Shown here piece after piece: positions 1-41,551 of a DNA stretch of 41,551 nt. Made by a program: the position numbers and the translations under genes. The notes under the pieces are model-generated. The model worked only from the letters and a program-made list of their open reading frames with translations. It ran no database searches and was not told where the DNA came from. This DNA is from an uncultured bacterium (GTDB lineage Bacteria > Actinomycetota > Actinomycetes > S36-B12 > CAIYMF01), in assembly GCA_903826575.1 (NCBI GenBank), contig CAIKEU010000087.1, positions 1-41,551 on the forward strand, given 5' to 3'. Position 1 is the stretch's first letter. Each line of letters starts with the position of its first letter.

Positions 1-22
1 GGCTCGTCGATCCGGGTACGAG

Positions 23-1792
23 TTACGGGGATGCCTTGGCCGGCGCGCCATCCACGCCGGCCTCCTTGCGCTGAGCCGGGGTGATCGCCGCCGGAGCACC
101 GGTTAGTGGATCTTGACCACCGCCGGTCTTGGGGAATGCGATCACATCCCTAATGGAGTCTGATCCAGAGAGCAAAGCGCAGATCCGGTCCCATCCGAAC
201 GCAATTCCGCCATGTGGCGGCGGGCCGAACTGGAATGCATCGAGCAGGAAGCCGAATTTTTCCTGCTGCTCATCAAGGGTGAGTCCCATCATCTGGAACA
301 CACGCTCCTGGACATCGCGGCGATGAATACGGATCGATCCCCCACCGATTTCATTGCCATTGCACACGAGGTCATACGCGTAAGCAAGCGCGTTACCGGG
401 ATCTTGTTCGAACGTGTCAATCCACTCAGGCTTTGGTGAAGTGAACGCGTGGTGCACCGCCGTCCAGGCGCCCGCACCCACGGCGACGTCGCCACTTTCA
501 GTGGCCTTGCTCGACGGTTCGAACAGTGGAGCGTCCACGATCCACACGAAGGACCACGCTGATTCATCGATCAGCCCACAGCGACGACCAATCTCCAGTC
601 GTGCCGCGCCCAGTAGTGCACGCGACGAAGTCGTGTCTCCGGCAGCAAAAAATACACAGTCGCCCGGATTTGCCCCGACTCGAGCGGCCAAGCCTTCGCG
701 CTCATCGTCGGCCAGATTCTTGGCCACCGGGCCGCCGAGGGTGCCGTCGGACTCGATGAGAACATACGCCAGACCCTTGGCTCCGCGCTGCTTGGCCCAT
801 TCCTGCCACGCATCGAGTTGCTTGCGGGGCTGATCGGCACCGCCGGGCATCACCACAGCGCCGACGTAGGCCGCCTGGAATACGCGGAACGTGGTGTTCG
901 CAAAGTAGTCAGTTACTTCGACAAGTTCCTGACCGAAACGCAGGTCTGGCTTGTCATTCCCGAAACGAGCCATGGATTCGCCGTAGGGCATTCGCGCAAT
1001 CGGCAACTCAATCTCGTGGCCAATCTCGCGCCAGATCGACGAGATCACTTCTTCTCCGATAGCGATGACGTCATCTTCTTCGACGAAGGACATTTCGATG
1101 TCGAGCTGGGTGAACTCGGGCTGACGATCAGCCCGGAAGTCTTCATCGCGGTAGCAGCGCGCGATCTGGAAGTACCTCTCCATGCCCGCGACCATAAGCA
1201 ACTGCTTAAACAACTGGGGGCTCTGGGGCAATGCGTACCAGCTACCTGGCTGCAGGCGAGCTGGAACGAGGAAATCGCGTGCACCTTCAGGGGTTGACCG
1301 GGTCAGGGTCGGGGTTTCGATTTCGACAAAATCATTGTTGTACAGAACTTCGCGCGCGATGCGATTCACTCGGCTGCGTAAACGAAGGGCCGCGCCAGGC
1401 GCCGGACGACGAAGGTCTAAGTAACGGTGCCGTAGGCGTGCCTCTTCGCCAACTTCGACGTGCTCGTCGATGGGAAAAGGCAACGGTGCGGCCGTTGAGA
1501 GAACCTCAACCTCGTCAGCCATAACTTCAATGGCGCCGGTGGCAAGTTCAGCGTTTTCATTGCCCTCGGGTCGCAGCGATACGATCCCGGTGATCTTCAC
1601 GCAGAATTCGTGCCGTAGCGGGTGCGCCACCTCAGGGTCGCGGACGACCACTTGAACAACCCCACTGGCGTCGCGTAGATCAAGGAATGCGACGCCACCA
1701 TGATCACGGCGGCGGGCTACCCAACCGGCAAGTACGACAGTGTCGCCCACGTGGTCGGCTCGCAAACTACCTGCGGTGTGCGTGCGAATCAC
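23..1792 (-). CDS. aspS: Aspartyl-tRNA synthetase, probably non-discriminating
   Basis: Cytoplasmic class II synthetase that charges tRNA-Asp. The 589-residue length is normal for the bacterial type. It has an N-terminal OB-fold anticodon domain, class II motif 2 around [15 protein letters not shown], the GAD insertion domain, and the C-terminal FGWDR motif followed by DVIAFPKT. Residue 31 is His in RRRDHGG, and Gly77 lies in RPEGNEN. E. coli AspRS has Leu and Lys at the equivalent places. The His/Gly pair is known from non-discriminating AspRS enzymes that also make Asp-tRNA-Asn for GatCAB, so that role is inferred. The start overlaps the hisS stop by 4 bases (ATGA), so the two are translationally coupled. 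The stop is TAA at the window's left edge. Confidence 0.97.
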
Positions 1793-3144
1793 GAAGTGTT
1801 CTCCTTCTCAAGGGGCGTAGCTTCAATGGTTGGATGCAAATCAATGCTTGGTGGTGTCCATGATGACGGATCGGCCGCGACCTGTTCACCAGAGCGAATG
1901 TCTTTGACCTCGTGATGGCCGTCTTCACCGGTAAACCACACGAACGGGATGCCACGACGGTCCGCGTATTTGATCTGTTTTCCAAACTTCGCAGCCGAAG
2001 GTGACACCTCGGTCGGAATCCCGCGCGACCGTAATGTTCGTCCGATCAGATCGGAATGTGCTCTTGCTGACTCATCGCTCACGGCGATCAACACGCACGT
2101 CGGCACACTGCGACTGGCCTTGAGAAGTCCGCGGGCAAACAACGGTGCCAGTGTTCGGGAGACACCGAAAGAAATCCCAACGCCGGGGTACGTCGTGGGA
2201 CCGTCAGTTGCCAGCGCGTCGTAACGTCCCCCAGAGCACACGGACCCCAGTTGCTCGAACCCAGCCATCCGCGTCTCGTACACAGTGCCGGTGTAGTAAT
2301 CCAAGCCGCGAGCAATCCGCAGATCAGCGGTGACAGAGAACTGCTCACTTCGAAGTGGGTACGTTCCTTCAATAACTCGCACTAGTTCGTCGAGCCCTTG
2401 ATCAAGGAGTGGATCTTTCACACCTAATGCGGTCACGCGATCTGCAAACGATCCGTCGTGGCTACTAATCGCTGCAAATGCAAGAACAAGATCGATCTGA
2501 CGGTCGTCGAGTGATGCATCTTTGGCAAGGAGTTCGCGGATAGCCGACTCGGGTAGCTTGTCCATCTTGTCAACGGACCGCATGACGGCTGGCACATCTG
2601 TGACGCCAAGACCGTTGTAGAACCCTTCGATGAGCCTGCGGTTATTCACCTGCATCCGCAATGGCGGTAATGGTAATCCGGCAAAGGCTTCGCTCATGAT
2701 CTGTGCGACTTCAACCTCATAGTGGAACGACAGCGAATCCACGTCGATCACGTCGATATCGGCCTGCAGAAACTCTCGGTATCGACCTTCTTGCGGACGT
2801 TCACCGCGCCATACCTTCTGGATTTGATAACGCTTGAATGGGAACGTGAGCTTGCCCGAATTTTCAAGCACGTATCGAGCCAGTGGGACAGTCAAATCAA
2901 AGTGCAGGCCGATTCCAGAGTCTGCGTCCGATGCATCCGCGTGCAATCGCCGCAGAACGTACACCTCTTTGTCGATCTCGCCTTTACGAAGCATCTGGTC
3001 TAGAGACTCGACGGCGCGGGTTTCCACCGAGGCATAGCCCCATGACTCAAAAGTTTGACGAAGGCGATCTACGACACGCTGTTCGACAATCCGCTCACTT
3101 GGCAGCCACTCGGGAAATCCCGACATGGGCGTCGGTCGGCTCAT
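1789..3144 (-). CDS. hisS: Histidyl-tRNA synthetase
   Basis: Class II synthetase that charges tRNA-His. Family motifs are visible: [12 protein letters not shown] near the ATP and histidine site, [16 protein letters not shown] (motif 2), and the histidine-binding [12 protein letters not shown]. The C-terminal anticodon-binding domain is present. The frame opens with GTG-ATG. I choose the ATG because an AGAGG ribosome site sits 6 bases before it but only 3 before the GTG. With this start the ATG shares one base with the stop of the upstream hydrolase gene (TGATG). The gene is the middle member of an MBL hydrolase-hisS-aspS unit, an order also seen in mycobacteria. Confidence 0.96.
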
Positions 3145-3863
3145 CACAGTCCTCTGTTCGTGGCAGAAGGGGCGCCACCATCAGCAGCAAGGGTCGTCAG
3201 GTACGGATTCGATAGTCGCTCCCGGCCGATCGTCGTAGTACCCCCATGACCTGGTAGCACAACAGTTGTGTCAGCGAGCGGCAAAACCTTGGTTCGTAGG
3301 CTATTCAACATCTGGCTGTGATCTCCACCGGGTAAATCCGTACGGCCGATCGAGCCCTCAAACAACACATCACCAGACAGCAATACGGTGGGGTCTTCGG
3401 TGGTTTCGGCTCGACGGAACATCACTGAGCCACCGGTGTGACCGGGGGCGTGCTCAACAATGAAGTCTAGGCCGGCCACGCTGATCGTCAGTGCATCTTC
3501 CAACAACCGGATGTCGTCAGGTTCACCCATAGCCAGCCGACCCTCAGTCATCGAAGCGAGCATGTCGACGCTTTGAGGACTCATCGCGGACAGCGGATCA
3601 GACAACATCGCCCGGTCGTTCGGATGGATGAACGCTGGGATTCCTCGTGTACCGCACACAGGAACAACACTCCACACATGATCGATATGACCGTGCGTTA
3701 ACAGCACAGCCACCGGCTTGAGACCGTGTTCGGAAACGAGTTCCTCGATGCCACCGGCGGAATCCTTCCCCGGATCAACGATGACGCATTCTGCGCCCGG
3801 CTCGGTGGCGATCACGTAACAGTTAGTACCCCATGGCCCCGCAGGGAATCCGCCTACCAGCAC
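3144..3863 (-). CDS. MBL-fold metallo-hydrolase (glyoxalase II-like)
   Basis: Metallo-beta-lactamase fold hydrolase of 239 residues. The metal-binding THGHIDH motif is present, followed by the downstream His in PGHTGGS, the Asp in SGDVLFEGSIGRTD, and a terminal PGHG. These are hallmarks of the hydroxyacylglutathione hydrolase-like branch. Actinobacteria usually lack glutathione, so the true thioester substrate is unknown. The start is GTG with GAGG 5 bases upstream. It leads the hisS-aspS unit and diverges from the cyclophilin gene across about 160 bases. A protein of this type sits next to hisS in Mycobacterium. Confidence 0.9.
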   Translation of the reverse strand: MLVGGFPAGPWGTNCYVIATEPGAECVIVDPGKDSAGGIEELVSEHGLKPVAVLLTHGHIDHVWSVVPVCGTRGIPAFIHPNDRAMLSDPLSAMSPQSVDMLASMTEGRLAMGEPDDIRLLEDALTISVAGLDFIVEHAPGHTGGSVMFRRAETTEDPTVLLSGDVLFEGSIGRTDLPGGDHSQMLNSLRTKVLPLADTTVVLPGHGGTTTIGRERLSNPYLTTLAADGGAPSATNRGL

Positions 3864-4021
3864 GTAATCCTCGCAATTCGTCCGAAGTCGGTCACACTCT
3901 TGAACATAGCGTCACCCATAAGGCTGAGCCTACCGGCGCCCCACTCTGCATTCACCTCCCACTCCTCCCTACACTCGGTTACGGAGCGTATGCAGCCACC
4001 AGGGACAGGGAGCAACACAGC

Positions 4022-4861
4022 GTGTCAAGCAGCAATAAGCGTGAACGCGAGATCGCGCGCGAGAAGTATGAACGTCAGCAGGCCCGCCGCCTCGAACAAG
4101 AGCAGGCGCGTCGTCGACGCAATCAAATCATCGCAGCAATCGCTGGCTTAGCCGTCGTCGGCGGCACTGTGGCAGCACTCCTGATCAACCACAATGCAAA
4201 CCAGCCGGCGACACCCGTGGCAACGGCATCGCCTTCAGCGTCGGCCTCCCCGTCGGCCTCCCCGTCCTCATCCGCGTCAGCAAGCCCTGCGACATTGGTG
4301 TGTCCGAAGGGACCCACACCAACGCAGAAGACCGAGCACTGGCCATCAGCACCAAGCGGCACCCTCGATCCAGCCAAGACCTACACGCTTAACTTCACCA
4401 CCAACTGCGGCGACGTGAAGATTCAGTTACTTCAGAACGCAGCGCCCAAGACCGCAGAGTCAGAAGCGTTCCTTACTGACAAGGGCTACTACAACCTTTC
4501 AGACTGTTTCCGCTTGACGACGCAAGGAATCTACGTCGTGCAATGCGGTAGCCCGACGAACAATGCGCAGAACGGCCCTGGCTACACAGTTCCAGACGAG
4601 AACTTGCCTGCCTCCGGCACCAATAACTACCCCGCCGGTACCGTGGCCATGGCCAACTCGGGTGCTGGCACGTCGGGTAGCCAGTTCTTCATTGTCTACA
4701 AAGACACCACCCTGCCACCGAGTTACACAATTTGGGGCAAGGTTGTTTCCGGTCTCGATGTCGTCACCAAGGTGGCCGGGGTCGGCGTCAAGGGCGGCGG
4801 TGCTGACGGAGTACCAGCACAGCCGTTTGTCATCACGAAAGCCACGACCCAGTCGGGCTGA
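4022..4861 (+). CDS. Membrane-anchored cyclophilin-type peptidyl-prolyl isomerase
   Basis: About 279 residues. It catalyses cis-trans isomerisation of prolyl bonds, probably on the outer face of the membrane. A basic, coiled N-terminus rich in Arg, Glu and Gln is followed by one membrane segment (QIIAAIAGLAVVGGTVAALLI), a Ser/Ala/Pro-rich linker, and a cyclophilin domain. The domain keeps the Arg of the F-x-R motif (CFRLTT), the Gln of VVQCG, and the signature MANSGAGTSGSQFFI. The usual GGD after that Gln is CGS here. I choose the GTG start because AGGGAG lies 9 bases before it; the longer open frame upstream has no such site. The DUF349 gene follows 12 bases after the stop. Confidence 0.93.
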   Translation: MSSSNKREREIAREKYERQQARRLEQEQARRRRNQIIAAIAGLAVVGGTVAALLINHNANQPATPVATASPSASASPSASPSSSASASPATLVCPKGPTPTQKTEHWPSAPSGTLDPAKTYTLNFTTNCGDVKIQLLQNAAPKTAESEAFLTDKGYYNLSDCFRLTTQGIYVVQCGSPTNNAQNGPGYTVPDENLPASGTNNYPAGTVAMANSGAGTSGSQFFIVYKDTTLPPSYTIWGKVVSGLDVVTKVAGVGVKGGGADGVPAQPFVITKATTQSG

Positions 4862-4873
4862 GGAGTGAATTAA

Positions 4874-6805
4874 ATGAGTACAGAAGATATGGAACACAAC
4901 GCAGTCGAATCTGTAACTGAGGTTGTAGAAACTGAGACTGCAGACACCACGATTATCGAATCCGGAGACGGCTCTATCGAGGTGATAGAAACGCAGATCG
5001 TTGAAACCGAGAGCAGCCAGACAACAGTCATCGAGACCGAGTCGGGCGCAATCGACGTCATTGAGACGGACATGTCGAGCACTGAGATCTTCCAGTCAGA
5101 TGTCCTCGAATCAGAATCCGGTGTCGTCGAGATTGTTGAGACCGAAATCTACGATTCGACGACGGTTGAAACTGACATCGTGGCCACCGAAGCTGGCATA
5201 GTCGAGGTAGTTCATACGACCGTTCTGGAGACTGAAACGGTTGAAACGAGCATCACCGAAACCGAGTCCGGGACAGTCGAGATCATCGAAACGGAAATCG
5301 TTGAGACCGAGATAGTCGAGAGCGACTCCGGAGTTACAGAGGTCTTCCAGACCACGATCCTTGAGACCGAGACCATCGAGACGGACATCGTCGAAACAGA
5401 GTCTGGTGCCCTTGAAATCATCGAGACCACGACGGTAGACACCGAAATCGTCGAATCGGACGCGGTCATTGTCGAAGATATCGAAACGACGTCCTCGCGG
5501 CCTACCCCGGCAATGATGGCCGCCTCAGTTCGACCCAGCGCACCCGTCGCAAGCGCACCTGTCGTCGAGGCGGTGTCCGACTCGGTCCGCTTCGGCAGAA
5601 TCGGTGATGACGGCTCTGTCTATCTCATTAACTCTGACGCCAGCGAGACCGTTGTAGGTCAATGGGCTGCGGGAACTCCAGAGGAAGGTCTGGCCTTCTT
5701 CGCGCGCAAGTACGACGACCTCGCTGCGGAATTGGACCTGGCAATCCAGCGCCTAACTGAGGGCAAGGCGTCTCCAGAGTCGCCGGCCTCGTCGATCACC
5801 CGTGTCGAGGAAGCCCTCGCAGCGCCGGCTATGGTCGGCGATCTCGATGCACTGCGCGCCAAACTCGTCAGCCTCAACGAACTCATTGAGGAGCGACGTA
5901 AGGTCATCGCACAGGAACGTGCCGCCGCCCGCGCCGCTGCCCTTGCAGCCCGTGAGGCAATCGTCAACGAGTCCGAATCCTTGGCCGACTCAACTCAGTG
6001 GAAGTCAACTGGTGACCGCTTCAAGGCGCTGCTCGAAGACTGGAAGGTGGCACCTCGTGCAGACCGTGCCAGTGAACAGGCGCTGTGGAAGCGATTTAGC
6101 CATGCGCGCTCTCAATTCGACAAGGCCCGTCGTCAACACTTCGCGAAGTTGGATGCCGAGCGTGACCAAGCCAAGAGCGTGAAGAACGACCTTGTCGCTC
6201 AGGCGCAAGAACTCGCAAGCTCAACGGACTGGGGTCCAACAGCAGGTGTGTACCGATCGCTGATGGATCAGTGGAAGGCGGCCCCACGAGCAAGCAAGTC
6301 CGAAGAGGACGCCCTGTGGTCTGCATTCAAGGGTGCCCAGGACCAGTTCTTCGCAGCTCGAAGTGAGGCTCTGAACCAGCGTGATGCGGGTTTGAACGAG
6401 AACCTGGTCGCAAAGCAGGCTCTGTTGGCCGAGGCCGAGGCAATCGACCCGTCTGATCTGAAGGTCGCGAAGAAGGCTCTGCGTGGAATTCAAGAACGCT
6501 GGGAAAAGATAGGTCACGTCCCGAGAAACGATAAGGACAAGATCGAAGGCCGCCTTCGCAAGGTTGAAGAATCACTGCGTCAAGGTGAGCAGGAGCAGTG
6601 GCGCAAGAGTAATCCCGAAGCTCGCGCACGTGCCGAGGCAACTGTCGCCCAGTTCCAGTCGTCACTCGACAAGCTAGAGAAGGACCTCGCAAAGGCACAA
6701 ACGGCTGGGGATGCTCGCAAGGTCGCCGAGTGCGAGCAGCGCATCGTCACGACCAAAGCGCTGCTCGACGCAGCACAGCGTGCTGCAACCGAATTCTCGG
6801 GTTAG
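4874..6805 (+). CDS. DUF349 protein with a long acidic Thr/Glu pentad-repeat N-terminus
   Basis: 643-residue protein with no signal peptide or membrane segment. Residues 16-205 form an unbroken run of five-residue units with the pattern x-[hydrophobic]-[hydrophobic]-E-T. There is no Lys or Arg before residue 208. A Pro/Ala linker (about 206-236) leads to a conserved segment beginning SVRFGRIGDDGSVY. Predicted helical DUF349 repeats follow, with marker tryptophans at 376 and 453 and a third unit around 500-570, and the C-terminus is coiled. DUF349 proteins commonly lie between ppi and rel in actinobacteria; their function is not established to my knowledge. The usual protein begins near residue 237, so the first 205 residues look like a lineage-specific addition. 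An AGGAG site lies 8 bases before the ATG. Confidence 0.9.
   Translation: MSTEDMEHNAVESVTEVVETETADTTIIESGDGSIEVIETQIVETESSQTTVIETESGAIDVIETDMSSTEIFQSDVLESESGVVEIVETEIYDSTTVETDIVATEAGIVEVVHTTVLETETVETSITETESGTVEIIETEIVETEIVESDSGVTEVFQTTILETETIETDIVETESGALEIIETTTVDTEIVESDAVIVEDIETTSSRPTPAMMAASVRPSAPVASAPVVEAVSDSVRFGRIGDDGSVYLINSDASETVVGQWAAGTPEEGLAFFARKYDDLAAELDLAIQRLTEGKASPESPASSITRVEEALAAPAMVGDLDALRAKLVSLNELIEERRKVIAQERAAARAAALAAREAIVNESESLADSTQWKSTGDRFKALLEDWKVAPRADRASEQALWKRFSHARSQFDKARRQHFAKLDAERDQAKSVKNDLVAQAQELASSTDWGPTAGVYRSLMDQWKAAPRASKSEEDALWSAFKGAQDQFFAARSEALNQRDAGLNENLVAKQALLAEAEAIDPSDLKVAKKALRGIQERWEKIGHVPRNDKDKIEGRLRKVEESLRQGEQEQWRKSNPEARARAEATVAQFQSSLDKLEKDLAKAQTAGDARKVAECEQRIVTTKALLDAAQRAATEFSG
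4919..5488 (+). repeat. In-frame 75/60-base repeat coding 38 acidic pentapeptides
   Basis: The stretch encodes residues 16-205 of the DUF349 protein. Pentads containing Ser-Gly or a variant (GDGSI, ESGAI, ESGVV, EAGIV, ESGTV, DSGVT, ESGAL, DAVIV) begin at residues 31, 56, 81, 106, 131, 151, 176 and 196. They therefore recur every 25 residues, with two 20-residue steps. By hand count 55 of the 190 residues are Asp or Glu, with at least one in every pentad. The DNA copies differ freely at synonymous positions (GAA/GAG, ACC/ACG/ACT), so this is a protein-level repeat and not a fresh DNA tandem array. Confidence 0.9.
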
Positions 6806-6813
6806 AACAGCAG

Positions 6814-6856
6814 TTATCGTGTGTGATCCGTCCCCCGTGCGGATCACACACGATAA
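6814..6856. terminator. 17-bp perfect inverted repeat between convergent DUF349 and rsh genes
   Basis: Arms 6814-6830 and 6840-6856 are perfectly complementary (TTATCGTGTGTGATCCG and its complement) around a 9-base loop. The right arm contains the last codons and the TGA stop of rsh. No T-tract follows on either strand. It probably acts as a bidirectional terminator or 3'-end stabiliser for both convergent transcripts. Confidence 0.75.
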
Positions 6857-9156
6857 ACGTCGTAGACGCCTTCGACTGATCGAACACTTCTGAGCACCTG
6901 CTCAAGGTGCGTTGCGTCAGCCATCTCAAATGTGAAGCGCGACAAGGCAATTCGGTCACGAGTGGTACTGACCGCAGCTGAAAGAATGTTCACATGCTGA
7001 TCGGACAAGGTGCGCGTTACGTCCGACAGCAGCCGCGACCGGTCCAGTGCTTCCACTTGGATGTTCACCAGGAACACGCTGCTTGAGGTTGGCGCCCAGG
7101 TCACTGGAACGATCCGATCCGGCTCCGTTTGTAGCTGGGCACTATTTATGCAATCAACGCGGTGGACTGATACGCCACTGCCGCGCGTCACATATCCAAT
7201 GACGTTGTCGCCAGGCACAGGGGTACAGCATCTGGCTAATTTGACCCAAACGTCGTTATCGCCGTCTACCACGATGCCCGGATCACCCTGAGGTCGAACC
7301 CTCGCCGTCGATGACTGATGCGGTGTGAATGCTTCGGCGATGTCCTCGGTAGCGCCGTCAGCTCCTCCGTGCGCCACAAGCAGTTTCTGAACCACACTTG
7401 CCGCCGACACGCGGCCCTCCCCGACCGCGGCGAAAAGTGCACTCGCATCTGTCATGTGGAGATCAGCAAGCAAAACCTGCATGGTTGCCGGCGACATCAA
7501 CCTGTTCATGGGCAGGCTCGCTTTACGCATGGCCTTCGTGAGCGAATCCTTGCCCGCTTCGATTGCTTCCTCACGCCGTTCTTTCGAGAACCAGGCTTTG
7601 ATCTTCGAACGTGCACGTGGGCTTTGTGCGAACTGCAACCAATCTCGAGACGGTCCAGCATTTTCGGACTTTGATGTGAACGCTTCAACGACATCGCCGG
7701 AGGACAAGGCAGACTCAAGGGGTACAAGCTTGCCGTTGACTCTGGCACCTACGCAGCGGTGACCCACTTCGGTGTGAACCGCATAGGCAAAGTCGATCGA
7801 CGTTGCACCCTCGGGGAGAGCAACCACATCTCCCTTGGGAGTGAATACGAAGACTTCGTTCGATCCCAAGTCATACCGCAACGCGTCAAGGAAGTCGTCT
7901 GGATCTTCCGTTTCACGCTGCCATTCAAGAAGTTGCCGCAACCAGCCCATATCGTCAGGGCCAGACTTACCACCGACTGATCCCTGCTTGTAGCGCCAGT
8001 GAGCTGCCACGCCGTACTCAGCTGCGCGATGCATCTCCGTGGTACGAATCTGAAGCTCGACCGGCTTGCCGCCTGGACCAATAACAGTCGTGTGAAGTGA
8101 CTGGTACATATTGAATTTCGGCATAGCGATAAAGTCTTTAAACCGGCCGGGCACCGGATTCCAATGCGAGTGGATCACACCGAGAACTGCGTAGCAGTCC
8201 CGAACACTCTCAACCAAAATACGGATACCGACGAGGTCATAGATGTCGGCGAAATCACGACCTCGTACGATCATTTTTTGGTAGACCGAGTAGTAGTGCT
8301 TTGGTCGACCAGTCACAGTCGCTTTCACCTTGGCGTTCGCTAGATCTAGTTCAACGGCGGCCAAGATCTGATCCAAAAACAGATCGCGCTCTGGAGCGCG
8401 CGAGCCCACTAATTGAACGATCTCGTCGTACATCTTCGGGTAAAGCGCTGCAAATGAAAGGTCTTCTAACTCCCACTTCAAGGTGTTCATACCTAGACGA
8501 TGGGCAAGTGGTGCGTAGATTTCGAGAGTCTCCCGCGCCTTCTTCTCCTGCTTTTCGGCCGGCATCCAGTGCAGGGTGCGCATGTTGTGGAGTCGGTCGG
8601 CGAGCTTGATCACCAGAACTCGGATATCTCGTGCCATGGCGATGACCATCTTGCGGACCGTTTCAGCCGCGGTTGCTTCGCCGTACTTAACTTTGTCTAG
8701 TTTGGTCACACCGTCAACAAGTGCGGCTACCTCGTCACCAAAGTCTTCACGCAATGCGTCGAGTGAATACTCGGTGTCCTCGACAGTGTCATGCAATAGC
8801 GCCGCAATCAAAGTCGGGGGCGTCATCCCTAACTCGGCCAAGATCGTGGCAACGGCAAGTGGGTGGGTGATGTAGGGCTCACCCGAGCGCCGCTTTTGAT
8901 CGCGGTGTAGATACCTCGCTCGGTCGTAGGCCCGCTCAAGCAATTTCAAATCCGCTTTGGGGTGATACTGCTTCACCAACTTGAAGAGCGGTTCCAACTC
9001 TGGATAGACAGACGACTTGCTGGCACCACGACGCGGTGAGATCCGGGGTAACAACGACCGTCTGCTAGTTGCTTCGACGGCAGGAGAGTATGCGCTCAAA
9101 ACACTGTTCGGCACGGGCACGGAGATACCCGGCGCAGCAACAATGTCTTCGGCCAC
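6844..9156 (-). CDS. relA: Bifunctional (p)ppGpp synthetase/hydrolase (RSH family)
   Basis: Makes and degrades the stringent-response alarmone. In order: an HD hydrolase domain ([19 protein letters not shown]), a synthetase domain ([38 protein letters not shown]), a TGS domain ([14 protein letters not shown]), and a C-terminal ACT domain. The RFKD motif is the RxKD form of bifunctional enzymes, not the ExDD form of synthesis-only RelA. The frame can open at a TTG at 9213, but no ribosome site precedes it. I prefer GTG at 9156, about 770 residues, which has GGGAG just upstream with a short 4-base gap. The stop lies inside the shared terminator stem. It is last in the yajC-secD-secF-apt-rsh run. 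Confidence 0.96.
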
Positions 9157-9236
9157 GATGCTCCCTGTTGGTTGAGACCCGTTATCTGAGTCTACGTCGT
9201 CGCGCAGCAACAAGAGACACTGACCGACCCGTCACT

Positions 9237-9770
9237 CTAAATCTGACGAACAGATTCGATCGGCAGTCCCTCGAGGCGATCGCGTCCGTTGAGTGCTGCA
9301 AGTTCCAGCAGGGTAATCAAACCGACGACCTGCGCCCCAACTGCGTCAAGAAGCGCTGCTGCGGCCCGCGCGGTGCCGCCCGTGGCAAGCACATCATCGA
9401 CGAGGACCACGCGAGCACCTACCTGCACAAGATCCTTTTGGACTTCTAACGTTGCTGTTCCGTATTCGAGCTCATACGCCTGTGCGACTACCTCGCCTGG
9501 GAGTTTGCCGGCCTTACGGATTGCTACAAAACCAACGCCAAGATCGTGTGCCAGCGCGGACCCAATGATGAAGCCGCGCGCTTCTATCCCGGCAACAGCA
9601 TGGATGTCGTCAAATCCGGCCAGCGCCATGCACCCGCGCATCGCACTGACACAACCGCGCAACCCTTCAGGGTCAGCCAGTAGCGGCATGATGTCCCGAA
9701 ACTGAACTCCCTGCATCGGCCAATTATCAATAGTTCGCATTCGCCGATGCAGGAGTTCATCAAATGACAC
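9237..9770 (-). CDS. apt: Adenine phosphoribosyltransferase
   Basis: Purine salvage enzyme that converts adenine and PRPP to AMP; about 177 residues, normal for the family. The PRPP-binding motif VVLVDDVLATGGTA is intact, as is the N-terminal GVQFRDIMPLL region. The start is GTG 5 bases after the secF stop. An internal ATG ten codons later would give a protein more like the family's usual N-terminus. It sits between secF and rsh, as in Mycobacterium and Streptomyces. Confidence 0.95.
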   Translation of the reverse strand: MSFDELLHRRMRTIDNWPMQGVQFRDIMPLLADPEGLRGCVSAMRGCMALAGFDDIHAVAGIEARGFIIGSALAHDLGVGFVAIRKAGKLPGEVVAQAYELEYGTATLEVQKDLVQVGARVVLVDDVLATGGTARAAAALLDAVGAQVVGLITLLELAALNGRDRLEGLPIESVRQI

Positions 9771-9775
9771 GTCGA

Positions 9776-10912
9776 CTACTTCTTCTTACGCTGGCTACGG
9801 GTCGTGTTCTTCTTCGGCTGCTGGCGTGGCCCAGTTGATTCCGGCGACTGACCAGCCATTGCGGCAACCGCAGCCTGTGCGCCAACCGTTGTTAGATCGT
9901 CTGCAGAAGTACCGTCAACCGCCGTTTTAGTTGCAGCCTTTGCCTTCTCACCAGCATTGCGGCGAGCTTCGACCCGAGCAGCAAGAGCCTTCATCTCGGG
10001 ACGCTGCTCCTGCAGCTGACAGGCAACTGGTGTGGCAATGAAGATCGATGAGTACGTACCGGCCGCGGTACCTACGAACAGCGCAAGAGCCAGATCCTTC
10101 AGCGTGCCGGCGCCAAGCAGTCCAACACCGATGATGAGGATGGCTGCCACTGGAAGCAACGCCACTACTGAGGTGTTGATTGAGCGAACCAACGTCTGAT
10201 TCAAGGCCAGGTTCGCCGCGTCGCTATACGTCATGCGGTTACCAGAGGTGATCCCCTTGGTGTTTTCGCGCACCTTGTCGAATACGACCACGGTGTCATA
10301 GAGCGAGAAGCCCAGAATAGTCAGAATACCGATGACGGTCGCTGGCGTGACCTCAAATCCCGTCAGGGCATAGATACCAACGGTAATCAGAAGGTCGTGT
10401 ACCAAGGCGACGAGAGCCGCCACAGCTAATCGCCATTCGAAGTACAAAGACAAGAACAGGACCACCAGCACAAGGAAGACCGCCAGGCCTTGGAGTGCAT
10501 GTTTGGTGATCTCAGCTCCCCAGGTCGGCCCGATCAACGTCACACCGATATCGCCCTGTTTAACCCCAAGATCCTTTGACAACTGGGCGGTGACCTTCGC
10601 CGACTCAGCTGGAGTTAGCGCTGGCGACTGGATCCGGATCTTGTTCTGGCCGACTTCGGTGACAATTGGGTCTGCGATACCCGCCGCTTTTGCAGAGTCA
10701 CGAGCTTGCTGGACGGTTGCGGTACTCGACGGGATCGTAAACTCAGATCCACCCTTGAATTCGATACCGAGATTCAATCCACGGCCAAACAAGCCTACGA
10801 GAGCCAGAACGAGGAACACCCCAGAGATCGCATACCAACGTCGACGCTTGCCTACAAAATCGTAGGACACCTCGCCACTGTAGAGGCGGTGCGCAAGACT
10901 TCCGAGTGACAT
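9776..10912 (-). CDS. secF: Protein translocase subunit SecF
   Basis: Membrane partner of SecD that uses the proton-motive force to help release proteins exported through SecYEG. The 378 residues include the N-terminal YDFVGKRRRWYAIS segment, an external domain after the first membrane helix, and the conserved VVVFDKVREN loop near residue 210. The tail is long and rich in Ala and Lys, ending in a basic stretch. The start ATG shares one base with the secD stop (TGATG), so translation is coupled. Confidence 0.96.
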   Translation of the reverse strand: MSLGSLAHRLYSGEVSYDFVGKRRRWYAISGVFLVLALVGLFGRGLNLGIEFKGGSEFTIPSSTATVQQARDSAKAAGIADPIVTEVGQNKIRIQSPALTPAESAKVTAQLSKDLGVKQGDIGVTLIGPTWGAEITKHALQGLAVFLVLVVLFLSLYFEWRLAVAALVALVHDLLITVGIYALTGFEVTPATVIGILTILGFSLYDTVVVFDKVRENTKGITSGNRMTYSDAANLALNQTLVRSINTSVVALLPVAAILIIGVGLLGAGTLKDLALALFVGTAAGTYSSIFIATPVACQLQEQRPEMKALAARVEARRNAGEKAKAATKTAVDGTSADDLTTVGAQAAVAAMAGQSPESTGPRQQPKKNTTRSQRKKK

Positions 10913-12720
10913 CAGGACTCCTTCGCGGCACTTGCCGCAGCAACGGACTGACGTCCGACAGGGACAACTTCAGTTTTGACCCCCAGGCGATCTGGAGACA
11001 AGCCCGTCCATGGCTTACCCGAGGTAAACCAATCAGTTCGCATGAGTAGCGAAACCAACGGACGGGTGAACAGGAAAGCCACAAAAATATCGACGAGAGT
11101 CGTCAGGCCCAAAGTGAAGGCGAATCCTCGAACCGATCCAACGGACATGAAGTAGAGAACAACCGCAGCGAGCAGTGACACGAAGTCAGCAGCCAGAATC
11201 GTCTTGCGCGCGCGAATCCAGCCTGCGTCACCGGCTGCACGCAAGCTACGGCCTTCTCGAATCTCATCTCGGATACGTTCGAAGTACACAATGAACGAGT
11301 CAGCAGTAATACCGATTGCAACAATGGCACCCGCGACGCCAGCCAGCGAAAGCGTGAAGCCAAGCTGGCGCCCCAAGATAACGAACAGCGCATAGGTGAT
11401 CGCTGCCGCCACAAGTAGCGAAGCGACGGCGACAAGTCCTAGGGCTCGGTAATAGATGACGAGGTAGATGACCACGAGCAGCAGGCCGAGAAGTCCAGCA
11501 AGGATGCCGGCCCTCAACTGATCGTCACCAAGCGTTGGAGAAATCTGCTCAACTGACGATGGCACCAAGGTCACCGGCAACGATCCGTACTTGAGTACAT
11601 TCGCGAGCGCCTTGGCTTGATCCGGCGTAAAGCTACCGGTGATCTGGGCACTACCGCCGAGGATTGGCTCGTTAACGCGCGGTGCGGACTGGACCAATCC
11701 ATCGAGGGTGATTGCGAATTGGTTCTGCGGCGGCTGCTGCTTTGACAACTTGGTCGTCGTGTCAGCGAACTGCTGGGCGCCAGCGGAGGTGAAACCGAGG
11801 TTCACCTGCCAGCCTGCGCCGCCCTGTGCGATGCCGGCCTGCGCACTTGAGATCTCCGTACCTTGAACCGCCGCAGGCTCCAAGAGATACTTAAGCGCAC
11901 CGTCCGTCGAACACGTGACGAGGTACTTGGTCGGGTCTGCCGCACCACCCTTCGTCGCGCCTGTCTTGGAACAATCCAAACCTGTAAAGGCCGCCTGCAG
12001 TGCGGCATCATTCTTAGCCGACTGAATCGGCGGAAGTCCGTTATTCGACGTGATCCCCGCCGATGTGGCAACGGATGTCGTCACCGGAGACGTGCTCGGA
12101 GACGGAGTAGCAGATGGAGTTGGTGATGCTGAATCGGCCGCTGGGCGTAGACCGCCGGTAACCGCCGCGCCATTACTTGATGCCTTCGGCGAGGCGTTGG
12201 CCGTCACCGTCGCACTAGGGGCAATTGACACCGTCGAACTGGCAACGGGAGCCGGCTTCGTCGACGGGGACGCCGATCCTGACGGTGACACAGATGGCGA
12301 GACCGTCGGCCTAACTTGCGGGCTGCCGTAGTCTTCGTTGATGACCGGACGGAAGTCCAACTTCGCGGTAGTCGACAACGAATCCAAGATGGCCTGGTTC
12401 GTCGTACCCGGGATCGAGACGATGATCGTGGCGTTGTCACCACTGCCCTGTGTCGTCACCTCAGACTCAGCGACGCCGAAACCATCTACACGCTGGCGGA
12501 TAATTTCGACCGACTGCTTGAGTTGATCATCGGTGATCGGCACCCCGTTGGTTGAAACAGGCGACAAGATCACCTGCGTTCCGCCGCGTAGGTCAAGCCC
12601 GAGTCGCGGCGAATGCGATAGCCCGGGCCAGAACGCCCAAGCAAGCAAGCTCGCCAGAATGAGGCCAAGAATGGTCAGGGTGCGACCTGGCTTAAATGCG
12701 GTCTTCGTCGGTGCTGCCAC
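10912..12720 (-). CDS. secD: Protein translocase subunit SecD with a long Ser/Pro/Thr linker
   Basis: 602-residue SecD. The LGLDLRGGTQV motif follows the first membrane helix. The family signature appears as AITGSFTPDQAKALANVLKYGSLP-like sequence, written here as AQITGSF and ANVLKYGSLPV, and the last third holds the remaining membrane helices. Residues about 132-225 are a low-complexity Ser/Pro/Thr/Ala stretch inside the first external domain, before TGLDCSKTG. Actinobacterial SecD proteins often carry an insertion here, but this one is long. The start is GTG with GGGAG 8 bases upstream. SecD and SecF overlap by one base. Confidence 0.95.
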   Translation of the reverse strand: MAAPTKTAFKPGRTLTILGLILASLLAWAFWPGLSHSPRLGLDLRGGTQVILSPVSTNGVPITDDQLKQSVEIIRQRVDGFGVAESEVTTQGSGDNATIIVSIPGTTNQAILDSLSTTAKLDFRPVINEDYGSPQVRPTVSPSVSPSGSASPSTKPAPVASSTVSIAPSATVTANASPKASSNGAAVTGGLRPAADSASPTPSATPSPSTSPVTTSVATSAGITSNNGLPPIQSAKNDAALQAAFTGLDCSKTGATKGGAADPTKYLVTCSTDGALKYLLEPAAVQGTEISSAQAGIAQGGAGWQVNLGFTSAGAQQFADTTTKLSKQQPPQNQFAITLDGLVQSAPRVNEPILGGSAQITGSFTPDQAKALANVLKYGSLPVTLVPSSVEQISPTLGDDQLRAGILAGLLGLLLVVIYLVIYYRALGLVAVASLLVAAAITYALFVILGRQLGFTLSLAGVAGAIVAIGITADSFIVYFERIRDEIREGRSLRAAGDAGWIRARKTILAADFVSLLAAVVLYFMSVGSVRGFAFTLGLTTLVDIFVAFLFTRPLVSLLMRTDWFTSGKPWTGLSPDRLGVKTEVVPVGRQSVAAASAAKES

Positions 12721-13024
12721 CGTGCTGTCTCCCGGTCGGTCCGTGCAGGCGTCAACCTGTCGGTTCCAGTCATGCCCGCCTAGACGGGACTCCCTAACGG
12801 CCGCTGCGGCCGCCGTTACGCATATGGGACGAATCCCCCGGGGCTGAAAGTTCCAACTCCGGCACTTCCGTCCCCCATGTGAAGTATGGCCGACGGGCGG
12901 GCGCGAACAGTGACCGGGATGGGCCGTTTGGGGGGCGTGTCGTCACACTGCGCAACAGAACCGAGAAAACGACCCGCTGCAACTACCCCTGGCAGGGATG
13001 CACAACGGAATTTGACGTCTCCGG
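12721..13024 (-). other. Gene-free stretch between yajC and secD, with a GC-rich hairpin
   Basis: 304 bases with no convincing gene. At 12795-12818 lies an inverted repeat centred on GGCCGCTGCGGCC and flanked by TAAC/GTTA; it is followed on the minus strand by the secD ribosome site. There is no T-tract. The stretch may be a 5' leader or an internal processing site that sets SecD level separately from YajC, but that is inference. A 20-codon open frame here lacks a ribosome site and I do not call it. Confidence 0.5.
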
Positions 13025-13345
13025 CTACTGCCCGTCAGTCAAATCGTCATGAGATCCATCCAACGGTGCGATATCAGTGACGGTTGGCTGATCGATCACC
13101 TTGGCGACGGCGGCTGCCATGTACTTCACCTGCACACCGGGTGCAATTTCCAACATCACGTGATCTCCGTCGACTGACACGACCGAGGCGAACAGCCCCG
13201 CCGTGGTCATCACCTGCTGGCCTGGTTCCAACGCAGCCATCAGCGTCTTCATCTCTTTTTGCCGATTGCGCTGCGGCCGAATCAAGATGAAATAGAAGGC
13301 GCCGATCAGGACGAGGAACGGTAGGAGCGAGCCTAAATTTGGCAA
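13025..13345 (-). CDS. yajC: Preprotein translocase subunit YajC
   Basis: Small single-span membrane protein of the SecDF-YajC complex; 106 residues. An N-terminal membrane helix (LLPFLVLIGAFYFILI) is followed by the typical RPQRNRQKEM motif and a small beta domain (LEPGQQVMTTAGLFASVVSVD). The start appears to be TTG with only a weak AGGG upstream. It lies 48 bases downstream of ruvB and upstream of secD, the standard actinobacterial order. Confidence 0.95.
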   Translation of the reverse strand: MPNLGSLLPFLVLIGAFYFILIRPQRNRQKEMKTLMAALEPGQQVMTTAGLFASVVSVDGDHVMLEIAPGVQVKYMAAAVAKVIDQPTVTDIAPLDGSHDDLTDGQ

Positions 13346-13393
13346 CGGACAACCCTGTCAGTAGTACGAGGAGTTCTTGATGTCAGAGCGAGT

Positions 13394-14506
13394 CTACGTG
13401 CGACCCTCAGCGTTCTGCTCGGATTTAACGTCATCGAGAAGGTCTAGATCCATCGGTAGTTGGCCCATCGCACCGATGGGCACGGCCATTCCGAGATGGC
13501 TCCATGCCAATGCAGTGGCAACTCTGCCGCGCGGCGTGCGCGCGAGAAATCCACGACGGACCAAGAACGGCTCACACACTGTCTCAACCGTTTCTGATTC
13601 CTCACCGACCGACACCGCAAGGGTCGATAGGCCAACGGGTCCACCACCGAAGCGGGTGAGAAGTGATTCAAGCACCGCTCTATCAAGTCGGTCGAGCCCA
13701 ATCTCGTCCACCTCGTAGAGTGTCAATGCCGCTTGGGCCATCGTCATGTCGATGCGTCCATTACCTTTGACCTGTGCGAAATCACGGACACGGCGCAACA
13801 GTCGATTGGCAACGCGGGGTGTGCCACGACTTCGTCGAGCGATCTCACCTGCGGCATCGGCGCTGATCTCCACCTCAAGCAAGGCAGCACTTCTACGCAC
13901 GATAGCTCCGATATCATCAACGTCGTAAAAATCCATCTGTGCAGTGAAACCGAATCGGTCCCGTAACGGGCCCGGCAATAGTCCAGCGCGAGTAGTCGCT
14001 CCCACAAGTGTGAAAGGCGGCAATTCGAGCGGGATGGCAGTCGCTCCAGGACCTTTACCCACGATGATGTCAACGCGGAAGTCCTCCATCGCGAGGTAGA
14101 GCATCTCTTCGGCCGCACGAGACATCCGATGAATCTCGTCTAGGAAAAGCACTTCACCAGGTACCAAACTCGACAGAACAGCCGCCAAGTCTCCAGCATG
14201 CTGAAGCGCCGGACCACTAGTAACCCGCAGGGGCATCCCCAATTCGGCAGCGATGATCATCGAGAGCGTGGTCTTCCCGAGGCCGGGCGGACCTGCGAGC
14301 AGAACGTGATCAGCAGATCTCCCCCGTGCCGACGCCGCTTGAAGCACTAACCCCAGCTGGTCTTTAACCCGCTGCTGACCGATGAACGTGTCGAGGCTCT
14401 TCGGTCGCAAAGCCCCTTCGACGGTGTTGTCATCTTCGTTTGCCCCAGCATCGACCAGTCGTGATCCTGTGCTGTCGTCCGACCACCCAGACGATTCTAT
14501 TGTCAT
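13394..14506 (-). CDS. ruvB: Holliday junction branch-migration ATPase RuvB
   Basis: Hexameric AAA+ motor that drives branch migration with RuvA. It has Walker [12 protein letters not shown], Walker B FLDEIHR, the VGATTRAG sensor region, and the C-terminal winged-helix domain containing the FLARTPRGR motif. The 370 residues include a 20-residue acidic N-terminal extension. The start overlaps the ruvA stop by 4 bases (ATGA), so ruvCAB is read as one coupled unit, expected to be induced by DNA damage through the site upstream of ruvC. Confidence 0.97.
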
Positions 14507-15105
14507 CCTCGATCCAGCCGTTGCAAAGACAGCCTTAGAGCAGTGCCGACGTCAAGGCCGTCGTCGTTATCGCTTGCCACTCCTGCGATGGCGGCCTCAG
14601 CATCCTTGACATTCCAACCAAGCCCGATAAGCGCAGCGTGGACCTGCGGTTGCCACGCGTGCTGCCCAACCGCGGACGTAACAGATGCTGAGTGCCCCAA
14701 TGACGCAGGTCCGAGGCGGTCTTTCAACTCCAAGACCATGCGTGCGGCTCCTTTACGTCCAACACCCGGAACTTTGGTGAGAGCTACTAGATCCTCGGTG
14801 GCCACAGCCTGACGAATCTGATCGGGATTGAGCACCGCCAAAATTGCCAGACCCAACCGAGGTCCAACACCGCTAACGGTTTGAAGAACGTCAAATACAT
14901 CTCGCTCGTCATCATCGGAAAACCCATAAAGCGTCAGTGAATCCTCGCGCACGATCATGCGGGCGGACACGGTCGCAACATCACCGGGCCTCAATGCGGC
15001 CAACGTGGTTGGCGAGCAAAAGAGTTCAAGCCCAATCCCGCCGACATCGACGACTGCAGCCACCGACGACACCTGAGCTACCTGTCCGCGAACATACGAA
15101 ATCAC
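14503..15105 (-). CDS. ruvA: Holliday junction DNA helicase subunit RuvA
   Basis: Tetrameric protein that clamps the four-way junction and loads RuvB. The 200 residues include the N-terminal OB-fold ([12 protein letters not shown]), helix-hairpin-helix segments ([16 protein letters not shown] and [19 protein letters not shown]), and the C-terminal RuvB-contact domain ([16 protein letters not shown]). The start is GTG 6 bases after the ruvC stop. Confidence 0.97.
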
Positions 15106-15111
15106 CTTGCG

Positions 15112-15678
15112 TCACCCGCCGATCTTGGCTCGGCGAGAGGCCACGGCCGATTTCGGGATCGTGGATGCCGGTATCCGCGACAAGGCGGCATTGACCCTGG
15201 CCGTGGTGTCGCCACGCCATAAGTGGCAAATCGCAAGTGCCAACGCGTCGGCGGCGTCAGCCGGCTGCGGGATTGTTTCAAGCCCGAGCAGTCGCTGCAC
15301 CATCACGCCTACTTGCGCTTTATCCGCGCGACCGTTGCCGGTAACCGCAGCCTTGACCTCGCTCGGTGTATGCAACGCAACGGGGAGACCGCGTCGGGCT
15401 GCGCAAGCAATCGCAATGGCACCTGCCTGCGCCGTGCCCATGACCGTTCGCACGTTGTGCTGACTGAAGACGCGCTCCACTGCCACCGCGTCAGGATGTA
15501 TCTCGTCTAGAACCTGCTCGATGCCCCGCTCGATTGCCAACAAACGACGACTCAACTCAAGATCGGCAGGCGTGCGGATAACTCCGACGCCGACCAGTGT
15601 TAATTTGCGGCCGGGCAACCCGTCAACAACGCCAAACCCACATCGGGTTAAGCCAGGGTCGACCCCAAGCACACGCAT
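15112..15678 (-). CDS. ruvC: Crossover junction endodeoxyribonuclease RuvC
   Basis: Resolves Holliday junctions made during recombination. The catalytic acids are visible: Asp7 in [10 protein letters not shown], Glu in [11 protein letters not shown], and the paired Asp in [14 protein letters not shown]. The 188-residue length is normal. First gene of ruvCAB; a LexA-type palindrome lies 24 bases upstream of the ATG. Confidence 0.97.
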
Positions 15679-15701
15679 GACTCTGCCACATCCTCAAAGT
15701 G

Positions 15702-15719
15702 TCCGAACACGTGTTCGGA
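15702..15719 (-). promoter_or_regulatory. LexA/SOS box upstream of ruvCAB
   Basis: TCCGAACACGTGTTCGGA is a perfect 18-base palindrome. It contains CGAAC-N4-GTTCG, the Gram-positive LexA (DinR) consensus, also the core of actinobacterial SOS boxes. On the minus strand a TAAGAT element (19724-type numbering not needed: it is at 15719-15724) abuts it as a possible -10, and the box lies 24 bases before the ruvC ATG. The position suits repression by LexA. Confidence 0.85.
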
Positions 15720-15788
15720 TCTTATGTGAACCAGGACAGTTCGTCGCATCGCCACGCCGTTGCGCTAATACGCAGCCGTAAAGAGGAA

Positions 15789-16541
15789 CTACGCGTCGAG
15801 GGCGGCAAGAATCTCGTCAGAAATATCAGCGTTGGCGAAGACGTTTTGCACGTCGTCACTGTCTTCTAGCGCGTCGATGAGCTTGAAGATCTTCCGCGCA
15901 GTGTCCTCGTCTACCTCGACCTGCATACTTGGGACGAAACCGGTCTCGGCGGATTCGTAATCGATACCCGCTTCCTGAAGCGCCGTACGAACGGCAACGA
16001 CATCCGTCGCTGCGCTAAGCACTTCATACGCCTCACCGAGATCGTTTACCTCTTCGGCACCCGCATCAAGCACTGCGTCGAGCACGTCATCCTCGCTCAA
16101 TCCATTCTTTGGCACGATGACGACCCCGCGACGACTGAACAGATAGGACACAGACCCGGGATCAGCCATCGACCCGCCATTGCGCGTCATGGCGACGCGA
16201 ACTTCACCCGCTGCCCTGTTGCGATTATCTGTCAGGCACTCGATAAGAACTGCGACGCCGTTCGGACCGTAGCCCTCGTACATGATGGTCTGGTAATCCG
16301 CCCCACCGGCTTCGGCACCGGAGCCACGCTTGAGCGCACGATCGATGTTGTCGTTCGGAACTGAGTTTTTCTTGGCCTTGTAGATCGCGTCGTACAGGGT
16401 CGGATTCGCGTCAGCATCGCCACCGCCGGTGCGCGCGGCAACCTCGATGTTCTTGATGAGTTTGGCAAACAACTTGCTTCGCTTGGCGTCAACAACAGCT
16501 TTCTTGTGCTTGGTTGTCGCCCACTTGGAGTGGCCGCTCAT
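15789..16541 (-). CDS. YebC/PmpR-family DNA-binding or translation-associated protein
   Basis: 250 residues with the family's N-terminus [14 protein letters not shown], the middle motif [19 protein letters not shown], and an acidic C-terminal third. YebC-family proteins have been described as transcriptional regulators, and more recently as factors that help ribosomes through proline stretches; which applies here cannot be told from sequence. The start overlaps the pdxT stop by 4 bases (ATGA). About 110 bases separate its stop from ruvC, and the SOS box lies in that gap. Confidence 0.93.
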
Positions 16542-17146
16542 GCTTTCTCTCTCACCATCTCGACGAAGTATCGATGTACACGCACGTCGCCAGTCAATTC
16601 TGGATGAAATGACGTTGCAAGCACGTGTCCCTGCTGAACAGCCACAATTCTACCGTCAGCGGCCCCACCTTCGACGCGCCCTAGGACTGTGACGTCCTCA
16701 CCAACTCGCTCAACCCACGGTGCCCGAATGAAGACAGCGTGAAAGGGGTCTTGCCCAAGAGCCGGAATGTGAAGATCACTTTCGAAAGAGTCCACCTGAC
16801 GGCCAAACGCATTGCGACGAACGGTAACGTTGAGACCACCGATCGTCTCCTGATCTGGACGACCGCCTTCGATAGTGTCAGCCAGCATGATCATGCCAGC
16901 GCACGATCCATAAGCCGGCATTCCCGCTGCAACGCGATCACGTAACGGTTGCATGAGGCCCCATCGCAACGCCAAGTTGCTCATCGTCGTCGATTCCCCA
17001 CCGGGGATAACGAGAGCGTCTACCGCTGCTAGTTCATCGACAGACCTAACGCGGGCCGTCGTGACCCCGCATGCTAGAAGGGCATGCTCATGTTCCCGGA
17101 AATCACCCTGAAGAGCGAGAACCCCTATGACCGGGGTGTCGCTCAC
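16538..17146 (-). CDS. pdxT: Pyridoxal 5'-phosphate synthase glutaminase subunit PdxT
   Basis: Class I glutamine amidotransferase that supplies ammonia to PdxS for vitamin B6 synthesis. Catalytic Cys82 lies in YGSCAGMI, His181 and Glu183 in SFHPELT, and the oxyanion-region motif is IPGGESTT. 202 residues. The start is GTG and overlaps the pdxS stop by 4 bases (GTGA), matching the need for a 1:1 complex. Confidence 0.97.
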
Positions 17147-18054
17147 CAGCCGCGATCTTCCAGGCGGTGATGAACGGGAATATCCGCAACGTTGATACCC
17201 ACCATGGCCTCGCCGAGCCCGCGGCTTACCTTGGCAATGACATCTGGGTTGTCGTAGTGGAGTGTGGCCTGCACGATGGCGTTCGCCCGCTTGACGGGAT
17301 CGCCACTCTTGAAGATACCGGAGCCGACGAAGACGCCCTCAGCACCAAGCTGCATCATCATCGACGCATCCGCCGGGGTCGCGATGCCACCTGCAGTGAA
17401 CATGACCACGGGTAGTTTGCCGTTCGTGGCGACCTCAACGACGAGGTCGTACGGTGCTTGGAGTTCCTTGGCCGCTACGTACAACTCATCCTTGGACATG
17501 GACGAAAGTCGACGGATCTCGCCGCCAATACGACGCATGTGTGTGGTGGCGTTCGACACATCACCGGTTCCGGCCTCACCCTTGGAACGAATCATGGCTG
17601 CGCCTTCATTAATGCGACGAAGCGCCTCGCCCAGATTCGTTGCACCACATACGAAGGGAGCCGTGAAAGCCCACTTGTCGATGTGATTCTCATAATCAGA
17701 AGGGGTTAGCACTTCGGATTCATCGATGTAGTCCACACCAAGACTCTGAAGGACCTGAGCTTCGGCGAAGTGCCCGATGCGCGCCTTAGCCATGACAGGA
17801 ATCGACACTGCGGCGATGATGCCATCGATCATGTCCGGGTCGCTCATCCGAGATACGCCACCTTGGGCGCGGATGTCTGCAGGCACTCGCTCAAGAGCCA
17901 TGACCGCCACGGCACCGGCGTCCTCAGCGATCTTTGCTTGATCGGGGGTGACCACGTCCATGATCACACCACCTTTGAGCATCTCGGCCATACCGCGCTT
18001 CACGCGGGATGTACCCGTCTCGGTGGTGATTGTGGACTCGGACTGCGAAGACAT
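17143..18054 (-). CDS. pdxS: Pyridoxal 5'-phosphate synthase lyase subunit PdxS
   Basis: TIM-barrel enzyme that builds PLP from ribose 5-phosphate, glyceraldehyde 3-phosphate and ammonia. Lys90 in [11 protein letters not shown] is the conserved Schiff-base lysine, and the phosphate-binding [12 protein letters not shown] loop is intact. 303 residues. AGAGG sits 5 bases before the ATG. First gene of pdxS-pdxT-yebC. A TAAACT element about 40 bases upstream of the start could be a -10, but no good -35 accompanies it. Confidence 0.98.
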
Positions 18055-18177
18055 GAGGACCTCTAAAGACGTAGTTCAGGTGGCTGTTACCTGCAGTTTA
18101 GCGAATGTGCGCCAATGCGCAGATCCACCCTGTCCGTTAGGCCTCTTGAGTGCAAGTCAATGATCTGACGGACGCGG

Positions 18178-18747
18178 TCACACCTGGGTCAAGGCCGCGG
18201 GCGGTGTGTCATCGAAGTCAATGGTCGAGGGCATCGGTGTATGTCCGGCCAGTCGAAACCATTGACAAACGCGCTTTTTCCGAAGTTGAACACATGATCG
18301 AACAACGTCATTGTGGAATCGACGGGCAAACTCTGTTCTTCGACAGGCGAGGGCCAACTCTTCGAGCAACTGATCGACAAGCGCCTCGTCGGGGTGCGCA
18401 TCTTCACGAACTTCGTCAATAACGTCAGGGTCGTCGAACACCGCATTTAGGGCCCGGGATAGTTCACTTTCGGCAGCGGCCCGCACGTCGGTATCCACCG
18501 GGTCGGCAACCATCGTGTCTTGAGCAGCCGCCGAAAGCAGGAACGACGATGCTGGATCGAGGAAACCACTTGAGGCTAAGTCTTGAGCCGCTGCGCTGCG
18601 CCGCAAGAGCTGTGCATCAAGCGCAGCGAAAGCCGTTTCGATGCGATGGTGCAGTCGGTCAAGACGACCAGCCGTCGACGACAGGTACACAACAACAGAG
18701 CCGATGACCACAACGGCTACCAGCGACCACGTGATCCAGTCGCTCAT
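18178..18747 (-). CDS. LemA-like single-span membrane protein
   Basis: 189 residues with an N-terminal membrane helix (WITWSLVAVVVIGSVVVYL), then a helical region with LDRLHHRIETAFAALDAQLLRR and, near the end, ARRFHNDVVR. These resemble the LemA family pattern (helix, NRVENAWAQIDVQLKRR, ARxFYNDAVR), with an insertion rich in Ala, Asp and Glu. Function unknown. It is translationally coupled to pimA (4-base ATGA overlap), so it may serve cell-envelope or PIM-related work at the membrane. A protein of this type commonly lies between pdxS and pimA in related actinobacteria. Confidence 0.65.
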   Translation of the reverse strand: MSDWITWSLVAVVVIGSVVVYLSSTAGRLDRLHHRIETAFAALDAQLLRRSAAAQDLASSGFLDPASSFLLSAAAQDTMVADPVDTDVRAAAESELSRALNAVFDDPDVIDEVREDAHPDEALVDQLLEELALACRRTEFARRFHNDVVRSCVQLRKKRVCQWFRLAGHTPMPSTIDFDDTPPAALTQV

Positions 18748-19931
18748 ACGTCCGCCTCATCACGCTCGGCAGAGCGGCGAGACAACCGACCAATGACCTG
18801 TCCTCGTAAATCTTCTGTAACTCCCTCACCCGACACTGTGACCGACTCATAAACGTCGACGATTCGTGCGGCCACTGTCTGCCAGTCGAACTCGCGCGCA
18901 CGGGCTAGACCGGTCTTCGCCATCTCGCTACGCCGAACATCGTCATCGAGAAGCCCGTTGATCACATGAGCCAAATCTCCCGGATCCTCATTTCGAAACA
19001 GTGCACCCGCATCGCCATCTTCAAGGACGCGTGCGAACGCTTCGATGTCACTGGCGACAACGGGTGTCCCACTAGCCATCGCTTCGAGAAGGACAATGCC
19101 AAAACTTTCACCACCTGTGTTCGGGGCGACGTACAGATCCGCCGACACGAAAGCTCGGACCTTCTCTTCTTCCGATACAAGCCCCATAAACGTGATGTGC
19201 TCGAGGACCTCCGGGGTGAGTTCGTTGCTGAAATCATCAACGTCACCGGGCCCTGCAACGAGCAACCGAACCTGCGGGTGTTGGGCGATGATGGCCGGCA
19301 TCGCCGCCAACAGGATCTGGAGACCTTTACGCGGCTCGTCTATCCGGCCGATGAAGAACAGCGAACCGCCTGTGCCCGGCCAGCCATCAAGTGGCCGCAA
19401 GGTTCCAAATGCGCTGGTGTCAACGCCGTTTGGGATCAACACCGCGTCACCGCCCATGTGTTCAACCAGAGTCTGTCTCGCCGCCTCGCTGACCGCGATT
19501 CGGGCTGACACCTTTTCAAGTGCAGTTTGGGCGATTGGGTACATGGCCGACAGCGCTCGTGAGCGTTCCATGGACGAGTGCCACGTCGCTACCAGCGGGC
19601 CACGCGCGGCCCAACACGACAGGATCGAGACGCTAGGTGACATTGGTTCGTGGATGTGCAGAACATCGAACTCGCCCTCGCGCAACCATCGCCTGACCCG
19701 CCGTGCCGCGCGCGGACCAAAACTCACTTTCGCCTTCGAGCCGTTGTACGCCAGCGCAATCGAGCCACCCGACGACACCACATAATCTGGCAGATGAACA
19801 TCGCTTTCCGCCGGCGCCAAAACGCTCACAGTATGCCCAAGTCGCTGAAGGGCAATCGCTAGATCGCGGACGTGAACCTGCACTCCCCCAGGAGTCCCCC
19901 AGTCATAGGGGCAGACGATGCCTACCCTCAT
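18744..19931 (-). CDS. pimA: Phosphatidyl-myo-inositol mannosyltransferase PimA-like
   Basis: GT4-family glycosyltransferase (GT-B fold) expected to transfer mannose from GDP-mannose to phosphatidylinositol on the inner membrane face. The N-terminus MRVGIVCPYDWGTPGGVQVH closely matches mycobacterial PimA. The acceptor-side His lies in LATWHSSM-type sequence (VATWHSSME), and the C-terminal nucleotide-sugar motif is GGESFGIVLLEAMASG. 395 residues. Its start overlaps the acyltransferase stop by 4 bases. The pgsA-acyltransferase-pimA order is the PIM cluster of Mycobacterium. Confidence 0.92.
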   Translation of the reverse strand: MRVGIVCPYDWGTPGGVQVHVRDLAIALQRLGHTVSVLAPAESDVHLPDYVVSSGGSIALAYNGSKAKVSFGPRAARRVRRWLREGEFDVLHIHEPMSPSVSILSCWAARGPLVATWHSSMERSRALSAMYPIAQTALEKVSARIAVSEAARQTLVEHMGGDAVLIPNGVDTSAFGTLRPLDGWPGTGGSLFFIGRIDEPRKGLQILLAAMPAIIAQHPQVRLLVAGPGDVDDFSNELTPEVLEHITFMGLVSEEEKVRAFVSADLYVAPNTGGESFGIVLLEAMASGTPVVASDIEAFARVLEDGDAGALFRNEDPGDLAHVINGLLDDDVRRSEMAKTGLARAREFDWQTVAARIVDVYESVTVSGEGVTEDLRGQVIGRLSRRSAERDEADV

Positions 19932-20860
19932 TTGTCAGACACGATTTGTTCAGTTGGAGCTTTTGACGGATCGAGATCGTCCAACCAAATCCTTTGAAGC
20001 ATGTGCCAATCCTCAGGATGATCCGCGATGATGCCCTCGAACCTGTGTGCGATCTGCTGGGTAATCTCAACTATCGATCGCATCCGCGAATCATTTGGTA
20101 CGACGTCGATACGCTGGAAAAACTCGGTGTAATTACGACCATTCTTTGTGAACACCGCCGCTGGAAAGATGGGCGCTCCAGTTTCGACGTGCAGGGCGGC
20201 CGGTCCAGCCGGCATTTTTGCGGCTGCGCCAAAGAATTGAACGCGCACACCTGAGTTACTCAAGTCACGATCCGCTGCCAGAGCGACGAGCCGTCCTTCT
20301 CTGAGCCGTCCAACGAGGTACGGAAATGGTGGCTCGTCCCCGGTCAACGCAATGATGTCAATGCCCCGGTCTTTGCGCACCGAGATGAACTTCTGAAACA
20401 AATCCTCCGGCTTAAGCCGTTCCACGACGGTCGTCACCCAGCCGTGCTGCAATCTCACCCAGTAACCGGCGTGATCCCAGTTGCCCATGTGTGGGCACAC
20501 CACGATTACCCCGTTGCCCTCGCCTAGGGCCTCGGCAAGATACTCGTCACCAAGGACGACCATGTCGTCCCGTATGCGCTGCTCTGACCAGCCAGGCATC
20601 CTGAACAGCTCACACCAGTAGCGGAAATACGTTCGCATCCCCGCACGGCCTAGGAGTTTGAGATCCTCATCGCTAACGCTCGGCCCCACAACGCGGCGGA
20701 GGTTACTTTGAAGGCGTTTGACGTCTTTACCCTGCCGAGCCCACATCGTGTCGGCGATGCGCTCAAACATCGCGTACGCGGATCTCTCGGGCATCCTACG
20801 AACTGCTGACCAACCAACCGAATATGCGATGGAGGAAAGCCGTTCCTCAACTGTGCTCAT
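19928..20860 (-). CDS. Phosphatidylinositol mannoside acyltransferase (PatA/LpxL-like)
   Basis: LpxL/HtrB-type membrane-associated acyltransferase. The active-site H-x4-D motif reads HMGNWD, and a downstream AADRDLSNSG element is typical. It should acylate the mannose of PIM1 after PimA. The open frame extends to 20911, but I choose the second of two adjacent ATG codons: GGAGG lies 6 bases before it and only 3 before the first. The start lies inside the end of pgsA (14-base overlap). 310 residues. Confidence 0.9.
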   Translation of the reverse strand: MSTVEERLSSIAYSVGWSAVRRMPERSAYAMFERIADTMWARQGKDVKRLQSNLRRVVGPSVSDEDLKLLGRAGMRTYFRYWCELFRMPGWSEQRIRDDMVVLGDEYLAEALGEGNGVIVVCPHMGNWDHAGYWVRLQHGWVTTVVERLKPEDLFQKFISVRKDRGIDIIALTGDEPPFPYLVGRLREGRLVALAADRDLSNSGVRVQFFGAAAKMPAGPAALHVETGAPIFPAAVFTKNGRNYTEFFQRIDVVPNDSRMRSIVEITQQIAHRFEGIIADHPEDWHMLQRIWLDDLDPSKAPTEQIVSDK

Positions 20861-21494
20861 CATCGCCCTCCACCGCTGATGCCGAGGCCGATCGATCGCG
20901 TAACACTCCACGGACGTGAACGATGCGTTGCCCGACGGTCACCCAAGAAAGAACGGCGAGAATCCACAGAGCGACAGGTAAGACGTAGGGCACGCCTAAC
21001 CCGTAAAGGGCGGCCGCTCCCAACGCCAACATGACTCGTTCTGCGCGTTCGGCGATTCCAACATTGCAGTCAACGTCAATGCTCTCGGCGCGAGCCTTGG
21101 CGTACGAAACGACGGCGCCACCAACCAGACACGCAAGTGCCGCTGACGCAGTCCGAAGGTCACCGATGCTGGCAAATGCGAGCAGCATTCCACCGAAAAT
21201 CGCACCGTCGGCAACTCGGTCCAGGGTCGAATCAAGAAAAGCCCCCCATGGACCAGACCGGCCCGACATCCGTGCCATCGTTCCATCGAGCAAATCAAAA
21301 GACACGAAAACTGCGATGAGTAACGCGCCGAGGAACCAGCGCTGTTGCGGGAAACAGATCAGCGCGGCAGCGCAGGTGGCGACCGTGCCAACGAGCGTCA
21401 CGACGTCCGGCGATATCCCGAATCGCAGCATGAGTTTGGCTACCGGGTCGACGAAGCGAGCGGCGAAGGCCCGGGCCGAGGCGTTGTTCAACAT
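20847..21494 (-). CDS. pgsA: CDP-alcohol phosphatidyltransferase, phosphatidylinositol (phosphate) synthase
   Basis: Integral membrane enzyme joining CDP-diacylglycerol to an inositol head group. The full family motif D-x2-DG-x2-AR-x8-G-x3-D-x3-D is present at residues 67-92 (Asp67, Asp70, Gly71, Ala74, Arg75, Gly84, Asp88, Asp92). About six hydrophobic helices. The linkage to the acyltransferase and pimA points to PI/PIP synthesis and not phosphatidylglycerol phosphate or cardiolipin. It diverges from the EF-G-like gene across 114 bases. Confidence 0.9.
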   Translation of the reverse strand: MLNNASARAFAARFVDPVAKLMLRFGISPDVVTLVGTVATCAAALICFPQQRWFLGALLIAVFVSFDLLDGTMARMSGRSGPWGAFLDSTLDRVADGAIFGGMLLAFASIGDLRTASAALACLVGGAVVSYAKARAESIDVDCNVGIAERAERVMLALGAAALYGLGVPYVLPVALWILAVLSWVTVGQRIVHVRGVLRDRSASASAVEGDDEHS

Positions 21495-21608
21495 GGTGAG
21501 ACGAGACTATCGGGCAACGTGCCGTGGTTGGCCTCACAGTGCACCTGAGCCACACTTCGCGTCGAGCGGCCGTCACACCGCTAGTGTGGTGGGGTTGGAG
21601 GGTGGAGC

Positions 21609-23768
21609 ATGTCAGATCGATCAGCGGGGAAAGCCGCAACGCAGAAGGCGGATGCTGTTGTCTGCGCCACGGATCCCAAACTCATCCGTAACGTGGTCTT
21701 TGTTGGCCCGCAGGGTGCCGGAAAAACCACTCTGGTTGAACAACTTTTGGTAGCGGCGGGTGCGCTAGAGGGGGCCGGATCGATCGAACTCGGCAGCACC
21801 GTGTGCGACTTCGACGAGTTCGAGATCCAGCAGCAAAAGTCGGCGTCGCTCAGCGTCGCATCGCTACGCCTCGGCGACGTCAAAGTTAATCTGATCGACA
21901 CCCCTGGGTATAGCGAATTTGTCGGCGAGCTTCGGGCAGGACTGCGAGCCGCAGATGCCGCACTGTTTGTCGTCTCAGCGACTGACGGTATCGATCCGGC
22001 GACCATCATGCTGTGGGAAGAATGCGCCGGTGTTGGCATGCCGCGCGCGGTGGTCGTGACCCATCTAGATAAGCGACGTGGCGACTTCGACGACATCGTT
22101 GCGATCTGTCAGCGCGTCTTCGCCGAAGAGGTCGTCCCCATCCATCTACCGCTGCTCGCGGACAACTATGCGGTAGCCGGCTTGATGGATCTTCTCTCTG
22201 AAAAGATCCACGACTACTCCACTGGCGAGCGAGTAATTCGAGACTCGGATCTCGAACACGGACCTTTGATTGAGACGGCTCGAAATACCCTCATCGAGAC
22301 GATAATTGGTGAAAGCGAAGATGAATCACTGATGGATCGTTATCTAACAGGTGAGGATCTCGATCTCAATGGGCTCGTCATAGACCTCGAGACTGCCGTT
22401 GCGAGCGGGCATTTCTATCCGGTCGTCGGATCCGCAACGACACCAGCGGGATTCGGGGCGCGGGAACTGCTTGATCTGATCGCCCGCGGCTTGCCCTCTC
22501 CCTATGAACATCCGCTCCCCTACGTATACGCGACCAATGGCGATCCCGTCGACGTCTTGACGTGTGATCCCGATGGACCCCTGTGCGCCGAGGTGATCAA
22601 GACGACGACAGATCCGTACGCGGGCCGGATCTCCCTGATTCGAATCTTCAGCGGTTCACTCGAATCCGGGCAGCCGGTTCACGTCTCCGGGCACTCGACC
22701 CACCACCCAGCGGGTCACGATGCCGATGACCGTATCGGGACGGTTCATCTCCCATGGGGTGCACACCTCGTGCCTGCCAGTCGCGCTATTGCCGGTGACA
22801 TCGTTGCTGTCGCAAAACTAAGCTTGGCGGAAACTGCTGATACGCTCTCATCTGCGCTGCATCCGTTACGGGTGGACCCATGGCTGGTTCCTGAACCTTT
22901 ACTGCCGATCGCGGTCGTCGCACAAACTCCTTCCGACGATGAGAAACTCACCTCGGGCTTGGCACGTCTGGTCGCGCAGGATCCAACCTTGCGTCTAGAA
23001 CTGAACGACGACACCAAACAAAATGTCCTGTGGTGCATGGGAGAAGCACACCTTGCATTAACTCTCGACCGCCTTTCCAACCGCTTTGGAGTTCAGGTAG
23101 ATGCAGTTCCCGTGCGAGTTTCCTTGCGGGAGACGTTCGCTGCCGGCGCCGTCGGACACGGTCGATTGGCCAAGCAATCTGGCGGGCATGAACAGTTCGC
23201 GGTGTGCGACATCGAAGTGGAGCCTCTGCCACGTGGTTCCGGATTCGAGTTTGTTGACCGCATCGTTGGCGGTGCAATCCCACGTAACTATGTTCAGGCA
23301 GTCGAGCACGGAATTCGCGAACAGATGCAGCGAGGGGCTGCTGCTGGGTATCCGATTGTCGATGTTCGCGTATCACTCATTGACGGCAAGGCACACTCAG
23401 TGGACTCATCGGACATGGCATTTCAACTCGCCGGCGCACTGGCTCTCAAAGACGCCGCCCACTCAGCTGGCATATCTCTCCTCGAACCTGTCGACGAAGT
23501 AACGATCACCACATCTGACGAATATGTCGGTGCGCTGGTAAGCGACATAACGAACCGACGTGGGCGGATAACCGGCACGGAGGCGACAGCAGGTGGGCAA
23601 ACGTCGATTTCAGCACTGATTCCACAGTTGGAACTGACGCGATACTCAATCGACGTGCGGTCTCTGACACAGGGCACCGCGGGGTACAACCGACAGTTCC
23701 ACGATTTTGAACCTATGCCGCGATCGCTCGCCTCGCGCATTGCCGCCGAGCAGTCGGAATCGTCTTAG
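21609..23768 (+). CDS. Elongation factor G-like GTPase (EF-G2 type)
   Basis: 719-residue translational GTPase homologue with EF-G domain order. The P-loop is GPQGAGKT (residues 33-40) and the G3 motif DTPG (97-100). The G4 motif is THLD (151-154) instead of the usual NKxD. The switch I region (DFDEFEIQQQKSASLSVASL) also departs from true EF-G. EF-G-like paralogues of this kind occur in many actinobacteria and their role is unsettled; it should not be the main translocase. A strong GGAGG site precedes the ATG. It stands alone on the plus strand between pgsA and the HIT gene, which are neighbours in Mycobacterium. Confidence 0.88.
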   Translation: MSDRSAGKAATQKADAVVCATDPKLIRNVVFVGPQGAGKTTLVEQLLVAAGALEGAGSIELGSTVCDFDEFEIQQQKSASLSVASLRLGDVKVNLIDTPGYSEFVGELRAGLRAADAALFVVSATDGIDPATIMLWEECAGVGMPRAVVVTHLDKRRGDFDDIVAICQRVFAEEVVPIHLPLLADNYAVAGLMDLLSEKIHDYSTGERVIRDSDLEHGPLIETARNTLIETIIGESEDESLMDRYLTGEDLDLNGLVIDLETAVASGHFYPVVGSATTPAGFGARELLDLIARGLPSPYEHPLPYVYATNGDPVDVLTCDPDGPLCAEVIKTTTDPYAGRISLIRIFSGSLESGQPVHVSGHSTHHPAGHDADDRIGTVHLPWGAHLVPASRAIAGDIVAVAKLSLAETADTLSSALHPLRVDPWLVPEPLLPIAVVAQTPSDDEKLTSGLARLVAQDPTLRLELNDDTKQNVLWCMGEAHLALTLDRLSNRFGVQVDAVPVRVSLRETFAAGAVGHGRLAKQSGGHEQFAVCDIEVEPLPRGSGFEFVDRIVGGAIPRNYVQAVEHGIREQMQRGAAAGYPIVDVRVSLIDGKAHSVDSSDMAFQLAGALALKDAAHSAGISLLEPVDEVTITTSDEYVGALVSDITNRRGRITGTEATAGGQTSISALIPQLELTRYSIDVRSLTQGTAGYNRQFHDFEPMPRSLASRIAAEQSESS

Positions 23769-23833
23769 GGCTTCCGTTACCCGTTTCAGGCTCGGACTGT
23801 CCCAACGCCGGCTTGCTCAGCGCGCTAGCCCGA

Positions 23834-24343
23834 TCACCAGGAAGCAGCGAGTAGTTTGCGCGTTTCCACCAGCAGTTGAGGCATGGTTTTAGTGCCACTC
23901 ACAACAGGCATGAAGTTTGTGTCTCCACCCCATCTTGGGACGATGTGCTGATGCAGATGACCAGCAATTCCGGCACCCGCGATACTCCCCTGGTTGATGC
24001 CAATATTGAACCCCTGGGCACCAGAAACTGAACGTAGCGTTGTCATCGCACGCGCAGTGAACTCACCAAGTTCAGACACTTCCAGCGCTGAGAGATCTGT
24101 GAAATCGGCGACGTGCCTGAACGGACACACCATCAGATGGCCAGTGTTGTAGGGATACAGATTCAGAACCGCGTACACATGTTCACCGCGGGCGATCACC
24201 AAGCTGTCAGCATCGTCCATACCCGGCGCGCGACAGAACGGACAGTCGTCCCCCTCACCGGTGTGCGTCGGCTTGTTCTCACCCTTCAAGTACGCCATCC
24301 GGTGCGGATTCCACAACCGATCCCACGCATCTGCAGCCGGCAT
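23834..24343 (-). CDS. HIT-family hydrolase/phosphorylase (Ap4A phosphorylase-like)
   Basis: 169 residues with the HxHxH active-site motif as HLHQH followed by VPRWGGDTNF, and the family segments YAVLNLYPYNTGHLMV and GFNIGINQG. It closely resembles the mycobacterial protein next to thrS that acts as a diadenosine tetraphosphate phosphorylase, so that activity is inferred. A CPFC pair near residue 34 suggests a zinc site. I choose the ATG one base after the thrS stop (TGACATG), not the longer frame that runs into thrS. Confidence 0.88.
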   Translation of the reverse strand: MPAADAWDRLWNPHRMAYLKGENKPTHTGEGDDCPFCRAPGMDDADSLVIARGEHVYAVLNLYPYNTGHLMVCPFRHVADFTDLSALEVSELGEFTARAMTTLRSVSGAQGFNIGINQGSIAGAGIAGHLHQHIVPRWGGDTNFMPVVSGTKTMPQLLVETRKLLAASW

Positions 24344-24344
24344 G

Positions 24345-26351
24345 TCAGGCCTGCGCTCGGTTGGCAATGGCCTCGCGAATTTCGTTAACTGCGTCCTCGA
24401 TGCTGACACCGTTCTTTTGCGATCCATCCCGATAACGGAAGGACACCGCACCGGCGGCCATATCTTCATCGCCGACGATCAGCATGTACGGAACCTTTTG
24501 TTTCTGAGCGTTGCGAATCTTCTTCTGCATCCGATCATCTGAACTATCGACCTCGATGCGCACGCCAGCCGATCGCAGTTTCGCTGCGATCTCGTGAAGG
24601 TAGTCCACGTGACCGTCGGTGATTGGAATGCCCACTACCTGAACTGGTGCAAGCCAAACCGGGAATGCACCTGCGTAGTGTTCAAGGAGCACAGCGAAGA
24701 AGCGTTCAATCGAGCCGAACAGCGCTCGGTGAATCATGACTGGTCGCTGACGCGAACCGTCACCTGACGTGTACTCGAGTTCGAAGCGTTGCGGAAGATT
24801 GAAGTCGACCTGAATCGTCGACATCTGCCATGTGCGTCCAATCGCGTCTCGAGCCTGCACGGAAATCTTTGGACCATAGAACGCAGCACCACCGGGATCG
24901 AGGACCAACTCAAGATCCTGACGTTCGGCGGCTCGACGCAACGTCTCGGTGGCCTCCTCCCAGTCTTCGTCCGTGCCAACAAACTTGGTCTCATTGCGCG
25001 TTGACAATTCGAGATAGAAGTCGTCGAGTCCGTAGTCCCGGAGTAGATCTAAGACGAACGTGAGCAATGAATCGAGTTCATCGGGCATCTGTTCGACGGT
25101 GCAGTAGATGTGAGCATCGTCCTGGGTGAAGCCACGCGCCCGCGTCAAACCTTGAATGACACCTGATTTCTCGTAGCGATACACGGTGCCGAACTCGAAC
25201 AAGCGCAGCGGCAGCTCTCGGTACGAACGCCCCCGGGCACGGAAGATCAGATTGTGCATCGGACAGTTCATCGGCTTCATGTAGTACTTCTGCGGAGCCT
25301 TGCGAAGTTCGCCGTCAGCGCCGTATTCGGCATCAAGTTCCATCGGGGGATACATACCCTCGGAGTACCAATCAAGGTGCCCTGAAATTTCGTACAACTG
25401 CCCCTTCGTCAGGTGCGGAGTGTTGACGAACTCGTACCCAGCCTCATCGTGGCGAAGACGAGAATAATGCTCCATCTCGCGGCGAATAACACCCCCCTTG
25501 GGGTGAAAAACCGCCAAACCTGAACCAATCTCCTCCGGGAAACTGAACAGATCTAACTCGGCACCAAGGCGGCGATGATCGCGACGTTCGGCTTCCTCGA
25601 GGAAAGCTAAGTGCTCTTTCAGAGCATCGCGGGTCTCCCAGGCGGTGCCATAGATGCGCTGCAACATGGGGTTCTTTTCGCTACCGCGCCAGTACGCGGC
25701 AGCCGAACGCATCAACTTGAACGCCGGAATCATGCGCGTGGTCGGTATATGCGGTCCGCGACATAGATCGCGCCAAACCAGATCGCCAGATTTGGCGTCG
25801 AGGTTGTCGTAAATCGTCAGCTCTGCACCACCGACCTCCATGACGTCGGCTAGGTCGTCATCGGACGCACCAGATTTCAAGCCTATTAGTTCGAGCTTAA
25901 AGGGCTCATGCGCTAGTTCAACTCGAGCATCCTCATCGGAGACCACACGACGTGAAAATCGCTGACCCGCCTTGACGATGTCCTGCATCTTTTTCTCGAG
26001 GGCGGCGAGGTCCTCGGGAGTGAACGGAGTGGCAACATCAAAGTCGTAGTAGAACCCGTCACGGATCGGAGGCCCAATACCCAACTTCGCTTCGGGATAC
26101 AGCTGCTGAACCGCCTGAGCAAGCACGTGCGCAGTGGAGTGCCGGAGGACCGCACGTCCATCAGCACTTTCAATCGAGACCGGCTCGACCACGTCCCCGT
26201 CGTTGAGAACGGTCGCGAGATCGCGCAGCTCTCCGCCGATTCGGGCCACGACGATCGATCGATCAGTGTAGAGTTCCGCAGCGGTAGAACCGGGCGGCAC
26301 CTCACGCTCTTCGCTCACACCTTCTGCGTTAAGAACGTGAATGCTGGGCAC
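24345..26351 (-). CDS. thrS: Threonyl-tRNA synthetase
   Basis: Class II synthetase with TGS, editing and catalytic domains. The editing site is [10 protein letters not shown], the zinc-binding core [10 protein letters not shown], motif 2 [13 protein letters not shown], and the C-terminal anticodon domain is present. The frame opens at a TTG 16 codons upstream, but I choose GTG at 26351, which has AGGAG 5 bases before it and begins directly at the TGS domain. About 668 residues. No T-box leader is recognisable in the 150 bases upstream. Confidence 0.96.
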
Positions 26352-26525
26352 AGGTACTCCTAGTTTGGGCAGCGCGCCGTCACGAAGGACGCACTGCAAA
26401 GGGTTCGGCGGGTACGAAGCGTCGAACTCGGACGTTCAAAGCCTATCGGTTCTAAGTATCCGTTACGTGAATGCATTACGTCGCGCCGATTAACCCGACC
26501 GAGGTTCGTCAGGTCGCGTCTTGGG
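26352..26525. other. Upstream region of thrS
   Basis: Non-coding. On the minus strand a GGATACTTAG stretch near 26450 may contain a -10, but no -35 is clear. At 26491-26528 a two-part inverted repeat (TAACCCGACC paired with GGTC and GGGTTA, broken by an unpaired segment) covers the end of the GNAT remnant and may be its old terminator. I see no riboswitch. Confidence 0.4.
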
Positions 26526-26777
26526 TTAGCCGAATGCCGGCGATGGCAGCTCGAGCGTGGGATCGATCACATCTGCGACATCATCGGTGGCACACCATAT
26601 ATCCACGTCCACAATTCGTGCACCGGCCTGCAGTAGGGCCGGTAGTGCTGGGTGCGGACCCGGAATTGTCATCTGCACCCGACCATGAGGAGCAAGCATG
26701 GCGCGAAGGTGCTCCATTGCAATCTCGCACGCTAATCGTGTTCGATCCTGGAATCGACCAATTCCAGCCGCAATCAT
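26526..26777 (-). pseudogene. C-terminal remnant of a GNAT acetyltransferase
   Basis: An 83-codon frame whose second half (RVQMTIPGPHPALPALLQAG followed by ARIVDVDIW) resembles the C-terminal end of actinobacterial GNAT proteins. The acetyl-CoA-binding core is absent. A TGA stop lies directly before the ATG, and the frame upstream shows nothing GNAT-like for the 15 codons I read before another stop. There is no ribosome site. I read it as a decayed gene; a short real protein is less likely. It lies between thrS and tRNA-Val(CAC). Confidence 0.4.
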
Positions 26778-26911
26778 TCACTGTCCATGGTGCCGCGTGC
26801 ATCTGGATCTGCGGCATCGTCGTCAGAGCATCCACTTCCAGATATAGATGCGGCCACGATCGTCGACACGATCATGTGCTTCGTCGGACACGAAGGGGAC
26901 GTACTCAACGG

Positions 26912-26983
26912 TGGGCGATACTGGGTTCGAACCAGTGACCTCTTCGGTGTGAACGAAGCGCGCTACCACTGCGCCAATCGCCC
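26912..26983 (-). tRNA. tRNA-Val (anticodon CAC)
   Basis: A complete 72-base cloverleaf: acceptor GGGCGAT/ATCGCCC, D-arm GCGC-AGTGGTA-GCGC, anticodon stem CTTCG/CGAAG with loop TTCACAC, T-arm ACTGG-TTCGAAC-CCAGT, discriminator A. CCA is not encoded (ACCG follows). It reads GUG valine codons. Confidence 0.97.
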
Positions 26984-27079
26984 GTTGTGACCGAGACTCT
27001 ATCAAATGCGACTGTCGCACTTAGACGCGCCGTTCGTGCAGGAACTTCTCACCCGTATAGGCCGTCGTGTGAATTGGTG

Positions 27080-27121
27080 GTCCCGTGCAGCACGGGACAG
27101 GTTTGGATCTAGCTAAACCTG
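27080..27121 (+). promoter_or_regulatory. Two consecutive hairpins in the ssgB-like gene's leader
   Basis: Hairpin 1 (27080-27098) is GTCCCGTGC-A-GCACGGGAC, a perfect 9-base inverted repeat around one base. Hairpin 2 (27098-27121) has arms CAGGTTT and AAACCTG around a 10-base loop. They share a base and end 37 bases before the ATG. Neither is followed by a T-tract. They could be a regulator's operator or an mRNA 5' structure. A TATAGG at 27056 would place the transcription start just upstream. Confidence 0.6.
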
Positions 27122-27158
27122 GGAACAACGTCATCACCCCCGCGTAAGGAGTGATTAC

Positions 27159-27563
27159 ATGGCCGCCATAAGCGCCGACCTTGACCTAACTTTGGTCCTT
27201 GGTGACGATCGGATGATCCCAGTCGCCGCCACCCTTAGCTACTCAATTGCTGAGCCCTTTGCCGTGTCAGCACTGTTCCGCACAGCCGACGGAGACATCA
27301 ACTGGGTATTCGCCCGCGATCTGTTGGACAAGGGACTCACCGATTCCGTTGGCGAAGGCGATGTCGTGATTTGGCCAGCACATGACGCGGCCGGCGAGAT
27401 CATTTGCATCTCCCTATCGAGTCCCGGTGGCAACGCCCTGCTCGAGGCAGACTCAAGTGAGATCCGCACATTCCTTAGTCAGTCCTACGACCTCGTTGAG
27501 TCAGGCCGTGAATCGGAATACGTCAACATTGACTCATTCCTCGACGCGCTGTTCAGCTCGTGA
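27159..27563 (+). CDS. ssgB: SsgA/SsgB-family sporulation and cell-division protein
   Basis: 134 residues matching the SsgA-like family: the N-terminal LDLTLVLGDDRMIPVAATL strand region, then EPFAVSALFRT, NWVFARDLLDKGL, GEGDVVIWPA, and CISLSSPGGNALLEA. In Streptomyces SsgB recruits FtsZ to future septa; the family is otherwise limited to actinomycetes, mostly with complex morphology. The similarity is to SsgB-like members, but which paralogue it is cannot be fixed here. AAGGAG lies 8 bases before the ATG. It stands alone, divergent from tRNA-Val and convergent with a GNAT gene 9 bases away. In Streptomyces ssgB also lies downstream of the thrS region. Confidence 0.88.
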   Translation: MAAISADLDLTLVLGDDRMIPVAATLSYSIAEPFAVSALFRTADGDINWVFARDLLDKGLTDSVGEGDVVIWPAHDAAGEIICISLSSPGGNALLEADSSEIRTFLSQSYDLVESGRESEYVNIDSFLDALFSS

Positions 27564-27572
27564 CTCGGCCGA

Positions 27573-28055
27573 CTATTCGTCCAGCCTAAATCGCAAGCGT
27601 TCATTCTCTGGGGCGAAGCCCGCGACTCGATAGAGCTCGCGGGCTCCGTCGTTTCCGGCCCACACAGTGAGACGGACAGATGCCGCTCCCCTGTCGATGG
27701 CCAACTCACGAACTTCTCCCAGAACAGCGAGTCCGTATCCACGACGTCGGTATGGTTCAAACACTTCAAGGTCGTATAGGTGCAGCGTGGGTTCTTCGTG
27801 AGGAACATCAACACCATCGAGCGCGACGCAAAAGATAGCCACGTTGACCAGCACGTCATCAATCACGTCAAAGGCGCCGTAATACTCGCTGGACGCATTG
27901 ACCACCACCCAGTCGAAGTCCTTGTCGGCAAGAGCCTTTGCACGCTCATGCGACAACGCGCCGGCAGTTGTCAGGTCGTGGACGTACCCCCTTTTCGCGT
28001 GTGGCAAGTACGTGGCCAACTCTTGATCAGTGAGCCGACGGTACGTAACGCTCAC
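27573..28055 (-). CDS. GNAT-family N-acetyltransferase
   Basis: 160 residues with a GNAT fold: the acetyl-CoA loop RRRGYGLAVLGEV, preceded by the strand LYDLEVFEPY, and GNDGARELYRVAGFA in the C-terminal helix-strand. Substrate unknown. The GTG start overlaps the pabC stop by 4 bases (GTGA), so it is co-translated with the pABA genes. Confidence 0.88.
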   Translation of the reverse strand: MSVTYRRLTDQELATYLPHAKRGYVHDLTTAGALSHERAKALADKDFDWVVVNASSEYYGAFDVIDDVLVNVAIFCVALDGVDVPHEEPTLHLYDLEVFEPYRRRGYGLAVLGEVRELAIDRGAASVRLTVWAGNDGARELYRVAGFAPENERLRFRLDE

Positions 28056-28888
28056 GGATCAATTCCCTGCGCCATCCGACGAGCGAACTCGGCGGCGATA
28101 CCTCTGGTGACCGAACCAACTTCTAACGCACGATCGTCAACGCGAGTTACCGGATGAACATCGCGGGTTGATGACGTGATGAAAACTTCGTCAGCACTAA
28201 GAAGCACCTCGTAGGGCAGAGTGCTCTCGCGATGTTCGGCGACCGCGGGCCCCCACTCAAGAACCAACTCCCGGGTGATGCCGGCCAAACAACCGGTGTC
28301 GAGTGACGGGGTATGAACAACGCCGTCAATCACGACGAACACATTGCTTCCCGTGCCTTCACACAACTCACCGCGAGTATTGGCGACAACAGCTTCAGAA
28401 GCACCTCGTCGATGAGCTTCGGCCAGCGCAACCGCATTCTCCGCATACGATGTTGTCTTGACGCCGACCACCGCAGACTTCTCGTTTCGCGTCCACGGCA
28501 CCGTGGCGAGGCTCGTCGTGTCTGCCCAAGCCTTCGCCGCAGTGAGCGTCACAATCAGTGTCGGCGGGTCTGAGCCGCGTTCAGAGCCCAGCGGCCCAGA
28601 CCCAGATGTGATCGTGATGCGCAGCCGTGCGCGAGTCCCTTCCTCGTCAGCCGCACTGACGACCGACTGCACCGCCTCTCGCACGTCCGCCTCGAGTGGC
28701 ACCGCGAGTCCCATACCTACCGCTGAACGAAAGAGCCGGTCCATATGCCGCCGCAGTGCGAATGGCTCTCCGTCCCGAACCAGGAGAGTTTCAAAGACCC
28801 CGTCGCCGACAGTTAGCCCATGATCAAGGACCGATACAACCGCGTCATCCTGTGATCTCAATGCCCCGTTGATCCAGAACACCGTCAT
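28052..28888 (-). CDS. pabC: Class IV aminotransferase, aminodeoxychorismate lyase
   Basis: PLP enzyme of the branched-chain aminotransferase/PabC fold. The N-terminal VLDHGLTVGDGVFETL motif, the PLP lysine in VGVKTTSYAEN, and the GTGSNVFVV loop are present. Directly downstream of pabB, so release of pyruvate from aminodeoxychorismate to give p-aminobenzoate is the likely role; D-amino acid transamination is the alternative. The frame reaches further upstream, but the ATG at 28888 overlaps the pabB stop (ATGA) and has GGAG 7 bases before it. 278 residues. Confidence 0.88.
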   Translation of the reverse strand: MTVFWINGALRSQDDAVVSVLDHGLTVGDGVFETLLVRDGEPFALRRHMDRLFRSAVGMGLAVPLEADVREAVQSVVSAADEEGTRARLRITITSGSGPLGSERGSDPPTLIVTLTAAKAWADTTSLATVPWTRNEKSAVVGVKTTSYAENAVALAEAHRRGASEAVVANTRGELCEGTGSNVFVVIDGVVHTPSLDTGCLAGITRELVLEWGPAVAEHRESTLPYEVLLSADEVFITSSTRDVHPVTRVDDRALEVGSVTRGIAAEFARRMAQGIDP

Positions 28889-29928
28889 GCCTGATCTCCA
28901 TCCCAAATGCCGCCCGCCACGGTGAGCAACTTCGCCCGCTTCAGTTCGGTCTCTTCCCACTCACGAACAGGATCACTCCCCCACGTGATGCCCGCGCCGG
29001 TTCCGAAATGGACGGCACCATCCGCAATCCAAAACGTGCGAATAGTGACGGCGAGTTCAGCGGTGCGTTCGTCCGCATTGACCCAACCCATCGCGCCGCA
29101 ATAGGGGCCCCGCGACGCCGGCTCCAACTCGTCGATTATCCGCAGAGCACTCGACTTAGGTGCCCCGGTCACAGACCCAGGTGGGAACGAAGCATCCAGT
29201 AGATCCGGCCACGTTGTGCCCTCGCGCAATTCACCACGAACATACGACACGAGGTGCACCAGTCCGGGATGCTCCTCCAAGGTGAGCAACTTGGGAACCG
29301 ACACCGAACCTGTCGTGCACACAACACTGAGATCGTTACGCACCAAATCGACGATCATCACATTCTCAGCAGAGTCCTTCGGCGCGAGATCGGCTGGAGT
29401 CCTACCAGTGCCCTTGATCGGGCCAGACTCAATCATCGCGCCATCACGTCGCAGGAACAGTTCAGGCGACGCCGTCGCAATGTGCACGCCACCCTCGGGG
29501 ACGTTCGGGTGACAGCCGGCCGGCAATTGCAGCAGCCCGCCATAGGGAGACGGATTTCCCCTCGTTAACAGCGCAGCCAAACCGGTGATGTCCTGCATAT
29601 TTGGATCTGCAAGCGCCGCAGACATCACCCGACAAATATTCGCCTGATACACCTCGCCGGCGGCAATGTACTCGCGGGTGGCCGCGACGGCTTCGATATA
29701 GGTCTGGCGCGACATGGACGTCGACCAAGCATCATGCTCGGGGCCCACCCATCGTCCCGTCGGCGCTTGCCCGGCAGTGACGTTGCCGAAACGGGCAAAG
29801 ATGGGTTCGCCGTCATACGGCAGGACCGCGGCCCACCAACCGTCTGCGTCGAGAACCGCCGGGTCGTTGCTGACATCGAGTAATTCGGTAGCAAGAAAAC
29901 CGCCAAATTGGGCACATGGTTCGGTCAT
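28885..29928 (-). CDS. pabB: Aminodeoxychorismate synthase component I
   Basis: Chorismate-using enzyme of folate synthesis. Conserved chorismate-binding motifs are present: VYQANICR, ASPELFLRRDG, ESGPIKGTGRT, SAENVMIVDLVRNDL, FPPGSVTGAPK and YCGAMGWV. The roughly 347 residues match the short PabB form lacking a fused glutaminase. A GTG at 29940 would add four residues; I prefer the ATG, which has GAGG upstream. Its partner glutaminase (pabA) is not in the window. Confidence 0.92.
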   Translation of the reverse strand: MTEPCAQFGGFLATELLDVSNDPAVLDADGWWAAVLPYDGEPIFARFGNVTAGQAPTGRWVGPEHDAWSTSMSRQTYIEAVAATREYIAAGEVYQANICRVMSAALADPNMQDITGLAALLTRGNPSPYGGLLQLPAGCHPNVPEGGVHIATASPELFLRRDGAMIESGPIKGTGRTPADLAPKDSAENVMIVDLVRNDLSVVCTTGSVSVPKLLTLEEHPGLVHLVSYVRGELREGTTWPDLLDASFPPGSVTGAPKSSALRIIDELEPASRGPYCGAMGWVNADERTAELAVTIRTFWIADGAVHFGTGAGITWGSDPVREWEETELKRAKLLTVAGGIWDGDQA

Positions 29929-30068
29929 CGTGCTACGCACCTCGCAACGGTCAGTAGATCCACAAGACAGACGGTACCGCCCACAGCGGCCGCTAACGCG
30001 TTGGCCAGCAATGTTGTCGAAATCGCCGGTACGCAGCGAGGCTAGTGACGCGTGAGGCCGCGACCACC

Positions 30069-30089
30069 AGCGGGCTAAAGGTGCCCGCT
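30069..30089. promoter_or_regulatory. 7-bp hairpin between pabB and the tRNA cluster
   Basis: AGCGGGC and GCCCGCT are perfect complements around the loop TAAAGGT, followed by TT on the plus strand. No plus-strand gene precedes it, so it is not an obvious terminator; an operator or insulator is possible. The rest of 29929-30148 holds no gene. Confidence 0.45.
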
Positions 30090-30119
30090 TTGGAGACTGC
30101 TCCCGAGATGGGCTAAGGT
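30090..30119 (+). promoter_or_regulatory. Probable promoter of the tRNA Gly-Cys-Val cluster
   Basis: TTGGAG and TAAGGT are separated by 18 bases. TAAGGT is a plausible actinobacterial -10, while the -35 matches the consensus only in its first three bases. Transcription would start about 23 bases before tRNA-Gly. Confidence 0.5.
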
Positions 30120-30148
30120 AACTGTTCGTGCCCGATGCGTCGGGTAAC

Positions 30149-30221
30149 GCGGACGTGGCTCAGTTGGTAGAGCATCACCTTGCCAAGGTGAGGGTCGCGG
30201 GTTCGAATCCCGTCGTCCGCT
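30149..30221 (+). tRNA. tRNA-Gly (anticodon GCC)
   Basis: A 73-base cloverleaf: acceptor GCGGACG/CGTCCGC, D-arm GCTC-AGTTGGTA-GAGC, anticodon stem TCACC/GGTGA with loop TTGCCAA, T-arm GCGGG-TTCGAAT-CCCGT, discriminator T. CCA is not encoded. First of three tRNAs on one likely transcript. Confidence 0.98.
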
Positions 30222-30248
30222 CGAAAGACCTCTCACGAGGTCTCACTC

Positions 30249-30319
30249 GGTGGAGTGGCCGAGAGGCGAGGCAGCGGCCTGCAAAGCCGCGTACACGGGT
30301 TCAAATCCCGTCTCCACCT
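30249..30319 (+). tRNA. tRNA-Cys (anticodon GCA)
   Basis: A 71-base cloverleaf: acceptor GGTGGAG/CTCCACC, anticodon stem GCGGC/GCCGC with loop CTGCAAA, T-arm ACGGG-TTCAAAT-CCCGT, discriminator T. CCA is not encoded. Confidence 0.97.
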
Positions 30320-30348
30320 CGGTTCAACAACCGGGGGTTCGACCCCAC

Positions 30349-30424
30349 GGGCGATTGGCGCAGGGGCTAGCGCGCTTCCTTGACACGGAAGAGGTCACAG
30401 GTTCGATTCCTGTATCGCCCACCA
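30349..30424 (+). tRNA. tRNA-Val (anticodon GAC) with encoded CCA
   Basis: A 76-base cloverleaf including ACCA at the 3' end: acceptor GGGCGAT/ATCGCCC, anticodon stem CTTCC/GGAAG with loop TTGACAC, T-arm ACAGG-TTCGATT-CCTGT. It shares its acceptor stem with the tRNA-Val(CAC) on the other strand, which does not encode CCA. Confidence 0.98.
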
Positions 30425-30462
30425 AAAAAGTGTGGTCCGGAATCTTCCGGACCACACTTTTT
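30425..30462. terminator. Bidirectional intrinsic terminator
   Basis: An 18-bp perfect inverted repeat (arms 30425-30442 and 30445-30462) with a GTGTGGTCCGG core, starting AAAAA and ending TTTTT, so each strand has a T-run. It ends the tRNA cluster on the plus strand and the DUF1254 gene on the minus strand. Confidence 0.93.
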
Positions 30463-30485
30463 CGTTCACCTGCGACGAGCCATGG

Positions 30486-31904
30486 TTATGGCAATGCTTC
30501 GAAGTCTTCGAGCGCCCAGCTCCGATCAAAGAACGGCTGGGTCGGTGCATAAAGACGGAAGTAGCTGAACCAACCCTTACCTGCGATTGTCTGAATCCAG
30601 TTGGACTCTGGCGCGCCGGCGGGCAGGGACGGACCAAAGAAAAGATCCACCGAGCCGTCTTCGTTCACAACGATGTCGTTACGTGACGATCTATCAGGCT
30701 GAACACCTGTATCAACAAAGCAGCGGGTCTCGTTGTCGTAAACCGTAACCGACCAGAATTGGGCCACCGGCACATCCTTCGGCACGTGCAAGCGGTAAGA
30801 ACGACCGCCATCTAGCCACGCTGAGCCCTTATCCTTCGACGCTTCCAAATAAACTTGGCCTGCCCCCACAACGCGTCCCATCATGCCGATCGACACGCCG
30901 ACGGCCTCATAGAACCACGAGACCCGCTCATCGAGTTGGGTGCGATGTGGGAGCTCCTGCGAGGTCTCCTGAAGCGACAACGACAGTTCCCATTGAAGCC
31001 CTGGCCAGACCCGTGCATTCTCGAAGCGCTTCTCGTACCCGATTGTGCGGGCCATAACTTCACCGACGTTGGCAGCTTCGATCAGAATCTGACGCTGCCG
31101 GTCGTCCGGGTTGAACGGCTTACCCTTTTCGATCCCGAGCGGGGCAAGCATCGCCAGGATCATCCGATCTCGCTCCAACGCCGGCTCTAGATCAATAATC
31201 TGCGCCAGGCCCACCCAGTAATCCATACCGCGCGGCTGCGTGCCCGTCCACGGTCGACCGTCCGGTGCTATATGGCGCGTGGTAGACGGCTTATCTCGGT
31301 CGGCATAGGGATAGATCGCAAACTGGCCGGTAAGCGCCTTGGCTTTCTCCAGATCCGGATCGAGCGATCGGTGCGCGAACCAGACGTTCCGTGTTGGCGA
31401 TCGCACGACGTAGTAGCCGTCAGCGTCGATGTCTTCATGACCTGGGCCAAGGACGAGATAACGACCGCCTTGCCCCTTATCGGGACCAGTCTGCCCTGAA
31501 TCGCTCAGCGGGCGCTGCCAGAAGTCAGTGAGACCACCGGCCGTTGGTCCGGCTGGGACCTCCATGACCAGCGGCCCCGTCTCTTCAAGATCTGGGAAGG
31601 CCATTACGTACGGGGTCGTCGCATTGGCCGTTAGCAGTCCCAATTTGTCAGTGAAAGTGAAGTAATCGACGTAGTCCATGCTGCCGGCGTTGAACGTCTC
31701 GCGATGTTCACGCTGCCACTCCTGCATCGCCATGGTGGGTAGTGCCCACAGATATGCCTGACAAGCCCGCTGGAAGTCGATCTCGTCATAGAGTCGCTGC
31801 GCGGTGGCTAAGGTCGGATAACCATGCTCCAGCTCGATATCACCGATCCGAGAGTGCATAACACCGTCGGTGGGCAGGTGCTCTGTTGTCATCTTCATAT
31901 CCAT
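30486..31904 (-). CDS. DUF1254/DUF1214 domain protein
   Basis: 472 residues. The N-terminal half carries DUF1254-type sequence (RACQAYLWALPTMAMQEW, NATTPYVMAFPDL) and the C-terminal half DUF1214-type sequence (FWSVTVYDNETRCFVDTG, PAGAPESNWIQT, GWFSYFRLYAP). The biochemical role of the family is not known to me. Many homologues are exported, but this one has no signal peptide. The ATG lacks a clear ribosome site; ATG codons 3 and 5 are alternatives. It lies 156 bases downstream of the amine oxidase on the same strand, so may be part of the amine-use cluster. Confidence 0.85.
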   Translation of the reverse strand: MDMKMTTEHLPTDGVMHSRIGDIELEHGYPTLATAQRLYDEIDFQRACQAYLWALPTMAMQEWQREHRETFNAGSMDYVDYFTFTDKLGLLTANATTPYVMAFPDLEETGPLVMEVPAGPTAGGLTDFWQRPLSDSGQTGPDKGQGGRYLVLGPGHEDIDADGYYVVRSPTRNVWFAHRSLDPDLEKAKALTGQFAIYPYADRDKPSTTRHIAPDGRPWTGTQPRGMDYWVGLAQIIDLEPALERDRMILAMLAPLGIEKGKPFNPDDRQRQILIEAANVGEVMARTIGYEKRFENARVWPGLQWELSLSLQETSQELPHRTQLDERVSWFYEAVGVSIGMMGRVVGAGQVYLEASKDKGSAWLDGGRSYRLHVPKDVPVAQFWSVTVYDNETRCFVDTGVQPDRSSRNDIVVNEDGSVDLFFGPSLPAGAPESNWIQTIAGKGWFSYFRLYAPTQPFFDRSWALEDFEALP

Positions 31905-32060
31905 TTCCGCATAGGCGACCAGTCGGATGCGCGGGGGGATCAGCGCACTGCAGACGCTACGACCTACCTCGTCTAAATAGTCACGATTTGACCGTTGCTC
32001 TGGCCAGGTCAGGTCCCCACTTTGGCCGACAGTCAGCAGGCGATACCTGTCTCGTCAGAC

Positions 32061-33947
32061 TCAATGACAATGCTTCGGCTGCGACGGCGCAACATCGTTG
32101 CCAGGGCTGCGCCTGAAGAATCCGACCGGCTTGAGATGGAAACCTACCCGCTCAACCGGCATGACCGGCCAATCTTCGATCCGCGGAATGTGGTTCGTTC
32201 CGAATGTGTACCACAGCACCACATCAGTGTTCTCAAGCGGACGATCAGCAGCCGTCCACTCTGGAAGTCCGGCTCCACCTTCATGCTGGAAGGGGTAATC
32301 GCCCGCTGGATACTTTTCAGCCTCATTATTCGGCGTAACCCACAGGTGGCTGTACATGAAGCCAGCTCGTTTGCCGATTACTGACTCGCGCTGGGCCATC
32401 GGATACGTCGTGTGTCCCGGCACAAGTTTGTACCCCACTGGTGCGCCAACGTGGTTTAGTCGATTCGGATTGACGACCTTCCAGTAACGATTCGCGAAGG
32501 GGTCAATCACCCGCTGAGCCGCAGATTCCGTTGCCAACAACGTCGAACGGGTGGTGTAGGCAGCACCGTGTGGGTTTTCTGGACCCATAGGTGCAGCCAC
32601 CGCATCGATCTCCAACACCGAGTTTTCAACACCGTCGATATCGAGGTCGAGTCGCGCTGAGAAAATGTGCTGATGATACGGAGCGAGAAGGCCTGGATCG
32701 ATCTCCGTGGACGATGGGTAGTCGAGATCGGGGTCGGCCGCCAACGTCAAGACGATGCCCGTCAGCTTGGCCTCGAATTCGATAGAACCGTCCTGATAGA
32801 AGTACCAGAAATAGCCGTACTCATAGTTGTTCACCGTGACGATTGACGAGGCAACGAAGCGCCGCCCACGACGAACTTCAACGTGACCGAGTTCGTCAGT
32901 GTGCTTCCAGAGAATCCCAAAATCCTCTTCGTGCAGACAGATCGCGTTAGGAATCTCGCGGATTGAGCCATCAGCCTCAGCGAGGGCCACGTCGAGATAC
33001 ACGATCTCGCCAAGACAATCACAGCCGAGCGTTAAAGAGTTCGTGTAGTTACCCAAGCCGAATTCACCAGTGTCGAATGCGTTCTTGCGATAAGCGCCCG
33101 GGCTCGGATCGCCATACGGAATAACGAGTTCGGCGATCGACATGCGTCGCGCGATCTTCCTGACGGTGCCGTTGTCGTCAAACGCGACGTCGTGGATGAG
33201 TAGACCCTCGCGCTGGCACCAGCCAATTCGGAACGACCACCGCTCCCAGTTGATCCGCCAACCATCCACGGTGAACGAGGCACCTTCTGGCTGAGTGATC
33301 TCCAGAGGCTTCAACGCCACACTCGGATTCGTATCGCGCGCGCGGTATGGAGCCGGCGTCGCGGGAATGGGGATAAGTGAATCCTCTTCGATCGCTACAA
33401 CCTCCGAGGTGTCCAGATCCACGATCACCCGCAGATCCCCAATCGGATGGGCATAAACATTGGAGCCCTCATCGGGGCGATGCCACATTGGCGTCCAGAT
33501 CAGCCGTCGACCGTCGTCTAGACCGGCCGGAATTTGAGCGCCAAACGGCCAGGTCTCCATATGCACCTGGTCGACGGAGGCGATACCGCGTCGAGCCAGC
33601 GCCTCGGCGACACGAGGATCAGCCTTGGCAGCGGCGAGTGCTTCGTTCGCTTCAGGCGCCAAGACGGGCGACTGCGCACCCGGTACGTCGGTCCACGAAA
33701 TAACCTCACCGCCGACAGAAACAACTACTTCACTGATCAGCGCGGCCTCGCGGTTCCACACGGTCACCAAAGCTGCCCGCACCAGTTCCCGACCGGCTGC
33801 CCATTCGTCCAACTCGCTCTTGGTGGGCTCATGCAACTGCACCATCGACAACAGGTGTCGATGATCGAGCGCCTTCGACGATCGTAGACCGTCCACGACA
33901 GCGGATAGTTCGGCGGCACTTAGCGGATCCAACGGATGATTCGACAT
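32061..33947 (-). CDS. Copper-containing primary-amine oxidase
   Basis: 628-residue quinoprotein that oxidises primary amines to aldehydes with release of ammonia and H2O2. Tyr375 in TVNNYEYG is the expected precursor of the topaquinone cofactor, Asp292 in FDTGEFGLG the catalytic base, and His425, His427 (YHQHIFSA) and His586 (NHIPRIEDW) the copper ligands. Spacing follows the Arthrobacter phenylethylamine oxidase (Asp298, Tyr382, His431/433/592). The usual Gly before Asn-Tyr is Asn. No signal peptide, as in Arthrobacter. It diverges from an amino acid/amine permease, so aromatic or aliphatic amine catabolism is the likely role. Confidence 0.95.
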   Translation of the reverse strand: MSNHPLDPLSAAELSAVVDGLRSSKALDHRHLLSMVQLHEPTKSELDEWAAGRELVRAALVTVWNREAALISEVVVSVGGEVISWTDVPGAQSPVLAPEANEALAAAKADPRVAEALARRGIASVDQVHMETWPFGAQIPAGLDDGRRLIWTPMWHRPDEGSNVYAHPIGDLRVIVDLDTSEVVAIEEDSLIPIPATPAPYRARDTNPSVALKPLEITQPEGASFTVDGWRINWERWSFRIGWCQREGLLIHDVAFDDNGTVRKIARRMSIAELVIPYGDPSPGAYRKNAFDTGEFGLGNYTNSLTLGCDCLGEIVYLDVALAEADGSIREIPNAICLHEEDFGILWKHTDELGHVEVRRGRRFVASSIVTVNNYEYGYFWYFYQDGSIEFEAKLTGIVLTLAADPDLDYPSSTEIDPGLLAPYHQHIFSARLDLDIDGVENSVLEIDAVAAPMGPENPHGAAYTTRSTLLATESAAQRVIDPFANRYWKVVNPNRLNHVGAPVGYKLVPGHTTYPMAQRESVIGKRAGFMYSHLWVTPNNEAEKYPAGDYPFQHEGGAGLPEWTAADRPLENTDVVLWYTFGTNHIPRIEDWPVMPVERVGFHLKPVGFFRRSPGNDVAPSQPKHCH

Positions 33948-33962
33948 TCCGACAGCCTATCG

Positions 33963-33972
33963 ACCGATCGGT
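33963..33972. promoter_or_regulatory. Palindrome in the amine oxidase/permease divergent promoter
   Basis: ACCGATCGGT is a perfect 10-base palindrome 16 bases before the amine oxidase ATG, just downstream of a possible TATTAA -10 on the minus strand. The position would suit a TetR-type repressor, but no such regulator gene is in the window. On the plus strand, TTGACA at 34019 with a 17-base gap to TTTGCT is a possible promoter for the permease; the -10 is weak. Confidence 0.45.
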
Positions 33973-34093
33973 TAATACGCATCAATGAACTCAATTCGAT
34001 TTCATTGTGCCAACTCCGTTGACATGGGCGTTCACTCACGGTTTGCTCACTGTTTGGAAGTTCACGTCCCGTACCCGAATATTTAGGGGAGAT

Positions 34094-35614
34094 ATGTCCG
34101 TCTCTGAGATCGAAGAATCCGATCTGGTTACCTCCGCATCCTTGGAGGAAAAGGCCAAGCTCAAGCGGCACTTCAGCCGTTTCGACATCTATTTCTTCTT
34201 GATCTGCACGATCGTTGGTGTCGACACGCTGGCGCAGGTCGCAACCAACGGCGCACAAGGGTTCCTGTGGTTGATCTTCCTGTGCATCTTTTTCTTCGTG
34301 CCGTACGGCCTGCTCGTCGCTGAACTCGGAGCATCGGTACCTGAAGAGGGCGGCGCTTACGTTTGGACTCGAATGGCTTGGGGGCGTTTGACCGCAGCCC
34401 TGAACTCCGTTTTTTACTGGTTCTCAAACCCCGTGTGGATCGGCGCCACACTGTCGCTGCTGGCCGTCGCGGCAATCCAGAAGTACTTCTTTAGCTTTGA
34501 AGACAACAGCGCTTGGTACTACATCATCGGACTTGCGTACATCTGGTTCTCGGTATGGTCGGCGATCTTGTCGTTCGGTGTTGGAAAGTGGATTCCAACA
34601 ATCGGCGCGTGGTGCCGTATCGCCCTAGTCGCACTCTTCTCCGTCAGCACCATCATCTACGCCGGCAAGTACGGGTTGAACTTTCCCGCTGCCAGCGACT
34701 GGACGCCGACGTGGGCTGCTTTCATCGTCCTCGTTCCGTTGATCTTCTACAACTTGGTCGGTTTCGACGTGCCGAGTGCCGCCGGTGACGAAATGACCAA
34801 TCCGCAAAAGGACGTCCCTGTTTCTGTCCTTCGCGCCATGGTGACGTCGATCCTGCTCTATGGTCTGCCGATTCTGGCCATCATCTGCATCATTCCCCCG
34901 AAGGATCTCGAGGGAGTTTCCGGTTTACTCGATGCCGTCGACAAGGTCTTCCAGGTCTGGGGTAGCGCTGAGGGCTTCATGATCAAGATAGCCGTCATCA
35001 TGTTCATTCTTGCTGTCGTTTCAAGCGCAAGTTCTTGGCTCATGGGCGCTGACCGCGCGCAGGCCATCGCTGCGGTTGACGGAGCTGGGCCGCGCTGGCT
35101 GGGCCGCTTCTCGGCCAACTTCGGAACGCCCGTGAACGTCAACCTCGTCTCGGGAATTCTTTCAACCATGGTGTTCCTTGCCGCGTCCACGATGACCTCG
35201 GGCGATGCAGCCAATGCATTTAACGTGACCATCGGCATCGTTTTGCTGTTTACGACCCTGAGCTACATCGTGATCTTCCCGTCGGTTATCAAGCTACGGA
35301 AGAGTCATCCACACATTAACCGCCCCTACAAAATCCCAGGCGGCATGGCTGGCGTGTGGGTCTGCGGGCTGATCACAACGTTCTGGGCAGTATTCGCATC
35401 ACTAGTGGGCATCTTCCCGGGCTTGGGAGATGGTCAAATTCTGAACGACGCGGATCTTCCCGATGGCGTGACTCGCGGTGGCTACACAGCCATGGCTCTG
35501 GGTTCCATTGCGGTAACGTTGGTCGTCGGCCTGATTTTCTATTGGCTCGGCACACCGACCCGTAAGAACCTCGTCGTAGATCCAGAAGCGCCCGTGGACG
35601 AGAGTCTCGTCTGA
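34094..35614 (+). CDS. APC-family amino acid/amine permease
   Basis: 506-residue membrane protein with about 12 hydrophobic segments. The APC features are the early FDIYFFLICTIVGVDTLAQVA helix, PEEGGAYVWTRMAWG loop, and RPYKIPGG near the C-terminal third. It should import an amino acid or amine in exchange or with a cation. Divergence from the copper amine oxidase makes an amine such as tyramine or phenylethylamine a reasonable guess, not a finding. The ATG at 34094 has AGGGGAG close upstream; the frame's earlier start lacks one. Confidence 0.9.
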   Translation: MSVSEIEESDLVTSASLEEKAKLKRHFSRFDIYFFLICTIVGVDTLAQVATNGAQGFLWLIFLCIFFFVPYGLLVAELGASVPEEGGAYVWTRMAWGRLTAALNSVFYWFSNPVWIGATLSLLAVAAIQKYFFSFEDNSAWYYIIGLAYIWFSVWSAILSFGVGKWIPTIGAWCRIALVALFSVSTIIYAGKYGLNFPAASDWTPTWAAFIVLVPLIFYNLVGFDVPSAAGDEMTNPQKDVPVSVLRAMVTSILLYGLPILAIICIIPPKDLEGVSGLLDAVDKVFQVWGSAEGFMIKIAVIMFILAVVSSASSWLMGADRAQAIAAVDGAGPRWLGRFSANFGTPVNVNLVSGILSTMVFLAASTMTSGDAANAFNVTIGIVLLFTTLSYIVIFPSVIKLRKSHPHINRPYKIPGGMAGVWVCGLITTFWAVFASLVGIFPGLGDGQILNDADLPDGVTRGGYTAMALGSIAVTLVVGLIFYWLGTPTRKNLVVDPEAPVDESLV

Positions 35615-35651
35615 CCCCGCTGACGGTTTCGCACCGCGAATACGTCGATAA

Positions 35652-35690
35652 CGACTGTGGCCCACTCCTTGACGGGGTGGGCCACAGTCG
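35652..35690. terminator. Terminator after the permease
   Basis: Arms CGACTGTGGCCCAC (35652-35665) and GTGGGCCACAGTCG (35677-35690) pair over 14 bases with an 11-base loop, followed by CTTTTCT on the plus strand. It serves the permease; on the minus strand, where PPK2 ends at 35705, the T-run is weak. Confidence 0.88.
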
Positions 35691-35704
35691 CTTTTCTCCA
35701 CTCT

Positions 35705-36565
35705 TTAGTCGGCGTTGGCCAACAGTCGCTTCTGCTCGGCCACGTCGAAGGTCGCTGGCGGAAAACGCGGCTCCATCTCGCGCAGCGCATCGAGCAGCAA
35801 ATTGGCTACCACCCAATCGCGATACCACTTGCGATCAGCCGGAACGACGTACCAAGGTGCTGCATCCGTCGAGCACTGAGTTAACGCCTCTTGATAGGCC
35901 TCTTGATAGTCGTCCCAGAACGCGCGTTCGTGCAAATCACCAGGGCTGTACTTCCAGTGCTTGGACGCGTCATTTAGGCGCGCCTCGAGCCGGACCTTCT
36001 GTTCAGCCTTAGATACGTGCAACATGACCTTGACGATATGGGTGCCCTCGTCAACCACGCGGTATTCGAACTCGTTGATTCGCTCATAGCGAGTCGACCA
36101 TTCAGCCTCGGGAACCAAGTTGTGGACCCGCACAATCAGCACATCTTCATATTGCGAGCGATTGAACACGCCGATATCACCCCCCACAGGGAGCGCCTTA
36201 TCGATGCGCCACAGAAAATCGTGAGCCAACTCCTCGGCAGTTGGCTTCTTGAACGACGTGATTTTGACTCCCGACGGATTCATCCCGGACATCAGGCGCG
36301 CGACCGTTCCGTCTTTTCCAGACGTGTCCATCCCCTGCAATACCAACAGAACTGCGCGCTTCCCTCCACCGGTTCCTTCTGCGTAGAGCCGCTCCTGTAG
36401 CGGACCTAGCTCCGCCAGCAGCGCCGCTGTGGCCGCAACGGTCGCTTCCTTGTCGCCCGGCGCCGTCGACGTATCGCGTGGATCACGGTCAGACAGCAGA
36501 TCCCCCGGTCGGAAGGTCACGGACTCAACTACTTCGACAGGGGTAAGTTGCGAGTTCTTGGCCAT
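35705..36565 (-). CDS. ppk2: Polyphosphate kinase 2 family protein
   Basis: 286 residues. It transfers phosphate between polyphosphate and nucleotides. Walker A is QGMDTSGKDG, the lid module KKPTAEELAHDFLWR, and Walker B GVFNRSQYEDVL, in which the usual His of NRSHYEDV is Gln. The C-terminus has WYVVPADRKWYRDW. Whether AMP, ADP or GDP is favoured cannot be read from this sequence. AGGAGG lies 6 bases before the ATG. It diverges from a small membrane protein gene with only 29 bases between the starts. Confidence 0.93.
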   Translation of the reverse strand: MAKNSQLTPVEVVESVTFRPGDLLSDRDPRDTSTAPGDKEATVAATAALLAELGPLQERLYAEGTGGGKRAVLLVLQGMDTSGKDGTVARLMSGMNPSGVKITSFKKPTAEELAHDFLWRIDKALPVGGDIGVFNRSQYEDVLIVRVHNLVPEAEWSTRYERINEFEYRVVDEGTHIVKVMLHVSKAEQKVRLEARLNDASKHWKYSPGDLHERAFWDDYQEAYQEALTQCSTDAAPWYVVPADRKWYRDWVVANLLLDALREMEPRFPPATFDVAEQKRLLANAD

Positions 36566-36594
36566 GCCAGCCTCCTATACGTCAAGATGTCGGT

Positions 36595-36846
36595 ATGACA
36601 CCGACTGGTTTGTTCTCCGGAATTGTGATCGGCCTACTCATCGGCGCTCTGGCGCGACTCGTCGTGCGCAATAGTCAACCACTTGGTTGCCTTCTAACCC
36701 TGATCATCGGCGTGGTTGGCGGAACGATTGGTGCCGCCATTGCCGGGTCACAGGGTTGGGGCTTCTGGATCACCGTCGCCATCCAGATTCTCATCGCCGC
36801 AATCATCGTCGCAATTTTCTCCGCCACAACGCGCCCGCCGCGGTAG
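36595..36846 (+). CDS. GlsB/YeaQ/YmgE-family small membrane protein
   Basis: 83 residues with three hydrophobic segments and the family's early Gly-rich pattern (GIVIGLLIGALARLV, GVVGGTIGAAIAG). The family is linked to stress in Gram-positive bacteria but has no firm function. The ribosome site is poor. It ends 7 bases before the RibD-like gene. Confidence 0.78.
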   Translation: MTPTGLFSGIVIGLLIGALARLVVRNSQPLGCLLTLIIGVVGGTIGAAIAGSQGWGFWITVAIQILIAAIIVAIFSATTRPPR

Positions 36847-36853
36847 GGCCGTC

Positions 36854-37642
36854 ATGCAGCAACTGCTACCTGAGGCCAAACCAGACCTCTCGAATGCCGA
36901 CCTCGACGCTCTCTACGGTTGGCCCAATTGGCCGTCTCCGCAGCCTTGGGTGCGCGCAAACATGGTCTCCACAATCGACGGAGCCGCAGCCTCGCCAGAC
37001 GGACTCAGCGAGGGCATCTCTTCGCCTGCCGATCGTCGAGTCTTTGGTCGACTCCGGGGCTTAGCTGACGCGGTGCTGGTGGGCGCTGGAACAGTGCGGA
37101 GCGAGGGGTATCGTCCGGCCCGTATAAAACCAGACTTCGCAGATCGACGTGCAGCGGCCGGACAGGGCATTGTTCCTGCGATCGCCGTCGTAAGCCGCAG
37201 CCTGGACCTAGATCTATCACTCCCCCTTTACACCGAGCCCGCTGTCCGCACGATCGTGGTTACCTGCGCCGCTGCCGATCCAACACTGATCGACGCTGCA
37301 CGAGAGATATGCGACGTCGAAGTTTGTGGTGACGAGTCTGTGGACCTCAGCGTGGCGGTAGCTGCGTTGCACCATCGGGGCCTGAGCCGTATCCACAGTG
37401 AAGGTGGCCCACGGCTCTTGGCGGACCTGGTTGCCGCTGAAGTGCTCGACGAGTTACTGCTGACGTTTTCTCCAACCGTCGCAGGCGGCTCGTTCCCGAA
37501 TGGGGCTGATGTCCCGCGGATTCTTGCGGGCATCAGCAATCCCTCGGGCCTGCGAGCCGTAAGACTGCATCATCTGCTTGAAGAGGATTCGATACTCTTC
37601 GCAAGTTACCGATTCAGGCCACTCCCCGAGCAAAACCTGTGA
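36854..37642 (+). CDS. RibD C-terminal/dihydrofolate reductase-like NADPH reductase
   Basis: 263 residues with the DHFR-like fold of RibD-C proteins: ANMVSTIDGAAA near the N-terminus, LADAVLVGAGTVRSEGYRPA, and IHSEGGPRLLADLV in the C-terminal half. The deaminase half of RibD is absent. Proteins of this kind are often called pyrimidine reductases; the substrate is unproven. I choose the ATG preceded by AGGG, not the long upstream frame, which is Arg/Ser-rich read-through of the previous gene. The stop overlaps the ligase start (GTGA). Confidence 0.83.
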   Translation: MQQLLPEAKPDLSNADLDALYGWPNWPSPQPWVRANMVSTIDGAAASPDGLSEGISSPADRRVFGRLRGLADAVLVGAGTVRSEGYRPARIKPDFADRRAAAGQGIVPAIAVVSRSLDLDLSLPLYTEPAVRTIVVTCAAADPTLIDAAREICDVEVCGDESVDLSVAVAALHHRGLSRIHSEGGPRLLADLVAAEVLDELLLTFSPTVAGGSFPNGADVPRILAGISNPSGLRAVRLHHLLEEDSILFASYRFRPLPEQNL

Positions 37643-38745
37643 CGAATATGCCTAACTTTCCCCTGGCTCCGCCGATCAAGCCCATGCTCGCCAAGCCGGT
37701 ATCTGGGGTGCCGGCCAACGATTCAATAGCCGGCGGCTTGGTATACGAGCCAAAGTGGGACGGCTTTCGCTGTATCGTTTTCCGCGACGGTGATCACGTC
37801 GAACTTGGTAGTCGCAACGAAAAACCGCTGACCCGGTACTTTCCTGAACTTGTTGCACCACTGCGCGCGAATCTTCCGGACCGATGCGTCGTGGACGGCG
37901 AAATCATCATCGTTCGCGACCAGCGACTAGATTTCGAGGCTCTTCAAAATCGCATCCATCCAGCCACATCTCGGGTTAATCTGCTCGCTGAGCAGACCCC
38001 TGCATCATTTGTGGCCTTCGACCTGCTCGCCCTTGAAGACGACCTCACCGGTGAGCCTTTTCGTCATCGTCGAGTTGCTTTGGAGCAGGCACTTATCGCT
38101 GCGCAGCCTCCCATCTACCTGACGAGGGTGAGCCACCAGCAGGTGGAAGGCCAGAGGTGGTTTGACCAGTTCGAGGGCGCGGGGCTTGACGGAATCATCT
38201 GTAAGCCACTGAATCTTCCCTACCAGCCAGACAAACGCACCATGCTTAAAGTGAAACATTCACGGACCGCAGACTGTGTGGTTGCAGGCTGGCGACCGCA
38301 CAAGCAGTCCGGTCCCCAAGGTCAGATGATGCTTGGCTCGCTCATGCTCGGACTATTCAACGATGCGGGAGTTCTACAGTCCGTTGGCGTTGCGGCAGCC
38401 TTCACCCAACAGCGACGTTGTGAACTTGTCAACGAGTTGAGCGGCTACGCGCTTGCAGATGGTGACTCGCATCCATGGCAAGAGTGGCGGGATCCCTCGG
38501 CACATGAGGCGAATCGGTTGCCCGGAGGCGTAAGTCGTTGGAGCGCAGGCAAAAACCTAGATTGGTTCCCTCTGCGCCCCGAGCTCGTCGTAGAAGTTGG
38601 CTACGACGCAATGGAAGGAAATCGCTTTCGACACACGGCACAGTTCAAGCGATGGAGATCCGACCGTTTACCCGAATCGTGCACATACGAACAGTTGGAG
38701 CGCCCAACTACGTACTCGCTCGCGGATGTCCTCGTCTCTGGCTGA
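37639..38745 (+). CDS. ligC: ATP-dependent DNA ligase, LigC type
   Basis: 368 residues, the size of mycobacterial LigC. The adenylation Lys lies in motif I (YEPKWDGFR), then SRNEKPLTRYF, VVDGEI, FVAFDLLA, motif IV LDGIICKPL and motif V MLKVKHSRTADCVV; an OB-fold follows. It seals nicks using ATP. In mycobacteria LigC works with Prim-PolC in base excision repair, and a matching polymerase gene lies 850 bases away on the other strand. The GTG start overlaps the preceding gene; ATG at 37648 is an alternative. Confidence 0.92.
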   Translation: MTNMPNFPLAPPIKPMLAKPVSGVPANDSIAGGLVYEPKWDGFRCIVFRDGDHVELGSRNEKPLTRYFPELVAPLRANLPDRCVVDGEIIIVRDQRLDFEALQNRIHPATSRVNLLAEQTPASFVAFDLLALEDDLTGEPFRHRRVALEQALIAAQPPIYLTRVSHQQVEGQRWFDQFEGAGLDGIICKPLNLPYQPDKRTMLKVKHSRTADCVVAGWRPHKQSGPQGQMMLGSLMLGLFNDAGVLQSVGVAAAFTQQRRCELVNELSGYALADGDSHPWQEWRDPSAHEANRLPGGVSRWSAGKNLDWFPLRPELVVEVGYDAMEGNRFRHTAQFKRWRSDRLPESCTYEQLERPTTYSLADVLVSG

Positions 38746-38791
38746 TCCCACGGAAGAATGCGCGATTCAGAGAACGGACAACGATACGCCA

Positions 38792-39550
38792 TCACATACG
38801 CAAATATGACGCACCATTGAAATCTAGCACTGCACCGCTCGCCCACTCGGCCTCGGCGGAGGCAAGGAACACGATTGCCGCGGCTAGCTCTTGTGGAGTT
38901 GCTACCCGATTAAAGGGACTCTGCGCTCGAATCTCTCGACCAGTTTCACCTTCAAGGTGATCCTTGGCCATATCTGTCTCGACAAATCCGGGCGCAAGGG
39001 TTGTGACCGCAATACCTTCAGGGGCAAGGGCTTTCGCGATTGACTGACCGAATGCGACAATGGCCGCCTTACTGGCGCCATATGCCGGCGAATCGGGCTC
39101 GCCACGAAATGCACCACGACTGCCAACGTTGACGATACGCGAGCCACCAGTGCGCGGCATATGTTGAAGCGCACACCACGATGCATTTGCAGCCCCCGTC
39201 AGATTAACCCCTAGCGTGTCACTCCACGCCTGTTGCCATTGTTCGTAGGTGGCCGACTGAATGGGATGCGAGAAGAAGACACCGGCATTGTTTACCAACA
39301 CATCAATGCCGCCCAAGTGCGTAGCGGCTTGATCTACGAACGCCCTGACCGCGGCCGGATCACGAAGGTCTCCTTGAACGACCACATGGCCATCACCGGG
39401 CAGTGAGTTCAGCACCTGTTGAGCCGCACTCGCGTCCGATGAGTAATGGATGGCGACTCGATCACCGCGGGAGGCGAATGCGTGTGCACATGCCGCTCCA
39501 ATTCCACGCGAGGCGCCAGTGATGAGGACTGCTCTATTCGTTGGGGTCAC
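38792..39550 (-). CDS. Short-chain dehydrogenase/reductase (classical SDR)
   Basis: 252 residues with the NAD(P)-binding TGASRGIG, NNAG at the end of the fourth strand, catalytic Ser (VGSRGAF region) and the Tyr-x3-Lys as YGASK. It resembles FabG-type 3-oxoacyl reductases, but with no neighbours of fatty acid synthesis the substrate is unknown. The start is GTG without a strong ribosome site. It sits between the ligase and polymerase genes. Confidence 0.88.
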   Translation of the reverse strand: MTPTNRAVLITGASRGIGAACAHAFASRGDRVAIHYSSDASAAQQVLNSLPGDGHVVVQGDLRDPAAVRAFVDQAATHLGGIDVLVNNAGVFFSHPIQSATYEQWQQAWSDTLGVNLTGAANASWCALQHMPRTGGSRIVNVGSRGAFRGEPDSPAYGASKAAIVAFGQSIAKALAPEGIAVTTLAPGFVETDMAKDHLEGETGREIRAQSPFNRVATPQELAAAIVFLASAEAEWASGAVLDFNGASYLRM

Positions 39551-39590
39551 CTGTGGATTGTGTCAGCAGTTGTAGAGAAATTGGCGGATA

Positions 39591-40649
39591 TCAAATTTCA
39601 GAGCGAGCGCGGCTTGGTTGCACTCGCTTGGGCTCGCCGGCCATCTTGGGGTAGTCGGGTGGATAGGGCATCTCCCCTAATCCGTAGTCGCGTTCATCCC
39701 GCTCGTACCACTCCAGCAGCGGAGCCAGATCGTAATGAGCTGAATCGATCGACTCATGCAGATCCCCCACCTGAGCAAATCGCGCACCCGCATTGAGAAC
39801 TGTGAAGTCCACAGGCTCGACATCATCGATTTCGTCCCAAGTAACCGGCATGGAGACAGGAGCATGTGCCGTGGCACGGATTGAGTAGGCAGAGGCAATA
39901 GTTCGGTCGCGGGCGTTCTGATTAAAGTCCACGAAAATCGCAGTGCCACGATCTTCCTTCCACCACTGCGTTGTGACCCGGCCCGGCATGCGCCGTTCCA
40001 ACTCTCGTCCGACGGCAATAGCTGCATGACGAACATCGATGAACGTGAAGGCAGGTGCGATGCGCACGTAGATGTGCAGGCCACGACCACCCGAGGTTTT
40101 GACGTATCCCTGCATACCCACCTCGGCTAGCAGAGTCCGCAACTCGTGGGCCACAACGACAGCATCGCGAAAGTCTGTGCCCGGCTGCGGATCCAAGTCC
40201 AACCGAAGCTCGTCGGGATGATCAACGTTGAGCTTTCTCACCGGCCACGGATGAAAGGTGATGGTGCCCAGTTGAGCTGCCCACGCCACGACGGCCAGCG
40301 AGGATGGCGCGACCTCGTCAGCGGTTCTGCCAGACGGGAACGTGATGTGGGCCGTCTCGACGAAATCCGGAGCACCGGTAGGTACCCGTTTTTGATAGAA
40401 GGCATCCCCGCGGCTATCACTGCGAGTACTTAGGACGGCCCCGTCAACAACCCCGTTTGGCCATCGCTCCAGAGTGGTTGGACGATCGCGCAGAGCCCGC
40501 AGAATTCCTGGCCCACAGGACAGGTAATGCTGAACTACGTGCCGTTTGGTGATGCCCACGGCGGGAAAATACGGCTTTTCAGGATTTGTCACCCGGACGA
40601 TGTGACCATCAACGTCCAGTTCAATCGGTTCACCGAAACTCTTTGCCAT
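39591..40649 (-). CDS. Stand-alone archaeo-eukaryotic primase-polymerase (Prim-PolC/LigD polymerase domain)
   Basis: 352 residues matching the polymerase domain of LigD. The N-terminus has VTNPEKPYFPAVGITKRHVV, the metal-binding pair lies in LRLDLDPQPG, and the nucleotide-binding SGGRGLHIYV and the later VFVDFNQNARDRT-type motif (IFVDFNQNARDRT) are intact. No ligase or nuclease domain is attached. With the LigC gene close by it most resembles the mycobacterial Prim-PolC, which does short gap filling. No Ku gene is in the window. I choose the ATG at 40649 with GAGG 3 bases before it; GTG at 40658 is possible. Confidence 0.9.
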   Translation of the reverse strand: MAKSFGEPIELDVDGHIVRVTNPEKPYFPAVGITKRHVVQHYLSCGPGILRALRDRPTTLERWPNGVVDGAVLSTRSDSRGDAFYQKRVPTGAPDFVETAHITFPSGRTADEVAPSSLAVVAWAAQLGTITFHPWPVRKLNVDHPDELRLDLDPQPGTDFRDAVVVAHELRTLLAEVGMQGYVKTSGGRGLHIYVRIAPAFTFIDVRHAAIAVGRELERRMPGRVTTQWWKEDRGTAIFVDFNQNARDRTIASAYSIRATAHAPVSMPVTWDEIDDVEPVDFTVLNAGARFAQVGDLHESIDSAHYDLAPLLEWYERDERDYGLGEMPYPPDYPKMAGEPKRVQPSRARSEI

Positions 40650-40824
40650 GGACCTCACGTTAGGGCTTAGCGCGGTATGAATGCGGATTATCCGCGGGCT
40701 GAAAATCCGGTTTAGGCCGGAATACTCGTCGCGGTTCGATGGTTATGTAGACGTGAACTCCCCCCTTCACTGGTCGCGCACCTGGTTGTCGCGACAATTT
40801 CAACGCACCTTCGGAGGTATGCAC

Positions 40825-41265
40825 GTGGAATCCATGCCAAGTGTCCGCCCAGACGGAACCACTTACGACGTCACCAAGTCCGACGAACAGTGGCGCGAAG
40901 ATTTAGACCCCGCGGAGTACTTCATCTTGCGACAAGCCGGAACCGAACGTCCGTACACCGGCGAATTCGTTGAAACGAAGACCATCGGCACCTACTCGTG
41001 TCGCGCATGTAACGCCGAACTTTTCTCCAGTGACACCAAGTTCGACTCGCACTGCGGGTGGCCATCATTTTGGTCACCACTTGCGGGCGAATCCGTCATT
41101 GAACTCGAAGACACGTCAGCAGGAATGCGCCGAGTCGAAGTGCGCTGCGCCTCATGTGGCAGCCACCTCGGACACGTATTCGATGGCGAGGGGTACGGCA
41201 CGCCGACCGATCAGCGCTACTGCATTAACTCAATCTCGTTGAAGCTAACGCCTGCTTCATCGTAG
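40825..41265 (+). CDS. msrB: Peptide-methionine (R)-S-oxide reductase
   Basis: Reduces the R form of methionine sulfoxide in proteins. The catalytic Cys lies in RYCINS, the zinc cysteines in CRAC and CASC, and the core HCGWPSFW motif is intact. 146 residues. The frame extends to 40681, but a GTG 7 bases after GGAGG is the best start. The preceding 175 bases, divergent from the polymerase gene, hold no other gene. Confidence 0.95.
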   Translation: MESMPSVRPDGTTYDVTKSDEQWREDLDPAEYFILRQAGTERPYTGEFVETKTIGTYSCRACNAELFSSDTKFDSHCGWPSFWSPLAGESVIELEDTSAGMRRVEVRCASCGSHLGHVFDGEGYGTPTDQRYCINSISLKLTPASS

Positions 41266-41280
41266 GAGCCCGCTAACACT

Positions 41281-41315
41281 AGGGACCTGTCGTAGCTGTT
41301 TTACGGCAGGTCCTT
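41281..41315. terminator. Hairpin shared by msrB and hemQ
   Basis: Arms 41281-41294 and 41301-41315 form 14 pairs including two G-U wobbles in the msrB RNA; in the hemQ RNA the same two positions are A-C mismatches. No T-tract. The right arm includes the last codons and stop of hemQ. Confidence 0.6.
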
Positions 41316-41551
41316 AACGAGTTCGGCGATCGAACGTCGACGGCCGGTGTAGAACGGGATCTCCTCGCGGACATGCATCCGAGCCTTGGATGCCCGAAGG
41401 TGACGCATGAGATCGACGATGCGATGCAGCTCGTCCGCCTCAAATGCCAAGATCCATTCGTAATCACCAAGCGCGAAAGATGCGACGGTGTTGGCACGGA
41501 CATCGGGGTAATCGCGGCCCATTTGACCGTGCTCAACCAGCATGGCGCGAC
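41301..41551 (-). CDS. hemQ: Coproheme decarboxylase HemQ (chlorite dismutase family), C-terminal part
   Basis: The last 80-odd residues of HemQ; the gene's start lies beyond the right edge. HemQ makes protoheme from coproheme in Gram-positive bacteria. Family sequence is clear: [44 protein letters not shown], and [13 protein letters not shown]. The internal ATG near the edge is not the start, since the frame continues upstream. Confidence 0.93.

Follow-up and report, generated by a model that had tools for sequence, protein, structure and literature searches.

An acidic, repeat-built N-terminal tail on an actinobacterial three-DUF349 protein changes its repeat register between sister species

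The locus and the acidic pentad array

The window, a stretch of 41,551 nucleotides from an uncultured actinobacterium, carries on its plus strand an open reading frame of 643 amino acids (called at positions 4874-6805) in which an acidic N-terminal tail precedes a core with three DUF349 domains. The tail contains an array of 38 pentads in a single frame, grouped in superunits of 25 (20) residues (residues 16-205; 4919-5488, plus strand). It is followed by a PxPxMMxxSVRP motif, PTPAMMAASVRP (residues 210-221; 5501-5536, plus strand), defined by comparing tails across the genus, and by the conserved, mostly helical core (residues 237-643; 5582-6802, plus strand), which was delimited by homologue alignment and modelled by AF2 with a pLDDT mostly >90. 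Within this core, PF03993 was matched three times on the plus strand, at 5852-6067 (E = 1.8e-13), 6080-6298 (E = 6.2e-21) and 6311-6529 (E = 2.4e-22). The tandem upstream gene (3833-4861, plus strand, start approximate) encodes a cyclophilin-type peptidyl-prolyl isomerase which, from its sequence, we take to be ppiB, and the convergent neighbour called at 6844-9213 on the minus strand is presumably rsh/relA, judging likewise from its sequence.

A Shine-Dalgarno sequence, AGGAG (4861-4865, plus strand), overlaps the stop codon of ppiB and lies 8 nt ahead of the start. The same AGGAG precedes the tail start in 7 other genomes of the genus, the context GAGGAGTGA is the same in G004, G001 and G007, and ppiB was directly upstream of the tail in 3 out of 3 sister genomes checked. 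A wrong start for the 643-aa frame was considered and ruled out, AGGAG and the start being found at the same place after ppiB across the genus, and the upstream start assumed in an earlier note on this DNA, made from the sequence alone, is therefore upheld.

Searches and alignment revealed core orthologues in many Actinobacteria. Among 296 genomes of the phylum, 26 gave matches: besides the genome of the window, these were 25 from its class, and in every one the domain matches numbered exactly 3 and lay together; since every matched genome harboured one three-DUF349 gene, orthology is likely. By its domain architecture, the window protein can be assigned to the actinobacterial three-DUF349 proteins of the MSMEG_2731/Rv2731 type. 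MSMEG_2731 of M. smegmatis is described as having three DUF349 domains, binding RNA, ssDNA and dsDNA with micromolar affinity and binding ribosomal protein S1 (RPS1) at 1:1 (PMC3348880), and it is through this counterpart that the RNA- or ribosome-linked helical protein proposed in the earlier note was recovered. With a net charge of -3 and a pI of 5.95, the window core lacks an overall basic character and offers no obvious large counter-charge for autoinhibition, which speaks against an electrostatic reading of the tail.

The 38 pentads follow one another with zero insertions or deletions, and their in-frame fusion to a DUF349 protein was confirmed by the ORF and the PF03993 matches. The pattern first given for them, x-hydrophobic-hydrophobic-E-T, proved looser than described: x-h-h-[ED]-[TS] was matched by 17 of the 38 pentads, x-h-h-[EDQH]-[TS] by 20 and the exact form x-[VI]-[VI]-E-T by 10, values nevertheless far above the 4 fits or fewer reached in the best frame of 5000 composition shuffles of the array. 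The strongest period was 25 residues (lag-25 identity 0.42; shuffles averaged 0.14 and never exceeded 0.24). Superunits open with a Ser/Ala-Gly turn, and the glycines at 58, 83, 108, 133, 153 and 178 are separated by steps of 25, 25, 25, 20 and 25; two extra glycines are found at residues 31 and 33. The Ser-Gly unit said to recur every 25 residues with two 20-residue steps is thus borne out by these glycine steps, except that the second 20-residue step requires a degenerate unit, without Gly, at about residue 198. The first Lys or Arg of the protein is R209, in agreement with the reported lack of both in the first 207 residues, and a Lys/Arg-free run of 208 residues has a probability of 3.5e-16 at the Lys+Arg frequency of the core (15.7%). 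Before residue 209 there are 59 acidic and 0 basic residues, the net charge of the tail is -58 over 209 residues, and acidic runs are never longer than 2.

Residues 1-209 gave no Pfam match at E <= 1 and the tail had no NCBIfam or PDB sequence match, consistent with the earlier statements that it is not an A(D/N)Lxx protein and that no described family of its type is known. The array had no second copy in its own genome (sole other match, E = 0.128) and no match in phages (best PHROG E = 0.26). When 119 relatives were searched with the array, one other match was obtained at E <= 0.001 (G007), even the closest sister (G004) being unmatched; the sequence responsible was an Ala-Glu-Arg/Leu coiled-coil-like repeat, which was judged unrelated. 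The search of 396 phylum genomes listed 3 weak matches besides the own genome, at 4 places. These four loci (L089-L092) were read in their most V/I/T/E-rich frame, which may be other than the matched one: L089 encoded a coiled-coil-like protein with VEAEP pentads at its end, and L090-L092 had, in the frame as read, no resemblance to the window array. By title and the start of the abstract, none of the open-access papers listed on the protein, on acidic repeats or on acidic tails and S1 dealt with this tail, and the titles of most papers listed for DUF349 pointed to other families, such as DUF3494. One candidate source on DUF349 (PMC7775120) was discarded, its matching text concerning DUF3499, which has no bearing on the window protein, and in the relevant text of another (PMC13118837) DUF349 is merely listed among syntenic Streptomyces clusters.

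Tails of the closest sister, the genus and other families

The closest sister, G004, shares 356 of 407 core residues with the window protein. Its complete tail was joined from two contig ends overlapping by 149 nt, and it keeps the start MSTE, the Shine-Dalgarno sequence, the motif (as PNPSMMASSVRP) and the core. Instead of pentads, its tail has 179 consecutive residues that keep a single three-residue frame, comprising 59 triads, 31 of which are exactly [VI][ED][TV] (shuffle maximum 10); Val or Ile comes first in 46/59 and the middle residue is acidic in 53/59. Identity was 0.30 at lag 3 and 0.44 at lag 24, and no trace of a period of 5 was found in this tail, the lag-5 identity (0.05) being below chance. 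A [ST][AG]D motif occurs seven times with an exact spacing of 24, at residues 52, 76, 100, 124, 148, 172 and 196. A profile of the window unit run on G004 had one best phase, which overlapped this motif, with a mean of -2.25 compared to at most -3.35 in 500 triad shuffles. Direct alignment of the two arrays gave no such signal (local score 182, vs 168.6 for triad-shuffled sequences, sd 10.4, maximum 201), so the window and G004 arrays are not alignable beyond low complexity and only the unit-profile phase test was significant. Synonymous sites between the two species are near saturation, the 4-fold difference being 0.634 vs 0.725 expected at saturation. Large hydrophobics make up 31% of the window tail and 35% of the sister tail, and charge-hydropathy values were borderline, with the window tail on the disordered side and the sister tail on the folded side; these two properties are a poor fit to a plain disordered acidic tail.

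The core was found in 11/11 genomes of the genus, 9 of which provided complete tails; those of G001 and G007 are split by contig ends, and their start halves also read as acidic. All 9 complete tails are acidic, with net charges between -9 and -69, carry the motif in the form PxPxx[LM] and have 1-4 Lys+Arg before it, in cores that hold 15.6-17.2% Lys+Arg. Period 5 was significant in 5 of the 9 (G000, G006, G002, G003 and G008; 2000 shuffles), a shuffle test revealed a period of 9 in G010, and G009 and G005 showed at most a weak lag-10 signal. The pentad register, whose conservation in sister genomes the earlier note had suggested checking, is thus not kept in the closest sister, which has period 3/24; elsewhere, period 5 recurs with other units. 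Tails of the remaining species are 107-316 residues long and mostly Ala/Pro/Glu-rich, that of G006 looking Leu/Ala/Glu-rich, and the other period-5 tails use residues different from those of the window, mostly Ala/Pro. The Val/Ile/Thr flavour is restricted to the two species of lowest G+C (57.5 and 58.4% at the locus, vs 62-75%). In-frame runs of adjacent-hydrophobic pentads reached 4 in G006 and 6 in G002, compared with a longest strict run of 3 in the window. Given the period 5 in 5/9 tails and these G006 and G002 runs, acidic units of five residues keep recurring in the genus, and they may be older than the G004 triads.

Outside the genus, 79 of the 84 matched genomes were surveyed (60 + 19 loci; G032, G050, G078, G081 and G086 were left out), with starts assigned by a simple rule based on the Shine-Dalgarno sequence, of which some (e.g. 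that of G013) are plainly wrong. A net charge of -7 or lower was found in 4 of the 79 tails (G011, G018, G059 and G077). Non-genus tails were often of about 5 residues or Pro/Arg-rich: they did not exceed 17 aa in 24/26 genomes of family f7, and a TP[AST]-type motif, related to the PxP motif of the genus, was seen by eye in 29/29 rows of family f6, mostly without a long tail. A second survey, with starts chosen in the same way, covered 25 other genomes of the same class, 2 of which had long acidic tails, both containing Lys/Arg (15 in G257 and 6 in G126). Family f9 had a 5-aa tail in 8/8 genomes, and in family f10 the tails were Pro-rich with a net charge between 0 and +3 in 7/8 genomes and at -5 in one, whose start is doubtful. 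In Arthrobacter terrae (L059), a Val-Glu-Thr-Pro-Ala-like array occupies the same position. As the tails differ widely or nearly vanish across the surveyed families, the tail is a hypervariable module and the core manages without a long one. Seven of the 8 f10 tails being neutral or weakly basic, and that of MSMEG_2731 having a pI of 11.7, the sign of the charge is not a feature of the whole family, which counts against an electrostatic role.

Codon sharing, amino acid constraint and predicted structure

The copies within the arrays were compared at synonymous sites, which had been called scrambled. At lag 25 in the window, 32 of the 69 identical residues share their codon (permutation mean of 27.6, p = 0.15), a near-random level with synonymous sites close to saturation, but at lag 20 the figure was 28 of 55 (mean 22.1, p = 0.056), and a trace of shared descent among the window copies may remain. 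The corresponding value for G004 at lag 24 was 50 of 87 (mean 42.9, p = 0.05), and the G003 array showed clear traces of recent duplication at lag 10 (44 of 65, mean 25.4). Copies had diverged to a dS of 2.59 and a dN of 0.50 in the window (lag 25), and to 1.15 and 0.31, respectively, in G004 (lag 24).

Perfect repeats were evolved in simulations until their synonymous divergence matched the observed value. Under neutrality, the window array acquired 15.2 Lys+Arg (minimum 5 among 60 runs) and the G004 array 10.2 (minimum 4), vs 0 observed in each. The lag-25 identity of the window array fell to 0.16 (maximum 0.30) vs the observed 0.42, and stayed at 0.16 when Lys/Arg alone were forbidden. Constraining the overall composition yielded 0.43 (maximum 0.59). 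The amino acids of the array are thus under constraint, with basic residues excluded. It should be considered, however, that a composition constraint alone reproduces the lag-25 identity, and scrambled synonymous sites therefore do not imply a kept register: of the earlier argument that the protein pattern is being kept, the constraint on amino acids stands and the step to the repeat pattern does not.

AF2 predictions for residues 1-256 alone had a mean pLDDT of 44.5, with strands present and 17 residues at 70-90. With alignment A1, strands were predicted at residues 85-104, 110-129, 134-151, 154-174 and 180-194, in blocks with a pLDDT of 36-65, and these strands of 15-21 residues break at the Ser/Ala-Gly sites. 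Over residues 1-120 the pLDDT stayed mostly <50, and across much of 121-190 it was 50-65, again with strands. The AF2 models of the tail contained low-confidence strands only, and no solenoid was drawn. For perfect repeats, AlphaFold2 reportedly predicts solenoids too readily (PMC11795689). The solenoid suggested earlier from the regular spacing of hydrophobic residues is supported neither by these models nor by the period 3 of G004. The AF2 core was confident and helical. Foldseek returned nothing for it at E <= 0.001; the best VIA-align hit (Z 9.9) aligned a long helical hairpin over 64 residues and spectrin-type repeats scored Z ~8.5 at an rmsd of 8.5-11.6, both uninformative for helical bundles, and the best PDB profile match (E 0.0087) was centromere protein K.

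Interpretation of the tail and comparison with known systems

The anatomy of the gene, the homology of its core, the charge of the tail, its change of register between species and the near-exclusion of basic residues are the observations to be accommodated. We hold it to be probable, without great assurance, that they reflect an N-terminal tail that is hypervariable, arises through turnover of repeats in frame and stays negative under selection, and that probably modulates contacts with nucleic acid or S1 electrostatically. Short units would duplicate in-frame, growing and rewriting the tail, a process that we infer, and the repeat unit would consequently differ by species: 5/25 in the window, 3/24 in G004 and, in the remaining species, different pentads, a 9-mer or nothing distinct. 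What selection would keep is composition, chiefly negative charge and a lack of basic residues, and not a single register, and the use of Val/Ile/Thr instead of Ala/Pro would go with the lower G+C of the window species and G004. Presumably expressed and perhaps disordered, the tethered acidic chain might occupy basic sites on the DUF349 core or on S1 in competition with nucleic acid (RNA or DNA) or acidic partners, and this competition could reduce aggregation and nonspecific binding in the manner reported for the acidic Hfq tail; we infer the whole of this function.

The chief rival is a near-neutral low-complexity expansion, a functionless tail arisen by slippage and duplication from which selection purges only basic or strongly hydrophobic changes liable to cause misbinding. 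We consider it rather unlikely, although many genomes from other families have no tail or one of some 5 aa, repeat units vary from species to species, and the N-terminal 68 aa of MSMEG_2731, predicted to be disordered, were proteolysed, lost during storage and reportedly unnecessary for binding ('data not shown'; PMC3348880). Against it, Lys/Arg are excluded far beyond the neutral expectation, and 9/9 genus tails are acidic despite near-saturated synonymous sites between the two closest species, a saturation because of which the acidic tail must have outlived much mutation.

More doubtful is a folded acidic antiparallel beta-meander, in which the 24/25-residue unit would be one strand, joined by Ser/Thr-Gly/Ala turns into a single-layer sheet or rod; the inner repeat of 3 or 5 would be interchangeable, odd periods placing the same residues on both faces. 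Val/Ile/Thr favour strands, the turn motif keeps its spacing in G004 and at 25/20 in the window, the unit profile picks one G004 phase, and the AF2 strands, at low pLDDT, break at the turn sites. Yet the tail alone was modelled with poor confidence, 59 acidic and 0 basic residues would impose severe cross-strand repulsion, the unit was not seen by eye in the Ala/Pro/Leu/Glu tails of other relatives, and the composition-only simulation matches the retention at lag 25. The predicted strands must also be set against the reported bias of AF2 on perfect repeats (PMC11795689). The more specific form of this proposal, an acidic single-layer beta-meander rod that keeps turn and unit length while its inner repeat switches between 3 and 5, perhaps stabilised by cations, we regard as slightly less likely again. 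The turn unit shared by the window and G004, together with five-residue units in 5/9 species, suggests something more than composition. Electrostatic modulation by a repeat-built tail, the reading that we prefer, leaves this common 24/25-residue unit unexplained.

The beta-solenoid or pentapeptide-type rod of the earlier note, acting as a nucleic-acid mimic or binding ions, is very improbable. A five-residue frame unbroken across 190 residues and the period 5 of 5/9 genus tails speak for it, but that period is missing from the closest sister, and Ala, Pro and Glu predominate in the other tails of period 5. The tail has no Pfam match and AF2 drew no solenoid. In pentapeptide-repeat helices, the inward residues follow an i / i-2 pattern, which the adjacent hydrophobics at positions 2 and 3 of the window pentads do not fit.

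Most likely, the window protein represents an unusual version of something already known: a conserved RNA-linked protein that carries a hypervariable, acidic tail made of repeats. What makes it interesting is the change of register between sister species at constant charge: a bacterial tail in which charge is kept as the repeat unit changes supplies natural variants for tests of acidic tails, in an actinobacterial protein that has been little studied and in which the tail ranges between families from near-absent through basic to strongly acidic.

With the A(D/N)LXX pentapeptide repeat family, which we take to be PF00805, the array shares the five-residue period alone, differing in its lack of a Pfam match and in having hydrophobics at two adjacent positions. 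Closer in layout are the tails of L008 and L059 (Arthrobacter terrae), which also place five-residue acidic units before a PxP motif; these are Ala/Pro-based and presumably disordered, whereas the window tail is Val/Ile/Thr-based. The likeness to MSMEG_2731/Rv2731 rests on domain architecture, namely three tandem DUF349 domains in a helical core with a variable N-terminal tail outside it, but the MSMEG_2731 tail is Pro/Arg-rich and basic over its 68 aa, and that of the window is acidic, without Lys/Arg, over ~208 aa. The D/E repeats of eukaryotic DNA/RNA-binding proteins, described as acting in target search (PMC10250230), similarly set a large negative charge beside a nucleic-acid-binding domain; they are, however, consecutive D/E runs, and not the short acidic runs of the window tail. 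The acidic C-terminal domain of Hfq, reported to autoregulate RNA binding and suggested to mimic nucleic acid (PMC5606850), is likewise an acidic segment tethered to an RNA-binding protein, but in Hfq an acidic tip binds basic residues of its own core, whereas the window protein bears a long repetitive tail at its N-terminus, on a core of slightly negative net charge.

Pentad-like arrays in related tails

In Arthrobacter terrae, a distant relative, the orthologue of the DUF349 protein (ORF 4874-6805, + strand) carries an N-terminal, pentad-like acidic array (PAVETPAVETPAAEVPAVET...; locus L059), which is followed by a PSPAAFAARP motif and matches in position the tail of the window's protein. 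Short in-frame pentad runs, each unit with two adjacent hydrophobic residues, were also read in the DUF349-protein tails of two genomes of the same genus as the window, AVVAE LVLEE LVLEE LIVEE in G006 (L006) and PVVGE PVVAE PVVAE ... in G002 (L011). These pentads resemble the window's x-h-h-E-T units (h, hydrophobic; residues 16-205) and may be remnants of a common older unit. Another actinobacterial protein, not related to these (L089, genome G173), has an acidic array of VEAEP pentads behind a long stretch that resembles a coiled coil.

Tail charge across families

The sign of the tail charge varies from family to family. The DUF349 protein begins with VSSDP, without a tail, in all 8 genomes of the large-genome family f9 (loci L154, L161, L162, L165-L168 and L173), and the tails of family f10 are Pro-rich and mostly neutral to weakly basic.

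Other genes of the window

Two ORFs lying close together, 37639-38745 (+) and 39591-40658 (-), presumably encode a separate ATP-dependent DNA ligase-like protein and a LigD-polymerase-like protein, and may be distinct components of an end-joining system. Ser/Pro/Ala low-complexity stretches occur in the proteins of ORFs 10912-12720 (-) and 3833-4861 (+), which we take to be SecD-like and ppiB-like, respectively; these stretches are nearly uncharged, whereas the DUF349 protein has a charged tail.
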